A stretch of DNA of 64,000 nucleotides from Bryobacterales bacterium F-183 (lineage in GTDB: Bacteria > Acidobacteriota > Terriglobia > Bryobacterales > Bryobacteraceae). Both the position numbers and the translations under genes were made by a program. The DNA is taken from contig AP025252.1 in the NCBI GenBank assembly GCA_016865505.2, forward strand, positions 5,416,137 to 5,480,136, given 5' to 3'. Within the stretch, counting starts at the first letter, position 1; each line of letters opens with the position of its first letter. This document shows positions 1 through 64,000 of the stretch, piece after piece. Below the pieces are notes generated by a model. That model had not been told where the DNA came from, ran no database searches, and saw nothing but the letters and a program-made list of their open reading frames with translations.

Positions 1-146
1 CTCTTGGCATCGACCACTTCGAGCGTGCCTTCGTACTGCTGGGATTTCGACTGGGCGCGCTTTTGAACCTCTTCCATGATTTGGCGAGGGTCCTGCGCGA
101 GCGCGTATGCGCTGGTGAGCAGGGCGATGAGCCACTTGCTATTCAT
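1..146 (-). CDS. LolA-like outer-membrane lipoprotein-sorting protein, N-terminal fragment
   Basis: Only the first 48 residues lie in the window; the gene runs off the left edge. ATG at 146 opens MNSKWLIALLTSAYALAQ, a short signal peptide with likely cleavage after ALA, followed by a charged helix beginning DPRQIMEEVQKRAQ and then YEGTLEVVD, which looks like the start of a LolA/LolB-type half-barrel. It overlaps the stop of the upstream FtsX-type permease by 8 bp, so translational coupling is likely. An ABC ATPase, an FtsX permease and a LolA-like protein in a row suggests one export or lipoprotein-release unit. The family call rests on the short N-terminus and the context, so it is tentative. 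Confidence 0.55.
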   Translation of the reverse strand, partial: MNSKWLIALLTSAYALAQDPRQIMEEVQKRAQSKSQQYEGTLEVVDAK

Positions 147-2682
147 ACTCCAAAGCCTCCACAAGCGAACCGCGGACCGCGCTTTCTGCGGGTCCCAGGG
201 CGGAGATCCAGGCGGCGCCTAAGATGACGGGTAGCAGTACGGCAGCGATGTTGATGGGGTACTGGTAGTCGAGGCGGAGGCCTGCCACGTCGGTTCGCGA
301 AATTTCAAGGGTGTAGTAAAGCTGGATGGCGCCGACCACGAGGCCGAGGACGAGTCCTGTGAAGCCGATGGCGAGGGCTTCCATCCAAATGGTGCCGCGG
401 ATCTGGTTGCGCAGGCCTCCGACGGCTTGCAGGACGCCGAGTTCACGCTTGCGGTCCGAAATCGACACCGTGAGCGTGTTGACGATGCCGAGGATAGCGA
501 CCAATACCGCGACGGCAATCTGCACGTAGGTGAGACCGAACCATTGGTCTGTCAGTTTCAGAATGTAGGCGCGGAGATCCTGATTGGTGAAGACGAAGAG
601 GCGCGTGCGGCCGCCGTACATCTCCTGGATTTTGGCGCGGACGGATGGTTCGAAAGTGGGATTCTGCAGGTACACGCGGAAGACGTTGACCGTAGTGTCC
701 TTCCAGTGTTTGATGTAGAGTTCGCGGTCGAGCAGGATGCTGCCTTGCTGGTCCGAATAGTCGATGACGATGCCGAGGATGGGCATGCGCAAGGGGCCGT
801 CCGGCGCGGGGAGTTCGATGATGTCGCCGAGTTTGTACTTGCGGAGCAGCGCGAAGTTGTCGGATACGATGACGCCTTTGCCTTTGGCTGCTTCCTGGTA
901 CATGGTGTCGGGGTCGCCTTCGCGTGGGGGCAGGTGGATCTTGCGGGCGACGGAAGCGATGTCGGTGCAGACAAGCATCACCGGGGTGTTGCGGACGTTG
1001 ATACGGACGGTGCGGACCATCTGTACAAGGTCGATGCCGGGGATGGTGGCAATGCCGTCGCCGATTTCCGGCGGGAAGACGAAGGAGCGCGAGGTGAGGC
1101 TTTCGTTGGTGGTGACGAAGAGGTCCGGGCTGAGGGCGATGACGAGCCAGTCCTGAATCGATTTGTAGCTGGAGCGCGCGACACCACCTAGCGCGATGAC
1201 GAGCGCCAGCGACAGCATCAGGGCGGTGACGGTGCCGGAGGTACGGCGCGGGGATTCGATGAGGCTGTCCGCGGCGAGGGCACCTTCTACGGGGCGTAGC
1301 CATTTCATCAGCGGGCGTAGAGTGCGCGTGACCCAGTTGCAGGCGGTGGGCGCGAAGAGTACGGCAGCCATGATGGCGAGCAGGTAGCCGAGGTAGAAGA
1401 GCGGGCGGATGTACGACATCGACATGCAGCCGAGGGCGAGGGCAAAGAGTACGATGGCGCCGATACGGCGACGCATGTTCTCGCCTTGTCCGATGAGTTG
1501 CAGCTTGCCTTTCTGCAGGGCTTTTACGGGGTCGACACGGGAGGCGTCGCGCGCGGGTATGAGGGCGGCGAGAACGGAGGTCAAGGTACCGACGAAGAGC
1601 GCGGCGGCGAGCAGCCAGGGTTCTGCGGCGACGTCCTCTACATTCTGGGCGACGCCGTAGACCTCGCTGAGCATGGTGCCGACGTAGGCGGCGATGCCTC
1701 GCGCGAGGAGGAGTCCGAAGGCGATGCCAAGTACGGAACCGACGAGTCCTGCAACGACGCTTTCGCCCAGGAAGAGGGTACGGATCTGGCTGCGAGTGGC
1801 GCCGAGGGCGCGGAGAATGCCGATTTCTGAACGGCGCTGGCTGACGGCGATTTCGAACGTGTTGTAGATGAGGAACATGCCCACAAACAGGGCAAACATG
1901 CTGGTGATACTCGAGACCAGCGAGTAAATCTGCGCCGTGGATTCGAACTGCTGGCCTCGCGCGCCGGGACTTTCGACGAGGTAGCCGGTGCCGAGGAGTT
2001 TTTGAAGGTTGGCTTGTGCATCTTCCACACGCACGCCTTCGCGTACGGCGATGTCGATGCGGTCAAAGCGGCGGCCGCGGCCCAGAAGCTTTTGCGCGGC
2101 GTAGATGTCCATGACGGCGAGGTTGCCGCCGAAGGCGCTGGCCAAGCCGCCGGATTGCATGATGCCGCGGACGACGAAATCGCGAGGTCCTGCCATGGTG
2201 GCCATGGGGAGCTTGTCGCCGATTTTGAGGCCGTACGCATTGGCGAAGATGCGGGTGACGAGGAGGGAGTCCGGCTGGGCGAGGAAGACGAGAGGGTCGT
2301 CGATGGCGTCGTCGTTGTTGTTTTCGAGGTCGTAGTCGCGGAGGGAACGGTCGCCAGTCATGTCGACGCCGAGCAGCAGGAGGTTGCCGCGACCGGGGTT
2401 GACGGAGGCTTCGATGACGGGTACCGCGACGCGGATGTCGGGCGAGTTCTGGACGGTTTCCAGAGCTTCTTCCGGAAAGCCTGCTTCACCAGCGGAGACC
2501 TGCAGCTGCGTGGTTCCGGCGATACGGTCGATCGTTTGATGAAAGGCGCGCAGGACCGATTGATTGGCCGTATGCATGCCGACGAATACGGCAACGCCGA
2601 GTACGATGCCGGCGAGGGTGAGCAGCCAGCGGAGCTTGTGCTTGCGGACGTACTGGAAGCTGATGAGACGGAGCAGGGTCAC
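139..2682 (-). CDS. ABC transporter permease, duplicated FtsX (MacB/LolC-type)
   Basis: An 847-residue inner-membrane permease. A first transmembrane helix (about residues 18-40) is followed by a MacB-like periplasmic core to about residue 250. Three helices with an FtsX signature come next (about 255-375, including the segment SEIGILRALGATRSQIRTLF). A second cycle follows with helices near 405-445, another soluble region, and a second FtsX domain (about 720-840, with RKRELGVLQAVGGLRNQIRG). The duplicated architecture is twice the size of LolC/E and matches the roughly 800-residue two-FtsX exporters common in Acidobacteria. It overlaps the ATPase start by 4 bp. Substrate unknown; export of lipids, lipoproteins or peptides is inference. 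Confidence 0.9.
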   Translation of the reverse strand: MTLLRLISFQYVRKHKLRWLLTLAGIVLGVAVFVGMHTANQSVLRAFHQTIDRIAGTTQLQVSAGEAGFPEEALETVQNSPDIRVAVPVIEASVNPGRGNLLLLGVDMTGDRSLRDYDLENNNDDAIDDPLVFLAQPDSLLVTRIFANAYGLKIGDKLPMATMAGPRDFVVRGIMQSGGLASAFGGNLAVMDIYAAQKLLGRGRRFDRIDIAVREGVRVEDAQANLQKLLGTGYLVESPGARGQQFESTAQIYSLVSSITSMFALFVGMFLIYNTFEIAVSQRRSEIGILRALGATRSQIRTLFLGESVVAGLVGSVLGIAFGLLLARGIAAYVGTMLSEVYGVAQNVEDVAAEPWLLAAALFVGTLTSVLAALIPARDASRVDPVKALQKGKLQLIGQGENMRRRIGAIVLFALALGCMSMSYIRPLFYLGYLLAIMAAVLFAPTACNWVTRTLRPLMKWLRPVEGALAADSLIESPRRTSGTVTALMLSLALVIALGGVARSSYKSIQDWLVIALSPDLFVTTNESLTSRSFVFPPEIGDGIATIPGIDLVQMVRTVRINVRNTPVMLVCTDIASVARKIHLPPREGDPDTMYQEAAKGKGVIVSDNFALLRKYKLGDIIELPAPDGPLRMPILGIVIDYSDQQGSILLDRELYIKHWKDTTVNVFRVYLQNPTFEPSVRAKIQEMYGGRTRLFVFTNQDLRAYILKLTDQWFGLTYVQIAVAVLVAILGIVNTLTVSISDRKRELGVLQAVGGLRNQIRGTIWMEALAIGFTGLVLGLVVGAIQLYYTLEISRTDVAGLRLDYQYPINIAAVLLPVILGAAWISALGPAESAVRGSLVEALEYE

Positions 2683-3365
2683 GCGGCGGTGCTCCGGCGT
2701 TCGTCACCGATGATCTTGCCATCCTTGAGGCGGATGGTGCGCTGGCAGCTTTCGGCGACACCGCGGTCGTGAGTCACGATGAGGATCGTGGAGCCCATGG
2801 TGCGGTGGACGTCGTGAATGAGGCTGAGGATCTCGGCGCCAGTTGTCGAGTCCAGGTTGCCGGTGGGCTCGTCGCCAAGGAGGATCGGCGGATTGATAGA
2901 AAGCGCCCGGGCGATGGCGACGCGCTGGCGTTCGCCGCCCGAGAGTTCGTCCGGCTGGTGTTCCATGCGGTGGCCGAGCTTGACGAGGTCGAGCAGTTCG
3001 CGGGAGCGGGCCTCTGCCTTTTTGCGGCTCCAGCCTCTGAGGTGGAGGGGGAGCGAGACGTTTTCGACACACGTGAGGGTCGGGAGCAGGTTGAAGAACT
3101 GGAAGATGAAGCCGATCTTGTCGCGGCGGACACGTGTGAGGTCGTCGTCGGCGAGGCCGCTCAAGCGTTCTCCATCGATGGTGATCTGGCCGCTGGACGG
3201 CGTGTCGAGACCGCCGATCAGGTTGAGCATCGTGGATTTGCCGGAACCGGAGGCGCCCACGAGGGACACCATTTCGCCTTTGGTAATGCTGAGGTCCACC
3301 GAATCGAGGGCCGTGACGACACGCTTGCCTTCAAATCGCTTGGATACCTTTTCTAGTTGAATCAC
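2679..3365 (-). CDS. ABC transporter ATP-binding protein (LolD/MacB family)
   Basis: A 228-residue cytoplasmic ATPase that energises the adjacent FtsX permease. Visible motifs are Walker A GASGSGKST (about residue 37), Q-loop in FIFQFFNLLPTLT, the ABC signature LSGGERQRVAIARAL, Walker B ILLGDEPTGNLD, and the H-loop in VTHDRG. PTGNLDS is typical of the LolD/FtsE/MacB subgroup. The start is GTG at 3365 with GAGG a few bases upstream, giving IQLEKVSKRF. It is the first gene of the minus-strand unit and lies only 31 bp from the divergent FAH-family gene, so the two promoters must overlap or sit inside coding sequence. Confidence 0.93.
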   Translation of the reverse strand: MIQLEKVSKRFEGKRVVTALDSVDLSITKGEMVSLVGASGSGKSTMLNLIGGLDTPSSGQITIDGERLSGLADDDLTRVRRDKIGFIFQFFNLLPTLTCVENVSLPLHLRGWSRKKAEARSRELLDLVKLGHRMEHQPDELSGGERQRVAIARALSINPPILLGDEPTGNLDSTTGAEILSLIHDVHRTMGSTILIVTHDRGVAESCQRTIRLKDGKIIGDERRSTAA

Positions 3366-3396
3366 CCTTACCTCTTATGATGCCGGATCGTGTATC

Positions 3397-4248
3397 GTGA
3401 CAAGGATGACTCGGCGACACCTTATCTCCGCTGCCACTACGACCGTCGCGGCGACTGCTACTGCTGCGGCTTCGATGCAGGCCCAAAGTCCCACGGGGGT
3501 TACCCGCTACGTCCGCTTTCAGGCTGGTTCGAAGATCGCCTACGGAGTTTTGGAGGGTGACACCGTCAGCGAACTGACGGGGAGCTACCTGCAGGGCGCC
3601 AAAAAGAAAGGCGCGAAGCACCCACTTAATTCCGTGATGCTTCTGCCGCCCGTCGAGCCTCCAAAAATTCTTGCCGTCGGCCTGAATTATAAGAGTCATC
3701 TGGGGCAGCGTACCCCTCCGTCCAAGCCGGAACTATTCTTCAAGCCCAACACTTGCCTGCAGAAGCCGGGTGGCGACATCGTGATCCCCAAGGAGTCCAA
3801 GAACACTCACTATGAGGGGGAACTGGTACTGGTTGTTTCCAAGCGGCTGCGGAACGCGTCGCGCGAAGAAGCGCAGGCGGCGATTTTTGGCGTGACTTGT
3901 GGCAACGATGTCAGCGAGCGGGATTGGCAGAAGGACGATTTGCAGTGGTGGCGAGCGAAGGGTTGTGACACCTTCGGTCCGGTGGGTCCCTGGGTGGTGA
4001 CGGGGCTCAATTACGGCAACCTACTGCTGCAGACGCGGCTGAACGGGGAAGTGGTACAGAAGCAGTCCACGTCGGATCTGCTGTTTGATTGCCCGGCGAT
4101 GGTGCAGTTTGCCAGCCAGCATGTGACGTTGGAGCCGGGGGACATTATCTTTACCGGTACGCCGCAGACGACGAAGAAGATGAACCGCGGGGATACGGTG
4201 GAAGTGGACATCGAAGGCATCGGCGTACTGCGGAACAAGCTTGTCTAA
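3397..4248 (+). CDS. Fumarylacetoacetate hydrolase (FAH) family protein with Tat signal
   Basis: A 283-residue protein of the FAH superfamily, whose members cleave or isomerise 2-oxo/acylpyruvate-type acids with a divalent metal. The core carries the expected metal ligands: paired glutamates in HYEGELVLVV (about residue 130) and an aspartate in CGNDVSERDW. The end has PGDIIFTGTPQTT, typical of the family. The N-terminus contains RRHLISAATTT followed by an alanine-rich stretch ending SMQAQ, a likely twin-arginine signal, so the enzyme is probably folded and cofactored before export. GTG at 3397 and ATG at 3406 are both possible starts and both keep the RR motif. Substrate unknown. Confidence 0.85.
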   Translation: MTRMTRRHLISAATTTVAATATAAASMQAQSPTGVTRYVRFQAGSKIAYGVLEGDTVSELTGSYLQGAKKKGAKHPLNSVMLLPPVEPPKILAVGLNYKSHLGQRTPPSKPELFFKPNTCLQKPGGDIVIPKESKNTHYEGELVLVVSKRLRNASREEAQAAIFGVTCGNDVSERDWQKDDLQWWRAKGCDTFGPVGPWVVTGLNYGNLLLQTRLNGEVVQKQSTSDLLFDCPAMVQFASQHVTLEPGDIIFTGTPQTTKKMNRGDTVEVDIEGIGVLRNKLV

Positions 4249-5476
4249 AGCGGTTTGGTTGGGGTTCCCTGCCCTGACGATGTCGTTGGGATGGGGGCTG
4301 CGCGGGTACATCGGCGGGGGTCCGCTGGGGGCGATGATTCCCGGTGCGATGGTCGCGCTGGCGCTGTGTCTGCTGTTGGGGCGTCGCGCGAGGCCGGATG
4401 CCTGTGCTGTCGCAGCGGCGTTTGGCGCGGTGGGGGTCGGGTTCGGCGGACAGATGACGTACGGGCAGACGATCGGGCTGTCGCTGGTAGCGGAGACTGC
4501 CGCCTGGGGTCTGCTGGGGCTGACCTTGAAGGGCGCTGTCTGGGGCTTGCTGGGTGGCGCGGTGGCCGCGATCGGGCTGCAGGGTCCGCAGACCTTGGCG
4601 AGGGCGAACCGGGTTGCATCGCTGGCGCTGATTCTGGGATGTGCGGTGGGATGGCGGTTCATCAACGAGCCGAAGCTGGTCTATTTTTCTGACCCCGCGA
4701 ACAAGCCTCGCGCGGAGATTTGGGCAGGACTGACGCTTGCGGCGATTGCCTATCTGGCCGTGCATCGGAACCGGGTGGCGGGTAGCTTTGGGTGGATTGG
4801 GATGATTGGCGGAGGATTGGGGTTCGGGATCGGCGGGGCCATCCACGCGTGGGCGCGAACGTCCGGGATGACGGCTCCGGTGGACTGGTGGAAGGTGATG
4901 GAGTTCACCTTTGGCGCGATGTTCGGGGCGGCGCTGGGGTACGCGGCGTGGAAGCATCGGGAGCGGATCGCGACGGTGGATGAGGATCCGGCACGGCTGC
5001 ACTGGTTCGCGCTGTGTGCGTTGATCCCTTTGGGGATCGCGGCAGAGGAGAAGCTGCCGTTCCGGTTTAGCTATACAGTTGTCGGGGCGGTACTGCTGCC
5101 GTTTGCGGCCTTGAACGCGAGGTTCGCATGGCAGTGCGCGATCACCATGACGTACGCGGCGTTTGCATTCGACTTTCTGGAGAGCCGGAAGGATTGGGAT
5201 CAGACAATGCTGTGGCTGGCGGTTTGTTGGACATCCGCTGGCGTGTTGTACCTGGTGGATCGCAAGCGGAGCGAGCCGCTTTTCCTGTTTTTGTTCCTGA
5301 CCTGGGTGGCGGTGGCGGACTCACACTTGAAGTCCTGGATGCCGCCGTTTGTGTGGGAAAGTCCGGCGTCGTGGGCGCATGCCACTGTGGAGGTGGTGTT
5401 CACGTTGCAGGCGGTGGCGGTGACGTGGCTGGCGTACCGGATTGCTGGGGATAAACTAGTAGCAGAGTCCAAGTGA
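4241..5476 (+). CDS. Polytopic membrane protein, unknown function
   Basis: About 411 residues with roughly ten to eleven hydrophobic helices and glycine-rich loops near the N-terminus (for example RGYIGGGPLGAM, then GFGGQMTYGQTIGLSL). I do not recognise the family. TTG at 4241 overlaps the preceding stop by 8 bp; an internal ATG (MSLGWGLRG) about 12 codons later is an alternative. The C-terminus overlaps the GTG start of the next gene by 4 bp, so it is probably co-transcribed with the FAH-family gene and the TPR proteins. The absence of charged catalytic motifs suggests transport or a scaffold role, which is inference only. Confidence 0.75.
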   Translation: MSKAVWLGFPALTMSLGWGLRGYIGGGPLGAMIPGAMVALALCLLLGRRARPDACAVAAAFGAVGVGFGGQMTYGQTIGLSLVAETAAWGLLGLTLKGAVWGLLGGAVAAIGLQGPQTLARANRVASLALILGCAVGWRFINEPKLVYFSDPANKPRAEIWAGLTLAAIAYLAVHRNRVAGSFGWIGMIGGGLGFGIGGAIHAWARTSGMTAPVDWWKVMEFTFGAMFGAALGYAAWKHRERIATVDEDPARLHWFALCALIPLGIAAEEKLPFRFSYTVVGAVLLPFAALNARFAWQCAITMTYAAFAFDFLESRKDWDQTMLWLAVCWTSAGVLYLVDRKRSEPLFLFLFLTWVAVADSHLKSWMPPFVWESPASWAHATVEVVFTLQAVAVTWLAYRIAGDKLVAESK

Positions 5477-6948
5477 AGATTTTTCTGACATTTGCCGTAA
5501 GCCTTGCTCTGACCGTCGGTACTGCCACTGCGCAGGATCAACAGTTGGACGGCAGCCAATCGTTGTTTGCCGTGATGGCTGCGTACCACGCGGCTGGGTT
5601 TGACGCGGACATGGCGTCGGGCGCCAATCATCCGGTTCGGGCTAAGGTTTTGGAGTACATCCAGAAGAAGAATCCGCCGGTGCTGGCGGAACTGCGTGCG
5701 TACGTCAAAGAGCGTCCGAATGCGACGTTGAGCAATTACATTTCGCTGGGGCTGACTTTGGAAGGTCCGCCGCTGTTTCGCATTGCGAAGGGGCTGAAGG
5801 AACCGCCGCCGGATTCGGTGTTGTTGCAGTCGTTCCTGCCGCTGGTGGCGAAGTTGTGGGCGGAAGCGGATCTGGATACGGTGTGGCGGCAGATCGAGCC
5901 GGCGTACACGGAGCTGATCGCGCGTAACTATCATGACCCGCTGGTGCAGGAAGTGTACCGGGCGAACGCGTTTTTGCGGAATCCGACGAGTGGGGCGCGA
6001 GGCCGGCGGTTCCAGATCTATGTGGAGCTGATGGCGCCGCCGAATCAGGTGCATACGCGGAGCTTTGGGGACGACTTTTTTGTGGTCGTAACGCCATCGC
6101 CAGAGCCTCAGATTGGGGATTTGCGCCGGGCGTACCTGTTTTATTTGCTGGATCCGCTGTCGATCCGGTTTTCGCGGCTTATTGGGGCCAAAGACGGGTT
6201 GCTGCAGTTTGCAAAGCTCGCGCCGGCGCTTGATCCGCACTTTAAGGAAGACTTTCCGCTGTTGACGACAGCGTCTCTGGTTCGCGCGGTGGATGCCAAG
6301 CTGACCCAGGTGTCCGGCAACGGGAAATTGCAGATCGTGGATCAGTATTTCCGGGAGGGGTTTATCCTTACGCCGTTCTTCTATGAGCAGCTACCGTTGT
6401 ACGAGAAGCAGGAACTGGCCATGCGGTTGTACTACCCGGAGATGATCAACGCGATCGATTTGGGGCGGGAAGACAAGCGACTGTCGAATGTCGAGTGGGC
6501 GAAGGCCAAGGAATCGAAGACGATTCGGGTAACGTCCGAGGCGCGGCGTCCGGTGCTGACCGGGGCGCTGAAGACCTTGGAGGAAGCCGAGGACTTGTAC
6601 AATCAAAAACAGTACGCCAAGGCGAAGGATAAGTTTGAGTTAGCGCTGCGGGAGACCGATGCCAGGACGCTACACGCCAAGTCGTACTTTGGCCTGGCTC
6701 GTGTGGCGGCGTTGGACCGGCAGTTCGAGCAGGCCGAAAAGCTGTTTGAGAAGACTCTAGAGCTTGAGCCGGAAGACGAGATCAAGGCCTGGACCCTGGT
6801 GTATTTGGGCAGGTTGTTGTACTCGATTAATGAGTTAGAGCCGTCCGTTGAGAAGTATAAGGCGGCGTTGGCCGTGAAGGGCGCACCTGAGCGGGCGCGC
6901 CAGGCAGCGGAAAAGGGACTGCAGGAAGCCTCAGCCCGGAAGAAGTAA
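5473..6948 (+). CDS. Secreted TPR-repeat protein
   Basis: A 491-residue protein. The N-terminus MKIFLTFAVSLALTVGTATAQ is a signal peptide with likely cleavage after ATA. A middle region of about 300 residues matches nothing I know. The C-terminal part (about 365-485) holds TPR-like helical pairs, for example AEDLYNQKQYAKAKDKFELAL and ARVAALDRQFEQAEKLFEKTL, ending with EKYKAALAVKG. GTG at 5473 overlaps the upstream stop as GTGA. It lies just upstream of a second exported TPR protein, so both may act as periplasmic adaptors. Function unknown. Confidence 0.8.
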   Translation: MKIFLTFAVSLALTVGTATAQDQQLDGSQSLFAVMAAYHAAGFDADMASGANHPVRAKVLEYIQKKNPPVLAELRAYVKERPNATLSNYISLGLTLEGPPLFRIAKGLKEPPPDSVLLQSFLPLVAKLWAEADLDTVWRQIEPAYTELIARNYHDPLVQEVYRANAFLRNPTSGARGRRFQIYVELMAPPNQVHTRSFGDDFFVVVTPSPEPQIGDLRRAYLFYLLDPLSIRFSRLIGAKDGLLQFAKLAPALDPHFKEDFPLLTTASLVRAVDAKLTQVSGNGKLQIVDQYFREGFILTPFFYEQLPLYEKQELAMRLYYPEMINAIDLGREDKRLSNVEWAKAKESKTIRVTSEARRPVLTGALKTLEEAEDLYNQKQYAKAKDKFELALRETDARTLHAKSYFGLARVAALDRQFEQAEKLFEKTLELEPEDEIKAWTLVYLGRLLYSINELEPSVEKYKAALAVKGAPERARQAAEKGLQEASARKK

Positions 6949-6971
6949 AGGAAACAGGAGAAGAGAATATC

Positions 6972-7727
6972 GTGACGTTCCAGAGAATCACAGCCGCAAT
7001 CACTACCGCGGTGGCATTCGCCGGGCTGTGCATGGCGCAGAAGCCGAAATCGCAAAAGGAAGTGGATGCGCTGATGGCCATCCAGAACGCCACCGACGCG
7101 GACGGACGCCTGGCCGCGATCGAGGCACTGCTGACCAAGTTCGCCGACACCGAATTCAAGGTAGTTGTGCTGGAAATGGCAACCGAGACCGCGCGCATGA
7201 AGGGCGATGCGGAACAGACCATCATCTACGCCGAGCGCGTGCTGGCTGCCGATCCGAACAATATCGCGACGATGTCCACCCTGGCCAAGCTGATTGCCGA
7301 AAAGACGCGCGAGTTCGACCTGGATAAGGAAGACAAGCTGAAGCAGGCCGAAGGCTACGCCAAAAAGGCGCTGGATATGGCCCCGACCGCCAAGAAGAAC
7401 AACACGATGTTGACCGATGAGCAGTGGGCGGATCGTGTGAAGGACTCCGTCAGCCAGGCGCACGAGGCGATGGCGGCGGCTGCATTTGTCCGCAAAAAGA
7501 ACGACGTAGCGATCGAAGAGTATAAGAAAGCGCTCGAAACGGCTCCGCAACCGGATCCGACGACGATGATCCGTCTGGGAATCGTGTACAACGCCGATAA
7601 GAAGCACGACGACGCGATCGCGATCCTGGACAAGGTAATTGCGACGTCCGACAACGCGCAGATCAAGCAGGTAGCGGCGCAGGAAAAAGTAAAGGCTGCG
7701 ACCGCGAAGGCACAGCAGAAGAAGTAG
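6972..7727 (+). CDS. Secreted TPR-repeat protein, second of a tandem pair
   Basis: A 251-residue protein starting at GTG 6972, with AAACAGGAGAAGAG upstream as a good ribosome-binding site. The segment MTFQRITAAITTAVAFAGLC is a signal peptide; cleavage near CMAQ is possible and would leave a soluble protein. It contains several TPR-like helices: NATDADGRLAAIEALLTKF, AEQTIIYAERVLAADPNN, DVAIEEYKKALETAP and KKHDDAIAILDKVIATS. A lysine- and alanine-rich tail ends AQQKK. It sits 23 bp after the first TPR gene. This is probably a structural or adaptor protein of the periplasm; the partner is not known. Confidence 0.82.
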   Translation: MTFQRITAAITTAVAFAGLCMAQKPKSQKEVDALMAIQNATDADGRLAAIEALLTKFADTEFKVVVLEMATETARMKGDAEQTIIYAERVLAADPNNIATMSTLAKLIAEKTREFDLDKEDKLKQAEGYAKKALDMAPTAKKNNTMLTDEQWADRVKDSVSQAHEAMAAAAFVRKKNDVAIEEYKKALETAPQPDPTTMIRLGIVYNADKKHDDAIAILDKVIATSDNAQIKQVAAQEKVKAATAKAQQKK

Positions 7728-7787
7728 TTGCCATCCGAGTGTGGCAAAATAGCGGGAACCGGGCGGGATGTTGTGATGCCTGCCCGG
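7728..7787 (+). terminator. Two hairpins between the TPR gene and rnc
   Basis: Directly after the TPR stop, TTGCCA (7728-7733) pairs with TGGCAA (7742-7747). A stronger 9-bp stem follows, CCGGGCGGG (7759-7767) with CCTGCCCGG (7779-7787, one G-T pair), with an 11-base loop. Neither has a proper T-run, so this may be a weak terminator or part of the rnc leader. RNase III commonly cleaves its own leader in other bacteria, which makes the second hairpin a possible autoregulatory site. That role is inference. Confidence 0.35.
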
Positions 7788-7824
7788 CCGCTTCCAAAGG
7801 CGGGGAAGAAGACTAGATCGCAGC

Positions 7825-8562
7825 ATGTTACCGACGGGATCCTCTACGACAGGCTCCACCGTCTCGATCGATGAACTCGAGTCGGATATCGGTTACCGGT
7901 TCCGGAACCGCGAGTTATTGTTGCGTGCGTTGACCCACCGCAGCCGAATTTACGAAAAGAATCCACCTGGAACGGGCCAGAACGATAACGAACAGTTGGA
8001 GTTTCTGGGTGACTCGATTCTCGGATTTGTCATTAGTGAATACCTGATCAGGCGCTTTCCGGGGCATCCCGAAGGCCGCCTGTCGAAGCTAAAGGCGCAT
8101 TTGGTGAGCGCCACCCGTCTTTACGAAGTCGCGCAGAGCTTGAATCTGGGCGACTATCTTATTTTGGGTCGCGGCGAGGAGATGAGCGGCGGTCGCGAGA
8201 AGCGGGCGCTGCTGGCCGATGCCATCGAGGCGATTATTGCGGCTATCTACCTGGATAGCGGCATGGACGATGCCCGACGGTTTATTGAGGATCAAGTGCC
8301 GGGTCCGGAGTTGTTCGAGGACGGCGAGATCACGACATCGGATCATAAGAGCGCGCTGCAGGAATTGGCGCAGGCGCTGAAGCTGCCGCAGCCGAAGTAC
8401 ACCATCCTGAGCGAAGAAGGTCCTGAGCACGCCAAGATGTTTACGGTTGAGGTTCGCGTGGGGAAGGACTGGGTGAGTAAGGCCCAGGGGAATTCCAAGA
8501 AGAGCGCGGGGCAGAAGGCGGCGCAGTTGGTACTGAATCAGCTGTCTGACTGGGGCCGGTAA
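7825..8562 (+). CDS. rnc: Ribonuclease III
   Basis: A 245-residue double-strand-specific endoribonuclease that processes rRNA precursors and some mRNAs. The catalytic domain (about 15-160) carries the signature NEQLEFLGDSILGFVISEYL, with the acidic metal ligands E and D. A second acidic cluster is in ALLADAIEAIIAAIYLD. The C-terminal dsRNA-binding domain (about 170-243) starts DHKSALQELAQALKLPQPKY and ends with the KSAGQKAAQLVLNQL helix. Length is typical. It lies at the end of a plus-strand run and is followed by a strong bidirectional terminator. Confidence 0.97.
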   Translation: MLPTGSSTTGSTVSIDELESDIGYRFRNRELLLRALTHRSRIYEKNPPGTGQNDNEQLEFLGDSILGFVISEYLIRRFPGHPEGRLSKLKAHLVSATRLYEVAQSLNLGDYLILGRGEEMSGGREKRALLADAIEAIIAAIYLDSGMDDARRFIEDQVPGPELFEDGEITTSDHKSALQELAQALKLPQPKYTILSEEGPEHAKMFTVEVRVGKDWVSKAQGNSKKSAGQKAAQLVLNQLSDWGR

Positions 8563-8586
8563 GAGAAAACTACCGCTGGGAAAAGT

Positions 8587-8617
8587 AAAAAGGCCGCCTC
8601 AACTGGGCGGCCTTTTG
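8587..8617 (+). terminator. Bidirectional rho-independent terminator
   Basis: A perfect 11-bp stem, AAAAGGCCGCC (8588-8598) with GGCGGCCTTTT (8606-8616), and a 7-base loop. The A-run on the left and T-run on the right make it usable from both strands. It separates rnc (plus) from the convergent secG and tRNA-Leu unit (minus). Confidence 0.9.
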
Positions 8618-8621
8618 AATT

Positions 8622-8706
8622 TGGTGCGGAGGACAGGACTTGAACCTGCACGGTGTTACCCGCTAGCACCTCAAGCTAGTGCGTCTGCCAATTCCGCCAC
8701 CTCCGC
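8622..8706 (-). tRNA. tRNA-Leu (anticodon GAG)
   Basis: An 85-base class II tRNA including an encoded CCA end. The acceptor stem GCGGAGG pairs with CCTCCGC. The anticodon arm is CTAGC-TTGAGGT-GCTAG, which gives anticodon GAG, reading CUC/CUU leucine codons. A long variable arm (CGGGTAACACCG) is typical of leucine tRNAs, and the T-arm contains GGTTCAAGTCC. It lies 38 bp downstream of secG on the same strand and is probably co-transcribed with it, as in the secG-leuU arrangement of Escherichia coli. Confidence 0.97.
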
Positions 8707-8744
8707 ATGTGGGGCAGAAACTACATGATACAACGAACCGCAGC

Positions 8745-9179
8745 TTACTTGGAAGGCGGCGTCGCAGGAGTTCCAGCCGGGGGCTGGCTCGGGGGCGTCG
8801 CTGGAAGCTGCTTCAGGTCGGTCGGGAGCGGGATTTCCGTCTCCGTGCCGTCCGAACCCTTGACCTTGATCGACTTGTTGGCCGGGGTCTGCTGCTTCGG
8901 GGCTTCCGTCTTCTTCAGACGGTCGGTGACCGAAGCGCCGGAACCCTGTTCACGCGTACCGAGGATGGCCAGGGTCAACGAGGTGACCATGAACAAACCG
9001 GCGGCAATTGTGGTCAGCTTGGAAAGCAGAGTGGCCGTTCCGCGCGGACCGAAAGTGGCCTGGGAACCCATACCGCCGAACGCGCCGGCGAGGTCGGCAG
9101 CTTTGCCGCTCTGCAGCAAAACCACCACGATCAGGAACAGGCATACGATTACGTGAATTATCGTCAACAGGATGATCAT
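8745..9179 (-). CDS. secG: Preprotein translocase subunit SecG
   Basis: A 144-residue inner-membrane protein that assists SecYE in protein export. The first helix MIILLTIIHVIVCLFLIVVV is followed by the family hallmark LLQSGKAADLAGAFGG. A conserved phenylalanine loop (QATFGPRG) leads into a second helix at about 53-73 (LTTIAAGLFMVTSLTLAIL). The C-terminal half is a proline-rich, low-complexity tail ending TPATPPSK, longer than in E. coli SecG (110 residues). It is followed on the same strand by tRNA-Leu(GAG). The 112-bp gap to the divergent cmk gene should hold promoters for both. Confidence 0.95.
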   Translation of the reverse strand: MIILLTIIHVIVCLFLIVVVLLQSGKAADLAGAFGGMGSQATFGPRGTATLLSKLTTIAAGLFMVTSLTLAILGTREQGSGASVTDRLKKTEAPKQQTPANKSIKVKGSDGTETEIPLPTDLKQLPATPPSQPPAGTPATPPSK

Positions 9180-9291
9180 ACGACTTTGGAAACAAGGGAA
9201 CGTGCCCGGATACGGGCTTGGACGTACCTGAAGGTTAGTATACCGCAGTCGGCATCAAGTAAACTGGAGTTTTCACCTACCTCCGTACCAC

Positions 9292-9981
9292 ATGAGTCAT
9301 CCTGCTGTTGTCGCGATTGACGGACCTGCTGGGGCCGGCAAGAGCACCATTTCGCGCCGTGTTGCTGAACGGCTTGGCTTTCTGTATATCGATACTGGCG
9401 CGATGTACCGTTGTGTCGCTTTGGCCGCGTCGCGAGGGGGCCTGAATTTGGACGATGAGGCGGCTGTAACCGGGTTGGCCGAGTCCGTGCGGATCCATTT
9501 TTCGGCACGCTGCAAAGAAGTATTTTTGGACGGCGAGGATGTGACGCAGGCGATTCGCGAGCCTCGTGTTTCGGACGCAGCGTCGCGGGTGTCCAAAGTT
9601 CCAGGCGTACGGCAGGCGATGGTGGAAGAGCAGCGGCGGATCGCGTCGGGTGAACCTGTGGTGATGGAAGGTCGCGACATTGGGACGGTGGTGTTTCCGC
9701 AGGCGCAGGTGAAGATCTTTTTGACGGCGGAACCGATGGAGCGGGCGCGTCGGCGGGCTTTGGAAATGGAAGCCAAAGGCCTGAGCGCGGATGTGGATGA
9801 GATCGCGCGGCAGATTGAGGAACGCGACTATCGCGATGCCAACCGTAGCGATTCGCCCATGGTGCAGGCGCCGGACGCGGTGCGGCTGGATACGTCCAAC
9901 CTGTCGCTCGACGAGGTGGAGCAGGCGATTTTGGGCATCGCGGCAGACAAGCTGAAGATTTCGGTAGAAGGAGTGCGGTAG
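9292..9981 (+). CDS. cmk: Cytidylate kinase
   Basis: A 229-residue enzyme that phosphorylates CMP and dCMP with ATP in pyrimidine nucleotide synthesis. The P-loop is IDGPAGAGKSTISRRVAE (residue 9 on). LYIDTGAMYR holds the NMP-binding tyrosine region. The central part VVMEGRDIGTVVFPQAQVKIFL contains the conserved GRDIGT. The LID arginines are in MERARRRALEM and the CMP-specific insert carries ERDYRDANRSDSP. Full-length. It directly precedes lysC, whose start touches the cmk stop. Confidence 0.97.
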   Translation: MSHPAVVAIDGPAGAGKSTISRRVAERLGFLYIDTGAMYRCVALAASRGGLNLDDEAAVTGLAESVRIHFSARCKEVFLDGEDVTQAIREPRVSDAASRVSKVPGVRQAMVEEQRRIASGEPVVMEGRDIGTVVFPQAQVKIFLTAEPMERARRRALEMEAKGLSADVDEIARQIEERDYRDANRSDSPMVQAPDAVRLDTSNLSLDEVEQAILGIAADKLKISVEGVR

Positions 9982-11409
9982 TTGAACAACCTGTTAGTGA
10001 TGAAGTTTGGCGGCACCAGCATGGGATCGGCCGAACGGATGCAGATTGCGGCGCAGATCTGCAGGGATCAGGCTGCGAAGCGGCCGGTGCTTTGCGTGGT
10101 GTCCGCGATGTCGAAGATTACGGACTTGCTGCTGGATTCGCTGCGCAAGGCTGAGGCTGGAGATCGCACGGATCTGAGCGCGAATCTGAAGGTACTGCGC
10201 GAGCGTCATGAAGAGGCTTGCGGCAAGTTGTTGCCGGCGTCGCATCAGGCCAAGGCTGCGGCGGGGGTCGCGGAGTTGCTGGCGGAATTCGACCGCATTT
10301 CGAATGGCGTGCTGATGCTGGGCGAGCGTCCGCCTCGCGCTGTGGACGAGGCGATTGCCATCGGCGAGCGGCTGTCTTCCCTGCTCCTGGCAACGTATCT
10401 GGAGTCGCAAGGGTGTCCGGCACAGGCGGTGAACGGCGCGAGTCTGATTGCGACGGATGCGGTATTCGGCAATGCATCGCCGCTTGCGGACGCGACGCGG
10501 GAACGCTGCGATACGGTGGCGCGACCGCTGCTCGAGAAAGGCGTACTGCCGGTGGTAACGGGCTTTAACGGGTCAACGCTGGATGGGCGTCCGACGACGC
10601 TGGGTCGCGGTGGGTCTGATTTTTCGGCTTCGATTCTGGCTGCCGCGTTGGATGCCGAAGAGCTTTGGATCTGGACCGATGTCGATGGCATTATGAGCGC
10701 GGATCCGCGATTGGTGCCGGATGCGAAGGTACTGCCGGAGGTGACGTACGGCGAGGCGGCGGAGTTGGCGTACAACGGGGCGAAGGTGCTGCATCCGCGT
10801 ACGCTGGCGCCGTTGGTGGAGCGCAAGATCCCGGTGTGGAGCAAGAACAGCTTTAACCTGAGTGCGCCGGGTACAAAGATTGTGCCGTCGATCACCGAGG
10901 ATTCGCATGGGCCTCGCGCGGTGACGTCGATCAAGAATGTCGCGATGATCCCGATCGAGCCGGTGGCGGGCGGCATTAGTGGTACGAGGCTGATGGCTCG
11001 CGCTGTGGGTGCGCTGGCGGGAGCGAATGCGGAGATCCTGGCGATTACGAGTTCGAGTTACCGGCAGACGTTCTGCTTTATCGTCCGGCAGGAAGAACTG
11101 CAGACGGTGATCGGACATCTGGAAGACGATCTGTCGCTGGAGATCACGCACGGGTACGTGAAGCCGATTGTTGCGGATGAGAATGTAGGTCTGATTGCGG
11201 TGGTTGGCGAAGGGATGCGCGGGTCGCAGGGGTTGGCAGGGCGGATCTTTAGTGCGATCTCGCGTGAGGATGTGAACATCATCGCGATTGCGCAGGGGTC
11301 GTCGGAGTCGACGATTGCGATTGTGGTGCGTCGGGAAGGGTTGGATAAGGCTGTGCGAGCGATTCACCAGGAATGCGGGATGGGGGTCGCAGTAGCGACG
11401 GAATCGTAA
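9982..11409 (+). CDS. lysC: Aspartate kinase (lysine-sensitive type)
   Basis: A 475-residue enzyme that makes aspartyl-phosphate, the first step to lysine, threonine, methionine and diaminopimelate. The N-terminal kinase domain begins VMKFGGTSMGSAERM and includes GFNGSTLDGRPTTLGRGGSD and the aspartate-binding TDVDGIMSADPR. Two ACT domains follow from about residue 320 (MIPIEPVAGGISGTRLMARAVG and LIAVVGEGMRGSQGLAGRIF), the usual site of end-product inhibition. TTG at 9982 follows the cmk stop immediately and has AAGGAG eight bases upstream (9968-9973), which favours it over the ATG at 10000. dapD, a later gene of the same pathway, is also in this window. Confidence 0.95.
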   Translation: MNNLLVMKFGGTSMGSAERMQIAAQICRDQAAKRPVLCVVSAMSKITDLLLDSLRKAEAGDRTDLSANLKVLRERHEEACGKLLPASHQAKAAAGVAELLAEFDRISNGVLMLGERPPRAVDEAIAIGERLSSLLLATYLESQGCPAQAVNGASLIATDAVFGNASPLADATRERCDTVARPLLEKGVLPVVTGFNGSTLDGRPTTLGRGGSDFSASILAAALDAEELWIWTDVDGIMSADPRLVPDAKVLPEVTYGEAAELAYNGAKVLHPRTLAPLVERKIPVWSKNSFNLSAPGTKIVPSITEDSHGPRAVTSIKNVAMIPIEPVAGGISGTRLMARAVGALAGANAEILAITSSSYRQTFCFIVRQEELQTVIGHLEDDLSLEITHGYVKPIVADENVGLIAVVGEGMRGSQGLAGRIFSAISREDVNIIAIAQGSSESTIAIVVRREGLDKAVRAIHQECGMGVAVATES

Positions 11410-11439
11410 GTTCCCTATATCCGGCTATTCCGGTGACTA

Positions 11440-11475
11440 TCCCAAAAGTGTCAGACCGATCTGACACCTTTGGGA
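11440..11475. repeat. REP-like palindrome between convergent lysC and fabH
   Basis: Arms TCCCAAAAGTGTCAGA (11440-11455) and TCTGACACCTTTGGGA (11460-11475) are complementary except at one position, with a 4-base loop CCGA. A further copy of the outer element, TTTGGGATA, follows at about 11485-11493. There is no T-run, so it is not a classic terminator, although its position between converging genes would suit one. The inner core TGTCAGACCGATCTGACA looks like a dispersed extragenic palindrome; no second copy is visible in this window. Confidence 0.6.
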
Positions 11476-11512
11476 TACACGTTTGGGATAGGAGGCGGGA
11501 TCGGGGAACTTG

Positions 11513-12499
11513 CTAGTACGCCCAGCGCCAGAGGGTTGCGCCGGCGGTGAAGCCTGCCCCTACCGCTGCGAATAGGATCAGATCGCCCTTTTGGACACGG
11601 CCTGCTTCCACGGCGTCGCGCAAGGCGAGCGGAATGGTGGATGCCGTGGTGTTGCCGTACTGATCGATGTTGATCACGATCTTGCTCTCGTCGAGGCCCA
11701 GGCGTTCGGCGGCTGCAAGGATAATTCGCCTGTTGGCCTGATGCGGGACCAGAAGCTTGATGTCGTCCGGCGTGTAGCCGTGCTTGGCTAGTAGGTCGCG
11801 ACTCATTTCAAACATCTTGCGGGTCGCGTAGCGGAAGACCTGTTGGCCTTCCTGTTTGACGTAATGCAGGCGCTGGTCGACTGTCTCGCGTGAAGCGGGC
11901 ATACGGCTGCCGCCTGCGGGTTGCTTGAGGAAGTCTCCGCCGGAGCCGTCCACTTCGTTCAAATGTCCGATGTAGCCTTCGCCGGGTTCACCGGGTTCGA
12001 TGAGGACTGCGCCCGCGCTATCGCCGAACAGAATACAAGTGGAACGATCCTGATAGTCAATAATTCGGGACATGGTGTCGGACCCGATGACAAGCACGCG
12101 CTTGTGGGTACCGGCCATGACAAGGTGAGCGCCTACTGTAACGCCGTAGACAAAACCCGAGCAGGCCGCGATGAGGTCAAAACCCCAGGCACCCTTGGCC
12201 CCGATGCGATCCTGCACGAGGCACGCAGTGGCCGGAAAGAGCATGTCCGGTGTGACGGTGCAGACCACGATGGCGTCAATGGTCATCGGGTCGATGCCGC
12301 GCTGGGCGAGGACGATCTTTGCGGCCTCGACAGCCATGTCGGAGGTCGCCATGCCGGGTGGGGCAATGTGGCGCTGGCGAATGCCGGTGCGCTCGACAAT
12401 CCATTGGTCAGTGGTGTCGACCATCTTTTCCAGGTCGGCGTTGGTCAACAATCCGGGCGGCGAATAACAGCCGAGAGCCGTAATCTTAGCGGACGGCAA
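11513..12499 (-). CDS. fabH: 3-oxoacyl-ACP synthase III (FabH)
   Basis: About 328 residues; starts fatty-acid synthesis by condensing acetyl-CoA (or a branched starter) with malonyl-ACP. The catalytic triad is visible: Cys in DLIAACSGFVYG, His in LVPHQANRRII and Asn in INIDQYGNTTAST. TTG at 12499 is preceded closely by GGAGGA; a TTG five codons upstream at 12514 is open in frame but lacks a ribosome-binding site, so I prefer 12499. The gene stands alone here rather than in a fab cluster, and lies divergent to the SprT-like gene. Paralogues of this fold make other products, but the retained triad and length argue for true KAS III. Confidence 0.93.
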   Translation of the reverse strand: MPSAKITALGCYSPPGLLTNADLEKMVDTTDQWIVERTGIRQRHIAPPGMATSDMAVEAAKIVLAQRGIDPMTIDAIVVCTVTPDMLFPATACLVQDRIGAKGAWGFDLIAACSGFVYGVTVGAHLVMAGTHKRVLVIGSDTMSRIIDYQDRSTCILFGDSAGAVLIEPGEPGEGYIGHLNEVDGSGGDFLKQPAGGSRMPASRETVDQRLHYVKQEGQQVFRYATRKMFEMSRDLLAKHGYTPDDIKLLVPHQANRRIILAAAERLGLDESKIVINIDQYGNTTASTIPLALRDAVEAGRVQKGDLILFAAVGAGFTAGATLWRWAY

Positions 12500-12570
12500 A
12501 ATTCCTCCAGGCAAGCATCAGACGGGGCTTGCTTTTCCTGCACTTGCAGGCAAATAGATTCGAAACGTCT

Positions 12571-13362
12571 ATGGTACATTCAAACCGGATGCGAGCGGAA
12601 GCCGAATCGAGGCAAAGGGGGCTATTCGAGGCTGAGGAGAGTCTACCGCGGGTGGAACGGTTGACCCCAGAGAGCCACGAGAATGGACCGCAGGCAATTT
12701 TCCGAACGGTGTTTTGCGAGCTGCGTCCACGGTCGCCGATTCCGCCGATCGCCATCGAGTTCTGCCGGTTTGCGAATGCCAACGCATTCATTCAACTGAA
12801 GCAGGGGCGGATTGAAGTTCGTATCACAGATGTACTGCAGAACGCTCCCGAGGATGTGCTGGAGGCGCTGGCGTACATTCTGCTGTCCAAGCTGTACCGG
12901 CGTCCGGTGCCTCGCGAGTCTTCTCATCGCTACCGGCGGTACCTGCTGCGGAAGGATGTGCGGGAGCGAATCTCGCATGTGCGGCGAGAGCGGGGTCGCA
13001 AAGAGGTAGCGGCGGCGGCGGGCGGAACGTATGATCTGGACGAGATCTTTGATGCGGTGAACGCCCGGTACTTTCATGGGCTGATGGCGCGCCCGAGCTT
13101 AGGCTGGAGCATCCGCGCGAGCCGCCAGACGCTGGGGCATTATGATGCGTCGCACCACACGATTGTTCTGAGCCGGATTCTGGATTCTGCGGACGTGCCT
13201 CGGCTGGCGGTGGAGTATGTGATGTACCACGAGATGCTGCACATTCGCTTTCCCACCGAGCATCGCGGCGCACGGCGGTGTGTGCATACGCGGGAGTTCA
13301 AAACGGAAGAACGGAAGTTCGAGGGCTTTGACGAAGCCAAGGCGATCCTGAAAGCGTTGTAA
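12571..13362 (+). CDS. SprT/YgjP-like zinc metalloprotease domain protein
   Basis: About 263 residues. The C-terminal part holds the zinc motif YHEMLH (HExxH) followed by HRGARRCVHTREF, giving a third histidine or acidic ligand as in SprT-like and WSS1-like gluzincin folds. Upstream is the SprT-type segment LDEIFDAVNARYFHGLMARPSLGWS with a conserved N-x-x-Y-F pattern. The first 150 residues contain IELKQGRIEVRI-like beta structure and an arginine-rich helix (RRYLLRKDVRERISHVRRERGRK) that could bind nucleic acid. Starts at 12571 or 12589 (ATG) are plausible. It is divergent from fabH. A role in DNA-protein crosslink repair is suggested only by the family. Confidence 0.75.
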   Translation: MVHSNRMRAEAESRQRGLFEAEESLPRVERLTPESHENGPQAIFRTVFCELRPRSPIPPIAIEFCRFANANAFIQLKQGRIEVRITDVLQNAPEDVLEALAYILLSKLYRRPVPRESSHRYRRYLLRKDVRERISHVRRERGRKEVAAAAGGTYDLDEIFDAVNARYFHGLMARPSLGWSIRASRQTLGHYDASHHTIVLSRILDSADVPRLAVEYVMYHEMLHIRFPTEHRGARRCVHTREFKTEERKFEGFDEAKAILKAL

Positions 13363-13372
13363 GGCGCTGCCG

Positions 13373-14023
13373 TTAGTCGACGAGTATTGAGAACGCGCCC
13401 GAGCCTTGCTTTACGATCCTGGATGCCTTGGGCAAGGTGATTGGCTCGCGTAAGGCGAATGTCCTGCCAGTGGCGGCGCGAGGCTCTACAATCCAGATCA
13501 GAGGTTCAACTGTTCCGTCGGGACGCTGGGCAGCGAGTTGTGTGCCGGGGGCAACGCCAGGGCCCGGAATGATACCGCGGATGCGCAACTGGGCTGGCAG
13601 AGCGGCAGCGGGTAACGGGACTTTGCGCTTGGCTATCGAGGCTGTTTGCGGCAAGGCCGTGGGCCGCATGGGGGGCAGTAGCAAGCGGTCGCCTTCTGGC
13701 GCACCACCTTCCACCCAATCCGCAATGAGGCTGATTTCTTCTTGCGAGAGTGCGTGGTCCGGCACGAAGTCACCAAAGCCTTTGGCTGCGCCCCAGGGAG
13801 GCATGCGGCGATTGAGTACTTCTTCTTTGATCGCCTTGGCCCAGGGTCGCGCGTCGGCGTATGTGGCGAGCGAGAACGCCTTGCGTCCTTCGCTGTGGCA
13901 CTCCAGACAACGCTTGGCTATGATGCGCGAGATCTCACGAGTCCAGGTGACTTTGGTGGAGAAGAACTCGTGAGCTCCTGCTGTGCCCGAGAGAGTCAGG
14001 CACAGCAGGATGAAGATGCGCAT
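13373..14023 (-). CDS. Exported monohaem c-type cytochrome
   Basis: A 216-residue protein starting at ATG 14023 with signal peptide MRIFILLCLTLSGTAGA. A single haem motif CLECH lies at residues 39-43, and a candidate axial methionine (M74) in RRMPPWGAA. The stretch LATYADARPWAKAIKEEVLNRRMPPW is closely related to the cytochrome domains of the two genes upstream, so this is a single-domain relative without the copper-enzyme part. The C-terminal 90 residues form a proline-rich beta domain. It starts 4 bp after the stop of the upstream fusion protein, so the three form one transcript and probably one electron-transfer unit in the periplasm. Confidence 0.85.
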   Translation of the reverse strand: MRIFILLCLTLSGTAGAHEFFSTKVTWTREISRIIAKRCLECHSEGRKAFSLATYADARPWAKAIKEEVLNRRMPPWGAAKGFGDFVPDHALSQEEISLIADWVEGGAPEGDRLLLPPMRPTALPQTASIAKRKVPLPAAALPAQLRIRGIIPGPGVAPGTQLAAQRPDGTVEPLIWIVEPRAATGRTFALREPITLPKASRIVKQGSGAFSILVD

Positions 14024-14027
14024 AGGT

Positions 14028-15311
14028 TTACTGCGCGCCGCCGGCAGGCTTTGGTGCCGGGCGCTGATAGCTGCGGCGCGTGAACTTCGAGTCCACAGCG
14101 ATGTCGACAAAGCCGACCATCATTTCTTCCCAACTCTGTTCACCCCACTTGACGGTTGCGTTGGGGTCCGGGTTGGCGGGGTTGTTGGCGGAGTTGTCAA
14201 ACCAGGCCGTACCTTCCAAGCGGGAGCCGGGTGGCAGCACAATGGGCTTATCGGGACGATAGGCAAGCTGCCAGTTGAAGTCGTACTTGTTGACCTTGAG
14301 CAGCGTTTCCTTCTCGCCCGAGGGGTGCTGCAAGCGGAACTCGAAAGCCTTGCCTCGCAGGTGCATGTGCGGGAAAAAGCTGATGAGCGTACCTTCGTGA
14401 TAGATGGGTAAACGAGCTTCCACGGCGTAGTTCGGGTCATTAGGCGGAATGGCGAAACCCAGGTTGGCGACGCCTAGGCTGAGAACGCGCTGCTGCGGAG
14501 GTTCTTTGGCGAAAATGAGGCCGAGAGTGGACTGATCCTCACCGGCTTTGCCGTTGGCGGTGTAGTGAAGCTGGAATACAAAATCACATCCGGCGGGAAC
14601 AAACTTTGCCATACCTGGCTTAAAGACGTCCGGGAGCATGCCAGGAGTGTAGACCGTAAGAATGTCGTTGCCGGCCCCGAGCGTGTTTTGGAACTGCTGA
14701 TTTGTGGGCGGAACGTAGGGTACTCCGGGCTTGGCTTCCTTCAGCCATGGCGAGCCTTTTTCGCGAATGAACACAACGACATGATGGACGGCTTGACGGA
14801 ATGTGGGACGTATTTCCGCCATCTGTACCCACTTATCTTCTGTGAGGCCTGAGGGCAGTACGACGTACTGATAATCAATCTTGCCTTGGGCCGGAATGGG
14901 GAAGGGATCCTGGATGCGAACGGTGAGGTCCGGCTTGCCGATGTTCCAGCCGTCGGGCCAAGCGATGGCTTTGGGGGCGTCTGCGGGCTTGCCTTGGGGC
15001 GCACCTCCGTCGGCCCAGGCAGTGACGGTGGCAATCTGAGCGTCGGTCATCGACCAGTCGTTGGCGAAGCGGCCGTGCGCTTTGTCCGCAAACCATGGCG
15101 GCATCTTTCGGGTCGCAACGGCGGCTTTGATTGCCTTTGCCCAAGGGCGAGCCTGAGCATAGGTGAGTAGTGGCATCGGCCCGATTTCACCGGGACGGTG
15201 GCAGCTCTGGCACTTGGCCTGGAGGATCGGCTCAACGTCTTTGTGGAACGTCGGCGTTGCGGCTATGGCCGCGGCGCAGAAAAAAGCAACGGAGACAAAG
15301 ATACGGGGCAT
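14028..15311 (-). CDS. Cytochrome c / PHM-like copper monooxygenase fusion protein (1)
   Basis: A 427-residue exported protein starting at ATG 15311 (signal peptide MPRIFVSVAFFCAAAIAA). The cytochrome domain carries CQSCH at 34-38 and axial candidate M70 (RKMPPWFAD). From about 130 to 410 it resembles copper type II ascorbate-dependent monooxygenases such as PHM. The His-His pair is AVHH (176-177), a further His in FQLHYTANG (H249), the His-x-His pair in FFPHMHLRG (H315, H317), and a late methionine in WEEMMVGF (397/398). These match the order of the CuH and CuM ligands in PHM. Fusing a haem electron donor to the copper domain implies a self-contained redox enzyme. Substrate unknown. Confidence 0.82.
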   Translation of the reverse strand: MPRIFVSVAFFCAAAIAATPTFHKDVEPILQAKCQSCHRPGEIGPMPLLTYAQARPWAKAIKAAVATRKMPPWFADKAHGRFANDWSMTDAQIATVTAWADGGAPQGKPADAPKAIAWPDGWNIGKPDLTVRIQDPFPIPAQGKIDYQYVVLPSGLTEDKWVQMAEIRPTFRQAVHHVVVFIREKGSPWLKEAKPGVPYVPPTNQQFQNTLGAGNDILTVYTPGMLPDVFKPGMAKFVPAGCDFVFQLHYTANGKAGEDQSTLGLIFAKEPPQQRVLSLGVANLGFAIPPNDPNYAVEARLPIYHEGTLISFFPHMHLRGKAFEFRLQHPSGEKETLLKVNKYDFNWQLAYRPDKPIVLPPGSRLEGTAWFDNSANNPANPDPNATVKWGEQSWEEMMVGFVDIAVDSKFTRRSYQRPAPKPAGGAQ

Positions 15312-15330
15312 ACGCAAAAACAGTTGGTCC

Positions 15331-16650
15331 TCAGTCTGCTGTTGGCTTAGATGCGGGTTTGGCACGGTAGATGTCGAGAATATCGACCTTGGGGTCGATG
15401 GCGACGTCAAACCAGCCGATCATCATTTCTTCCCAGCTTTGGTCACCCCAGCGGACTTCGCTGTTCGGATTGGGGTTTGCCGGGTTGTTCGGTGAATTGT
15501 CGAAGTGGGCCACACACTCAATCCTGGTTCCCTTAGGCAAGGGTTTGGGCGAGGCGTAGCGGTAACCGAGCTGCCAGTTGAAGTCGTACTTGGGGACGTT
15601 CAGCAGGACTTCACGCTCGCCTGTGGGGTAGACGGCGGTGTACTGAAACGCCTTACCGCGGAGGTGCATGTGGGGCATCAGCCAGATGAGGCCGGTATCC
15701 TCATGAAGGGTGATCGACGAGCGTACTTCGTGCGAGGGAGCACCGGCGGGGATCACGAACTTGCTGTTGGTCGCGTTCATCGTCAATTGACGAAGCTTGG
15801 GAGCTTGTTTGGCGAAGACGAGTCCGATGCGGGAGAGGTCCTGGGCGGCTGTGCCGTTCGCGGTGTAGTGCAACTGAAGTACGATGTCGCTGCCGGCTTT
15901 GATGAGCTTTGCGGCGCCGGTCGGAGCTTCGGTCGCTTGCAGTCCGGGGGCATAACCGGCGAGGAGTTCCACGCCTACGGACGGGGCGGTCTCGTCATTG
16001 CTTGAGCGCTGTTGTCCGTTGCCTCCGCGAGCCTTGGGGACAAAGATCTCATTAGGCTTTTCGCTGGCGAACCACTTGGAGCCGGGCGGGCGTACGAAAG
16101 CGATGATGTGATGGTTTACGGCGCGATTGCCGGGGCGTACTTCCGCCTTTTCGATCCACGTATCTTCGGTGAAGCCGGTGGGAATAATCACGTACTGATA
16201 CTCGATGGTGCCCTGCGCAGGAACAGCGAACGCGCGAGGCATCGCGATCACCTTGTCGGGTTGGCCGATGTTCCACCCATCCACAAACTTGCGGGGAGCG
16301 GGGGCATCCTTGGGGTTGCCTTCGCGGGCCCCGGAGTCTGCCCAAGCGGAGATGACGTCGGTTTCGCCGGGCGTAAGACGGCGTTCGTTAATAAACTTGC
16401 CGTGCTTGGCGTCAGCAAACCAGGGCGGCATTGTGCCCCGTAACACCGCTTGTTTCAGTGCTTTGGCCCAGGGGCGAGCCTCGGCATAGGTCATCAGCGG
16501 CATGGGCGCTGCCTCGCCCGGCCGATGGCATTCCTGACAGTTTTTCTGAAGTACGGGCAGGACGTCTTTGTAGAAGGTGACGTCTGCGGCATGGGCGAGC
16601 GTCGCCGTGGCGCTCAGAACAAACAGCAACGAACAAGGCGAATACGACAT
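15331..16650 (-). CDS. Cytochrome c / PHM-like copper monooxygenase fusion protein (2)
   Basis: A 439-residue paralogue of the downstream gene, starting at ATG 16650 with GAGGGA upstream. Signal peptide about residues 1-21 (ends LAHAAD). Haem motif CQECH at 38-42; axial candidate M75 (GTMPPWFAD). Copper ligands in the same order: NHHIIAF (H181-H182), LQLHYTANG (H262), LMPHMHLRG (H328, H330) and WEEMMIGW (M410/411). Conservation of every putative ligand in both copies argues that both are active enzymes. It is the first gene of the three-gene cytochrome unit and shares a 168-bp divergent region with the flagellar flgM operon. Confidence 0.82.
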   Translation of the reverse strand: MSYSPCSLLFVLSATATLAHAADVTFYKDVLPVLQKNCQECHRPGEAAPMPLMTYAEARPWAKALKQAVLRGTMPPWFADAKHGKFINERRLTPGETDVISAWADSGAREGNPKDAPAPRKFVDGWNIGQPDKVIAMPRAFAVPAQGTIEYQYVIIPTGFTEDTWIEKAEVRPGNRAVNHHIIAFVRPPGSKWFASEKPNEIFVPKARGGNGQQRSSNDETAPSVGVELLAGYAPGLQATEAPTGAAKLIKAGSDIVLQLHYTANGTAAQDLSRIGLVFAKQAPKLRQLTMNATNSKFVIPAGAPSHEVRSSITLHEDTGLIWLMPHMHLRGKAFQYTAVYPTGEREVLLNVPKYDFNWQLGYRYASPKPLPKGTRIECVAHFDNSPNNPANPNPNSEVRWGDQSWEEMMIGWFDVAIDPKVDILDIYRAKPASKPTAD

Positions 16651-16774
16651 GTGGATTCCCTCGCGCGGAAACAGTGGGATCACTAGACAGGGTACGACAG
16701 AACGGACCGGAATGTTCCTGACAAAGAAGTGCGGCGGAGCACCCTTCGAAAATCCCTTATGCAACAACAATTCC

Positions 16775-16801
16775 TCAAGGGGCGAAAGGGGTGGCCGATG
16801 A
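16775..16801 (+). promoter_or_regulatory. Probable sigma-28 (FliA) promoter of the flgM operon
   Basis: The -10 element GCCGATGA (16794-16801) matches 7 of 8 positions of the FliA consensus GCCGATAA. Eleven bases upstream lies TCAAGGGG (16775-16782), which keeps T-AAG of the -35 consensus TAAAGTTT. The 11-base spacer is exactly that of FliA promoters. Transcription would start near 16808, just ahead of the GAGG ribosome-binding site of flgM, which supports the later flgM start at 16819. Confidence 0.6.
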
Positions 16802-16818
16802 GGATTGTCGAGGCAAGT

Positions 16819-17115
16819 ATGAAAATCGACAACCCGCTTCTGGCGCAAGTCTCTACTGGTGGCATTCAACCGGCATCGGCTCCGTCAGGTGTAGGGCAGA
16901 CGGGCCAAAACAAGCTTGATGGTTTGCTGGACGAAGTCCAGTTGTCCAATCTTGGCGCGGCGTTACGAGAGTTGTCAGCGCGAGAGGCGGCCAAAGAAGT
17001 TGAGCCATCTGCACGCATCGCTGCAATATCGGAGCAGATCGCGGACGGAACATACGCCGTCGATCCGCAAGTACTTTCACAAAAGATAATTCAGGAGACG
17101 ATGAGCCTTTCATGA
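16819..17115 (+). CDS. flgM: Anti-sigma-28 factor FlgM
   Basis: A 98-residue regulator that holds the flagellar sigma factor FliA inactive until the hook is complete, when FlgM is exported. The C-terminal helices RIAAISEQIADGTYAVDPQVLSQKII are the recognisable sigma-binding part (conserved G-T-Y-x-V-D). The N-terminal half is polar and probably disordered, as expected. ATG at 16819 has GAGG six bases upstream and fits the predicted transcription start; ATG at 16798 is the alternative. It overlaps the next gene by 4 bp. Its position ahead of flgK and flgL is the classical flgMNKL arrangement. Confidence 0.85.
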   Translation: MKIDNPLLAQVSTGGIQPASAPSGVGQTGQNKLDGLLDEVQLSNLGAALRELSAREAAKEVEPSARIAAISEQIADGTYAVDPQVLSQKIIQETMSLS

Positions 17116-17468
17116 TCACGGCCGAAGAACGTTTGGAGCGAATTCACGCGGATCTAGATTCGGTACGGACGCTATTGCAACGCCCGGCTTGTTCGGATCC
17201 GGCCGAGATGTTGGAGCATCTTCGGTCAGCCGTTGAAAATCTTTCTGTTTGGACGCAGGCGGCCATTTTGGAGCAGGAGCGTCCGGAAGCGCAGGACATC
17301 GAAGAAATTCGCGATTCCTTGCGTCAAATGCAGCCTTTGTTTGATAACGCCCGCAGTTTGCAGGCGGGTTTGGTGGATTTGATTGCCGGAGATGAGTGGG
17401 TGCCCTACGACAACATGGGCGCAAACCACAACCGGGTTTCGGTGGCTGGTGAGACACAGCTGGGATAG
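17112..17468 (+). CDS. flgN: Probable flagellar export chaperone FlgN
   Basis: A 118-residue, largely helical acidic protein starting at ATG 17112 within the flgM stop. Sequence similarity is not obvious to me. Size, helical content (LERIHADLDSVRTLLQ and IEEIRDSLRQMQPLFDNARSL), the tail of small polar residues, and position between flgM and flgK fit FlgN, the chaperone for the hook-filament junction proteins FlgK and FlgL. The assignment is therefore mostly by context. Confidence 0.6.
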   Translation: MITAEERLERIHADLDSVRTLLQRPACSDPAEMLEHLRSAVENLSVWTQAAILEQERPEAQDIEEIRDSLRQMQPLFDNARSLQAGLVDLIAGDEWVPYDNMGANHNRVSVAGETQLG

Positions 17469-17480
17469 GCGAAGACGATC

Positions 17481-18854
17481 ATGGGCTCAAACCTTACAAT
17501 CACACTGGTAAACACTGCCGCGGCGCAGCGCGCTTTTGACCGCGTCCTGCAAACGATTCAGAACAACGTCACGAACGTCCACACGCCGGGGTGGGCCAAG
17601 CAGCGCGTACTGTTGCAGGCCCAGCCGTTCAGCACCAATTGGGCCGGGCAGCAGGGTGGCGTACGAGCCGGCACGCTGGAAGATAGCCGTTCCCAGTATG
17701 CCGAGCGTTCGGTCCGGGATTCGCAGTCGAAGTTGTCTTACAGTTCGCAGTTGAGCGAAAACCTGTCGCGCCTTGAGAAGACCTTTGATTTGAACTCCGG
17801 CGCGGCCATTCCGCAGGCCTTTACCAATCTCTTTAATTCGTTTTCCCAACTAAGCGTCAGCCCGAACAACCCCCTGCCTCGCCAGACGGTGATCGATCAG
17901 GCAAAAGCAGTGGCGAGCAGCTTTAACGACACATCGAACGGCATTGCGTCCACCCGTGCGGAAGTTGACAGCCAGTTGAACGATACGGTTTCGACGATCA
18001 ACAGCAGGCTGGAAACCATCGCTCGCATCAATGCTCAGAAGCGTGCGACGCCGGAAGCGGCGGGCGACCCCGGTGTGGATGCGCAGATGTATGCGGCGAT
18101 CGAAGAGCTTTCGCAGTACGTCCGCGTGCAGACGTTGCGGCAAGCGGATGGTGCGGTCAATGTGTACCTTGCGGACACGACACCGTTGGTGACCGGCGAT
18201 CAGGCCTTGAAGCTGAATTACCAGCCTTCGAGTACGGGTGTGACGATTGAGGACGGCTACGGTCGCGACGTGACCTCGTCGGTCAAGGATGGGGCGTTGG
18301 GTGGCCTTGTGTATCAGCGCAACACGCTCATCCCGCGGTACATGGACACCTTGAACACGCTGGCCAAAGACTTTGCCGATCGGGTGAACGCGATTCAGCA
18401 GGCTGGCGTCACTCCTGCCGGCACGCCTCCAACGAGCGATATCTTCACGTACAACTCGACCTTAGGCGAGGCGGCGACTTTAGCAGTTGCGGATACGTTG
18501 ACGCCGGACGGCATAGCAGCGGCGCGCGCTTCTGCACCGGGTGGTAACGGCAATGCCCTGGATTTTGCGGCACTGGCGACCGACAAGTCCATCAACAATC
18601 GAAGCTATACGGAAGAGTTCGGAGCTCTCGCGGCGCAGTTCGGACGGGATCTTAGCTCAGCGCGGAACAACGTGAACACGGAACTGTCGCTGTTGTCGCA
18701 GGCCAAGCAGTACCGCGAAGACCTCTCGGGCGTGGACCTCAACGAAGCGGCCGCAGAGTTGATTCAGTTTCAGCGCGCCTACCAAGCATCGGCCGAGATG
18801 TTCCGCATTCTGAATCAGATTACAGAGACCGTGCTCGGACTTGTGCGCACGTAG
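17481..18854 (+). CDS. flgK: Flagellar hook-associated protein FlgK (HAP1)
   Basis: A 457-residue structural protein of the hook-filament junction. The N-terminal rod-type motif LVNTAAAQRAFDRVLQTIQNNVTNVHTPGWAKQ includes the conserved N-x-x-N-x-x-TPG(W/Y) turn. The C-terminus VDLNEAAAELIQFQRAYQASAEMFRILNQ is the matching coiled-coil end (family LNEE-A-x-L-x-xFQ-x-AYQA). The middle is a variable domain, shorter than in E. coli (547 residues). It is exported by the flagellar type III system, so no Sec signal is expected. It follows flgN by 12 bp and precedes flgL by 17 bp. Confidence 0.95.
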   Translation: MGSNLTITLVNTAAAQRAFDRVLQTIQNNVTNVHTPGWAKQRVLLQAQPFSTNWAGQQGGVRAGTLEDSRSQYAERSVRDSQSKLSYSSQLSENLSRLEKTFDLNSGAAIPQAFTNLFNSFSQLSVSPNNPLPRQTVIDQAKAVASSFNDTSNGIASTRAEVDSQLNDTVSTINSRLETIARINAQKRATPEAAGDPGVDAQMYAAIEELSQYVRVQTLRQADGAVNVYLADTTPLVTGDQALKLNYQPSSTGVTIEDGYGRDVTSSVKDGALGGLVYQRNTLIPRYMDTLNTLAKDFADRVNAIQQAGVTPAGTPPTSDIFTYNSTLGEAATLAVADTLTPDGIAAARASAPGGNGNALDFAALATDKSINNRSYTEEFGALAAQFGRDLSSARNNVNTELSLLSQAKQYREDLSGVDLNEAAAELIQFQRAYQASAEMFRILNQITETVLGLVRT

Positions 18855-18871
18855 GACGGAGATAGCAAGAC

Positions 18872-19780
18872 ATGATTTCGAACCTGAACTCTTCCAATTC
18901 GCGGTTTCTGTATAGTTTGAACTCCATTGAGAAGCGCTTGAACACGGCACAGCAGCAGCTGAGCAGCGGTAAGCGCATCAATGTGGCGGCGGACAGTCCG
19001 GATGACGTGCTACCGCTGCTGAGTTCTCGCGCTCAGATGGAGTCTGCCAAGCAGATCAACACGAATCTGGATCGGACGCAGACTGAGGTGAATGCGGCTG
19101 AGAAAGCACTACAGCAGGCGAGCAATGGGTTCGAGCGTGCCCGCGTGCTCGGTTCGCAAGGTGGATCCGACCTGCAGGATGCGCAGAGCCGCCAGACGCT
19201 TGCTCGTGAAGTGGAAGCCGTAATGGAACAGATGGTGGCACTGGCTCGCACGACGGTGGAGGGGCGCTACATCTTCTCTGGCGATGGCGATCACTTGATT
19301 CCGTACACAATCGACCTTTCCCAGAACGATCCTTACTCAGCCTATGCGGGCGCTACAACGAATACTCGCGAAGTCCAGCATCCGAACGGCTCGCGATTCC
19401 AGATCGCGAAGACTGCGGATGAGATCTTTGATTCGACCGATCCAAACTCGAACGTATTCGATTCGCTAGCGCAGTTGCGTAGTGCGCTGCTTGCTAACGA
19501 TGGCGACGCGATCCGTGCTGCGAATGAACGTTTGAACGAGGTGGCGCCGCACCTGGAGCGCATGCTGGCCTACTACGGTACGGTGCAGAATCGCGTGGCG
19601 GCTGGTGTTGAGTACGGCAAAAAGTTGGTGCTTGATATCCAGACGCAGATTGCTGCGGTGGAAAGTGCCGACCTGAGCGCGGCGATCCTGGAGCAGCAAC
19701 AGGCACAGGTGAATTTGTCGGCGGCCCTCCAGTCTCGAGCACAGTTGGACCGCCGTTCGTTGTTCGATTACTTGCGCTAA
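18872..19780 (+). CDS. flgL: Flagellar hook-associated protein FlgL (HAP3)
   Basis: A 302-residue junction protein homologous to flagellin. The N-terminal helix contains LNSIEKRLNTAQQQLSSGKR and INVAADSPDDV, the flagellin-family start. The C-terminal helix (AVESADLSAAILEQQQAQVNLSAALQSRAQLDRRSLFDYL) is the partner strand. GDGDHLIPY marks the short variable domain. It is the last gene of the flgMNKL unit; its TAA shares the tetranucleotide CTAA (19777-19780) with the stop of the convergent gene. No flagellin or other flagellar genes are in the window. Confidence 0.94.
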   Translation: MISNLNSSNSRFLYSLNSIEKRLNTAQQQLSSGKRINVAADSPDDVLPLLSSRAQMESAKQINTNLDRTQTEVNAAEKALQQASNGFERARVLGSQGGSDLQDAQSRQTLAREVEAVMEQMVALARTTVEGRYIFSGDGDHLIPYTIDLSQNDPYSAYAGATTNTREVQHPNGSRFQIAKTADEIFDSTDPNSNVFDSLAQLRSALLANDGDAIRAANERLNEVAPHLERMLAYYGTVQNRVAAGVEYGKKLVLDIQTQIAAVESADLSAAILEQQQAQVNLSAALQSRAQLDRRSLFDYLR

Positions 19781-20637
19781 GCGCGCATTCCGGCCAAAAC
19801 GCCTCGCATATAAGAAAAGCTGCGCTGCATGCCAGGGACGGGGTTGTCCTCGTCTACCTCATACTCGAGCATCACTGCTCCCTGGTAGCGCATTTTCTTC
19901 AGTTCCTTGAAGATGGCTGCGATGGGCATCTTCCCTTCCCCGACTGGCACCTGGCTGCTCGCCTTGGTGAAGTCCGTTAGATCCTTGATGTGCATGTCGA
20001 GCAGACGTGACCCACACTCCCGGATCGTCTCCGTAATCTCCACACCCGTACGCACCGCGTGCCCGACATCGCAGCAGATGCCGACGCGCGGGTCCATGTT
20101 CTTGACCATGCCCAGGATGCTCTGCGGATTCGGAAAGTGCTTGTCTTCCGGACCGTGGTTGTGCACCGCGATCTTGATGTCGTATTGCTTGACGTACTTC
20201 TCCAACTTCGGGAGCGTTACGGCTGTGGGTGCCGCCACCATGAGCGGGAGTCCAGCAGCCTTGGCGTACTCGAATTTGGCTTTGATGTCCGCTTCGTCGT
20301 CGACTTGAAAGGACACGGTACCGCCGCCGGTGACAGTGAGTCCGGCCTTATCGAAGTCGGCCCGGGCCTTCTGGATTTCGGCCGTGGACAGGTTCATCGG
20401 CAGATGAAAATCCTTGATGTTGATGTATTGCGCACCCATCCGGCGCGTCATCGCGATGGCGATCTTACGGCTGTACGCACGAAGCGAGTAACTTGCGACG
20501 CCGACCTTTATGTCGTCGGAAGCACCGCCGCCCGAGGTATTTTCGGCAGCGGACAGGATGGAAGAAGAACTGCCGGCAACGGCGGCAAGCGAGGACAGAG
20601 TGGCGGTGAGTAACCGTCTACGATCGAGGTTTGGCAT
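19777..20637 (-). CDS. Sugar phosphate isomerase/epimerase-like TIM-barrel protein, Tat-exported
   Basis: A 286-residue protein starting at ATG 20637. The N-terminus MPNLDRRRLLTATLSSLAAVAG carries an RRRLL twin-arginine pattern, so export is likely. The body resembles the xylose isomerase-like AP endonuclease 2 superfamily. Metal-ligand candidates occur in KIAVHNHGPEDKHFP, GICCDVGHAVRTG, RLLDMHIKDLTDF and GAVMLEYEVDEDNPVPG, in the family order H/E-D-H-E. Exported members are frequent in Acidobacteria and Planctomycetes. It converges with flgL at overlapping stops. Substrate unknown; a sugar or inositol derivative is the family norm. Confidence 0.82.
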   Translation of the reverse strand: MPNLDRRRLLTATLSSLAAVAGSSSSILSAAENTSGGGASDDIKVGVASYSLRAYSRKIAIAMTRRMGAQYINIKDFHLPMNLSTAEIQKARADFDKAGLTVTGGGTVSFQVDDEADIKAKFEYAKAAGLPLMVAAPTAVTLPKLEKYVKQYDIKIAVHNHGPEDKHFPNPQSILGMVKNMDPRVGICCDVGHAVRTGVEITETIRECGSRLLDMHIKDLTDFTKASSQVPVGEGKMPIAAIFKELKKMRYQGAVMLEYEVDEDNPVPGMQRSFSYMRGVLAGMRA

Positions 20638-20675
20638 AGGACACCGAGTGGATGATATCGCATCCGTAAAGTTGC

Positions 20676-21152
20676 TTATCGCCGTTCGGCGAAGAACTGC
20701 TTGAGCAACTGCAGGCAGTCTGCCGCTAGAACGCCTTCGGTGATTTCGAGGCGGTGGTTCAGCAGGTCGGAGTCTGCCACCTGGAACTTGCTGCGTACAC
20801 CGCCAAATCGCAGATCGCGCGCACCGAACACCAAACGGGAGAGTCGGGCATGTACCAGCGCGCCGGCGCACATTGGGCACGGCTCCAAGGTCACATACAG
20901 CGTGCAGCCGCCGAGGCGGTAGTTGCCGAGCGCTTGGGCAGCGAAGCGGATGGCGATCATTTCGGCGTGTGCCGTTGGGTCGTTGCCGGAGATGGGCTTG
21001 TTGTAACCGGTGGCAATGAGTTGATCGTCTTGTGATACGAGCACAGCGCCCACCGGGACCTCACCAAGAGATTGCGCTTCCGCTGCGAGTGCCAGAGCCT
21101 GGCGCATCCAACGCTCGTCGCGCGCGGACCGATCTGCAGTCACTGGAAGCAC
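20676..21152 (-). CDS. tadA: tRNA-specific adenosine deaminase TadA
   Basis: A 158-residue enzyme that converts A34 to inosine in tRNA-Arg(ACG), which is essential for reading CGN codons. The cytidine/deoxycytidylate deaminase zinc motif is complete: TAHAEMIAI (H and catalytic E) and TLEPCPMCAGAL (two Cys). RFGGVRSKF and the N-terminal DERWMRQALALAAEA match TadA. GTG at 21152 is the open start; a second GTG three codons later is equally possible. Closely related guanine deaminases exist, but the motif spacing fits TadA. Confidence 0.9.
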   Translation of the reverse strand: MLPVTADRSARDERWMRQALALAAEAQSLGEVPVGAVLVSQDDQLIATGYNKPISGNDPTAHAEMIAIRFAAQALGNYRLGGCTLYVTLEPCPMCAGALVHARLSRLVFGARDLRFGGVRSKFQVADSDLLNHRLEITEGVLAADCLQLLKQFFAERR

Positions 21153-21158
21153 GGGGAG

Positions 21159-21863
21159 TTAATAGACGATGGGCGGCGTGGGGAGCACTGGGGTCCCGGT
21201 GGCCGATGTGGGTTGGTTCAGGAAGTGGCGGACGAGTTCCTCGTATAGTGCGGGAATCCGCGTCAGTGCAATACCAAGCAAGAGGTGTGCGACAACTGGA
21301 AGGTTACGTACCGAATAGGCCGGAATGAGGGGCGCCAAGGTTGGAAAGATCAACTGGTACTGGCAGAGGTACCAGAGCATCGCTGTGGCAATGGCAACGA
21401 GGAATTGTACAAGGCCATGACCTCGGAATGGCGGTAACAGGAAGGCGCAGATCATGCCGGCGATGCCGGAGAGGACGATTTCGAGTCCCGCACCGGCGAG
21501 GGTGACGCGGCTGAGTCCTTTCCAAAACGCAGCGTTACCGTAAACGGCGCTGCCGAGAAGGTTGGCGGAACTCCACCAGGGCTGGCGCTGCAGCGTGGAC
21601 GCGAAGGAATAGAAGCAGAGCATGGCGAGTCCGCCGACGACGCCCGCTTGTAGACCGGCGAGGAGGCGGAAGCGGGTAACCGGCCATTGCACTGGGATGG
21701 ATTCGACGGGACGGGCAGCGATTGGCGCAGGAGGAAAAGGTGGACCGCTCAGAGGCGAGGGGACCACGCTTTGTTCGATTGGTGTTTCCGGAGTTGGGCC
21801 ACTGCCGCCAGCCGATTCTAGCGAAGGCGGATCGATTGGAGGCGGACCGGTTTCAAGGTGCAT
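21159..21863 (-). CDS. Membrane protein with proline-rich N-terminus, unknown function
   Basis: A 234-residue protein starting at ATG 21863, preceded by GGAGAGCAGG. The first 75 residues are rich in proline and serine (MHLETGPPPIDPPSLES and LSGPPFPPAPIAARP) and probably cytoplasmic. They are followed by about four hydrophobic helices between roughly 85 and 200, for example GLQAGVVGGLAMLCFYSFAS and GIAGMICAFLLPPF. The C-terminus ends TPPIVY. I do not recognise the family. The glycine-rich helix pairs recall DUF-type integral proteins with duplicated two-helix units. It follows the degenerate GGDEF gene by 43 bp on the same strand. Confidence 0.65.
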   Translation of the reverse strand: MHLETGPPPIDPPSLESAGGSGPTPETPIEQSVVPSPLSGPPFPPAPIAARPVESIPVQWPVTRFRLLAGLQAGVVGGLAMLCFYSFASTLQRQPWWSSANLLGSAVYGNAAFWKGLSRVTLAGAGLEIVLSGIAGMICAFLLPPFRGHGLVQFLVAIATAMLWYLCQYQLIFPTLAPLIPAYSVRNLPVVAHLLLGIALTRIPALYEELVRHFLNQPTSATGTPVLPTPPIVY

Positions 21864-21906
21864 CTGCCTGCTCTCCAGAGTAACAGGCAGGGACAGTGCG
21901 AGTGCG

Positions 21907-22743
21907 TTAGTCGGGCTGTTTGCGCGAATGCTGCGACACAAAGTTATCCAGCTCTTCAACGATCTCGAGCTCATTCGGCGGGGTGGTCAAAGCCACGGCC
22001 CAACCGGATGCGGTGAGATTCAACAGCACGCTCCGTTGCTGCGATTCATAGTTAAGCTTGACCTTTTGCGAGCCCGTGTGGTCGGCCAGGTGGCGGACAT
22101 CCGACAGTAGGCCAGAAGCGTCGAAGAGGGCGAGCAACGATGCGCCGCCCCAGCGAAACATCATGGTGTCCGGTGGCAGCTTTTGACCAAGGAACTGCGC
22201 GTACTGCCGGATCGACATTTGTCCGGCGTCGGTGCCGTAGCGCGTCACCATATACCGCAGACGGTCGATGACGAAGACCACTCCGTAACGCGGGCGGCCC
22301 ATGGATCGGGCAGACTGAATGGCTTTGATACCCAGGTCGCGACCGGGCAAGCCGGTGAGCGCATCGGATACGCGACCTGCAGGAAACAGGTCGTCCTCCA
22401 GAGTGTGGAACTTAGTGGCCGACTCCTCAAAGGCACTGTTGAGGACGGAAAGGTCAGCTTCAGACGAAGCATCCGTCTCTTCGTCGGCACCGGCGGAGTC
22501 GAGATTTGAGCCTCCACCGCCCACACGGATACTGCGCACGAGTTCGCGGCAACTTTTGGTGAGAGCCGTTGCGACGTTCAAATGATCGATGATCTGTTCG
22601 ACGTCCGTCTGCTCAAACTTGGTGCCTTCCGAGGCGAGTTCCGCCAAGCGATTGCTCAGTAGCTCAATGTTCTGGTGGACATTGGCTGAAATTTGTGTGG
22701 CCCCGGTTATTCCGGGACTGAATGATTGATCTTCAGTCGGCAA
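21907..22743 (-). CDS. Degenerate GGDEF-domain protein
   Basis: A 278-residue cytoplasmic protein. Residues 1-125 form a helical region. The part from about 127 has the GGDEF-domain landmarks SDALTGLPGRDLGI (family D-x-LTGL-x-NR), VVFVIDRLRYMVTRYG (family FDIDxFKxxND-YG) and MFRWGGASLLALFDA, where the signature GGDEF is GGAS. Loss of the acidic pair and of the second-site aspartates predicts no diguanylate cyclase activity; it may bind c-di-GMP or GTP, or act as a protein-interaction domain. TTG at 22743 has GAAGG upstream. It is divergent, 52 bp away, from a receiver-PAS protein whose C-terminus resembles this domain. Confidence 0.72.
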   Translation of the reverse strand: MPTEDQSFSPGITGATQISANVHQNIELLSNRLAELASEGTKFEQTDVEQIIDHLNVATALTKSCRELVRSIRVGGGGSNLDSAGADEETDASSEADLSVLNSAFEESATKFHTLEDDLFPAGRVSDALTGLPGRDLGIKAIQSARSMGRPRYGVVFVIDRLRYMVTRYGTDAGQMSIRQYAQFLGQKLPPDTMMFRWGGASLLALFDASGLLSDVRHLADHTGSQKVKLNYESQQRSVLLNLTASGWAVALTTPPNELEIVEELDNFVSQHSRKQPD

Positions 22744-22795
22744 GCGTACCTTCGCCTCTTACACCCGCTTATCGACGCCGATATGGAATTCAAGA

Positions 22796-24034
22796 ATGGA
22801 CACAAACGCTCCGTTGGAAATACTACTTGTAGAGGACGACGCCTCTGCTGGAACCGAGATCCAGCAGTCGCTGGCGGACCTTGGCTATGTGGTGACACAC
22901 GCTTCCACGGGCGAAAGCGCTCTTGAAGCGGCGGTAGACAAAAAGCCAAAACTGGCCATTGTCGCAACCCATCTGAGCGGCACGCCGGACGGGCCTGAAA
23001 CCGCAAGGGAATTGGCCAGCCAAGGCGTATCGTTATTGTTTCTTGCTGCCAGCCTGAGAGAGGCCCGTCCACTGCTGGACCTGAAGCCCCTGGGTGGTTT
23101 GGTGAAGCCACTGCGCGATGGCGAAGTGGAGATGGTGCTGGCGATGGCGCGCCTACTCATGGCCGAACGCGAACAGTCGCAGGTGCTGGCGCAGGCGATG
23201 GAGACGGTGACAGAAGGTATCTTTCTGCTCGATTCGACCAAGCGGATCGTTTTTGCCAACAGCGCAGCGTTGCGGATCGCGCAGGCCGAGCGTCCTGCGG
23301 ACGGCCAGCCGCTCGATGAGTTCTTCCCGATGAAGGATGGCCAGAATGAGGCGCTGATGCAGTCCCTGCAGCAGATTCAGGATGGTGCGCAGGCTGGCGA
23401 AGTTGGCATGGAAGCGATTCTGCAGGCACCTGAGGGTGGTACCGAACAGAAGGTACGACTATGGTCCGGACCGGCGGCGGGCGGCGGCATTACACTACGG
23501 TTCCAGCTGTATGTACGGCCTGGAGCCAACAGCAGCAAGGATGATAGGTCCTCGACGATGGCGGAGGGCGGTTCGGCGCAACAACCGATCCGTGAAAAGG
23601 CAATCCGCGCGATCGAACTGCGTCTGGAAGCGGGCGCCGGCATCAATCACTACGCCGCTGTGTTTACCCTCAGCCAGTTTGATACGTTCTGGACGCGATA
23701 CGGTCTTTCGAATGCGGAGAATCTGGTGGAAGCGTACGCTGCACACCTCACGCGCACCTTTCCAAACGAACGTATCTATCGCTGGAGCAACCGCACCATC
23801 GCGCTGCTTCTGGACCGCGAAAGTACGCCACCGGATGTGCGCATGGAGTTAACGTCGTTCACCACGCGGCGCGTCGATTACTACCTGAATACGGTGGGGC
23901 GAAGTGCACTGGTGACCTTGTCGCCGGCCTGGCGGCTGATTCCGCTCAACTGCGATCCTGAGCAGTCCTTCGATACGGAAGAGGTCATTCGCCGCATCGA
24001 ACAATTTGAACGGGAACACACGCGCATCCGCTAA
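22796..24034 (+). CDS. Atypical response regulator: receiver, PAS and degenerate GGDEF
   Basis: A 412-residue protein. The receiver-like domain (8-115) keeps the acidic cluster VEDD (12-15) and the conserved lysine in LVKPL (K104), but the phospho-accepting aspartate is replaced (PKLAIVATHLSG, Ala57), so phosphorylation in the usual way is unlikely. A PAS-like domain follows (about 130-230; TVTEGIFLLDSTKRIVFANS). The C-terminal region (about 280-410) aligns with the degenerate GGDEF of the divergent neighbour: YAAVFTLSQFDTFWTRYG and IYRWSNRTIALLLDR, where even the GG is lost. The pair looks like an ancient duplication. Probably a non-catalytic signalling adaptor. Confidence 0.72.
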   Translation: MDTNAPLEILLVEDDASAGTEIQQSLADLGYVVTHASTGESALEAAVDKKPKLAIVATHLSGTPDGPETARELASQGVSLLFLAASLREARPLLDLKPLGGLVKPLRDGEVEMVLAMARLLMAEREQSQVLAQAMETVTEGIFLLDSTKRIVFANSAALRIAQAERPADGQPLDEFFPMKDGQNEALMQSLQQIQDGAQAGEVGMEAILQAPEGGTEQKVRLWSGPAAGGGITLRFQLYVRPGANSSKDDRSSTMAEGGSAQQPIREKAIRAIELRLEAGAGINHYAAVFTLSQFDTFWTRYGLSNAENLVEAYAAHLTRTFPNERIYRWSNRTIALLLDRESTPPDVRMELTSFTTRRVDYYLNTVGRSALVTLSPAWRLIPLNCDPEQSFDTEEVIRRIEQFEREHTRIR

Positions 24035-24037
24035 ATG

Positions 24038-24077
24038 AAAAAGACGCCCCCGATGTCGGAGGGCGTCTGGATCTTTT
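24038..24077. terminator. Bidirectional terminator
   Basis: Stem AGACGCCC (24042-24049) with GGGCGTCT (24061-24068), extended by an inner CCGA/TCGG pair. A five-A run precedes it on the left and a TTTT run ends it at 24077. It serves the receiver-PAS gene on the plus strand and the PilZ-J gene on the minus strand. Confidence 0.8.
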
Positions 24078-24106
24078 ACCGGGGTTAAGCGTTTGCCGGA
24101 GTCGGC

Positions 24107-25045
24107 TCAGGAAGCGAGCAGGCGGTCTTCACGGGTCTGCCGTGCGGACTCTGCCGCTGCGGCGGCTGCTGCGGCAGCAGTCGACTGTTCTTCAAAGTAG
24201 TCCACACCTTTAATGGTGATGGTGAACCGGCCGTTGTCGGACCTTGTCACAAATCCAGCTTCGCGAAGGTACCAGAAGTTGAACTCCAGGTGTTCCTTGG
24301 GAACGCCGAGCATGGTCTCAAACTCGTGCATGGTGAGTTCCGGGGTTCGGGGCTCCTGGATGCACTTGTTGTAGAGCATGCCTAGAATCCCTTGGCGCTT
24401 GCGGCGCTCGCCTTCGACGCCCATCACCTGCACTGGTTTTTCGAAGATCTTCCAACGGCGCTGTTGGATCTTGGTCAGGCGCAGGTCGTAAGCAGCACGC
24501 TGCTCCGGATCGGTTAGGGTTTGGTAGCCCTTGGTAAGAAGCCGGAACATCTGCTCGTCTCCGGTTTCCTTGTTGTCAGGATGAAAGCGCTGGGCCTGGA
24601 GGCGGTATACACGGTGGATGGTTTCTACATCCGCCTTGGGATTGATCTGCAGCAGTTCGTAGTAATCGGCTTCGACCGAGCCATCGTCGGGTGCGGCACC
24701 ATCCGCTTCGCCCTCCGGGGATTCCGCGTTCGCGGCGTTCGGCCTAAGTTCGTAGGTGACGCCAATCCGGTACTCGGAGCCGAGACCCTTGTGACACCAG
24801 GTGACCTTACCCTTGCGAGCCTGACGCAGATCGTCCTCGAACTGGATGATCGTACCTGGGCTGACAGGTTCGCGACAGCTTAGGCCGACGCCGTTGTCGT
24901 GGTAGTCCACAATGCGGGCGCGGGAACGGTAGTGCCCACCATCCTCGCCGATCAAAAGATCGACGATCGGGCCCAAAATCTTGCGTACGCGCTGGCGCTG
25001 GCGACGGTTTGTACCCGGAGGCGGCGGCTGAGTTCCCTGCTGCAT
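24107..25045 (-). CDS. PilZ-like domain fused to a J-domain
   Basis: About 312 residues. The N-terminal part (12-100) looks like PilZ: an arginine cluster RRQRQR (14-19) and [14 protein letters not shown], where the c-di-GMP motif (D/N)xSxxG appears as DYHDNG with His for Ser. A J-domain follows (128-187, [22 protein letters not shown]) with an intact HPD at 155-157, so it could stimulate a DnaK. The C-terminal third is a winged-helix-like region ([30 protein letters not shown]) and an alanine tract (24150-24182). ATG at 25045 has AAGAAAG upstream; ATG at 25081 is the longer alternative. The combination is unusual. Confidence 0.72.
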
Positions 25046-25147
25046 GCTTCTTTCTTCGGCAGGTTCGACCGATTTGCGCATCGGTCAAAGCAATTAGCAG
25101 GTGATAAGGTTTCACCCCAGCCTTTTCCTGGGCCGGGCGACGCTAAA

Positions 25148-26401
25148 ATGAAGAATATGCCAGTTTCTTCGCGCCGCCGCTCCATTCCTGTAAACGTGGG
25201 GGGCGTCATGGTCGGTGGAACCCACCCGATTGTGGTTCAGTCCATGACCAACACCGATACGGCCAACGTAACGGCTACCGTCAACCAGACGATGGCGCTG
25301 GCGCAGGCGGGGTCGGAGATTGTCCGCGTGACAGTGAACACGGACGAGGCGGCCCAAGCCGTACCGAAGATTTGCGAGACGCTGTACAAGTTCGGCGTAC
25401 GGGTTCCGATTGTCGGGGACTTCCACTACAACGGTCACCTGCTGCTGCGCAAGTACCCGGATTGCGCCAAGGCTTTGGCGAAGTACCGGATCAACCCCGG
25501 CAACGTCAACATCGGCAAAAAGCACGATGACAATTACCGCGCGATGATCGAGGCGGCGATCGAATATGGCAAGCCGGTCCGGATTGGGGTGAACTGGGGG
25601 TCGCTCGACCAGGCGCTGCTTGCGAAACTGATGGACGAAAATAGCCAATTGCCGGAGCCCCTCGATTCGCAACAGGTGATGCGGAACGCCATTGTTGCCA
25701 GTGCTTTGATGTCGGCTGAGGCCGCCGTGAATTACGGTCTGGCGAAGGACAAGATCCTGCTGAGCGCGAAGGTAAGCATTGTGCAGGACCTGATTACGGT
25801 TTACAGGGATCTGGCGTCGCGCTGCGAGTACGCGCTGCATTTGGGATTGACCGAGGCCGGTCTTGGCGCGAAGGGCATCGTGGCGACCACTGCAGCGCTT
25901 TCTGTTCTGCTGCAGGATGGTATTGGCGATACGATTCGCGCGTCGCTGACTCCGCTACCGAACGGCGACCGTACCGAGGAAGTGACGGTTTGCCAGCAGA
26001 TTCTGCAGTCTCTGGGCCTGCGTAGCTTTACGCCGCAGGTGGCGGCATGTCCCGGATGCGGGCGTACGACGTCCACCTTCTTCCAGGACATGGCGGACCA
26101 GATCCAGACCTACCTCCGGCAGCAGATGCCGAATTGGAAGGAACGGTACGCCGGGGTCGAAGAAATGAAAGTGGCGGTGATGGGCTGCGTGGTGAACGGA
26201 CCGGGCGAGTCGAAGCATGCCAACATCGGCATTTCGCTACCCGGAACCTTTGAGGAACCGGTGGCGCCCGTGTTCGTGGATGGGGTCAAGACGGTGACCT
26301 TGCGCGGCGACAATATCGTCGCAGAATTCATCCAGATCTTGAATAACTACGTTGAACGGAAATATACTCAACAAAACACAAGCGAACCTGCGCTTGTATG
26401 A
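25148..26401 (+). CDS. ispG: 4-hydroxy-3-methylbut-2-en-1-yl diphosphate synthase (IspG/GcpE)
   Basis: A 417-residue [4Fe-4S] enzyme of the MEP isoprenoid pathway, reducing the cyclic diphosphate to HMBPP. It begins [30 protein letters not shown], the family start. A TIM-barrel domain is followed by the cluster-binding cysteines in [14 protein letters not shown] and [21 protein letters not shown] at 25148 is used; ATG at 25157 is also possible. ispE, another MEP gene, lies 7 kb downstream on the other strand, so the pathway is present but dispersed. Confidence 0.97.
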
Positions 26402-26424
26402 GTGAGAAAGCCGTTTGACGTACC

Positions 26425-28611
26425 GTGGATCCAAACGAACAACAACAGCTCCAATCGCTCCAAAAGCAGATTCGTGATTTATCCGACGCGCACGCCGCGT
26501 TAACGCGTAGGGTCTTCGCTCTTGAAAAAGAGTTGGGACACCAGGGCGCTGGCTCACCGATCCCGGCGAGTTTTGCGCCACCTCCACCAATGCCCGTCGC
26601 GCCGCTGGGTACGACACCTCCGCTGCCTCCGCCCGTCGCTCCGGGACATCCCGGCGCAGTGCCGCCCGGGGCGATGGAGCCACCTCCTGTTTTGATTGCC
26701 GCCCAACCTCCGGTGTTTGCGCCGGAGTCTGTAGCAGCGTCGGCCAATGCCGAGGCAACGGCGATCGAAAGCAATGTTGGGCTGAAGTGGATCAACCGGA
26801 TCGGCGTGGTGACGGTGCTGATCGGCATCGTTTTCTTCTTCAAATACGCGGTGGACAACGAGTGGGTTGGTCCTGCAGGCCGGGTGCTGATCGGCGTGTT
26901 CACGGGATTGCTCGCGCTGCTGGCCGGGGATCGCCTTTGGCACCGCGGTCAGGAAGTGTTTGCGCAGGGCGTACAGGCGCTGGGGTCCGCGGTTCTGTAT
27001 CTGTCCTTCTTTGCGGCCTACTCGTTCTACGATCTGATTCCGCAAGCCGCCGCGTTCGTTTTGCTGCTGGCAACGACGGCGCTGACCGGAGCATTGTCGC
27101 TTCGTTACAACGCTCGAACGCCGCTGCTGTTGGCTCTTTTTGGCGCTTACATGACGCCGTTCCTGCTGTCCAAGGGCGAGCCAAATGACCTGTTCTTTCT
27201 TTGCTACATGCTGATGGTGAACGCAGCCGCGATGTTCGTGGCGCGAATGAAGGACTGGAAGAGCGTCGAGACGATTGCACTGTTGGGCATGTGGATCCTG
27301 AACATGGCCTGGAACGGTGATCGCGCATCGAAGGCCGGGCGGCACCTTGGGGTTGTCTTTACGGCCTTGAACTGGGCGGTGTGCGCGGCGAGTCCTAACG
27401 TCTGGGTCCCGATGCTGGCGCAGTTTGGCGCGTCAATCTCGCTGGGTATCGCGTTTGAAGAGCAGTGGGAAGGTGGCGTCCAACTGATGCTGGTGGCGCT
27501 GTTCTTTGCGGGCTTGGCCGTCAGTTGGGTGAAGAAGCTGCCCTTTGGCGCGGGTGTTGCGCTTTTGAGTTACTGGGTGGGCGTAGCCGTCGTGTCTGCA
27601 CCGCGTATTGCAGAGCACGTCACGGAACTCGCGCTTTGCTACACCGTCGTCCATCTGGGCGTCTTCGCATGGACCGCGGTTCGGGCATCGTCTGCCACTG
27701 GATCGCAGACCAAGTCTGACCTGTTGAGCGTTGCCGCTTCCGGCGCGATTTACTTCGGCGCGATGTACGCCCTGCTGCGCACCGAGTACAGCGCGTACCT
27801 TGGGCTATTCACGGTTGCCGTGGCCGCCAGCTATCTGTTGCTTGGCTATCTGCTGTACCGCGGAGTTCCGGCTGAGAATCGCGACTTGTCGGGGCCATTG
27901 CTGGCGGCCGGTTTAGCGCTGGCGTTTCTGGCACTGGCTGTCCCCATTCAACTCACCGGGTACCGCATTACGATTGGCTGGGCCATCCAGTCCGCCGCAC
28001 TGACGTGGATCGCGTACAAGCTGAAGGACTGGCGCGTGCTGCTTGCGTCTGGATTCCTGGCATTTCTGGCAATCGCACGGCTGGCCGGCGAAGACGCCAT
28101 GCTGTACTGGCCACCAATCGAAGGCGGGTATACGTTGCTATTGAACCCGCGGTTCGTTAGCTTTTTTGCCGTGTTTGTATCGCTGATGCTGTCCGCGTAC
28201 TGGATGTCGAAGATGCCGGAGGTCCCCAAGCAAGGGGCAGCGGTGCCGTACCTGTTGTCGCATCTGTTCTTTATCTGGGGTCTGCATCTGGAGCTGTTCG
28301 CCTACATCGACTCGCGGACCGACCTGGCATCGCCGACGAGCTTGAAGGCGCTGATCAGCAGTCTGATTTTGGCGGGGTATGGCTTCCAGTTCATCGCTTC
28401 CGGATTCGCGAGGCGAGCGGCCTTTCCACGCATTCTTGGGCTGATTCTGTTCGGCATTGTCATCGTCAAGCTGTACATCTACGACATTTGGCTTTTGGCG
28501 GTGGGCTATCGCATGGTGGCCTTTATCGCGCTGGGCGCTATGCTGCTGGCGGGGTCGTACCTGTACTCGCGGTTCCGTGACAAACTTTCCACACTGATTC
28601 GAGACGCATGA
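26425..28611 (+). CDS. DUF2339 polytopic membrane protein
   Basis: A 728-residue protein. GTG at 26425 opens a coiled coil (residues 1-40, EQQQLQSLQKQIRDLSDAH) and a long proline-rich linker (about 48-100), then around 18-20 hydrophobic helices. The first helices begin VGLKWINRIGVVTVLIGIVFF and FKYAVDNEWVGPAGRVLIG, the DUF2339 hallmark. It overlaps the DUF3999 gene by 4 bp; these two families regularly occur side by side, which suggests they act together. No enzymatic function is known for the family. Confidence 0.92.
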   Translation: MDPNEQQQLQSLQKQIRDLSDAHAALTRRVFALEKELGHQGAGSPIPASFAPPPPMPVAPLGTTPPLPPPVAPGHPGAVPPGAMEPPPVLIAAQPPVFAPESVAASANAEATAIESNVGLKWINRIGVVTVLIGIVFFFKYAVDNEWVGPAGRVLIGVFTGLLALLAGDRLWHRGQEVFAQGVQALGSAVLYLSFFAAYSFYDLIPQAAAFVLLLATTALTGALSLRYNARTPLLLALFGAYMTPFLLSKGEPNDLFFLCYMLMVNAAAMFVARMKDWKSVETIALLGMWILNMAWNGDRASKAGRHLGVVFTALNWAVCAASPNVWVPMLAQFGASISLGIAFEEQWEGGVQLMLVALFFAGLAVSWVKKLPFGAGVALLSYWVGVAVVSAPRIAEHVTELALCYTVVHLGVFAWTAVRASSATGSQTKSDLLSVAASGAIYFGAMYALLRTEYSAYLGLFTVAVAASYLLLGYLLYRGVPAENRDLSGPLLAAGLALAFLALAVPIQLTGYRITIGWAIQSAALTWIAYKLKDWRVLLASGFLAFLAIARLAGEDAMLYWPPIEGGYTLLLNPRFVSFFAVFVSLMLSAYWMSKMPEVPKQGAAVPYLLSHLFFIWGLHLELFAYIDSRTDLASPTSLKALISSLILAGYGFQFIASGFARRAAFPRILGLILFGIVIVKLYIYDIWLLAVGYRMVAFIALGAMLLAGSYLYSRFRDKLSTLIRDA

Positions 28612-29867
28612 GCACCTCTCGCTGCAAAACATCCCTGGTTCTCGCACTCTGCTTGCCGGTGCTGGCGCTGGCTGACTTTACACCGTCGGCTTGGAAGTAT
28701 CGCAAGCGCCTGCCGGTGGACGCCACTAAGGCGATCACGGCAGTGCATGTCGACAAGCAGGTGTTCAGCAAGGCCGCACCGGGCTTGTTTGATCTGCGCA
28801 TCGTGCATGGGGCCGAAGAAGTGCCGTACATCCTGAACCGGATGTCGGCATCGCACCAACTGCATGAGATCGAGACCGAATTGCTCGACAAGGGCGCCAG
28901 CGGTGCGGGACTGCAGTTTGTTTTGTCGCTAGGTGGCGTGGAGCGGCATAGCCGGGTGACGATCAAGACCAATGATTCGAACTTCCGGCGTCGCGTCATG
29001 GTCGAGTCTTCGAAGGATCGGAATAGCTGGGCGGTCATCCGCAAAGAGGCGTTCATCTTCGACTTTACGCATGAGGGGCAGCACTCTTCGATTCTGTCGA
29101 TTGAGTATCCGGTATCGACTCAGCCATATCTGCGGGTGACGGTGGAAGGCTGGCAGGATCCGGCGATCGTGACCGGAGCTTCGGTGTCGCTAGCAGAGGA
29201 TCGCCCGCCTGTCCGCCAAGTGATTCAGACCTTCAAGGCACCGCAAGGAACCTCCGATGCCCGTATCAAAGCAATGCTGTACACGCTCGACTTTGGCGAG
29301 AACAACGTGCCGAAAGACCTGCTGCGGTTTGAGATCCTGAGTGCGCAGCCAGCGATGTTCCATCGTGCGGTGGAGGTTGAGACTTCCGGCGATGGCAAGA
29401 ACTGGGCGCCGCACGATCGCGGCGTGATCTTCCGGGTCCCGGGTGAAGAGTCCTTGTGGCTGAACATGGCGGACACGGGTACTCGCTATCTGCGGGTACG
29501 GCTGTTTCATGGGGATGACAAACCGCTGCAGATCGATGCGATTGTGGCCGAAAGCATCCTGCGACGGCTGGTGTTTCCATCGTCGTCAAGCGGCGACTAC
29601 TGGCTGTACTATGGGAATCCCGACGCGAGCCGGCCTTCGTACGATTTGCCGATGGTCTTGGCGCGCTCGTCCATCGAAAGTGCGGCGCCGATTGGGGCGA
29701 ATGTCGAGGAGCCGAACCCGGGGTACAAGCCGCCGCCAGAGCCCGAAAAACCCTTTAGCGACCGGAATCCTGCGCTGTTGTATGGCGCGCTGATCCTGGC
29801 TGTGTTAATCATCGGATACATGACCATACGATTCATTCAGAAGGCATCGGCAGAAGCGTCCAAATGA
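28608..29867 (+). CDS. DUF3999-like exported membrane-anchored protein
   Basis: A 419-residue protein with signal peptide STSRCKTSLVLALCLPVLALA, a large beta-rich exterior, and one C-terminal anchor helix (about 388-408, LLYGALILAVLIIGYMTIRFI). Repeated carbohydrate-binding-like modules can be seen: FRRRVMVESSKDRNSWAVI and FHRAVEVETSGDGKNWAP, both followed by aromatic strands ending in RYLRVRLF or PYLRVTVEG. These resemble F5/8-type discoidin folds. It overlaps DUF2339 upstream and the HAD gene downstream by 4 bp each. It is a probable periplasmic partner of the DUF2339 protein. Confidence 0.85.
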   Translation: MSTSRCKTSLVLALCLPVLALADFTPSAWKYRKRLPVDATKAITAVHVDKQVFSKAAPGLFDLRIVHGAEEVPYILNRMSASHQLHEIETELLDKGASGAGLQFVLSLGGVERHSRVTIKTNDSNFRRRVMVESSKDRNSWAVIRKEAFIFDFTHEGQHSSILSIEYPVSTQPYLRVTVEGWQDPAIVTGASVSLAEDRPPVRQVIQTFKAPQGTSDARIKAMLYTLDFGENNVPKDLLRFEILSAQPAMFHRAVEVETSGDGKNWAPHDRGVIFRVPGEESLWLNMADTGTRYLRVRLFHGDDKPLQIDAIVAESILRRLVFPSSSSGDYWLYYGNPDASRPSYDLPMVLARSSIESAAPIGANVEEPNPGYKPPPEPEKPFSDRNPALLYGALILAVLIIGYMTIRFIQKASAEASK

Positions 29868-30466
29868 GCTATGACGCGGTGCTGTTTGACTTCGATGGAG
29901 TCCTGGCCGATAGCGAACCGTTGCACTACGAGGTGTGGTGTGAAGTGCTGGCGCCCTTCGGGTTTGAGATGGACTGGGAGACGTACGTCCGGGAATGCAT
30001 CGGTATTTCGGATCGCTTGATGGTGGAGCGCTTCTGCGCGACCAAAACCCCTCCACTGGACTTTGAGACGATCTACGCGTTGTACCCCACGAAGAAAGAA
30101 ATCCTCAGCCGGCGGATGATCGAAAAGATGCCGTTTCTGGCGGAGACGGTACGGCTGCTGAACGACATTGCGCTGCCGATGGCTGTGGTGTCGTCAAGCA
30201 GCCGGAATGAGGTCGAGTTGCCGCTCTTGCAAGCGGGGATACGGGATCGGTTTTCCGCTTTGGTGTGCGGCTTGGAAGCGGGCAAGCTAAAGCCCGCCCC
30301 GGATCCGTATCTGATGGGTGCGGAGATGCTGGGTGCGCTACGTCCGTTAGTCGTGGAAGACTCGGAAGCGGGCGAGTTGTCTGGCAAGACCGCCGGCTTT
30401 GACGTCGTCCGTGTATCGTCGCCGCAGGAAGTGGCGCCGAAGGTACGAGCGGCGCTGGGAATCTAA
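29864..30466 (+). CDS. HAD-superfamily phosphatase (beta-phosphoglucomutase-like)
   Basis: A 200-residue subfamily I hydrolase. Motif I is LFDFDGVLADSEP (nucleophile D and acid/base D), motif II VVSSSSRNEVEL, the lysine of motif III is in GKLKPAPDPYL, and motif IV is VVEDSEAGELSGKTAG. The helical cap between residues 16 and 80 matches the beta-phosphoglucomutase/phosphoglycolate phosphatase group. The substrate cannot be told. ATG overlaps the previous stop by 4 bp; its own TAA shares CTAA (30463-30466) with the convergent DinB gene. Confidence 0.9.
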   Translation: MSYDAVLFDFDGVLADSEPLHYEVWCEVLAPFGFEMDWETYVRECIGISDRLMVERFCATKTPPLDFETIYALYPTKKEILSRRMIEKMPFLAETVRLLNDIALPMAVVSSSSRNEVELPLLQAGIRDRFSALVCGLEAGKLKPAPDPYLMGAEMLGALRPLVVEDSEAGELSGKTAGFDVVRVSSPQEVAPKVRAALGI

Positions 30467-30933
30467 GGCAACAGCTTTTTGAGCATGGCAATCTGCCCGG
30501 CGTGATAGATGTTGTGCTGCGCGATGCCGTGGAGTACGACATAGAAGCTGTACTCCCGTCCGGGAACCTGATAATCCAACTTGGCTTCCGGGAAGGACGC
30601 CAGGGTCTTCAGTAAGGTCTCGTTCACAACTTTGAGCCGTCCCAAATCGGCTTCCCAATCCGACGCCTGACCGCCGGTGACTGGAGGCCAATCCTCGTCG
30701 TCCCGGAGCGAGCGGTATTCCTCGCCGAGTAGGACGTCGGTGGCCACCTGCTGCCAAGCGGTTACGTGCTTCACGATCTCCCAGATGGTGTGTACTTCAG
30801 GTCCGGCTCGCTTCTGCGCTTTGCTGAAGTCGACTCCGTCCAAAGTTTCGAGGACCGAGGGTCCGTGCCAAGCGGGACCTTTGTGGGACTTCCCTAACTC
30901 ACCCTGCAACCGGGTAATTTCTGACAAAGCCAT
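30463..30933 (-). CDS. DinB-family protein
   Basis: A 156-residue four-helix-bundle protein starting at ATG 30933. The metal-site histidines of the DinB/YfiT superfamily appear as HTIWEIVKHVTAW (first His near residue 48) and LHGIAQHNIYHAGQIAML (HxxxH near the C-terminus). Family members are thiol-dependent transferases or metal-binding proteins of unclear role. It lies 10 bp downstream of the DnaC-like gene. A second DinB/YfiT-type gene is at 36.9 kb. Confidence 0.85.
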   Translation of the reverse strand: MALSEITRLQGELGKSHKGPAWHGPSVLETLDGVDFSKAQKRAGPEVHTIWEIVKHVTAWQQVATDVLLGEEYRSLRDDEDWPPVTGGQASDWEADLGRLKVVNETLLKTLASFPEAKLDYQVPGREYSFYVVLHGIAQHNIYHAGQIAMLKKLLP

Positions 30934-30943
30934 CGCTTTTTCC

Positions 30944-31708
30944 TTACGCCTTTCTGCGGATGCGGTAGTCTTCCACCGCAGGCATTTTGATGATCTTGCA
31001 CATCTCAAACAAGCGGGAACGAGCGCGCATACCAACACGTTCGGCAAGCGTAATGCGGGAGGTGTAGCCGCCGACCGACCCGGCCGCCTTTTCCTGGATC
31101 GTGCCGCCCGCGTCCGGATCCGGCAGATTGGTGGTGGCGATGGTCGGCTTACGGTTGTTGCAGCGGTGCGTGATGATCGACGTTACCGTGTCTTCCACCC
31201 AGTCGGTGACACGGTGGGCTCCCAAATCGTCGAGCAGCAGGACCTCGCACTCAAGCGCGTTGCGGAGGGCTTCGCGATCGACGGACTCGGACGTCTTGTC
31301 ATAGCCCTGACGGATCTGGTCGAGCAGCCGCTGGTAATCGTAGAACATGCCGTCGTAACCCTTGGCAATCAGAGCTCGAAGTACAGCCACCGCTAAGTGG
31401 GTCTTACCCGTCCCGGGGTCGCCCACAAAGAGCAGACCCGGCTTTTCGGTGAGCGGGAACTCGCGCACAAACGCCCTTACTTGGAGCAGTACGCTGCCCA
31501 AAGAGTTTCTCGCGATTGGATTATCGGCGGGAAGAAGAAAGTTTTCCGTTGAAGAGTTGCGGTACAGCGGAGGAATCCCGGCGGCGTTTTCCACACGCTC
31601 CGCACGCCCTTCCTGCGCGCAGGAACAGCGTGTTGCTGCGGTAACGCCATCCCGCTCCAGTATCAAAAATCCGATTCCACCACACTTGGGGCAGTTGGAG
31701 TCCGCCAT
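30944..31708 (-). CDS. DnaC/DnaI-like helicase-loader ATPase
   Basis: A 254-residue AAA+ ATPase. An N-terminal zinc ribbon (SNCPKCGGIGFLI and TRCSCAQEGRAER) is followed by an ATPase core: Walker A GDPGTGKTHLAVAVL, Walker B EVLLLDDLGAHRVTDW, sensor-1 TIATTNLPD and an arginine patch RSRLFEMCKII. This layout is that of DnaC/DnaI replicative helicase loaders; transposon IstB proteins share the fold but lack this zinc ribbon, and no transposase is nearby. It lies downstream of prs (30 bp gap) on the same strand. Confidence 0.88.
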   Translation of the reverse strand: MADSNCPKCGGIGFLILERDGVTAATRCSCAQEGRAERVENAAGIPPLYRNSSTENFLLPADNPIARNSLGSVLLQVRAFVREFPLTEKPGLLFVGDPGTGKTHLAVAVLRALIAKGYDGMFYDYQRLLDQIRQGYDKTSESVDREALRNALECEVLLLDDLGAHRVTDWVEDTVTSIITHRCNNRKPTIATTNLPDPDAGGTIQEKAAGSVGGYTSRITLAERVGMRARSRLFEMCKIIKMPAVEDYRIRRKA

Positions 31709-31738
31709 GCTGCTAACCAGTGTACGCCTGAACGCGGG

Positions 31739-32710
31739 CTAAACGAACAACGCGCTGACCGACCCGTCCTCGTGGATACTTTGGATGGCTTGTGCGAGAA
31801 GCGGGGCTACGGACAGGACCCGGATGCGGTTGCACTTCGTGGAGTGACCGTTCAGCGGGATGGAGTCGGTAACCACCACCTCAGCGATGGTGCTAGCCTC
31901 GATACGCTCGATCGCGGGGCCCGAGAATACGGCGTGCGTGGCGACAGCCCGAACGCTGGTCGCACCTGCGGCGGTGAGCGCTTCGGCTCCTTTCACCAAG
32001 GTACCGGCTGTGTCGATAAGGTCGTCTACCATGATGCAGTCACGCCCATCTACGTCGCCAATGATGTGCATCGCCTCAGCGACGTTGACCTCCGTACGGC
32101 GCTTGTCGATGATCGCGAGCGGGAGGTCCAGGCGCTTGGCAAAGGCTCTGGCTCGAGCCACGCCACCGGCATCAGGGGAAACGACGACTGTGTTCTCGTT
32201 CACCTTATTTCTAAAGTAATCGATGAAAACTGGGGTCCCAAGCATATGATCCACAGGGATTTCAAAGAATCCGCCGATTTGCGCAGCGTGCAGGTCCAGC
32301 GCGAGAACGCGGTGGGCGCCTGCCGTCTCGATCATGCTCGCCACTAACTTGGCGGAGATCGGCATGCGGGGGCGATCCTTGCGGTCCTGGCGGGCGTAGC
32401 CGTAGTAGGGGATCACCGCCGTGATGCGCTGGGCCGACGCGCGCTTGAGTGCGTCGATCATAAGCAGCAGTTCCATCAGGTTGTGGTTGACAGGGGAGCA
32501 GGTGGATTGCACCACGAAAACGTCCGCGCCGCGAACATTTTCAAGAACTTGCAGGTGGATCTCACCGTCCGAAAACTGCTTGACCGATGCCTCGCCGACG
32601 GGCATCTCAAGACATTCACAGATGGAACTGGCGAGTACGGGATTGGCTGTACAGGTAAAGATCTTGAGCCTGTCGAATCTTATCGCGCGTACCGGCTGGG
32701 GGGCGGCCAT
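31739..32710 (-). CDS. prs: Ribose-phosphate pyrophosphokinase
   Basis: A 323-residue enzyme that makes PRPP from ribose 5-phosphate and ATP for nucleotide, histidine and tryptophan synthesis. Motifs are [16 protein letters not shown], the ATP loop [15 protein letters not shown], the ribose-5-phosphate and PRPP loops [16 protein letters not shown] and [21 protein letters not shown] at 32710 has AGGAG five bases upstream (32715-32719) and lies 31 bp inside the 3' end of ispE. The product PRPP is also the substrate of apt, two genes upstream. Confidence 0.96.
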
Positions 32711-33606
32711 ATTTCTCCTGCTATGTGTTCCCGCAACTGGCGCCACCACAACTTCTGGTACTGGCGTCGCGATACGGTTTCGAAATCATGAATAACGGCG
32801 GGATATTTTAGGATACTGGAATCCCCGCCCTTCTTCTCCGCGAAAAACGCATAAATTGACGATCCGCTGCCGGACATTCGCACAAACTCTGCGCCTGCTT
32901 TGGTTAAGCTCGAATGGATATCACGGAGCTTTCTATATTTCTTATAAACCGATGATTCAAAATCATTTCGGCAGGCAGACAAGTCGCCATGTGCGATCTT
33001 CCAGGCGGAATCCCGAAAAGGTGCCTCATCTAAAGGGTCGGTGGTGCGCCGCAAGCCTTGGTAGGCATCGGCCGTCGAAACGTGGATGCCCGAGGCAACT
33101 ACGATCCCGGTCCGCTTGGGCAGCTCTGGCATGGGAAGCAGATCTGTTCCGCGGCCAAATCCAATGGCTGTACCACCATAGAGGAAAAAGTTAATGTCGC
33201 TACCTAAAGATGCCGCGATCTCTTGGACTTGTTGAAACGTCAGCTTCAGCCCTGCCAAAACGGGAACTGCCAATAGAGTGGCTGCGGCGTTGGAGGAGCC
33301 ACCACCCAGCCCGCCACCCATGGGGATATTTTTGCGTATCTCGAATTCCAGCAATCCTTTGAAGCGTGTTTTTTTACGTAATGCTTCAACGGCCCGCGCA
33401 ATGATGTTATCCGGAATATCTGGAGTCCCGGAAATTCGCACCTCGGACTTGCCCAAGGGGGTATAGGAGATTGCCAGCGTGTCGGATAGCGATATCGTCT
33501 GGAAAACCGTTTGTAGTTCGTGATATCCGTCCGAACGCTTATGTAGTACTCGAAGGTCGAGATTAACCTTGGCGAGCGATCGGATACGGACTTTCCGGAC
33601 TTCCAT
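32680..33606 (-). CDS. ispE: 4-diphosphocytidyl-2-C-methyl-D-erythritol kinase (IspE)
   Basis: A 308-residue GHMP kinase of the MEP isoprenoid pathway. The start [26 protein letters not shown] is diagnostic (catalytic Lys and the DGYHE element). The ATP-binding loop is [19 protein letters not shown], and [11 protein letters not shown] carries the catalytic Asp. The third motif is [13 protein letters not shown]. The base composition is visibly lower in GC than the rest (about 45-53 percent by eye in several 60-base lines), with AT-ending codons frequent. The last 31 bp overlap prs. The active-site residues are intact, so it should be functional despite the odd composition. Confidence 0.94.
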
Positions 33607-33607
33607 C

Positions 33608-34123
33608 CTAGTAGTGAATAAGGGATTGGATGGGACGCTGTCCCAGCTTTTGGCGACCGTTCAGGAAGTCGAGTTCTATGACGAAAGCGAGACCCGCCAC
33701 AGTTCCACCCAAGCGTTCGACTAAGCCTGCGACCGCCGCAGCGGTGCCGCCGGTGGCGAGCACGTCGTCCACGATCAGGACTTTCTGACCCGGAAGAACT
33801 GCATCGCGGTGGACTTCCAAGCGATCCGTTCCGTATTCCAGCTCATACTCCGCGAACTCGACCACACTGGGTAGCTTCTTCGGCTTGCGGACCGGCACGA
33901 AGCCAGCGCCGATGGCGTAGGCAACCGCTGGAGCAAAGAAGAAGCCGCGCGCCTCAATGCCGATGACCTGATCGATGCCCTTGCCGGCGTACTCCGCTGA
34001 GAGCGCGTCTAGGACGGCCTTGAGTCCGGTGGCGTCCTTCAAGAGAGTGGTGATGTCGAAGAAGTTAATGCCGGGTTTCGGAAAGTCCGGAACTTCGCGG
34101 ATCAGGGCTTTGAGGTGGTCCAT
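33608..34123 (-). CDS. apt: Adenine phosphoribosyltransferase
   Basis: A 171-residue purine-salvage enzyme making AMP from adenine and PRPP. It begins [27 protein letters not shown], the APT N-terminus. [31 protein letters not shown] is the adenine-binding region and [17 protein letters not shown] the PRPP loop. Full-length. It starts the apt-ispE-prs-dnaC-like minus-strand run and ends one base before ispE begins. Its start is divergent from the POTRA gene, 69 bp away. Confidence 0.97.
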
Positions 34124-34192
34124 TCTAAAGCGGGAATATCGAGTTTAACACGCAACTGCAGGTGGCGGCTTCGCGTCTACAATCAAGGACAT

Positions 34193-35446
34193 ATGAAGTT
34201 TTCTGCCGTTGCTGCCGCCGCCACGCTTTGCGTTTCGCTCTTCGCTCAGGTCGCTCCTCTCGCTGAGGTGCAGGTAACGGGGAATCGCAACTACACGACG
34301 GCTGCGGTCATCGAGGCAAGCGGGTTGCGGATCGGCAAACCGGTCAAAGAAGCGGACTTCGAGGCGGCACGCGATCGTCTCATGGCCACCGGCGGCTTTG
34401 AGACGATGAACTATCGGTTCGGCCCGTCGAAGGATGGAAAGGGCTATTTGGTGACCTTCGAAGTGACCGAGGTCGAGCGTAGCCTGCCGGTGAAGTTTGA
34501 AGACTTGCCTGCTAAACCACTTGAAATGGAGGCAGTGCTCCGGAAAGCGGAACCTCTGTTCGGCGGCAGAAAGGCTCCCGGCAATAAGGCGGTGCTCGAT
34601 AAACTGGCCAAGGCGCTGACCGACTACCTGGTTGCCAAGCATGAGTTTGAGGGTACGGTGGCGGCCCGTGTGTCGTCCGACACCCCAGGCGAGCTGTACG
34701 TTTTGTTCCGTCCGTCGGTTGGGCGGCTGCGTATCGGCAAGGTGTCCTTTGAGGGCAACCAGGTGCTGGACAGCGGCTTTCTTGGAAATGCCTTTGGGAT
34801 TGTCGCGATCGGTACGGAGTTCAAGGAGGAAAGTGTTCAGAAGCTTCTGGACACGGCTGTGCGTCCTCACTACGAGGCGCGAGGGTTCCTGGGCGTAAAG
34901 TTTCCCAAGCTGACCACTTGGCCCATTAAGGACGTGGAAGGCGTATCGCTGATCGTGAAGGTGGAAGAAGGGCGTCCGTACACCTACGGAACGATCGAGG
35001 CTACGGGACGGGGCGTGGCGGCCAAGGAGGTGTACTCCATCGCGAACATCAAGCATGGGGAGACAGCAAACTTCGACGCTGTGAAGGGAACGCTCGACAA
35101 ACTCGTGGCACGCATGCACCGAGAAGGGTACATGCGCGCGAAAGCGACCTACGACCGCCGGGTGAACGACCAGGCCCGGACCGTGGATGTGGTGTTCAAG
35201 ACCGATCCAGGTCCGCAGTACACCTTTGGCAAGCTCGACATCAAGGGTTTGGACCTGATCGGCGAGCCGGCGATCCGGAAGATTTGGGGCCTGAAGGCGG
35301 GCAAGCCGTTCAACTCGGAGTACCCGGATTACTTTTTGAACAACGTTCGCGAGCAAGGGTTGTTTGACGGCCTGAAGCAGACCCGCGCCGAGACGAAGCT
35401 GGACGACAAGTCGCTAACGGCCGACGTCACGCTGCACTTCAAGTAG
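34193..35446 (+). CDS. Exported POTRA-repeat protein without a barrel
   Basis: A 417-residue protein with signal peptide KFSAVAAAATLCVSLFA from ATG 34193. It consists of POTRA-type repeats, four or five by eye. The first is LAEVQVTGNRNYTTAAVI; the third is GKVSFEGNQVLDSGFL, followed by a helix KEESVQKLLDTAVRPHY; then YGTIEATGRGVAAKEVYS; the last is FGKLDIKGLDLIGEPAIRKI, ending LTADVTLHFK. BamA and TamA have such repeats followed by a membrane barrel of about 300-400 residues; here the chain stops after the last repeat and the next gene is convergent, so the barrel is absent. It may be a periplasmic component of outer-membrane protein handling. Confidence 0.85.
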   Translation: MKFSAVAAAATLCVSLFAQVAPLAEVQVTGNRNYTTAAVIEASGLRIGKPVKEADFEAARDRLMATGGFETMNYRFGPSKDGKGYLVTFEVTEVERSLPVKFEDLPAKPLEMEAVLRKAEPLFGGRKAPGNKAVLDKLAKALTDYLVAKHEFEGTVAARVSSDTPGELYVLFRPSVGRLRIGKVSFEGNQVLDSGFLGNAFGIVAIGTEFKEESVQKLLDTAVRPHYEARGFLGVKFPKLTTWPIKDVEGVSLIVKVEEGRPYTYGTIEATGRGVAAKEVYSIANIKHGETANFDAVKGTLDKLVARMHREGYMRAKATYDRRVNDQARTVDVVFKTDPGPQYTFGKLDIKGLDLIGEPAIRKIWGLKAGKPFNSEYPDYFLNNVREQGLFDGLKQTRAETKLDDKSLTADVTLHFK

Positions 35447-35447
35447 G

Positions 35448-35981
35448 CTATTGCTTCTTCAGGACCTCGATGCAGGCTCGCATGAAGGCGGGCAGGTCCT
35501 CGGGCTTTCGGGAGGTCACAAGGTTGTTGTCGACGACGACTTCCGCGTCCTGCCATTCGGCTCCTGCGTTGACGACGTCGGTCTTAATGGAAAAGAACGC
35601 GGTGGCCTTGCGACCGCGCAGGACATTGGCGGAACACATCATCCAGGGGCCGTGGCAGATGGCAGCCACGAGTTTGCCGGCGCGGTTGATGTCCGCAACG
35701 AACTGACAGGCTTTTTCCACGCGGCGCATGTAGTCCGGCGCGAAACCGCCCGGGATAATGACGCCATCGAAGTCATCCACCTGGACTCCGGAATACGAGT
35801 GGTCGCACTTGACGGGATAGCCGAGCTTACTGGTGTATACCTTTCCGGCGTCAGAAGCGAGTACCGTGACCCGGGCTCCGGCTTCTTGCAGGCGGTACAG
35901 CGGGTACCACAATTCCATTTCCTGGTAGAGGTTTTCCGCGAGGATCGCGACGTGTTTTCCGGACAGCTCCATATCCGTCAT
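35448..35981 (-). CDS. DJ-1/PfpI-family protein
   Basis: A 177-residue cytoplasmic protein of the DJ-1/PfpI superfamily (deglycase, glyoxalase III or intracellular protease-like). The nucleophile elbow is LVAAICHGPWMM (Cys) with a nearby histidine. GVIIPGGFAPDYMRR is the glutamate/glycine loop and DDDLVTSRKPEDLP-like residues close the domain (seen as DNNLVTSRKPEDLPAFM). It overlaps the upstream beta-lactamase-like gene by 4 bp. The exact activity is not predictable. Confidence 0.9.
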   Translation of the reverse strand: MTDMELSGKHVAILAENLYQEMELWYPLYRLQEAGARVTVLASDAGKVYTSKLGYPVKCDHSYSGVQVDDFDGVIIPGGFAPDYMRRVEKACQFVADINRAGKLVAAICHGPWMMCSANVLRGRKATAFFSIKTDVVNAGAEWQDAEVVVDNNLVTSRKPEDLPAFMRACIEVLKKQ

Positions 35982-36871
35982 CGTACCCCGCGGTTGCCGT
36001 AGACGTTCGCGGAGCCGAGCAGGTCAAAGTGGTCGTAAACCATTTTGGTGATCGCCGCGACCGGCGTTTCTTCACCGGTCAGGTAGGTGCCGAAGACGGA
36101 AACGACGAACGGGCGCTTGGGATGGTAGACGATGCCGGTCTGGCATTTGACGCCGGTGAGATCACCGGTTTTGGACGCGATTTCGACATTGGCGGGGATC
36201 GCGTCGCGCATGCGGCCTTTGACCAGCTTCATGATGCGGATCATCTCTTTGCAGTCATCGGGATGTCCAGCCTTGCCGCGATAGATCATTTCCACCAAGC
36301 GGGAGATTTCCATTGGTGTGGTGATGTTCTCGTTGCCCTTCCAGGCGGCTTCCGTGTCCAGCATGATGCGGCGGAGGCGCGTCTGGGTGAGGCCCAGTTG
36401 CTGGGTACGTACGTTGACGCGATCCATATGGGCGAGCTTTATGGCGCGGTTGGTCGCCGTGTTGTCGCTGGTTTCGATCATGGCGGTGATCAGGTCCAGG
36501 ATGGTGAGTTGGATGGGTCCGTTTTTGAGGGTGTTTTGCAGGTGGCCGCTGCCGCCGACGAGTTCGCTTGGCTCAAGGGTAATCCGGTCTGACATGCGGA
36601 ACTCTCCGGCCCGGGCGAGGCGGAAGATTTCGACCAGGATCGGGACCTTGATCACGCTAGCGGTGGGGAATAGCACGTCGCCGTTGTAAGAGATCGTGCG
36701 GCCGGAGGTGAGGTCGATGGCGGTGACGCCGAGCACGCCGTCCATCTTCTGGTCGTACGCAGCGATCTTGGCCTTAAGCTTGGCTTCCAGGGCCTCCACC
36801 GGAAGGTGTTGCTGGGCTATGGCAAGATGCAGGAACAGTACGGGAGCAGCGAGGATACCGCGAGTTACCAT
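35978..36871 (-). CDS. Class A beta-lactamase-like serine hydrolase
   Basis: About 297 residues with a signal peptide (MVTRGILAAPVLFLHLAIAQ), using ATG at 36871; a TTG at 36880 is the longer option. Active-site motifs: SVIK (S72xxK75), SDN (135-137) and SKTGDLTG for KTG. The omega loop reads LDTEAAWKGNENITTP. A glutamate is present (E174), but the E166-x-x-L-N pattern of classical class A enzymes is altered, so deacylation may be weak. It could be a chromosomal lactamase, a D-alanyl peptidase-like hydrolase or a signalling relative. It is divergent from the YfiT-like gene with only 11 bp between starts. Confidence 0.82.
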   Translation of the reverse strand: MVTRGILAAPVLFLHLAIAQQHLPVEALEAKLKAKIAAYDQKMDGVLGVTAIDLTSGRTISYNGDVLFPTASVIKVPILVEIFRLARAGEFRMSDRITLEPSELVGGSGHLQNTLKNGPIQLTILDLITAMIETSDNTATNRAIKLAHMDRVNVRTQQLGLTQTRLRRIMLDTEAAWKGNENITTPMEISRLVEMIYRGKAGHPDDCKEMIRIMKLVKGRMRDAIPANVEIASKTGDLTGVKCQTGIVYHPKRPFVVSVFGTYLTGEETPVAAITKMVYDHFDLLGSANVYGNRGVR

Positions 36872-36882
36872 AACTCTCAATT

Positions 36883-37410
36883 ATGAGCGATCCACGTTAC
36901 CCGATTGGACCGTTTGCGTTTCCCGCTGAGGTTTCGGAAGCGAACTACAGCACCTGGATTGAGGACATCGCTTCCCTGCCCGCAAATTTGAAGCTTGCTA
37001 CGGACGGCTTGAGCGATGCGCAGCTTGATACGCCTTACCGGGACGGCGGCTGGACGGTACGGCAGTTGGTACATCATGTCGCCGATAGCCATATCAACAG
37101 CTACATCCGCTTTAAGCTGGCCGCGACGGAAGATAGCCCGCTGATTCCGACATACGAAGAACAGCTTTGGGCGGAGCTATCGGATGGCAAGTGGCTGCCG
37201 ATTCTGGTGTCGCTGGACCTGTTGCGGGCGCTGCATGAACGCTGGGTGGTGTTTTTGAAGGCGCTGCCTGCTTCGGCATGGACGGAACGCAGCTTCCGGC
37301 ATCCGGTGAATGGCGTCGTACCGCTCGGCAAGGCGCTGGCGCTGTATTCCTGGCACGGCCGGCATCATACGGCGCATGTCACGGCGTTGCGGCACTTGAA
37401 GGGCTGGTAA
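36883..37410 (+). CDS. YfiT/DinB-like metal-dependent transferase
   Basis: A 175-residue four-helix-bundle protein. It contains YPIGPFAFPAEVSE at the N-terminus and the histidine triad of YfiT/BstA-type proteins: VRQLVHHVADSH (near residue 66) and WHGRHHTAHVTAL (near 160). Bacillus YfiT binds nickel or zinc and BstA is a bacillithiol transferase; the thiol used here is unknown. ATG at 36883 lies only 11 bp from the divergent lactamase-like start, so the promoter must lie within that gene. It is followed after 6 bp by greB. Confidence 0.87.
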   Translation: MSDPRYPIGPFAFPAEVSEANYSTWIEDIASLPANLKLATDGLSDAQLDTPYRDGGWTVRQLVHHVADSHINSYIRFKLAATEDSPLIPTYEEQLWAELSDGKWLPILVSLDLLRALHERWVVFLKALPASAWTERSFRHPVNGVVPLGKALALYSWHGRHHTAHVTALRHLKGW

Positions 37411-37416
37411 AGCGCG

Positions 37417-37983
37417 GTGAGCAAGGCGTTCACCAAAGAGAACGATGGGGCGGAAGACGAAGGCATAGTCCGTGTCGACGAACTGCCGCTGACCGCCAAG
37501 AACTACGTTACGCCTCGTGGCTTGCGGATGCTGCAGGCGGAACAGCAGAGGCTGGCGGAGACGGAACGTCCGGAGACGGTGCGGCTGCTCAACGAGGCTA
37601 CCGCCGCTAGCATGGAACTGGAGATCGCGCCGCTGAAGAAGCGGCTGCGCGACATCGATGCGAGGTTGCATTATCTCGGTCAGCGAATCCAAATGGCGCA
37701 GGTAATTGACCCGGGTGCGAAGCGAGCACGAGCGGATCAGGTGTTCTTTGGGGCAACCGTGACGTTTTCGAACAGGCTCGGTGAGAAGCGTACGGTACGG
37801 ATTGTGGGAGTGGATGAGATGGATGTCGCGAAGGGCGATATCAGCTTTGTGTCGCCGCTGGCCAAGGCGCTGCTTCGGGCGGAGGAAGGCGATGTCGTAC
37901 CGTTTGATGCACCGGGTGGACGGGATGAGTTGGAGGTGGTTGAGGTGCGCTACCTCGCCGACGGAGAGGGTGATGCCCGGTAA
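37417..37983 (+). CDS. greB: Transcript cleavage factor GreB-type
   Basis: A 188-residue elongation factor that lets backtracked RNA polymerase cleave its transcript. The N-terminal coiled coil runs about 30-100: NYVTPRGLRMLQAEQQRL, then LEIAPLKKRLRDIDARLHYLG, with acidic tip residues. The C-terminal FKBP-like domain includes FGATVTFSNRLGEKRTVRIVG and ISFVSPLAKALLRAEEGD (family SP-A-x-A-L-x-x-x-x-GD). The KRTVRIVGVDE stretch is closer to GreB than GreA. The GTG start at 37417 has no strong ribosome-binding site. It overlaps the following lipoprotein gene by 11 bp. Confidence 0.9.
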   Translation: MSKAFTKENDGAEDEGIVRVDELPLTAKNYVTPRGLRMLQAEQQRLAETERPETVRLLNEATAASMELEIAPLKKRLRDIDARLHYLGQRIQMAQVIDPGAKRARADQVFFGATVTFSNRLGEKRTVRIVGVDEMDVAKGDISFVSPLAKALLRAEEGDVVPFDAPGGRDELEVVEVRYLADGEGDAR

Positions 37984-38410
37984 GCGGCGAGGTACGCTCG
38001 TGATGCTAGCGTTTGTGGCCCTCGCGGGTTGCGGCAACAAGGGACCGGCACCCCCCGACGTCTCGCAGACGCTTCTTGAGGCAGGGCGCGATAACGCCGT
38101 GATCACGCTGGCCACGGTGTTTCCTGGCAACTGGGAGCGCGTGGTGATTGTTCCCCCATACACGTCCGAGAACGAATCCCGGCGGATTGTTGGCGCGGAT
38201 TGGATGGGCTACGAAACTGCGGAGATCGCGACGCGCGGCAACATTACGCTTCTGGTGTTCCTGGACGCCAACAAGAGTGTCATAACGGGTGGGATCGTCA
38301 AACGGCACATCATCGACTTCAACCCGGTTTACCGGATGGGCGGATATAGCCGAGGTGACGCGAAGTTTCGGATTGTGGAGCGAGTGGCCGTTTGGGTTCC
38401 GGCGGACTAG
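37973..38410 (+). CDS. Lipoprotein, unknown function
   Basis: A 145-residue protein from ATG 37973. The N-terminus KRRGTLVMLAFVALAGCGNKG ends in a lipobox LAGC, so it is lipidated at Cys and anchored to the membrane. The remainder is a compact alpha/beta domain (NAVITLATVFPGNWERVVIV and NITLLVFLDANKSVITGG). It does not match a family I know. It overlaps greB by 11 bp, and its stop shares CTAG (38407-38410) with the convergent galE. Confidence 0.8.
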   Translation: MPGKRRGTLVMLAFVALAGCGNKGPAPPDVSQTLLEAGRDNAVITLATVFPGNWERVVIVPPYTSENESRRIVGADWMGYETAEIATRGNITLLVFLDANKSVITGGIVKRHIIDFNPVYRMGGYSRGDAKFRIVERVAVWVPAD

Positions 38411-39393
38411 GACGCCCGCTGCAGACGGATTGGCTCAAACTCCAGAGCGTCGCGCACAATGTCGGCCAGCGCGGAGCGGGTCGACTTCCATCCCAATTCT
38501 GTGCGAATCCGTGTGGAATCCGCTACAAGCGTGGAGGGATCTCCGTCGCGACGCGGACCGATCGAATGCGGGACCTTCTTGCCCGTCGCCTCTTCCACAG
38601 CCTTGATGACCTCCAGGACCGTAAAACCCTCGCCCGTACCGCAGTTGAACTGACGGCTGGAGCCGCCGTCGAGCAGGTGCTGTAGCGCAAGTGCGTGGGC
38701 GGAGGCGAGGTCCATGACGTGGATGTAATCGCGCTCGCAACTGCCGTCGCGGGTCGGATAGTCGGTACCGAACACTGTCACTGGTTTGCCAACGCCGGTC
38801 GCTGCGCGAAGGACGAGCGGAATCAGGTGAGTTTCCGGAATGTGTTCTTCGCCGCGATTGGCTTTCGGCTCCGCACCGCAGGCGTTGAAGTAGCGCAGGC
38901 AGACGCTGTTCAGGCCCGCGAACTGGGCGTTCCACTGCAGAGCCTTTTCCACCATCACCTTGGATTCCCCGTACGGACTTTCCGCCTGGAACGGCATGTC
39001 CTCGGTGATCGGTGTCTTGGCGGGGGTTCCGTAGACGGCTGCTGTTGAGGAGAAGACAATCTTGTTGACGCCGGAGTCCAGCATGGCGTCGATCAGTGAA
39101 AAGCTGCCGCCGGTATTGTTGCGGAAGTACTTTTGCGGGATCTTGGTGGATTCACCGACAGCAATCGACGCGGCGAAGTGTAGGACGGCATCGAACTTTT
39201 CCGCGGCGAAGAGATCGCTCAATGCGGGAGTGTCCTGAATGTCGATCTGGCGGAGGCGCGAGGGTTCGACATTGTGCCGGTAGCCAGTAACCAGATTGTC
39301 GACAACGACGCAGTCGTGACCCTGGTTGAGAAGGTAATGAGTGGTGTGCGAACCGATGTAGCCGGCGCCGCCCGCAACAAGAATCTTGGCCAA
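38407..39393 (-). CDS. galE: UDP-glucose 4-epimerase
   Basis: A 328-residue SDR-type epimerase interconverting UDP-glucose and UDP-galactose for galactose use and surface polysaccharides. It has the NAD motif AGGAGYIGSHTTHYL, the active-site SPYGESKVMVEKAL (YxxxK) with VFSSTAAVYG upstream, and LRYFNACGAEPK typical of GalE. Start is TTG at 39393 with no convincing ribosome-binding site, so the start is the weak point. It lies at the end of a minus-strand run (SDR, dapD). Confidence 0.94.
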   Translation of the reverse strand: MAKILVAGGAGYIGSHTTHYLLNQGHDCVVVDNLVTGYRHNVEPSRLRQIDIQDTPALSDLFAAEKFDAVLHFAASIAVGESTKIPQKYFRNNTGGSFSLIDAMLDSGVNKIVFSSTAAVYGTPAKTPITEDMPFQAESPYGESKVMVEKALQWNAQFAGLNSVCLRYFNACGAEPKANRGEEHIPETHLIPLVLRAATGVGKPVTVFGTDYPTRDGSCERDYIHVMDLASAHALALQHLLDGGSSRQFNCGTGEGFTVLEVIKAVEEATGKKVPHSIGPRRDGDPSTLVADSTRIRTELGWKSTRSALADIVRDALEFEPIRLQRAS

Positions 39394-39437
39394 ATTTCAG
39401 TTTAACGTTGCAGGGATGAAGCTCGGGTACTGGAACG

Positions 39438-40217
39438 CTAGGAAATGCCTAAAGTGTGGCCTGCGATGCCGGACCCGCCGTCGCAATTGTAGACCGAGCC
39501 TGTGATGTACGACGCGGCGGGCGAGCACAGGAACACAGCAAGGTCCGCCAGTTCCTGCTTTGTGCCTTGGCGGCGCAGTGGGACGCTGGCCTCTACCTTT
39601 GCAACGGCCTCAAGGGTGGGCGCCAGGCGCCGCATGCCTTCTGTGTCCGCTGTGGGACCCGGCGTAATGATGTTGCAGCGGATGCCTTCCGGCCCCCACT
39701 CCAGAGCCAACGTCTTGAGCAGCAGTTCGACACCGGCTTTTGCGGCGCAAACATGAGACTGCAAGGGAATCGGTGTGTGCGCGTGGGACGCAGAGATGGC
39801 GATGACCGACGCACCAGGCTTGCGCAAGAACTGATGGGCGGCGCGACAGGTGTTGAAAGTACCTAGGACATCAATGTCGATGACAGCCTTGAAGCCGTTG
39901 GCAGACATACCGAGGGCAGGCGCGGGGAAGTTGCCAGCAGCGCCGGCGATGAGGATGTCGATAGGGCCGTGGGCCTCGTGCGCTTGACGCAGGGCGTTCT
40001 CTACCGCGTCGTACTGCCGGACGTCGGCGGAATAGCCGGTAGCCGTTCCGCCGATGCTTTTGACTGCCTCCTCCAGCTTTTCGGGGTTCCGCCCGAGGAT
40101 GGACACGCTGGCTCCGTGGGCGGCGAAGGCCTGAGCCATGGTCAAGCAGATGCCGCTTGAGCCACCCGTAACGAATGCGTGCTTTCCGGCAAGCAGATTG
40201 GGCTGGAAGATCGACAT
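39438..40217 (-). CDS. SDR oxidoreductase, 2,4-dienoyl-CoA reductase type
   Basis: A 259-residue short-chain dehydrogenase. The NAD(P) motif is FVTGGSSGICLTMA; DVLGTFNTCRAA follows the usual N-x-A-G region (here AGAAGNFPAPALG). The normal catalytic tyrosine of YxxxK is replaced: the segment reads QSHVCAAKAGVELLLKTLALEWGPEGIRCNIITPGP. This is the pattern of peroxisomal-type 2,4-dienoyl-CoA reductases, where a different tyrosine or acid group serves. Reduction of dienoyl-CoA in unsaturated fatty-acid oxidation is therefore likely, but not certain. It sits 9 bp after dapD. Confidence 0.85.
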   Translation of the reverse strand: MSIFQPNLLAGKHAFVTGGSSGICLTMAQAFAAHGASVSILGRNPEKLEEAVKSIGGTATGYSADVRQYDAVENALRQAHEAHGPIDILIAGAAGNFPAPALGMSANGFKAVIDIDVLGTFNTCRAAHQFLRKPGASVIAISASHAHTPIPLQSHVCAAKAGVELLLKTLALEWGPEGIRCNIITPGPTADTEGMRRLAPTLEAVAKVEASVPLRRQGTKQELADLAVFLCSPAASYITGSVYNCDGGSGIAGHTLGIS

Positions 40218-40226
40218 TTGGTCTCC

Positions 40227-41063
40227 TTAGCGCAACAGGTCTTCGAGTTGGATCTTGGCGCCGGTCTTCTCATCGCGGTACTTCACGATGACAGGGGTGT
40301 AGAGGGACAGGCCCCACTCTTTGCCCTTACCTTTGCCAATGGGTCGCGAACCGGCAACTACGACCGCGCCTTCCGGAATCACCAGTGGCTCGTCGTCGGT
40401 GGCGCTGTACACGGTTTCTTTCACTAAGTCGTAGACGGGGGTGGAGCGATTCAGGATCGTACCCGTGCCGAGCACCGCGGACTTCTTGACGATCGTGCCT
40501 TCATAGACACCACAGTTGCCACCGATCATTACGTCATCTTCGACGATCACAGGCATGGCACCCACAGGCTCTAGTACACCGCCGATTTGCGAGGCTGCGG
40601 AGACATGGCAATTCTTGCCGATCTGCGCGCAGGAGCCGATCAAGGCGTGGGAATCGACCATGGTGCCATCGCCGACGTAGGAGCCGACGTTGATGTACAT
40701 GGGCGGCATGCAGGTGACGCCGCGGCCGATGAAGCAGCCGTCGCGAATCGTGGAGCCGCCGGGTACGATGCGAACGCCGTCGGCGCTGGTCATGGGGCGC
40801 ACCGGGTACGTCGCCTTGTCGAAGAACGGGAGACGCTGCGGGTCCGGCGACATGTCGACCACGAGTCCCATACGGAAGCCGAGCAGGATTCCCTTCTTCA
40901 CCCAGCTATTTACCTTCCAACCGTTCTTGGCTGTGGGATCGGGTTCGGCAGAGCGAATCTCGCCCTTGTTCAGCGCAGCCTTGAAGGCGGCAAATAGCGT
41001 GAAATGGCTGTCGTCATAGGACGACGGCTTTTCGTCGAACAACTTTTCGATGTCTTGCTGCAT
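40227..41063 (-). CDS. dapD: Tetrahydrodipicolinate N-succinyltransferase
   Basis: A 278-residue enzyme of the succinylase branch of lysine and diaminopimelate synthesis. It forms a left-handed beta-helix: hexapeptide repeats are visible in [47 protein letters not shown] and [18 protein letters not shown]. The N-terminal segment [24 protein letters not shown] and the insertion [13 protein letters not shown] match DapD. Together with lysC it shows that lysine and peptidoglycan precursors are made in this organism. Flanked by the SDR gene and the cytochrome/PHM fusion, both on the same strand. Confidence 0.96.
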
Positions 41064-41078
41064 GTGCGGAAAGATCCA

Positions 41079-42332
41079 TTATCGCGTGGTGGGGATGAAG
41101 CCGCCGAGCGCGCGCATGATCTTGCCCCATAACGCACGGCCGAGTTCGGGCAGTTCTTCCATACGGACCGGGATCGCCTGGATGTGGAGGCCGGCCATTT
41201 CGTCCGTCGCATCGGGGCCCCATTCCACGCGCTTCGGCGGGTTCGACGGGTTGCGTGGGTTCGCTGCCGAGTTGTCGTAAATGAATTCCATTTCGACCTT
41301 GGTTCCTGCGGGCAGGCGCATGGGTTGGCGGTAGTAATACTGCTCCTGCCAGTTGAAGTCCCAGTCGTCGATGCGGATGAGAGTGCGCTTCTTGCCGTTG
41401 GGCAGGGTCGCCCAGCCAATCATGCGTTTGCAGATGTAGTGGGCGTGCGGAATGAGGCCGACCACGTCAACGTCGATGGGTATCGTGAAGTAATCGGTCA
41501 CCTTGTAGGCGGCATCGCCGGGAGCGATGTCGATGGCTTTGGACACCAGTGCAATGTCGACGATGCGCTTGGGCGGCGGATCCTTGGTGAGGTACAGGCC
41601 GATTCGGCTGCGGTCCTTTTCCGGCTTGCCGGAGGGATGGTAATGGATCTGCATGACGAGGTCATGCCCGGGTTGGATACGGCTTGCGGTTCCGGCAGGC
41701 GACTGGAATGGCGCAAAGCCGGGAGACCAGCCGCCGAGGCTACCGGAAGGCAGAAAGCCAGGGACGCCGAAGCAGGAGTAGGTTCCAGTGTCGGCGGCGC
41801 GCTTGCGTGCGGTTCTCGATCCATCGGTGAAGAAGAGCGAGTGATGTACGGTGTCGCGGGCACCGGGTTGAAACTCCCACGCTTTGACGTATCCGGCCAC
41901 TGCCACGGGAATCACAAAGCATTGGTAAAGATCGTTGCCGCCGGCAGGTACTTCGAAAGCGACCGGCATCTCCAACACGATGTCCGGTTCGCCGAGTTGC
42001 CAGCCAGTTTTGAAGACCGGAGGCGCGGGTTCCTTAGCGGGGTTGCCTCGTGGTGCACCTGCTTTGGCCCAATCGACAATGAGCTCCTTTTCCTTCGCAG
42101 TGAGCGCGCGAGATCCGGCGAAGTCTCCTTCGACAGCCTTCCACGGCGGCATAATGTTCCGTTCGACAACCTTTGCGATCTCAGCGGCGTGGGACTTAGC
42201 GTCGGTGTACGTGAGAAGCGGGAACGGCGCGACCTCGCCCGGGCGGTGGCATCCGGCACACTTGGCGTGCAAGAGCGGCGCGATCTGGGTCGCGTAGTCT
42301 GCTGCGGAAAGCGTAAGAAGCAGGGCGATCAT
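41079..42332 (-). CDS. Cytochrome c / PHM-like copper monooxygenase fusion protein (3)
   Basis: A 417-residue exported protein, the third of this architecture in the window. A short signal (MIALLLTLSAADYA) is followed by CAGCH at 25-29 with axial candidate M61 (NIMPPWKAV). The copper-domain ligands keep the order: TVHHSLFF (H163-H164), QIHYHPSG (H230), LIPHAHYIC (H296, H298), and a methionine near 379 (DEMAGL). It differs from the 13-17 kb pair by cysteines at 183-190 (TYSCFGVPG) and 301 (YICKR). ATG overlaps the upstream transglutaminase-like gene by 4 bp and it ends 15 bp before dapD. Confidence 0.8.
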   Translation of the reverse strand: MIALLLTLSAADYATQIAPLLHAKCAGCHRPGEVAPFPLLTYTDAKSHAAEIAKVVERNIMPPWKAVEGDFAGSRALTAKEKELIVDWAKAGAPRGNPAKEPAPPVFKTGWQLGEPDIVLEMPVAFEVPAGGNDLYQCFVIPVAVAGYVKAWEFQPGARDTVHHSLFFTDGSRTARKRAADTGTYSCFGVPGFLPSGSLGGWSPGFAPFQSPAGTASRIQPGHDLVMQIHYHPSGKPEKDRSRIGLYLTKDPPPKRIVDIALVSKAIDIAPGDAAYKVTDYFTIPIDVDVVGLIPHAHYICKRMIGWATLPNGKKRTLIRIDDWDFNWQEQYYYRQPMRLPAGTKVEMEFIYDNSAANPRNPSNPPKRVEWGPDATDEMAGLHIQAIPVRMEELPELGRALWGKIMRALGGFIPTTR

Positions 42333-42919
42333 CGCTGCATGCCGTACTCACCGGCGCCGTACGAGCGGGGGTCCATGGGATTGAGGCGGCGAAGGATGGC
42401 GGGAGGCGCAATGCTCGAGTGGGAGATCGTGCAGAGGTACTCGGGGATCTCCCAGACCTCACGGTCCGCCGTGGCCCATTCGATGCAGTCGAAACGCTTG
42501 AGGTTGACCGGTCGGGAATACCCGCGGAGGGTCTTTTCGCCCGCGATGTTGTAGTAATGCTCGAAGTACGAAATGGCAAGTTCTCGAAGGCTGCGGTAGA
42601 CGGGTTCGCGGCCGCGAAGTCCCGAATAGTTGGATTTGGCGACGGAACCCCAGTGACCGTGGACGCGGTACACCGCCAGAACATGATCGTCGTCGCGCAC
42701 GGAGGTGAGGTCAACGAGCAGCGGCGGATGACCGAGTTCGCGCAGGGCGGCGGCGGCAAAGAGCGCGCCTTCCATGCAGTGGGCCTTGCCATGACGCTGG
42801 ACGAGCCGCGGCGAATAGCAGGTTTCCGCTTTGTTGTAGCGGATCTGCTCGTCGAGGTAGCGCTGCACGCCGTAGGGGGTTTTGAGGGAACGGTAGAGCT
42901 TACGCTCCATACGTCTCAT
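42329..42919 (-). CDS. Transglutaminase-like cysteine protein
   Basis: A 196-residue protein whose core resembles the transglutaminase/papain-like fold. Cys in GKAHCMEGALFAAAALRELG, a histidine in SVRDDDHVLAVYRVHGHWG, and an aspartate or asparagine following in SVAKSNYSGLRG make a plausible C-H-D/N triad. The C-terminal half is rich in aromatics and arginines (REVWEIPEYLCTISHSSIAPP). The family is uncharacterised to me. Start at ATG 42919, or 42910 (MERKLYRSLK). It overlaps the next gene by 4 bp and is divergent from the DUF2225-like gene by about 20 bp. Confidence 0.7.
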   Translation of the reverse strand: MRRMERKLYRSLKTPYGVQRYLDEQIRYNKAETCYSPRLVQRHGKAHCMEGALFAAAALRELGHPPLLVDLTSVRDDDHVLAVYRVHGHWGSVAKSNYSGLRGREPVYRSLRELAISYFEHYYNIAGEKTLRGYSRPVNLKRFDCIEWATADREVWEIPEYLCTISHSSIAPPAILRRLNPMDPRSYGAGEYGMQR

Positions 42920-42939
42920 GCTACCCTGCCGATTTGCAG

Positions 42940-43602
42940 ATGAACCTGGTTCGCCGCGCGATCGTTTGTGGATCGTGCGGGCAATCTTCTGAACAAATTC
43001 AAACCAACTCGGGTGGCGAGAGCGGCGCCCCGGACCTGGACACGCGTCCGAACGGCCTCGTGCGATCCACCATCGCGTTTTGGATGCAGCGCTGTCCGCA
43101 TTGCGGGTACTGCGCGGGGGACATCAGTAGCATCCATGAGCAGGCTGCAGACCTGATCGCCAGCGAGGCCTACCAGAAACAGTTGAACGACGCCCGATTT
43201 CCGGCCAAGGCCTGTGAGTTCCTGGCGCATGCGTTGATTCTGGATCAGGTGGGGCAGTACGCCGATGCCGGGTGGACTTGCCTGCATGCTGCGTGGGTCT
43301 GTGATGATAACGGCGGGAACGGTCAGGCAGCAGCGCGGGGGCGGGCGATGGAGTACTGGCGGAAAGCGAAGCTCGCCGGCGAGGATTTTGCAGAGCCGGA
43401 ACTGGAGCATGCGCTGGCTACCGATCTGCTACGGCGGATGGGGCGCTTTGAGGACGCGTTGATCAACTGCAACCAGGCTTTGGATGCCGAAGAGCCTCTG
43501 CCGGACCTGATTGAGCATCTGCTGCGATTTGAGAAGACGCTCATCCAGCGCCAGGATACTGGTACGTACCGGCTATCGGATCTACCCGCGTTCCAAAGCT
43601 GA
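42940..43602 (+). CDS. DUF2225-like zinc-ribbon/TPR protein
   Basis: A 220-residue protein. The N-terminal zinc ribbon has paired cysteines, CGSCGQSSE and MQRCPHCGYCAGDIS, followed by helical repeats (ACEFLAHALILDQVG, DAGWTCLHAAWVCDD and GRFEDALINCNQALDAEE) that look like TPRs. DUF2225 members have this arrangement. ATG at 42940 is preferred over the in-frame TTG at 42934. Function unknown; such proteins are commonly soluble. The next gene begins 8 bp later. Confidence 0.75.
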   Translation: MNLVRRAIVCGSCGQSSEQIQTNSGGESGAPDLDTRPNGLVRSTIAFWMQRCPHCGYCAGDISSIHEQAADLIASEAYQKQLNDARFPAKACEFLAHALILDQVGQYADAGWTCLHAAWVCDDNGGNGQAAARGRAMEYWRKAKLAGEDFAEPELEHALATDLLRRMGRFEDALINCNQALDAEEPLPDLIEHLLRFEKTLIQRQDTGTYRLSDLPAFQS

Positions 43603-43610
43603 TCTATATA

Positions 43611-43889
43611 ATGAACATAGCTCTGACGAACGGAACACCCAACATTCCCAATGGCATCGCGTCGAGCTTTTTGACCTTCAGACGCGACCTCATAGAGCCA
43701 TTGGCCGACCATGACTGGTTTGAAGTAGCGACCCCAGCCGGACGCTTCCGGATGACCCGTGGCGACTTCCACGCCCAGTTTCCGGAAGTTGTCGCTTCGT
43801 CGAGCTACCGGGATCGCGGTGAATACCACTACCCGATGATCCCGTACAAAGCCTTCCGCTTTCTCGTCCCCAAAGAACCGCGTCAGTAA
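43611..43889 (+). CDS. Small hypothetical protein
   Basis: A 92-residue protein starting at ATG 43611, with CTATATA-rich sequence in front rather than a strong ribosome-binding site. It contains IEPLADHDWFEVATPAGRFRMTRGDFHAQFPEVVAS and a run of aromatic residues near the end (YHYPMIPYKAFRFLV). There is no signal peptide or membrane helix. I do not recognise it. Its end overlaps the convergent M50 gene by 7 bp. Reasonable codon use and position after DUF2225 support it as real. Confidence 0.6.
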   Translation: MNIALTNGTPNIPNGIASSFLTFRRDLIEPLADHDWFEVATPAGRFRMTRGDFHAQFPEVVASSSYRDRGEYHYPMIPYKAFRFLVPKEPRQ

Positions 43890-44569
43890 ATTAGCAGTCC
43901 GATTGCAGCGACCAAGACCGGCCGCAACAACCCGCCAGCCAGGAACCAGGCGATCCAGATACCGAACATAGCGAGGAAGCCCGTGCGCGTAGCCGCGCGA
44001 AATGCCTCTGCCGCGCGTTCGGGAAGGATCAGCGCGATTGCGGTGTTGCCGTCGAGCGGCGGCACGGGCAGCATGTTGAAGAAGGCGAGCAGTACGTTCT
44101 GGCAGAACATCAGACTGAGAAAGATGGCCAGACCTTCCGCGGCAGTGCCGGGAGCAGCCGCCACGAGTTCTGAGAATCCCGGATTGGTGGGGGTGAAGGT
44201 ACCGGCGACCAGCCCGATGCGGATGCCGATTGCGGCGATCAACACCAGAATCACGTTTGCTGCCGGCCCTGCGAGCGCCATCCAGGCGGCGCGACGAGGG
44301 TAACGCTGTTCCCAATAGGGATCGTACGGCGCGGAACCCCAGCCAATGAGCATGCCGCCCAGGGTCAGGCTGAGCAAGGGCATCACCACCATGCCCCAGG
44401 GTTCGCGCTGGATGTGCGGCATCGGGTTGAGGGTGACCTGACCCGCCTGATAGGCCGTCAGGTCACCACCCCATTTTGCTACCAGTGCGTGCGCCGCCTC
44501 ATGGCAGGTGACAGACAAAAGGAACACCACGTACCACATGAGGTACAGCGCGAGATCTTCTGGATTCAT
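43883..44569 (-). CDS. Site-2 protease family (M50) membrane metalloprotease
   Basis: A 228-residue integral membrane protein. The zinc motif HEAAHA lies in the first helix region (H23, E24, H27; SVTCHEAAHALVAKWGG), and the distal ligand is in NMLPVPPLDG (Asp near residue 173). About five or six helices are visible, with no PDZ domain, so this is the compact S2P type (FtsH-independent, SpoIVFB/Rv2869c-like short forms). It starts 6 bp after the ClpB-like ATPase and is likely co-transcribed with it. Intramembrane proteolysis of an unknown substrate is expected. Confidence 0.88.
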   Translation of the reverse strand: MNPEDLALYLMWYVVFLLSVTCHEAAHALVAKWGGDLTAYQAGQVTLNPMPHIQREPWGMVVMPLLSLTLGGMLIGWGSAPYDPYWEQRYPRRAAWMALAGPAANVILVLIAAIGIRIGLVAGTFTPTNPGFSELVAAAPGTAAEGLAIFLSLMFCQNVLLAFFNMLPVPPLDGNTAIALILPERAAEAFRAATRTGFLAMFGIWIAWFLAGGLLRPVLVAAIGLLIY

Positions 44570-44575
44570 GAACTT

Positions 44576-45682
44576 CTAGGATACCGTTCCCTCCTTGGGC
44601 GGCACGGGATCCAACTTGGGAACAATGCGTAGGGATTGACCGTCCTTTTCGAGTTCGATTGCCACGCGGCACCCCGGTTCGATGCGCCCGGCGGCGAGCA
44701 GAGCCGAGATCGGCTGGGTCACCGTCCGCAGGATGGTTCGCTTGAGTTCCCGCGCACCGTATTCGACACTGGTGCCGTTGCGGAGCAAGAACTGCTTGGC
44801 GCCCTTGGAGATCGCCAGACGAAACGCGCGCCCACCCAGACGCCGGATGATGTGCGACTGGAGATCCGCCAGTTGAAGATCGAGGATGGCGGAAAGCGCT
44901 GCTGCGGTGAGCGGACGGTACGTCAGCACCACATCGATCCGATTGACGAACTCCGGCGAGAACTTGCGGCGAACCGCAGCAACGCCAATGCGCTTCAGCT
45001 TGTCTTCGGCAGAGTCAAGGTTGTCATCGTGACCCGGCTTGGCGACAGCCTCCAGGCCGAACCAGGGCTTGAGCTGACGTGCCATCGCCTCGGCACCCAG
45101 GTTGCTGGTGAGAAAGATCAGGCTGCGTTCGAAGTTCACTGTGTTGTTGTCGCCCAGGCGCAGAGTCGCCTTGTCCAATACACCGAGCAACAGACGCGCG
45201 AGGCTGCCTGCTGCTTTTTCCACTTCATCAAAGAGCACGATCGACAGATTGCAGTGTTCACTGGTTGCGGCGTTCAACTTGGCCTGCGTCAGCATTGGCT
45301 GCGTTTCCCTATGTCCCAAATAGCCGGGAGGGGCGCCAATGAGTTTGGCGACCTCATGCTCCATCTGGAACTCGCCGCAATCCACGCGTACCATCGACTT
45401 TTCGCTGCCATGGAGCATTTCCGCCAACGCTTCCACCGTACGGGTCTTGCCGGTGCCTGTGGGTCCCAGCAAGAGAAATACGCCTGCAGGACGATTTTCC
45501 GGCGCCAGACCAGCGCGATGCATTTGAATGTAGGGGACAATCTGGCGCAGCGCGTTGGGCTGCCCCACTACCTTCCTCTCGAGCACGCCGTAGAAATCCT
45601 GCAACGTTTCTGCTCCGGACTGCGATTCCGGGTTTGAGGATTCCCAACGGCGCGGCCGTACCGACTGAATATTGTTCTTCAT
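44576..45682 (-). CDS. Stand-alone ClpB-D2-like AAA+ ATPase
   Basis: A 368-residue protein made essentially of one AAA+ module of the ClpA/B second-domain type. The start of the module is GVLERKVVGQPNALRQIVPYIQ; Walker A LLGPTGTGKTRTVEAL; pore-loop region IGAPPGYLGHRE; Walker B IVLFDEVEKAAGSL; sensor-1 FLTSNLGAEAMA; the arginine finger region KFSPEFVNRIDVV; and the D2-small domain with YGARELKRTI. There is no N-domain, D1 or middle domain, and no ClpP-binding loop is apparent. It may unfold proteins alone or feed the adjacent M50 protease. Confidence 0.87.
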   Translation of the reverse strand: MKNNIQSVRPRRWESSNPESQSGAETLQDFYGVLERKVVGQPNALRQIVPYIQMHRAGLAPENRPAGVFLLLGPTGTGKTRTVEALAEMLHGSEKSMVRVDCGEFQMEHEVAKLIGAPPGYLGHRETQPMLTQAKLNAATSEHCNLSIVLFDEVEKAAGSLARLLLGVLDKATLRLGDNNTVNFERSLIFLTSNLGAEAMARQLKPWFGLEAVAKPGHDDNLDSAEDKLKRIGVAAVRRKFSPEFVNRIDVVLTYRPLTAAALSAILDLQLADLQSHIIRRLGGRAFRLAISKGAKQFLLRNGTSVEYGARELKRTILRTVTQPISALLAAGRIEPGCRVAIELEKDGQSLRIVPKLDPVPPKEGTVS

Positions 45683-45741
45683 CTTGCGAGAGCTACGATC
45701 CCCCTTACGCGAGAGAGTATACGCGGCGCTTGCGGTGAAAC

Positions 45742-45772
45742 TCGGGCTTTGGGTGGGCCAAATGGAGCCCGA
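45742..45772 (-). terminator. Hairpin after wecB
   Basis: In the 111-bp gap between wecB and the ATPase, TCGGGCT pairs with AGCCCGA (7 bp) around an inner stem TTTGG/CCAAA with loop CCCAC. It starts about 22 bases after the wecB stop. No T-run follows on the minus strand, so it may be a weak or factor-dependent terminator, or a structured leader of the ATPase gene. Confidence 0.4.
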
Positions 45773-45793
45773 AGGGACGCCTTAATGTAGGCG

Positions 45794-46909
45794 CTAGTTG
45801 TTGAAGAATGAGCGAATTAGGGAGGCGATACGGGCACTTGCCTGACCATCCCCGTACGGGTTGTGAACGCGCGACATTGCGGCGTAGGAATCGTGGTTGT
45901 CCAATAGATTCACGCATTCCGAAACGATTCGTTCACAATGCGGGCCAACCAGTTTCACGGTTCCCGCGGCTACGGCCTCGGGGCGTTCGGTCTTGTCCCG
46001 CATGACGAGAATCGGCTTCCCCAAAGACGGACCTTCCTCCTGCACGCCGCCCGAATCGGTAAGCAGAATGTAAGCCTGCCGCATGAGGTCGACGAATTCG
46101 ACGTAGCCAAGTGGTTCGAGCAAAGTGATGTTTGCTCTGGCGCGTAATGTTTGCTCTACAATGCCGCGAACGTTGGGGTTCGGATGTACGGGGTATACGA
46201 TTTCGACGTCGTCCCGCTGGGAGAGCCGGACAAGAGAGTCGCAGATTTGTTGGAAGCCTTCGCCGAAGCTCTCACGACGGTGCGCGGTAACAAGGATCAG
46301 CTTCTTTGCAGGGTTGGGCCGGAACACCGGATTGGGAACGTGCAGTGAGCCAGACTCCAACCCGTCACGCACGTGGAGCACAGCGTCAATGCCGGTGTTG
46401 CCAGTGACAAACACCGAAGCAGGGTTGACGCCCTCATTGAGTAGATTTTGGCGGGCTCCGCCGGTTGCGGCGAAGTGCAGCGTGGCCAGACGCCCCGTGA
46501 GCACCCGGTTCGACTCTTCGGGAAAGGGCTGCGCGAGATCCCAGGTGCGGAGGCCTGCCTCCACGTGCCCTACTGGGATGCGCTGATAGAAGGCTGCCAG
46601 GGCGCCGGCAAACGTGGTTGTGGTGTCACCTTGGACAAGCACCAAGTCCGGCTTGGCGTCTAGCAGCACAGGTTCTAGAGCGCCAAGGATACGACTGGTG
46701 CTTTGCGACAGGGTTTGCGCCTGCTGCATGAGATTCAGGTCGTAGTCGGGTTTGACCGCGAAGGCATCCAACACCTGATCGAGCAGGCCGCGATGCTGTC
46801 CCGTGACACACACCGTTGGCTCGATATCGGAGGTTTCGCGCATGTGGCGCACGGCCGGGCACAACTTAATAGCCTCCGGACGGGTGCCGAAAACGAACAG
46901 AACTCGCAA
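45794..46909 (-). CDS. wecB: UDP-N-acetylglucosamine 2-epimerase (non-hydrolysing)
   Basis: A 371-residue enzyme that makes UDP-ManNAc, a precursor of surface polysaccharides. It begins RVLFVFGTRPEAIKLCPAV, the family start, with VQGDTTTTFAGALAAFYQRI, PVGHVEAGLRTWDLAQPFPEE, LILVTAHRRESFGEGF and LLTDSGGVQEEGPSLGKPI all in place. Length is typical. The TTG at 46909 is the only good start and lacks a strong ribosome-binding site; it lies 16 bp after infA. No other wec or glycosyltransferase genes are in the window. Confidence 0.95.
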   Translation of the reverse strand: MRVLFVFGTRPEAIKLCPAVRHMRETSDIEPTVCVTGQHRGLLDQVLDAFAVKPDYDLNLMQQAQTLSQSTSRILGALEPVLLDAKPDLVLVQGDTTTTFAGALAAFYQRIPVGHVEAGLRTWDLAQPFPEESNRVLTGRLATLHFAATGGARQNLLNEGVNPASVFVTGNTGIDAVLHVRDGLESGSLHVPNPVFRPNPAKKLILVTAHRRESFGEGFQQICDSLVRLSQRDDVEIVYPVHPNPNVRGIVEQTLRARANITLLEPLGYVEFVDLMRQAYILLTDSGGVQEEGPSLGKPILVMRDKTERPEAVAAGTVKLVGPHCERIVSECVNLLDNHDSYAAMSRVHNPYGDGQASARIASLIRSFFNN

Positions 46910-46925
46910 AGTGGAAAAGCTTGGT

Positions 46926-47144
46926 TTACTTGTGACGGTAGGTGATCCGTCCCTTGGTCAAGTCGTAGGGCGACATTTCCAAGGTCACGCGATCTCCGGC
47001 GAGAACGCGGATACGGTTGCGGCGCAATTTGCCTGCGAGGTGTGCCAGGATTGTACGTTCCTGATCCAACTGCACGCTGAACAATCCACTGGGGAACTTC
47101 TCAACGACGGTCCCGGTGACTTCGATCGAATCTTCTTTACTCAT
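46926..47144 (-). CDS. infA: Translation initiation factor IF-1
   Basis: A 72-residue OB-fold protein of the 30S initiation complex. It reads [20 protein letters not shown], then [21 protein letters not shown] and ends [12 protein letters not shown]; the family ends GRI-x-Y-R. An excellent ribosome-binding site (GGAGG, 47148-47152) precedes ATG 47144. It is not in the usual secY/rpmJ/rpsM ribosomal cluster here but sits upstream of wecB, with a TATAAT (47180-47185) in front. Confidence 0.96.
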
Positions 47145-47179
47145 CTGCCTCCAATGCAGGGTGTAGTAGTTACGTGACG

Positions 47180-47185
47180 ATTATA
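47180..47185 (-). promoter_or_regulatory. Candidate -10 element upstream of infA
   Basis: TATAAT lies on the minus strand 36 bases upstream of infA, overlapping the stop of the YqiA-like gene. No matching -35 is obvious at 16-18 bases upstream (CGAATC-like sequence), so this is a weak candidate. A chance match in a low-constraint gap is possible. Confidence 0.35.
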
Positions 47186-47807
47186 GCCCAAAGAAGGCCT
47201 TGGATTCGCGCCAAAGGATATCGGTGACATCGGTAAGTTGGTGATCGGACTCCAAAATACGCAAGGTCGCGTTGGGGTGTTTGGCAACAAATCGTTCGGA
47301 CAGAAAACTGGGTACGACGTCGTCGCTGCGGCCATGAAAGATCAGCGCCGGCTGCTGGAAGTCCGGATAATCGGCGTACTGTGCGGCGTCTTCCACCAAC
47401 GTGTAGCGAAGGTCCATTTCGCGCTCGTGGCCATAGTGGAAGATCTTTCGGGTGCCGGCGGCCTTCCAGGCCGCAAGATCCTCTGGCTTGAGTTCGCCTG
47501 GATAGCGTGACCCAAAGCAGAACGCCGGTGCCAGCAGAATGAGGCTCTGGACTTGATCGGGATGCGCAGCAGCATACAGCGCGGAAAGGTAGCCGCCAAG
47601 GCTCGAACCGACAAGATGTACCGGCTGGCCGTTGGCTTCCTCTTCCAGGATGCGAAGCTGTCCGCTGATGGTGAGGTTCTCAAAGTCGCCGCCATCGAGG
47701 GCGGGCACGACACATTCGACGCCGCATTCGGTAAGCTTGGCTGCGAAGAAGCGTGCCTTGCTGGAAGCCGGGCTGGAGGCGAAGCCGTGGCAGTAGATGA
47801 CCTTCAT
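47181..47807 (-). CDS. YqiA-like alpha/beta hydrolase (esterase)
   Basis: A 208-residue small alpha/beta hydrolase. It begins MKVIYCHGFASSPASSKARFF, as in YqiA/YcfP. The nucleophile elbow is LVGSSLGGYLSAL (Ser in GxSxG with S-S-L-G), and the catalytic acid and histidine are likely in FHGRSDDVVPS and LESDHQLTD. Soluble; the substrate is a small ester. It overlaps the upstream exported unknown by 4 bp, so it is likely co-transcribed. Confidence 0.88.
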   Translation of the reverse strand: MKVIYCHGFASSPASSKARFFAAKLTECGVECVVPALDGGDFENLTISGQLRILEEEANGQPVHLVGSSLGGYLSALYAAAHPDQVQSLILLAPAFCFGSRYPGELKPEDLAAWKAAGTRKIFHYGHEREMDLRYTLVEDAAQYADYPDFQQPALIFHGRSDDVVPSFLSERFVAKHPNATLRILESDHQLTDVTDILWRESKAFFGL

Positions 47808-48616
47808 TTCTTCTCCGAAAGTGGGCGGAAGCGCTCGTACACGTATTCGTTTTCCACCAGAACGGCACCATCAGCACCAACTTCTTTATGCTTGGCGACG
47901 GTGGGCATCACGCACGGGCAGGCATCGCTCGGTTCGTAGTCCACGCTAAGACGCTGCACACGCCCGTCCATGGCTTCGCTATCCATCGCGATCCGCGCTA
48001 GACGCCAGTCGAAAATACGCAGCCAGATCGTACCTTTGAAGCGCGGCTTTTGTCCAACTTGCTTGCCGGGGGCGAATACAAGCGGCCCTTTGCTATCCGT
48101 TGTGTCGATCGGCGTAAAACTAAAGGCGGCCATTCGAGTGCCTTCTGCAGACGTCTCGTCACCTGTGGCTCGGAACTCGTATCCCGCCAAGGATGCAGCC
48201 GAAAACATGAGCAGCATCTGTCCGAGGTCGGTGGCGGCGCCGTAAATACCGAGCTTTTCGAATCGTTCCAACTGACGACGCCGTTGCTTTTCAGAGCCGT
48301 CGGAGAGTGCCTGAGCAATAGACTCGAGACTGGAAGCAGCCTTCAACGGCTTGCCGTTCAGTTCCCTCATCTGGCGGACCTCACGAATAGCGCCGGCCGC
48401 ATCGCGAGTCTGCACGAACGTGTACTCCGAAATCAGGTTGCGCGGTTCAGGCCCATCCGCTGGGTCGCGATGGATCAAGGTCTCTTTTGTGTACAGTTGC
48501 GACGCGCAACGCGAAAAATCTGCGGCTTCTTTCGGCAGCACCTGCAAAAGGGTCTGCATCGGCGTCGCGGCAGAGGCGATACACATCGCGGCGACGCCGG
48601 CCATCAGCAGCCTCAT
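47804..48616 (-). CDS. Exported protein of unknown function
   Basis: A 270-residue protein from ATG 48616 with signal peptide MRLLMAGVAAMCIASAA. The mature part has a charged helix (EKQRRRQLERFEKLGIY) and a beta-rich C-terminal half (KPRFKGTIWLRIFDWRLARIAMDSE), ending with two cysteines close together (DACPCVM). The C-terminal beta region recalls the LolA/LppX half-barrel style seen in acidobacterial exported proteins, but I cannot assign it. It overlaps both neighbours by 4 bp. Confidence 0.72.
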   Translation of the reverse strand: MRLLMAGVAAMCIASAATPMQTLLQVLPKEAADFSRCASQLYTKETLIHRDPADGPEPRNLISEYTFVQTRDAAGAIREVRQMRELNGKPLKAASSLESIAQALSDGSEKQRRRQLERFEKLGIYGAATDLGQMLLMFSAASLAGYEFRATGDETSAEGTRMAAFSFTPIDTTDSKGPLVFAPGKQVGQKPRFKGTIWLRIFDWRLARIAMDSEAMDGRVQRLSVDYEPSDACPCVMPTVAKHKEVGADGAVLVENEYVYERFRPLSEKK

Positions 48617-49473
48617 GCTGGCAGGGCGGCCTTTTTGTGGCTTTCGGTATAGGCTTTGGTGAAGGCAGAAAACGCCTCACGAACCTTGAGCGTCACCGGG
48701 CCAATGGGAATATGGCCGAACTGATCGAGGTACGTCACAGGCATGACCTCGCGCGTTGTGGAAGTCATGAACACCTCAGTCGCGCCGGTAAGGTCCGCCA
48801 GCAGCAGGATGTGCTCGTGAACTTCCAAACCGAGATCATTGACGATGACATCGCGAGTGATGCCCGCGAGGCAACCGGAACTCATCACCGCTGGGGTGTA
48901 GATGCGGCCGCCCTGTACGATGAAGATGTTCGCCGACGTGCATTCGCTGACTTCATTACGCTCGTTGAGCAGGACAACTTCGTCCAGCCCCTGCTGTTTG
49001 GCACGCTCATACCAGGTGAGGTTTTGGGACCAGGATAAGATCTTGGTCCCGGCAAATTCACATTGGGCGTGACGGGCCTGCGGTACGATGCCGAGCTTGG
49101 CGCTCTCACCCCAGGCAGCAACATCGCGCGTGAAGGCGACTATGTCGTAATCCGATTCGATGCCCGGTGTTTCGAACATACCGCCGCGATTGCGAATAAT
49201 GCTGACCCGAAGCGTCGAGTTGTGTGCCTGATTGGCCTCAATCAGGCTTTGCAACTGCGCTTCCAGATCTTCGGCCGCAGGCATCGGGACATTCATTTTG
49301 CGCGCGTCGCGGGCCATGCGATCCCAATGGCGCTGCCAGGCGAACATGACGCCGTCGTAAACGCGGATGGTGGTAAACACACCCCACCCATTGAGCACAC
49401 CAACTTGACCGGGCGAGAGAAACTTCTCCCTGGTGTCAGTCAGGCGGCCATTGTGCAACAGGAGGGGGTGCAT
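48613..49473 (-). CDS. ilvE: Class IV PLP aminotransferase (branched-chain type)
   Basis: A 286-residue fold type IV PLP enzyme. The PLP lysine is in AGTKILSWSQNLTWYERA. ECTSANIFIV is the diagnostic E-x-x-S-x-N-I/L-F motif binding the cofactor. GCLAGITRDVI and VFMTSTTREVMPV complete the phosphate-binding set. Branched-chain aminotransferases are around 300 residues and this fits; a D-amino acid transaminase or aminodeoxychorismate lyase (PabC) has a similar layout. I favour IlvE-like with moderate certainty. It is separated by 45 bp from the AhpD-like gene. Confidence 0.8.
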   Translation of the reverse strand: MHPLLLHNGRLTDTREKFLSPGQVGVLNGWGVFTTIRVYDGVMFAWQRHWDRMARDARKMNVPMPAAEDLEAQLQSLIEANQAHNSTLRVSIIRNRGGMFETPGIESDYDIVAFTRDVAAWGESAKLGIVPQARHAQCEFAGTKILSWSQNLTWYERAKQQGLDEVVLLNERNEVSECTSANIFIVQGGRIYTPAVMSSGCLAGITRDVIVNDLGLEVHEHILLLADLTGATEVFMTSTTREVMPVTYLDQFGHIPIGPVTLKVREAFSAFTKAYTESHKKAALPA

Positions 49474-49518
49474 ATACTTCGCAGTTTAACTCCCCGGCCG
49501 GGGCGAGGTCTTTGCGGG

Positions 49519-50052
49519 CTAGGCAGCGGCGGGAGTGATGCCGTCGAGTACGGAGGCCACAGCGTGGATCACGGAAGCGATTCGAACCGAGGCAAGGACG
49601 GTTTCTTCGGAAAGCCCTTTTTCGCGCACAACGCGGTCGTGTGAAGCGACACACGCGCCGCAACCGTTGATCGCGGACACGGCAACGCAGAAGAGTTCAA
49701 AGTCCACATGCGAGATGCCATGCATGCGGATGACGTTCATACGCAGACGGGCGGGAATCTCCGCGTACTTGGGATGCTCGACCATGTGCAGGAAGCGGTA
49801 GTAGATGTTGTTCATGCCCATGATGGCGGAGGCGGACTTAGCCGCCTCCAGCACCACCGGTTCCAACACCTTGCTTGCTTCTTGCTCGATGGCGTCGCGC
49901 AGTTGTGCGTTACGCGAAGCGTACGCGCTGGCAACTGCAGTTCCCCAGAGCTGATTGGGAGTGAGTTCCGTCTGCCGCAATACCGTCCCAAGGTTCAACT
50001 TGAGATCTTTGGCATACGCCGGCAGGGACTCTAGCAAGGCTTCAAGAGACAT
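49519..50052 (-). CDS. ahpD: AhpD-like alkylhydroperoxidase (carboxymuconolactone decarboxylase fold)
   Basis: A 177-residue all-helical protein. The redox motif is GCGACVASHDRVVREKG (CxxC with downstream His), as in AhpD, which reduces AhpC using lipoamide. The N-terminus LEALLESLPAYAKDLKLNLG resembles AhpD. Length and neighbourhood (directly after ahpC, gap 9 bp) fit. It is the third gene of the fur/perR-ahpC-ahpD operon. Confidence 0.93.
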   Translation of the reverse strand: MSLEALLESLPAYAKDLKLNLGTVLRQTELTPNQLWGTAVASAYASRNAQLRDAIEQEASKVLEPVVLEAAKSASAIMGMNNIYYRFLHMVEHPKYAEIPARLRMNVIRMHGISHVDFELFCVAVSAINGCGACVASHDRVVREKGLSEETVLASVRIASVIHAVASVLDGITPAAA

Positions 50053-50061
50053 TGTGCTTCG

Positions 50062-50598
50062 TTAGACCTTGAGGGTCTCTTCACCCTTCTTCCAGTTGCA
50101 GGGGCAGAGTTCGTCGGTCTGCAGAGCGTCGAGTACGCGAAGCACTTCTTCCGGATTGCGGCCGACGGAAAGATCGTTCACCGACACGTAGCGGATGATG
50201 CCCTGGGGGTCGACGATGAAGGTGGCGCGCTGTGCGACACCGGCGCCGGGGTCCAGGATGCCGAGGCTCTTGCAGAGCTCGTGCTTGATATCGGCGAGCA
50301 TCGGAAAGGGCAGGTTCTTGAGGTCTTCGTGATGCGTCCGCCAGGCGAGGTGGACGAACTCAGAGTCCGTGCTGCCACCCAGCACCTGGGCGTCGCGATC
50401 CGCGAACTGTCCGTTCAGCTTGCCGAAGGCAGCGATCTCGGTGGGGCAGACGAAGGTGAAGTCCTTGGGCCAGAAGAAGTAGACCTTCCACTTGCCTTCA
50501 TAGTCGTTGCCGGTGATGTCCTGAAAGGTCTTGCCCTTTTCGAGGCTGACGGTGGCCGGCAGCTTGAAGTCGGGGAATTTCTGTCCTACGCCTAACAT
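50062..50598 (-). CDS. ahpC: Alkyl hydroperoxide reductase subunit C (peroxiredoxin)
   Basis: A 178-residue 2-Cys peroxiredoxin from ATG 50598. The peroxidatic cysteine is in DFTFVCPTEIAAFGK, and the resolving cysteine at the C-terminus ELCPCNWKKGEETLKV, the AhpC tail. ATFIVDPQGIIRYVSVNDLSVGRN is also characteristic. It detoxifies H2O2 and organic peroxides with AhpD supplying electrons, as in mycobacteria. It starts 4 bp after the regulator gene stops. Confidence 0.96.
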   Translation of the reverse strand: MLGVGQKFPDFKLPATVSLEKGKTFQDITGNDYEGKWKVYFFWPKDFTFVCPTEIAAFGKLNGQFADRDAQVLGGSTDSEFVHLAWRTHHEDLKNLPFPMLADIKHELCKSLGILDPGAGVAQRATFIVDPQGIIRYVSVNDLSVGRNPEEVLRVLDALQTDELCPCNWKKGEETLKV

Positions 50599-50602
50599 GA
50601 TG

Positions 50603-51100
50603 TTATTTACTTGCTCCTGATGAGTTATTGTTCTGAGTCTTTTTCTTGGATGCGCCGATGCCGCGGCATGATGCGCATAATCCGATAATTTCCACGCTGC
50701 ACCGCGAAACCGCAAAGCCCTTTGGCAAAGGTGTTTTGCCTAGTTCCAATGGCGCTACTTCGGTTTCTTCCAGATCGAAGATCGCCTTGCAGCCGGAGCA
50801 GACCACGTGATGATGCGGGGTCATGTTGGCTTCGAGGCGTAGCGAGCCGTGGTGGAGGCTGACCTCCTTCAAAAGCCCGGTGTCGAGAAACGTTTTTACG
50901 TTCTTGTACACCGTGCCCAACGAGATGGAAGGGATGCGTCCGCGAACCTGTTCGTAGATGTTCTCGGGAGTCGGGTGCTGCCTGGAATCGAGGACGGCTT
51001 CGTAAATCACCTGGCGCTGAAAGGTAAAGGCCATGCCTTGTTCCTTACAGCGCCGGCGCATGTCTTCGATTGCGGCATTGCGGGCCGCGGAGGTCAACAC
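50603..51100 (-). CDS. Fur-family regulator (probably PerR)
   Basis: A 165-residue metalloregulator. The N-terminal winged helix (about 10-95: GMAFTFQRQVIYEAVLDSRQHPT and SISLGTVYKNVKTFLDTGLLKEV) leads to the metal domain with MTPHHHVVCSGCKAIFD (His cluster and CxxC) and LCASCRG (second CxxC). Asp/His positions cannot decide Fur from PerR by eye. Being the first gene of an operon with ahpC and ahpD argues for peroxide sensing. Start GTG at 51100 or ATG at 51061. The C-terminal tail (KKKTQNNNSSG) is polar. Confidence 0.92.
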   Translation of the reverse strand: MLTSAARNAAIEDMRRRCKEQGMAFTFQRQVIYEAVLDSRQHPTPENIYEQVRGRIPSISLGTVYKNVKTFLDTGLLKEVSLHHGSLRLEANMTPHHHVVCSGCKAIFDLEETEVAPLELGKTPLPKGFAVSRCSVEIIGLCASCRGIGASKKKTQNNNSSGASK

Positions 51101-51109
51101 ACTTTTATT

Positions 51110-51130
51110 AAACGATAATGATTATCGTTT
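51110..51130. promoter_or_regulatory. Perfect Fur/PerR operator
   Basis: A perfect 21-bp palindrome: arms of ten bases (AAACGATAAT and its reverse complement) around a central G. Its core GATAAT-G-ATTATC matches the GATAATGATTATC half of the Fur box, and resembles the PerR box. It lies 9 bases upstream of the GTG start of the fur/perR gene, so it would block transcription of the whole regulator-ahpC-ahpD operon: autoregulation and peroxide control. Confidence 0.9.
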
Positions 51131-51141
51131 GTCAAAGAGTC

Positions 51142-52089
51142 TTACTTAAGAAAGTCAGCGATCTGCTGGGTTTCTTCCGCGGATAGGCGCCATTCGGCAG
51201 CGCCGGACACGCCTTCCAACTGGGAGGGCGACCGCAAACCGACGATCGCTGCGGTAACCGCCGGATGGCGGAGCGCCCAAGCGATCGCAACCTCGCCTGG
51301 TGTCTTCCCATGCTTCGCACCGATCTCTCGCAGCAGTTCCACGAGGTTGAGGTTACGCGTGAGGAGCGGCTCCTGGAAGTGCGGCATCCGCTGGCGATGG
51401 TCGTCGGCGGGCATGCTTTGGACACGCTCCCGCGTCATGCGACCGGACAGTAGGCCGGACTTCATCGGCGAGTAGATGATGGTTCCGATGTTGTTTTCGA
51501 GGCAGTACGGCAGAATCTCCGCCTCGATATCAGCAGTGACCATCGAATATGGCGGCTGCAGCGAGGTGATCGGGGCAATGGCCTGCGCGCGCTTCAACTG
51601 CGACACGTTGAAGTTCGATACACCGATCCAGCGGACCTTGCCTTCCTGCTGCAGCTTGGCAAGTTCCGTCCAGCCCTCTTCGATCTCTTCATCGGGCTCC
51701 GGCCAGTGGATCTGGTAGAGATCGATCACGTCGGTCTTGAGGCGGCGAAGGCTGTTCTCGCACTCCTTCCGAACCGAGTCCGCTTTGAGCCGCTTGCCGA
51801 TTTTGCCGAAGTCGTCCCATACGCGGGCGCACTTGGTAAAGACATACGGCCGGGGCGACAGCCCTTCGAGCGCCTTTGCCACAACCTCTTCGGAATGCCC
51901 CAACCCATAAACAGCAGCGGTGTCGATCCAGTTCCAGCCTGCCTCCACGGCGGCCCGAATCGCTGCGATCGATTCCTCATCATCCTGAGGGCCCCAAGCG
52001 AAGGCCCAACCGCCGCCGCCCATCGCCCAGGCTCCGATACCAAGCGGTGTAATCTGCAGATCGCTATTGCCAAGTTGTTTGGTTTGCAT
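51142..52089 (-). CDS. Aldo/keto reductase
   Basis: A 315-residue NAD(P)H-dependent reductase from ATG 52089. It begins KQLGNSDLQITPLGIGAWAM and has the catalytic tetrad: Asp in NWIDTAAVYGLGHSE (also Tyr), Lys in VFTKCARVW, and His in LYQIHWPEPD. GVSNFNVSQLKRA is the substrate-loop segment, and the C-terminal VGLRSPSQLEGV binds the cofactor phosphate. Substrate unknown. It is divergent from the APC permease, 25 bp away. Confidence 0.93.
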   Translation of the reverse strand: MQTKQLGNSDLQITPLGIGAWAMGGGGWAFAWGPQDDEESIAAIRAAVEAGWNWIDTAAVYGLGHSEEVVAKALEGLSPRPYVFTKCARVWDDFGKIGKRLKADSVRKECENSLRRLKTDVIDLYQIHWPEPDEEIEEGWTELAKLQQEGKVRWIGVSNFNVSQLKRAQAIAPITSLQPPYSMVTADIEAEILPYCLENNIGTIIYSPMKSGLLSGRMTRERVQSMPADDHRQRMPHFQEPLLTRNLNLVELLREIGAKHGKTPGEVAIAWALRHPAVTAAIVGLRSPSQLEGVSGAAEWRLSAEETQQIADFLK

Positions 52090-52114
52090 TAAGTTCACAG
52101 CGTACAATACGTGA

Positions 52115-53518
52115 GTGACCGCCTCCAAGACCGTGTCCACCTCCGAAAGTCCTGCGTTACTACGGCAATTGGGCATCGTGAGCGCGACGGCGCTCGTAGT
52201 GTCCAACATCATTGGCGTCGGCATCTTTACCTCGACCGGATTTCTGGCGGCGGACCTCGGCGACCCGAAGCTGGTCCTGTTGATCTGGATCGCTGGCGCA
52301 CTCTGCGCGATGGCCGGTGCGTTCTGCTATTCCGAGCTAGGCGTGAACTTTCCGAGTTCGGGCGGTGAGTATGTCTATCTGACTCGCGCGTTCGGCCCCA
52401 CCTGGGGCTTTATGACAGGATGGCTGTCCTTCGTCGCCGGGTTTGCGGCACCGATTGCCTCTAATGCATTGGCTTGCGCGGCGTACCTCAGCTTTTTCTT
52501 TCCAGCGTGGCGTGAGACCAGCGTGATCGGTACAGATCCATTTGTGATTCGACTGGGTTGGGGCCAAGCGTTTTGTGTCGTCCTGGTAGTGCTGTTTAGC
52601 TTTCTGAACATCGTTGGCTTGCGCTGGTCGGCTCGCGTGCAGAACTTTTTGACGGGCACCAAGCTGGCCGTGATCTTCGGCTTTATCGTACTGGGTCTGA
52701 CGGTTGGCAAAGGTGACTGGGCAAACTTTTCGGAAGTCATTCCACGCTCCAACCCTGGCATTTCGGTGAGCGAGCAGTTCGCGCTCAGCCTGTTTTGGAT
52801 CTACGTGTCGTATAGCGGCTGGAACGCGGCAACTTACGTCGCGGAGGAGTTGAAAAATCCTGCGCGGACGTTGCCGATCGCGCTTGCGCTTGGCACCACC
52901 ATCGCTGCCGCGCTGTTTCTGATCTTGAACGTGGTCTTCATCTACGCATCCCCAATGTCGGTGATGAAGGGGGTGTTCGCCATCGGGTCCCTGACAGCGG
53001 AGCGACTCTTTGGGCAAGAAGCCGCGGGCGTCTTTAGCGCGCTGATGGCTCTTGCGCTACTCGCTAGCGTGAATTCGATGGTGACGATCGGACCTCGTGT
53101 GTACTACGCGATGGCGCGCAATGGAGCGTTTTTCAGCGGCGCGGCGAAAGTACATCCGAAGTACCATACGCCCGTGAATTCGATCATCTGGCAGGGCCTG
53201 ATGACCCTGGTGATGCTACTAACATCGTTCCGCGACCTCATGGACTACATCGGCTTCACGCTCAACATCAGCGCTGTGATGGCCGTCTCGTCTTTGTTCT
53301 TCCTGCGGAATCGCCCCGGCTGGCAAAAGCTGAAAGTGGTCGACTTCCTATTCCCCCTCGTACCCGCTCTGTTCGTGCTTGTTGGACTCTGGATCACCTA
53401 TCAAGGCCTGACCAAAAAGCCCGTGGTTTCCTTCGCGGGCTTGGCCACCGTTGCCATTGGTGCCTTGATCTACCGTTTCCGAATTCAAAAGACCGGCATC
53501 GTCGCCGACCTACAATAA
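52115..53518 (+). CDS. APC-superfamily amino acid permease
   Basis: A 467-residue inner-membrane transporter with about twelve helices. The first begins LGIVSATALVVSNIIGVGIF, with the substrate-binding GVGIF break, then GFLAADLGDPKLVLLIWIAG. FWIYVSYSGWNAATYVAEELKNPARTLP is the conserved helix-6/loop region of the LAT/APC group. GTG at 52115. It imports or exchanges amino acids; which ones cannot be told. It abuts folD (0-bp gap). Confidence 0.93.
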   Translation: MTASKTVSTSESPALLRQLGIVSATALVVSNIIGVGIFTSTGFLAADLGDPKLVLLIWIAGALCAMAGAFCYSELGVNFPSSGGEYVYLTRAFGPTWGFMTGWLSFVAGFAAPIASNALACAAYLSFFFPAWRETSVIGTDPFVIRLGWGQAFCVVLVVLFSFLNIVGLRWSARVQNFLTGTKLAVIFGFIVLGLTVGKGDWANFSEVIPRSNPGISVSEQFALSLFWIYVSYSGWNAATYVAEELKNPARTLPIALALGTTIAAALFLILNVVFIYASPMSVMKGVFAIGSLTAERLFGQEAAGVFSALMALALLASVNSMVTIGPRVYYAMARNGAFFSGAAKVHPKYHTPVNSIIWQGLMTLVMLLTSFRDLMDYIGFTLNISAVMAVSSLFFLRNRPGWQKLKVVDFLFPLVPALFVLVGLWITYQGLTKKPVVSFAGLATVAIGALIYRFRIQKTGIVADLQ

Positions 53519-54385
53519 ATGCCCACTGTACTCAGCGGAGTAACCATCCGCGACCAAATTCTGAACGAATTGAAGCCGCGCTTGGCGGCGCTTCCCCGCC
53601 CTCCAGGCTTGGCTGTTGTTCTGATTGGGCATGATCCCGGATCTGAGGTGTACGTCCGCAATAAGATCAAGGCTTGCGCCGACCTCGGTATTTACAGCGA
53701 CAAGCTGACCCCGCCCGAGGACATCTCGACCGCAGGGATGCGCGACATCATTGCCGAGTTGAACGCTCGTCCCGACATTGATGGCATCCTGGTGCAAATG
53801 CCTTTGCCGAAGCAGATCGACTCCCGCGCCGTGTTGGAGGCCGTTGCTGCCGACAAGGATGCGGACGGTTTCCATCCGACGAATGTTGGACACCTTGTGG
53901 CTGGGCGCCCCGCGCCTCGCGCCTGTACCCCAGCAGGTATCATCGAAATGCTCAAACGGTACGGGATTGACCCCGCTGGCAAGCATGCCGTCGTGGTGGG
54001 CCGCAGCGACATTGTCGGAAAGCCCATGGGGTTGCTGTTGCTTCACGCCAACGCTACGGTTACGATCTGCCACTCTCGTACGGCGAACCTCGCGGAAGAG
54101 TGCCGGCGCGCGGACATCCTGGTGGCCGCCATCGGCAAACCCGCCCTTGTGACCGCGGACTTTATCAAGCCCGGTGCCGTGGTGATCGATGTGGGCATGA
54201 ACCGTATTGCCGATCCAACTGCCGCCAAAGGGACAAGGCTGATCGGCGACGTTGACCCGGATGCGATGGCGACTGTCTCTTCGGCGTACACACCGGTGCC
54301 AGGCGGCGTAGGTCCGCTCACCATTGCGATGTTGATGAGCAATACGGTGGAACTGGCGGAACGCCGTTTGCGTAAACCCTCTTAA
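53519..54385 (+). CDS. folD: Bifunctional methylenetetrahydrofolate dehydrogenase/cyclohydrolase
   Basis: A 288-residue enzyme that oxidises 5,10-methylene-THF and hydrolyses the methenyl product to 10-formyl-THF. The catalytic Tyr-x-x-x-Lys is in SEVYVRNKIKACADLGI; DGILVQMPLPKQID, ADGFHPTNVGHL, VVVGRSDIVGKPMG (NADP) and TPVPGGVGPLT are all conserved. It starts directly at the end of the permease gene and is followed 4 bp later by coaE. Confidence 0.97.
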   Translation: MPTVLSGVTIRDQILNELKPRLAALPRPPGLAVVLIGHDPGSEVYVRNKIKACADLGIYSDKLTPPEDISTAGMRDIIAELNARPDIDGILVQMPLPKQIDSRAVLEAVAADKDADGFHPTNVGHLVAGRPAPRACTPAGIIEMLKRYGIDPAGKHAVVVGRSDIVGKPMGLLLLHANATVTICHSRTANLAEECRRADILVAAIGKPALVTADFIKPGAVVIDVGMNRIADPTAAKGTRLIGDVDPDAMATVSSAYTPVPGGVGPLTIAMLMSNTVELAERRLRKPS

Positions 54386-54389
54386 CCAA

Positions 54390-55001
54390 ATGCTGCTTCG
54401 CGTTGGACTCACGGGAGGCCTTGCCAGTGGCAAGGGTGTTGCTGCCCGTGAGTTCCAGCGCCTCGGATGTCACCTGATCGAAGCCGACAAGCTGGGCCAC
54501 CAGGTGTTGCTGCGCCGGGAGAATCTTGCGTTTGACGCCGTCCTGGCTGAGTTTGGTGAGACCATTCTGGACGCTACGACAGGCGAAATTGACCGCCGCA
54601 GGCTGGGTGCGATCGTCTTTGCGGATCCCGCACGATTGGCCGCGTTGACAGCGATTACTCACCCTGCCATCGAGAAACTGGCGGCCAGCCGAATGTCCGG
54701 CCTAACGGGAATCGTGATTTATGAAGCTGCGATACTGATAGAGACAGGAGGCTACCGGAACTTTGACCGGATCGTCCTGGCGGCATGTCCGGTTGAGATG
54801 CAGATCGAACGGGCGATGGCGCGCGATGGTTTGTCGCGGCAAGCTGTCCTGGAGCGCCTGAAGCGGCAACTACCGCTTGCCGACAAGCTGCCTTACGCGC
54901 ACTACGTTATCGACACATCGGGCACCATCGAACAAACGCTGCAACAGACTCGCAACATTTACCATTCACTGATCGTCTACGGAGAAACGGCTCCCTCATG
55001 A
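54390..55001 (+). CDS. coaE: Dephospho-CoA kinase
   Basis: A 203-residue P-loop kinase for the last step of coenzyme A synthesis. Walker A is RVGLTGGLASGKGVAAREF (GGLASGKG), followed by the ADKLGHQVL segment that binds dephospho-CoA. DRRRLGAIVFADP, THPAIEKL and GIVIYEAAILIETGGYRNFDRIV are family blocks. It overlaps the following HtrA protease gene by 4 bp. Confidence 0.95.
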   Translation: MLLRVGLTGGLASGKGVAAREFQRLGCHLIEADKLGHQVLLRRENLAFDAVLAEFGETILDATTGEIDRRRLGAIVFADPARLAALTAITHPAIEKLAASRMSGLTGIVIYEAAILIETGGYRNFDRIVLAACPVEMQIERAMARDGLSRQAVLERLKRQLPLADKLPYAHYVIDTSGTIEQTLQQTRNIYHSLIVYGETAPS

Positions 55002-56167
55002 AATCGCGAATTTTACTTTTGACCGTGCTGCTTGCCGGTGGCTTCTTTTTCCTGACATCCAAAACCCGCTGGAGCTTGAGTGAACTGCGGCGTGCGGTGT
55101 CGAGCCCTTCGTCCCCAATGGGCGAAAACGGGGAGCCCATCTTTCGCGAAGCGTCGGAAGTACGCGGGGCGGGCCTCAGTAATGATGAGCTCAACAACAT
55201 TGAGATCTACAAGCGCGCCAATCTGGCCACGGTGAACATTACGTCCACCGTGTACAAACAGGACTGGTTCATGCAGAACTATCCGGTGAAAGAAGCAGGT
55301 TCGGGCTTTATCATCTCTGCCGACGGCAAGATCATCACCAACAACCATGTGATCTCCGGCAGCCAGCAGGTAGAGGTCGCGCTAGCCAACCATGAGACCT
55401 ACAAGGCGCAGATCCTGGCGCGCGACCCACAGAACGACCTCGCCATTTTGCAGATCAAGCCAAAGGGGTCGCTGCCGTTTCTGACCCTTGGCAATTCGGA
55501 TACGCTGCAGGTGGGGCAGAAGGTGCTGGCGATCGGCAATCCGTTTCGCCTGGAAGGCACGCTTACGACCGGCGTGGTGTCGGCCTTGGGGCGCCCGTTG
55601 CAGAGCGAGAATCGCACGCTAGAGGGCATGATTCAAACGGACGCCGCCATCAATCCTGGCAACTCCGGAGGTCCGCTGTTGGACTCGCAGGGTAATGTTA
55701 TCGGCGTCAACACCGCGATTTATGGTCCTGGCGGCAACATCGGTATCGGCTTCGCGATGCCCATCGCTCGCGCTAAGACGATGCTCACGGATTACCAAGC
55801 CGGCCGTGTGTACCGCAAGCCGCGCCTGGGTGTTGAAGTACTGTACATCGCGGGCGATTATGCGGAGGCGCTGGAGCTGCCGCGTAAAGGCGGTCTGCTA
55901 GTGCAGCGCGTGATTCGTGGTACGGCCGCAGCTGAGGCTGGCGTACGCGGCGCTCGCGATTCCGCGATCATCGGCAACTACGAGATCGGTATCGGTGGTG
56001 ACTTCATCACAGCAATTGACGGAAAGCCCGTTGATCGGCAGGATGCGCTGTCGCAGGTGCTTGCCAAAAAGCGAGCCGGGGACAACATGGATCTGACCGT
56101 GTTCCGGGGCGGCAAAGAGTCGACTCTTAAAGTCACGCTGGGCGAAGCGCCCGAGGAGCGATTCTAG
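54998..56167 (+). CDS. HtrA/DegP-like trypsin-type serine protease with one PDZ domain
   Basis: A 389-residue periplasmic protease with an N-terminal signal anchor (RILLLTVLLAGGFFFLTS). Catalytic triad: His117 in IITNNHVISGS (the family usually has TNAHV), Asp147 in ARDPQNDLAIL, and Ser223 in INPGNSGGPLLDS. A single PDZ domain follows from about 275 (LGVEVLYIAGDYAEALELP), with the extended DKFITAIDGKPV-type strand seen as GDFITAIDGKPVDRQD. DegS/HtrA-like quality-control protease. It shares the stop tetranucleotide CTAG (56164-56167) with the convergent DUF58 gene. Confidence 0.93.
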   Translation: MKSRILLLTVLLAGGFFFLTSKTRWSLSELRRAVSSPSSPMGENGEPIFREASEVRGAGLSNDELNNIEIYKRANLATVNITSTVYKQDWFMQNYPVKEAGSGFIISADGKIITNNHVISGSQQVEVALANHETYKAQILARDPQNDLAILQIKPKGSLPFLTLGNSDTLQVGQKVLAIGNPFRLEGTLTTGVVSALGRPLQSENRTLEGMIQTDAAINPGNSGGPLLDSQGNVIGVNTAIYGPGGNIGIGFAMPIARAKTMLTDYQAGRVYRKPRLGVEVLYIAGDYAEALELPRKGGLLVQRVIRGTAAAEAGVRGARDSAIIGNYEIGIGGDFITAIDGKPVDRQDALSQVLAKKRAGDNMDLTVFRGGKESTLKVTLGEAPEERF

Positions 56168-57468
56168 ATCATTTGCCGGCGCTTGATTTCCGCGTAGGCA
56201 TTCACCAGTTGTTGACAGATCGCTTCCGGAGTGAATAGAGAGAACCAGACACCTTGGCGGCGCAAGGTCATTTCCGTTTCCTTCATGCCCTTCCATGCGG
56301 CGTGTGCGCTCAGCCGGGCGTACACGTCGCGATCCGTTTGTACGCCACCGGTTGCAAATAACGGTCCCGCATGGGCGGGACGTAGCATCCCGGCCAACAC
56401 CACATGCTGGGTACTCAACAGCCGCACGGAGCGGATGAAGCTTTCTGACAACATTGGGTCGTCCAACTCCGTCAAGAATACAATCAGCGCACGGCGGCGC
56501 AGCTTGAGACGTAAGAATGTGGCGATTTCGTCAAAGTCGGGGGACACGGCGCGGGGTTCCAGTTGGTACAGCGCATCCCGACATGCTGAGTAGTGCGCCT
56601 TGCCATTTCGAGCGCGTACAAAGCCGTGTAAGCGGTCGCTAAACGCGGCAAGCCCGAACAGATCGCCATTGCGTTCTGCCGCAGCGCCGAGCACAAGGCC
56701 AGCCTCCATGAAGCGCTCTAGTGTCGACTCACGGCCGGACATCCTGGCACTCAGGCGCCCCGCATCGATTACGACATAGATCTCTTGTGTACGCTCGACC
56801 TGGAACACCTTCGTGATTGGTTTGCCGCGACGTGCAGAAGCCTTCCAGTGGATCTCCTCGTAGCCGTCACCCGGGGTATACTCGCGAAGCTTCTCAAACT
56901 CTCTGCCCTTCCCCACCTGACGCAGGACGTTCGTTCCCAACGCACCCGTGCGGAGAGCGGCCAAAGCGTCCGCATGCCGCAGGTTGGGATACACGCGGAT
57001 CTCGAACGCTGTTGCCACACGACGGCGCACGTCCCATAGCCCGAGGACGGAGGATGTTTCCGCGTAGACCTCCTCAACCATGTACCTGCCGCGTCGCGCT
57101 GGAGTGACTGTCCAATCGAGAAGCGAAGCACCGCTGGCATCGAGCAGGACATCACGAATGTCATGCGGCGTGTCAAAACCTTCTGCCAATGGGAGTCCTA
57201 GGCGTATGGAATGCAGTTCGGCAGGAGCGTCGATGCGCAATGGGATATGGTCTTCGCGAGCGCGATACAAACGAACTAGAGGCGGTGCGGACACCTGTAC
57301 CCAGACCAAGCGATTGCGGCTGAGCCATGCGTCGGCGCATGCGACCAACGCCAGTAACGTTACGCTTCCAATCGCAATGATTTCCCAGCCTGACACGAGG
57401 CCTCCCGCAACGGCGGCAGGGAATGCCACCAACGCGAGGAGCCATAACAGTCTGGGCGCGGGAACCAT
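56164..57468 (-). CDS. DUF58 domain protein
   Basis: A 434-residue membrane-anchored protein from ATG 57468 with two N-terminal helices (MVPAPRLLWLLALVAFPAAVAG and IIAIGSVTLLALVACADA). The DUF58 signature FEKLREYTPGDGYEEIHWKASARRG is followed by a vWA-like segment (EIYVVIDAGRLSARMSG, with the MIDAS-like DxG position altered from DxS). It sits 4 bp after moxR. DUF58 proteins are usually the client partner of MoxR ATPases, which may load metal or assemble a vWA complex. Downstream end of the operon. Confidence 0.93.
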   Translation of the reverse strand: MVPAPRLLWLLALVAFPAAVAGGLVSGWEIIAIGSVTLLALVACADAWLSRNRLVWVQVSAPPLVRLYRAREDHIPLRIDAPAELHSIRLGLPLAEGFDTPHDIRDVLLDASGASLLDWTVTPARRGRYMVEEVYAETSSVLGLWDVRRRVATAFEIRVYPNLRHADALAALRTGALGTNVLRQVGKGREFEKLREYTPGDGYEEIHWKASARRGKPITKVFQVERTQEIYVVIDAGRLSARMSGRESTLERFMEAGLVLGAAAERNGDLFGLAAFSDRLHGFVRARNGKAHYSACRDALYQLEPRAVSPDFDEIATFLRLKLRRRALIVFLTELDDPMLSESFIRSVRLLSTQHVVLAGMLRPAHAGPLFATGGVQTDRDVYARLSAHAAWKGMKETEMTLRRQGVWFSLFTPEAICQQLVNAYAEIKRRQMI

Positions 57469-57472
57469 AGCG

Positions 57473-58438
57473 CTACACCGGCACCGCGACGGTTTCGATG
57501 AGTTTGCGAACCACCTCGCCACCGGTTTGGCCTTCGATCTCAAACTCAGGGCGTACGATCAGCCGATGCTCGAGCACAGGGATGGCCATGAGCTTGACGT
57601 CATCGGGCGTAACGAAATCACGCATGTCGAGCGCGGCATGAGCGCGGCTTGCGGCGATTAAGGCTTGCGTCGCGCGAGGTCCACCACCCACAAGAAGAGC
57701 CTCATGTGTGCGGGTCCGGCGGACGAGGTCCACAATGTAAGCGACCAGCTCGGTACGCATGGCGACGTCCTGCAGCGCTTGCCTTGCGATGTGCAATTGT
57801 CCCGGCTCCAAGACCGGACGGGCTTCACCTTGCAGCAGAGACTTCTCCGGTGCGTTGCCCTGTAGCATCCGGTGGGCCAGTTGCAGCTCTTCGTCCCGTT
57901 CGGGAAAGCCAACCGGGATCTTGAGCATGAAGCGGTCTTTTTGCGCCTCTGGCAGCGGGTATGTTCCTTCAAATTCGATTGGGTTCTGGGTGGCAAATAC
58001 GGTAAACCCAGGGTCCAAGGTGTGGGTCTCACGATCGATGGTCACCGCGCGTTCCTGCATGGCCTGCAGCAACGCGGATTGCGTTTTGGCCGGAGCGCGA
58101 TTGATTTCGTCGGCGAGCAGGAAGGTGGTGAATACCGGTCCTGGGACCAACGTGAACTCATTCTTTTGCAGGTTGAAGACGTTGGTGCCGGTAATGTCTG
58201 CGGGCATTAGGTCCGGAGTGAATTGGATACGGGAGAACGCACATCCAAGCACCTGCGCGAGCGTCCTGGCAAGTAGTGTTTTGGCAACACCTGGGACACC
58301 TTCGAGCAGGGCGTGTTGTTGGCTCAAGACCGTGATCAAGCATTGGTCAATTACCTGCGACTGCCCGATGACCACCTTGGCAGTTTCGGCTCGTGCGGCC
58401 TGCAGGATGCTTTGCAATTGTTCCAGTCGTGGTGTCAT
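57473..58438 (-). CDS. MoxR-family AAA+ ATPase
   Basis: A 321-residue AAA+ chaperone from ATG 58438. Walker A LLEGVPGVAKTLLARTLAQ, the helix-2 insert FSRIQFTPDLMPADITGTNVF, Walker B TTFLLADEINRAPAKTQSALLQAMQERAV, sensor-1 FATQNPIEFEGTYPLPEAQKDRFML and the lid helix with DDVKLMAIPVLEHRLIV are all present. The start overlaps the DUF4350 gene by 4 bp. MoxR ATPases act on vWA-type proteins such as the adjacent DUF58 product. Confidence 0.96.
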   Translation of the reverse strand: MTPRLEQLQSILQAARAETAKVVIGQSQVIDQCLITVLSQQHALLEGVPGVAKTLLARTLAQVLGCAFSRIQFTPDLMPADITGTNVFNLQKNEFTLVPGPVFTTFLLADEINRAPAKTQSALLQAMQERAVTIDRETHTLDPGFTVFATQNPIEFEGTYPLPEAQKDRFMLKIPVGFPERDEELQLAHRMLQGNAPEKSLLQGEARPVLEPGQLHIARQALQDVAMRTELVAYIVDLVRRTRTHEALLVGGGPRATQALIAASRAHAALDMRDFVTPDDVKLMAIPVLEHRLIVRPEFEIEGQTGGEVVRKLIETVAVPV

Positions 58439-59562
58439 TTTCGTTCCGTCAGAATCCGATGAATTTCCTGATAGGCCGCGGCGGGAGATTCCTTCCAGCG
58501 CTCCGCCGCCTCCGTCGCCGCTTGTACCCGCGAGTGCGAAACAGGTGGCCGCAAGCCTTCTGTTTTTTTCCATTCCTGCAACGCGACGGGGATGAGGTCC
58601 GCCTGCGCGACGCTACGCTCCAGCAGCGCAGTAAGGCCCTGCTGTGCATCCCAACCAGCGATGGAAGTCTCGCTCTTTCCCGCAGCAACCGAACGAGGCG
58701 GCAGAAGCCCGTTGACATTGCGCCAGATAAACAGCAGGGCAATGAAAGAGAGTACGCCAACAGCCCCTTGTAGACGGTAACGCCGCAATAGCGTACCGAT
58801 GCTGTCCGTGTCCTGGACATTGTGATGAAACTCGTCGAACACAATGCGAGTATTCGGCCCCAACAGGCTTGCGATCCAGGCTCCATGCCTCTCCTCCCGC
58901 AGCCCCTCGTTGGACAAACGAAATAGCTGAGTCGCGATCACGATGCTGCCCTGTCCCATCCGCTTCTCGATTTGCATGGGCAGACCATCCTTGGAATGCC
59001 GCTCGACCACGGTCCAGGATCCATCCGCCTCGAAGTACGCTGCAGACTCACGCGGCGACCGGCTAATCTGAGCGCGCTCCTTTGCCGTTACCTCGCGGAG
59101 CTTGACCTTTACGCCCCAGCGCTCGGTGATTGCCGCTTTGTGAACAACAGTTTGGGGCTTCTTCTTATCTGGCTGGAACAGGTCAAAGTTCGCAGTGAGC
59201 GCCGGGAGTGAAGGTTGAAACACAAACACTAAACGTGCCCCGCGCGACGCGATGGCTTCCCAGCGCTTCACAACATTCTCGGGTGCAGAAATCCAAGTAG
59301 GCGCCATGCCGCCGAGGACAAGAACTGTCGGCGCGGGGCGAAGGGGCAGCAACAGCAGGTCACGATAGCTACGCTCAACTGTCACGCCGGGCATTGCCGC
59401 AAGGCTCTCGTACAGGACCTTTGCACCAAATGGATCCGGGCGCAACGAAGAGTACCGTGGGTAAGCGTCGCCGGACTCGATGGGAACAAGAATGATGGAT
59501 ACCACGGCCCACAGGAACAACAGAACGGCAACGGGAATGAGAATTTTAGAGGCGGCTCGCAT
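58435..59562 (-). CDS. DUF4350 domain membrane protein
   Basis: A 375-residue protein with an N-terminal helix (KILIPVAVLLFLWAVVSIIL), a large exterior region, and a second helix near 270 (LQGAVGVLSFIALLFIWRNV). PRYSSLRPDPFGAKVLYESLAAMPGVTVERSYRDL is the DUF4350 start (ABC-type uncharacterised domain), and ARLVFVFQPSLPAL with GQGSIVIATQLFRLSNEGLRE completes it. Such proteins lie next to DUF4129 and MoxR in many genomes. It overlaps the DUF4129 gene by 17 bp. Confidence 0.9.
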   Translation of the reverse strand: MRAASKILIPVAVLLFLWAVVSIILVPIESGDAYPRYSSLRPDPFGAKVLYESLAAMPGVTVERSYRDLLLLPLRPAPTVLVLGGMAPTWISAPENVVKRWEAIASRGARLVFVFQPSLPALTANFDLFQPDKKKPQTVVHKAAITERWGVKVKLREVTAKERAQISRSPRESAAYFEADGSWTVVERHSKDGLPMQIEKRMGQGSIVIATQLFRLSNEGLREERHGAWIASLLGPNTRIVFDEFHHNVQDTDSIGTLLRRYRLQGAVGVLSFIALLFIWRNVNGLLPPRSVAAGKSETSIAGWDAQQGLTALLERSVAQADLIPVALQEWKKTEGLRPPVSHSRVQAATEAAERWKESPAAAYQEIHRILTERK

Positions 59563-61129
59563 GAGACCTCATCTCTTCCAGCCCACGCGATAACTCTTGC
59601 AACGTCTCATGGGTAACCGGGCGTGTTCCGAACCAACCAGCCTCGAACACGCGCAGATTGCGCCGGAAGGCTAATGCTACCTCCGGTGCGGTGCGAGCCC
59701 GACGGACGACCTCAGACGAGTATTCCAGGCCGGATTTCCAGCGACGCACGGTAATCAGATTGCGGCTATTCAGATAGCTCAGGCCGCTCAAATGCATGGC
59801 TCGTAGCGCAAGACGAAAGTCTCCCTTTTCGATCCATTCGCGAGCCAAGGCCATCCAGGAGTCTTCCGGTAGCTTGTCTGCAGTTACCGACTCATCGCGT
59901 ACATCCACCGACGCGGATGTGGCCGCTAGCGCTGATGCCGCCACGATCGTTCGGCGGTTGCGATGCTGCCGGTAAAGCAGTAAACCCGCACCGATCGCAA
60001 AGAGAATACCGAGCATCCACAATGAGTACTGAAGAATCTGAGCATAGGGTTCAGACTCCTTGTTTTTGTTGGCGGAGTTCGGCTGTGCCGGCTCGAATAG
60101 CTTCCGCAGTCCCTCAACGAACCATTCGATGAACTCCTTGCTCCGCTGGATCACGCCGTCGATCCACCTTACCCACGCGGGACGGTCGGCTTCGGCAGTA
60201 TCCTGGCGCGGCATCCGCCAGGTGAACTCGCGGCGCTGCAGAACTTCGCCGACAGAGCGCTCCAACTGCTTAGCATCCACGGCTCCAGACGGTGCTGGAG
60301 GCTGCGGCTGCGCCGATAGAACGTGTGGCGCAAAAGAAAGTACAACCATCGCCGCCGTTGCGAGCGCGCGGCGTAGCTTCGCTTCCAAATCAACGCCTGT
60401 GGCCTGTGCCTGGCCATAGAAGCATCGCAGCACATAGATCGCGCAGCAGACAGGCTCCAATGTCACGTAGACGAGCATCCCAATCGCTGTGGCACCGGTC
60501 CAGGAATAGAGCCACTGGCCGTACCTTGTGAGCGTATTGTCGATACCAAAGAAACTCTTGGCCAGCCCGGGCAACGTGAGCGCAGCCACTGCATAGTTCA
60601 ATGCCAGCAGCAGCCCTAACAGGAACAAAAAGATCTGCAGTATGTAGCTCTGTTTGATCCACTCGGACGCCTGTTGGCCTGCTTTCCGCGCGGGATTTTC
60701 GTCGCCGAGTGCGGCGTACAGCGAGTAGTTGCGAAAGAACGCGAATACGATTGGCAGAGGTACCAATAGTGCGGCTGAGAGTGGCAGCGAGACAAGCGCG
60801 AGGGGCTGAACTGCAGCCTGACGTAGCACCATGCGCGCGACATCGCCTGGCGCGAGGCGCACCACATTACCGGACAAGCGTTCCTGCAACCGGAGGCAGA
60901 ACACACCCTCCCAAGCCTGCTTCCAGACATAGACGGCCGCGGTGAACAGCGATGCCCCGAGAAGTTCCTGCATGGCGTACCCGCTCCAGCTCATCTCCGC
61001 AGTGAACCAAAGAAAGCAGAGAGCAAAGGGTAATGTTCCGATCAGGCAGGGCGCAAAAAAGGCGAGCGGGGCACTCCGCAACAGATGTACGGCTTCCTCA
61101 AAAAGCTGCACCGCGCCGCGAGGCCTCAT
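59546..61129 (-). CDS. Polytopic membrane protein with C-terminal DUF4129
   Basis: A 527-residue protein from ATG 61129. About six hydrophobic helices fill residues 20-240 (for example SAPLAFFAPCLIGTLPFALCF and ATAIGMLVYVTLEPVCCAIY). A proline-rich linker follows (SAQPQPPAPSGAVDAK), then a helix near 390 (YSLWMLGILFAIGAGLLLYR). The C-terminal DUF4129 part has DSWMALAREWIEKGDFRLALRAMHLSGLSYL and ends RRNLRVFEAGWFGTRPV, the usual DUF4129 finish. It overlaps the next gene by 17 bp and the previous one by 4 bp. It is a membrane component of the MoxR-DUF58 unit. Confidence 0.85.
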   Translation of the reverse strand: MRPRGAVQLFEEAVHLLRSAPLAFFAPCLIGTLPFALCFLWFTAEMSWSGYAMQELLGASLFTAAVYVWKQAWEGVFCLRLQERLSGNVVRLAPGDVARMVLRQAAVQPLALVSLPLSAALLVPLPIVFAFFRNYSLYAALGDENPARKAGQQASEWIKQSYILQIFLFLLGLLLALNYAVAALTLPGLAKSFFGIDNTLTRYGQWLYSWTGATAIGMLVYVTLEPVCCAIYVLRCFYGQAQATGVDLEAKLRRALATAAMVVLSFAPHVLSAQPQPPAPSGAVDAKQLERSVGEVLQRREFTWRMPRQDTAEADRPAWVRWIDGVIQRSKEFIEWFVEGLRKLFEPAQPNSANKNKESEPYAQILQYSLWMLGILFAIGAGLLLYRQHRNRRTIVAASALAATSASVDVRDESVTADKLPEDSWMALAREWIEKGDFRLALRAMHLSGLSYLNSRNLITVRRWKSGLEYSSEVVRRARTAPEVALAFRRNLRVFEAGWFGTRPVTHETLQELSRGLEEMRSHASRL

Positions 61130-61476
61130 ATGCCGTGCAACTCCGACGGCTGCTTGCTCAGATAAGTTCCCACCGAATAGAAGATGACCCAAGCGAGGAG
61201 AAACCCAAGCGTTGCCGCAAGTAGTAACAAGGGCCAAACGGAACGCGCGCTTGCGGATCCCCTGGCAGCGGCCAGGACCTTAGCCAGACACTCCGCGCAG
61301 GTGACCTTGCCCTCATGCTCGGTGACACATTCGCGACAGAAGTTCCGGCGGCAGGACGGACATCGCGCCGCGGCTTCGCGATCCGGATGATGTAGACAGC
61401 GCTGGTCGATCAGGGCTGCGGTTGCGATGGCGGAACCTCCTCGCTCGCGGGCACGACGCGGTCGCGCCCCAGCCAT
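61126..61476 (-). CDS. Zinc-finger (B-box-like) membrane protein
   Basis: About 116 residues if ATG 61476 is used. The domain RCLHHPDREAAARCPSC and RRNFCRECVTEHEGKVTCAECL carries a B-box-like Cys/His pattern, followed by one membrane helix (SVWPLLLLAATLGFLLAWVIF). The start is uncertain: 61476 overlaps the upstream gene by 67 bp and has no ribosome-binding site, whereas a CTG at 61413 gives a 4-bp CTGA overlap and begins right before the zinc finger. Overlaps DUF4129 by 4 bp. Shares the zinc-finger style with the gene at 62.4-63.0 kb. Confidence 0.7.
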   Translation of the reverse strand: MAGARPRRARERGGSAIATAALIDQRCLHHPDREAAARCPSCRRNFCRECVTEHEGKVTCAECLAKVLAAARGSASARSVWPLLLLAATLGFLLAWVIFYSVGTYLSKQPSELHGI

Positions 61477-62402
61477 AACGCTAGCAAACCAACCACACCT
61501 AGCAAGGACCTTCCGGCGATTGCGATCTTGCCGGCGGTCATCATCCATTCGATGTTCCAAATCGTCGGAGTCTTGGTGCCGGATCGGCCCGCTTCCGCGA
61601 TGCGCTGCATCAGATCCACAATCAGGGCAATGGTCACGATGCCGTCGATGGCAATCAGCGCTGCCGTGACATAGAAGAACCCAAGCATCGGCCCCTTCAG
61701 CCCAAACCGCCGCGGCTGAAAGGCCAACAACACACAGAGGATGACTTCGGTAAACCAGAACGAAGCCGCAGCCCCAAACCCTTCATTGAAGCGACCGAGG
61801 AGCCCTGCAGCATAAGCAATCGCGTTCGCCAGGATGGCAAAGTACAACAGAAGCGGAATGTACTTCCCCGCAGGCGTCTCAACCCGATCCTCCTGCCGCA
61901 ACGGTGGGGTGCCAGGGGCCGGCTGTGCGAACACCGGCATGGACGCGGCGTCTACTGTGAGAACACCTTGCACAGCGGCGATCGCAGGCTCCAGTTGCGT
62001 CGTGAGACGGTCGAAGTCTGACACTCGCGTGATCGGGTCCAACACCTCAGACGAGACCTCGGTCAACAAACGGCACCGGCAACGCTGCCCGCGCACGAGG
62101 TCATAAACAGCAGTACTCGCGAGGGCCGCCCCAACAACGCCAAAGAAGATGCGCGCGGCAATGGCCTCCACCTCGAGCATCATGAGGAAAGCAAGGGCCG
62201 ATATCGCAAACAGTGCGACCTCCATCCAGATCAACTGAGGCTGCTCAGTAGCGGTGATTGCCTGAATGTCGCGCAGATGAAAGCGGCGGTACTCCTCGGT
62301 GAAGCGCATCGACCGGACCACGAGCAGATGGTCGTCTCCGAGCCAAAGCTGAACCGACCCAAAGATCGAGCGTTTCTTGCGGCTGAGCCGGGTGTACCTC
62401 AT
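61410..62402 (-). CDS. Polytopic membrane protein, unknown function
   Basis: A 330-residue protein with a soluble N-terminus (TRLSRKKRSIFGSVQLWLGD and DHLLVVRSMRFTEEYRRF, a PH-like beta segment), two helices near 60-110, a linker (FAQPAPGTPPLRQEDR), and four to five C-terminal helices (IPLLLYFAILANAIAYAAGLLG onward). I do not recognise the family. It overlaps the upstream zinc-finger gene by 4 bp, so it belongs to the operon. Confidence 0.78.
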   Translation of the reverse strand: MRYTRLSRKKRSIFGSVQLWLGDDHLLVVRSMRFTEEYRRFHLRDIQAITATEQPQLIWMEVALFAISALAFLMMLEVEAIAARIFFGVVGAALASTAVYDLVRGQRCRCRLLTEVSSEVLDPITRVSDFDRLTTQLEPAIAAVQGVLTVDAASMPVFAQPAPGTPPLRQEDRVETPAGKYIPLLLYFAILANAIAYAAGLLGRFNEGFGAAASFWFTEVILCVLLAFQPRRFGLKGPMLGFFYVTAALIAIDGIVTIALIVDLMQRIAEAGRSGTKTPTIWNIEWMMTAGKIAIAGRSLLGVVGLLALWLGRDRVVPASEEVPPSQPQP

Positions 62403-63010
62403 AGCGCCGGACCTCTACTTCCACGGCCCGGGCTGTTGGCCACAGACCAGAAGAGCGCGATCCAAATGGCCGTTTGCAGAAGTCCCAGCACAATCACCAG
62501 GACGAAGCGAAAGGTGGTGTAGCGTGGAACGATGCTGCGTGGCTTGCGCCAGTACCAGATGGCGAGGACAATCGACAGCGGCGCGGTGATTAACGAAGGC
62601 CAGAAGAAGAAGAAAAATCCCCCCAGGTTCAGCCCCAGGAGGATCGAGTCATAAAGGACACGGCGTTTGTCGAGCAGAGTGCCGGAGCCCGGTGCTTTGG
62701 GGCTCGTAAAGCAGGTTGGACAAATGTGCCCGCCAGTCGATCCTGTATCCAAATCACACAGGCCACAGATAAACCGGCCGCAGGAATCGCAGGCGACAAT
62801 GGCGCGGCTGCGAGGGTGAAAGAAGCAGCTTGATTCGCTTTCGGACCCGATCGCTTCCGGAGACTGGCCAGCGACTGTGTGTTGAATCGCCGGAAAGACG
62901 CGCGTCCAGGACCTCTTGCCGCAATATGGACATAAGGCGCCCTGCTGTTGGTTCCACAGCTCAGGCGGGATGCCGCCCTGGCAAGAATCACACCGCAGGT
63001 CGCCTGTCAC
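62399..63010 (-). CDS. Zinc-ribbon and B-box-like membrane protein
   Basis: A 203-residue protein starting at GTG 63010. Two N-terminal metal sites: a zinc ribbon (LRCDSCQGGI and ALCPYCGKRSW), and a B-box-like finger (SCFFHPRSRAIVACDSCGRF then ICGLCDLDTGSTG and HICPTC). Two or three C-terminal helices follow, including GLNLGGFFFFFWPSLITAPL and VLVIVLGLLQTAIWIALFW. Similar finger-plus-helix proteins occur as rhomboid-type or GYF-type accessory proteins. It lies 9 bp after the GYF-RDD gene. Confidence 0.78.
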   Translation of the reverse strand: MTGDLRCDSCQGGIPPELWNQQQGALCPYCGKRSWTRVFPAIQHTVAGQSPEAIGSESESSCFFHPRSRAIVACDSCGRFICGLCDLDTGSTGGHICPTCFTSPKAPGSGTLLDKRRVLYDSILLGLNLGGFFFFFWPSLITAPLSIVLAIWYWRKPRSIVPRYTTFRFVLVIVLGLLQTAIWIALFWSVANSPGRGSRGPAL

Positions 63011-63019
63011 AGAGGCCGT

Positions 63020-63928
63020 TTACTTGGTGGAGATCACCCGTGTGTCGCAGATGTAATCGTGCAGCGTGCGCTTTTCCGCATCGAATGCAGCGATGATGTA
63101 TCCCAGGCCAAGAATGATGCCACTAACAACAGCGGCGAAGTAGCGCCCGATGCCGCGCTGGAACGAGATCGGAGAGCCATCGGAACGGGTCACCTTCAAC
63201 CCCATCACTTGCTTTCCAATGGTCGCGCCCTTGGTGGACAGGAAATAGCCCACGTAGGCGGCAGCGCCTGCAATCTGCACCAACTGCAGCAAGCCTGAGA
63301 TGGCGATGATGCTGAATGGATTGTCCGAAATCATGCCAACCGCCAACTGGATGGGGAAGGCGATGATAAAGCCCGCAAAGCCGATGATGATGCCGTCAAT
63401 CAATAGCGCGACAAACCGGATCCAAAAGCCGCCGAACTGACGCGGACCTACGGCACTGGCGCCACCTTCGCGCATGCGCTGCATGTACGCCGGCTTGCAG
63501 TTGGCGCAAACGTACCCGTTGCCAAGGTACACGACATCATTCATCGAAAACTGCTGGCCGCAGTTGGCGCAAGTTACGCCCTGCTGTTGTTGCTGCTGCC
63601 CAAACGTCTGCTGTATGCCTTGCTGAAAAGACTGTGCCGCTTGCTGGAACCCGGCGCCGATCTGCGCGAACGGATCCTGCTGCGGCGGCGCGGGCGTGTA
63701 CGGCTGTTGCTGTGGCGCGGCGGCAGGCGGTGGCGTGTATGGGGCGGCAGGAGGAGGAGGCGCTGGTGCTGCAGCCGGGCGAACCGTGCTCAGCGGCTGC
63801 CAGTTTGCCATTCCTTCCTTCCATACCAACGTGTCCTGCTTGATACTGCCAAGACGGATCATGTTGTCCAGAGTGGCGTCGTCAATGGGGCCCGCCTGAC
63901 GGCCGTTGTCCGCGTAGTACCAGCTCAT
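63020..63928 (-). CDS. GYF-domain / zinc-ribbon / RDD membrane protein
   Basis: A 302-residue protein. The N-terminal GYF_2 domain (1-48: WYYADNGRQAGPIDDATLDNMI, then TLVWKEGMANWQPLS) is followed by a proline/alanine/glutamine-rich linker (about 50-115), a zinc ribbon (TCANCGQQFSMNDVV and YVCANCKPAYM) and an RDD domain with three helices (VGPRQFGGFWIRFVALLIDG, then YFLSTKGATIGKQVMGLKV, then GIGRYFAAVVSGIILGLGYI). It is the first complete gene of the MoxR-DUF58 operon. GYF domains bind proline-rich peptides, which the downstream proteins offer. Confidence 0.88.
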   Translation of the reverse strand: MSWYYADNGRQAGPIDDATLDNMIRLGSIKQDTLVWKEGMANWQPLSTVRPAAAPAPPPPAAPYTPPPAAAPQQQPYTPAPPQQDPFAQIGAGFQQAAQSFQQGIQQTFGQQQQQQGVTCANCGQQFSMNDVVYLGNGYVCANCKPAYMQRMREGGASAVGPRQFGGFWIRFVALLIDGIIIGFAGFIIAFPIQLAVGMISDNPFSIIAISGLLQLVQIAGAAAYVGYFLSTKGATIGKQVMGLKVTRSDGSPISFQRGIGRYFAAVVSGIILGLGYIIAAFDAEKRTLHDYICDTRVISTK

Positions 63929-63939
63929 AGCTTCAGACT

Positions 63940-64000
63940 TCAGAGTGTATCATTTATGCCCGGCTCCGGTATTCCTGGCTCTGGCTCCGGCGGTTGCGGG
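63940..64000 (-). CDS. Possible C-terminal end of a proline-rich protein
   Basis: On the minus strand an open frame enters at the window edge and reads PQPPEPEPGIPEPGINDTL before TGA at 63942-63940, 12 bases before the RDD gene starts. Same strand and spacing fit an upstream member of the operon. On the plus strand an ATG at 63956 opens MPGSGIPGSGSGGCG, which cannot be excluded because the window ends. The evidence is too short for more. Confidence 0.35.
   Translation of the reverse strand, partial: PQPPEPEPGIPEPGINDTL

Follow-up and report, generated by a model that had tools for sequence, protein, structure and literature searches.

The gene described here lies on the reverse strand of a 64,000-nucleotide stretch, called the window below, of the genome of Bryobacterales bacterium F-183 (6.28 Mb). 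Its features and those of its surroundings are presented in Table 1. The enclosing open reading frame spans 24107-25081 and codes for 324 amino acid residues, but the start was placed at an internal ATG because similarity to the protein of a sister species (locus L038, MAG SZAS-8; 86% identity) begins at that methionine. The resulting protein consists of a divergent PilZ barrel at the N-terminus, a J-domain with an intact HPD motif and a winged-helix-like domain at the C-terminus, the last being weakly supported. PilZ is a sensor-type domain that in many proteins binds the signal molecule c-di-GMP, and the J-domain is the part of a co-chaperone that activates DnaK. This arrangement of three domains is abbreviated PilZ-J-WH, and its last two domains J-WH.

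Table 1. Features of the PilZ-J-WH gene and of neighbouring sequence, in positions of the window
Feature	Position	Strand	Basis
PilZ-J-WH gene, 312 aa, ATG at 25045	24107..25045	-	Open reading frame; sister-species similarity from that Met; purifying selection
PilZ domain, residues 14-101 (six strands within 27-98)	24743..25006	-	hhalign; AlphaFold and structure comparison; Pfam matches of relatives
RxxxR half of c-di-GMP motif, RQRQR, residues 15-19	24989..25003	-	Sequence; in 16/17 PilZ-J-WH proteins
Second motif half, DYHDNG, residues 47-52, His for Ser	24890..24907	-	Sequence; aligned to the Ser in other PilZ proteins of this genome
Fast-evolving PilZ-to-J linker, residues 102-126	24668..24742	-	dN 0.70, dS 0.66 over 23 codons
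J-domain, residues 127-187 (139-199 of 324-aa ORF)	24485..24667	-	Pfam DnaJ E 6.7e-16; PDB sequence matches to Hsp40 J-domains
HPD motif, residues 155-157	24575..24583	-	Sequence
Winged-helix-like C-terminal domain, residues 209-286	24188..24421	-	Conserved in 21 aligned members; weak wHTH Pfam matches; MarR-like rows Z ≤ 6.8
Terminator-like hairpin downstream of PilZ-J-WH gene, between convergent genes	24042..24068	-	Consensus scan only; 4 sites in window vs 1.6 expected by shuffling
Convergent neighbour: receiver-like, PAS and degenerate GGDEF-like end (RWSNRTI)	22796..24034	+	Context only
Degenerate GGDEF protein (RWGGASL)	21907..22743	-	Pfam GGDEF E 8.9e-6; context only

The J-domain is the only domain above the Pfam cut-off in the window protein, and with its intact HPD it was found as the original prediction had it. 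Neither a zinc finger nor a DnaJ C-terminal domain is reported for this protein by Pfam (E ≤ 1), and a Gly/Phe-rich stretch is not visible in its sequence. Among 45 aligned J-WH rows the HPD is kept in 42, including all 21 with an N-terminal PilZ or PilZ-length domain; the exceptions, L005, L059 and L074, are all without PilZ. Judged by its sequence, the window protein very probably activates DnaK. The three exceptions form one long-branched clade together with L029. L005, a paralog of the J-WH type from the genome of the window (G000:C1:5791940-5792428, reverse strand), has SRA replacing HPD, while L059 has NPR, L074 has HPE and L029 keeps HPD. Some members of this J-like clade probably no longer activate DnaK.

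A PilZ-like N-terminus had also been proposed, with structure prediction as one way of checking it. Of 12 N-termini that were aligned, eight are matched by the Pfam PilZ family PF07238 at E ≤ 1, with 2e-9 as the best value; that of the window protein, for which no PilZ match is obtained at this threshold, is not among them. A Pfam scan of ten long homologs gave DnaJ in all ten and PilZ above the cut-off in seven; these seven include one that barely passes (22.6 bits against a cut-off of 22.5) and L084, which has the His motif DLHEDG and matches at E 9.9e-10. When the alignment of the 12 N-termini was compared by hhalign with six PilZ proteins from the window's genome, the result was 97.8% (E 7.9e-13, 83 columns), against 0.8% in a control with the C-terminal alignment in its place. 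A PilZ profile gave no match at E < 0.1 to PDB sequences.

The AlphaFold model of residues 1-104, built from two sequences only, has six strands and a pLDDT of 78.4, with ten-residue means of 76-92 over residues 21-100. Thirteen of the best 14 rows in the structure comparison are PilZ proteins, and the remaining one is the phage-type protein XkdH. The values are Z 9.8 (rmsd 2.4, 75 aligned) for BcsA, Z 9.4 (rmsd 2.4, 71 aligned) for PA0012, Z 9.2 (rmsd 2.5, 76 aligned) for VCA0042 and Z 9.6 (rmsd 2.6, 75 aligned) for XkdH; phage neck proteins rank lower. Since PilZ and phage-type structures both score, the fold alone would not settle the identity of the domain. The barrel is also present in the model of the whole protein (pLDDT 52.5), where it matches VCA0042 with c-di-GMP at Z 9.5. 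The PilZ-like N-terminus is borne out by the Pfam matches of the relatives, the comparison with the PilZ proteins of the same genome and the six-stranded barrel of the model, and the PilZ assignment, taken from profile, motif and fold together, is secure.

In the window protein the RQRQR segment lies 28 residues ahead of the motif Asp. The replacement of the PilZ Ser by His, noted in the original prediction, is indeed present, so that DYHDNG departs from the canonical D/NxSxxG and the protein is not classed here among the canonical c-di-GMP-binding PilZ proteins. Seventeen PilZ-J-WH proteins, the window's included, were compared at the third position of the second motif, which was chosen by eye in each: Ser occurs in eight, His in five, Thr in two, and Gly and Ala in one each. 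RxxxR stands upstream in 16 of them and at a distance of 27-29 residues in 15; the exceptions are L012, with a spacing of 39, and L015, which has no RxxxR. The His variants span three genera (g1, g10 and g24), and all five keep RxxxR. As RxxxR is kept despite the change from Ser to His, binding in the window's genus may be weaker or altered. A tight J-WH clade of four further proteins (L061, L062, L071 and L073) has a PilZ-length N-terminus in which a D/NxSxxG-like motif was not found.

Two proteins of Myxococcus xanthus bear on these motifs. In PixB the Ser is missing from both PilZ domains, and c-di-GMP is bound all the same, while PlpA has the conserved c-di-GMP residues yet is reported as non-binding (PMC8316039). 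The latter case means that the motif is no proof of binding. From their sequences, the PilZ-J-WH members with the full motif are rather likely to bind c-di-GMP. The window protein, as a His variant, may also do so, with a chance somewhat below even.

The C-terminal domain is plausibly a winged helix, as had been suggested, but this part of the original prediction stands on a low-confidence model, on MarR-family structural matches of limited score and on Pfam matches below the cut-off. The model has the pattern H-H-H-E-E-H, and MarR-family structures match it at Z ≤ 6.8 (2rdp: rmsd 3.0, 73 aligned). The wHTH matches in Pfam are all sub-cut-off, with Mrr_N found weakly in 10 of 21 members, and the C-terminal profile has no match at E < 0.1 among PDB sequences. 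The net charge of the domain ranges from -4 to +1 across the 21 members and is -2 in the window protein, and the presumed recognition helix is much alike between paralogs. Whether this domain loads clients is a balanced question, with about equal weight on either side.

The window protein and that of L038 differ by 1 of 79 amino acids in the J-domain, 6 of 83 in the winged-helix-like domain and 17 of 101 in PilZ. The corresponding NG86 values of dN/dS are 0.015/1.61, 0.043/1.58 and 0.11/1.30, where the dS values above 1 are rough estimates. Each of the three domains is under purifying selection and the J-domain is constrained most, while in the 23 codons of the linker purifying selection is not detectable.

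The search for this domain order in other genomes, which had been proposed together with the prediction, was successful. Some J-domain match was found in all 41 genomes searched, the window's own included. By counts derived from match ranges and reading frames, PilZ-J-WH is present in 13 of the 41 (own included; in G017 the gene is cut by the contig) and J-WH of any kind in 22. In a draw of 396 Acidobacteriota genomes the C-terminal domain occurs in at least 17, a lower bound since 12 candidates were scored per genome. Of the 23 places from this draw, three belong to the window's genome, and no usable reading frame was obtained at two others (L067 and L068). In another family of Acidobacteriota, L054 has a full-motif PilZ (DISESG) ahead of J-WH. 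On plasmids no place covering 80% of the PilZ-J-WH protein was found. Seven loci, L039-L045, were considered as relatives and set aside as ordinary DnaJ proteins by sequence.

In the tree of the 45 J-WH rows, 19 of 42 inner branches are well supported. The PilZ-bearing rows do not form one clade (p-AU 7e-31), and at least five changes are needed, in a count that leaves out L019 (cut by a contig end) and scores L061, L062, L071 and L073 as PilZ by judgement. The tree thus indicates that PilZ has been joined to, or lost from, one J-WH core repeatedly. The occurrence of J-WH with and without PilZ, and the scatter of the PilZ rows over the tree, fit PilZ as an add-on.

Strong GGDEF matches occur at six places in the window's genome and strong EAL matches at five, and c-di-GMP is therefore probably both made and broken down by this bacterium. 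The genome also has a full-length DnaK with an adjacent DnaJ gene and a second Hsp70 with an adjacent J-domain gene, the latter pair perhaps being HscA/HscB. The median number of GGDEF places is 8 in the 13 genomes with PilZ-J-WH and 2 in the 28 without, and within family f1 it is 7 (11 genomes) against 3.5 (14 genomes; p 0.010), neither comparison being corrected for kinship. When any J-WH protein is counted instead, family f1 shows no significant difference (5 in 19 genomes against 3.5 in 6, p 0.40).

A link with flagella was considered and rejected. Flagellin_N, which also matches the hook-associated FlgL, as in the window, is found in 11 of 13 genomes with PilZ-J-WH and in 13 of 28 without (p 0.04, 41 genomes), but within family f1 the numbers are 9 of 11 and 13 of 14 (p 0.56). 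In genus g30, one genome (G037) has the gene, flagellin and ten GGDEF places, whereas both the gene and flagellin are absent from two others (G036 and G038), each of which has a single GGDEF place; this contrast is a single case and is suggestive. Nine genomes of genus g26 (G026, G028-G031, G033, G034, G039 and G040) gave no GGDEF, flagellin or J-WH match.

The PilZ-J-WH gene is divergent from ispG (25148-26401) on one side. On the other side, the original prediction had placed it beside a degenerate GGDEF pair. The adjacency is real and is kept in L038, but it carries little as evidence: the nearer gene of the pair is convergent, a terminator-like hairpin lies between, and the arrangement was not found outside the genus. 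The farther gene is on the same strand as the PilZ-J-WH gene but beyond the convergent one. An operon or neighbourhood link with the pair was accordingly rejected as evidence, synteny being seen in the sister species and in none of 15 regions from other genera. The GGDEF/GGEEF signature is absent from both neighbours. The farther protein and the L038 counterpart of the nearer one are 26.7% identical; their GGDEF-like domains are related, and the pair stays adjacent in L038.

In these 15 regions, which extend up to about 8 kb per side and are much shorter in several cases at contig ends, 14 other genes of the window were looked for near the PilZ-J-WH gene, and no match to any of them was obtained. 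A co-directional neighbour at a short gap occurs in some regions (for example L076, L078, L083 and L084), and its type differs nearly every time. Twenty flanking genes in other genomes, some of them inexact because frames were picked greedily and in some regions an opposite-strand frame over the gene was chosen, are of various kinds, with roles in metabolism and transport and with a GntR regulator and an SMC-type ATPase among them; none matched chaperone, GGDEF or EAL families at E ≤ 0.001, and three had no match at all. In G021 a PilZ-J-WH gene with a full-motif Ser PilZ has an ATGA overlap with the stop of a gene for a receiver-domain protein, and in G012 one PilZ-J-WH copy is followed, about 0.9 kb downstream and on the same strand, by a PAS-GGEEF gene. 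These two contexts are suggestive. The receiver-domain protein of G021 (L086, 6137-7729, forward strand) contains two stretches of receiver domain and matches VpsR weakly, and the overlap resembles a translationally coupled pair.

The window protein shares a J-domain with HPD with the DnaJ/CbpA (Hsp40) family, but differs from it in that Pfam reports neither zinc finger nor DnaJ C-terminal domain for it and no Gly/Phe-rich stretch can be seen. In CbpA the J-domain is paired with a second binding function. MrkH and YcgR/MotI, like the window protein, combine a PilZ barrel with an output part, which in them is not a J-domain and serves in DNA binding or motor control. The nearest relatives in make-up come from M. 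xanthus, where 4 of 24 PilZ proteins have a DnaK or DnaJ domain and so, like the window protein, carry PilZ and an Hsp70-system domain in one polypeptide; the likeness is by description, and the text consulted gives neither the number of DnaJ fusions among the four nor their order of domains and mentions no winged-helix C-terminus (PMC8316039). CsdK1 and CsdK2 of the same species are PilZ-DnaK chaperones whose proposed client, CdbS, is itself a PilZ protein; they share PilZ on a DnaK machine, although theirs sits on DnaK and the window's on a J-protein (PMC10313047, from the portion consulted). A fusion of PilZ with DnaK or DnaJ is thus already known. The literature searched, which covered few subscription papers and the sources above in part, contained no PilZ-J-winged-helix protein and no PilZ with DnaJ in Acidobacteria; the combination with a winged-helix-like C-terminus and the spread of this combination in Acidobacteriota were not found there.

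These observations allow us to propose, at what we consider an even chance, that the protein is an Hsp40-type co-chaperone tuned by a signal, in which a common J-WH core recruits DnaK and PilZ is an addition to this core that in some members probably binds c-di-GMP. The C-terminal domain would hold a client or partner. This is probably a protein, because the charge of the C-terminus lies between near neutral and acidic in most members and paralogs differ little in its presumed recognition helix. Through HPD, the J-domain would stimulate the DnaK ATPase, and DnaK would be loaded onto this partner. PilZ, which has the full c-di-GMP motif in several relatives, would gate the J-WH core through the flexible linker. 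A link from c-di-GMP to DnaK, as originally envisaged, is plausible in view of the kept RxxxR and of PixB, but the Ser position is also T, G or A in this family. A more far-reaching form is rather unlikely: an Acidobacteriota family of c-di-GMP-gated Hsp40s, in which ligand on PilZ would expose or hide the J-domain and so time the loading of DnaK onto the partner of the winged-helix-like domain, the His variants having a shifted affinity or ligand.

The PilZ of the window's clade may instead have lost c-di-GMP binding and become a fixed domain for protein binding or dimerisation, so that the protein would be a constitutive specialised co-chaperone. This is tentative, though a serious possibility. 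The Ser is replaced in 9 of 17 proteins by four different residues, four more PilZ-length N-termini show no second motif half, and the window PilZ has no Pfam match; against this, RxxxR persists in 16 of the 17, all five His variants included, and its spacing is near-constant in all but one of them (L012, a His variant); purifying selection acts on PilZ, and PixB binds c-di-GMP without the Ser (PMC8316039). It is unlikely that the protein is a DNA-binding regulator with its winged helix on DNA, a J-domain that would bring DnaK to remodel the regulator or the bound complex, and PilZ as a ligand switch. Such a role would agree with the wHTH-like pattern, the MarR-family rows, the weak matches to transcription-factor wHTH families, the coupling to a receiver-domain gene in one genome and the presence of MrkH, titled a c-di-GMP-dependent transcription factor, among the PilZ structural rows. 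However, the C-terminal charge is low or negative throughout the 21 members and in the window protein, the structural Z is only middling, and the presumed recognition helix is alike across paralogs, unlike in regulators with different targets. An ordinary J-protein with an accidental N-terminal extension would explain why only the J-domain passes the Pfam cut-off in the window protein, but it is very improbable in view of the PilZ fold, the conservation of the motif, the selection on the domain and the recurrence of the architecture in several genera and one other family of the phylum.

For the co-chaperone reading, nature provides useful variants on the same J-WH core, namely full-motif Ser, His and PilZ-free forms, and the role of PilZ can be tested by comparing them. 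The nearest precedent found in the literature searched for a choice of DnaK clients gated by c-di-GMP is the work on PilZ-DnaK proteins of M. xanthus. If c-di-GMP gates the J-domain, the second messenger would act directly on the client choice of the DnaK machine.
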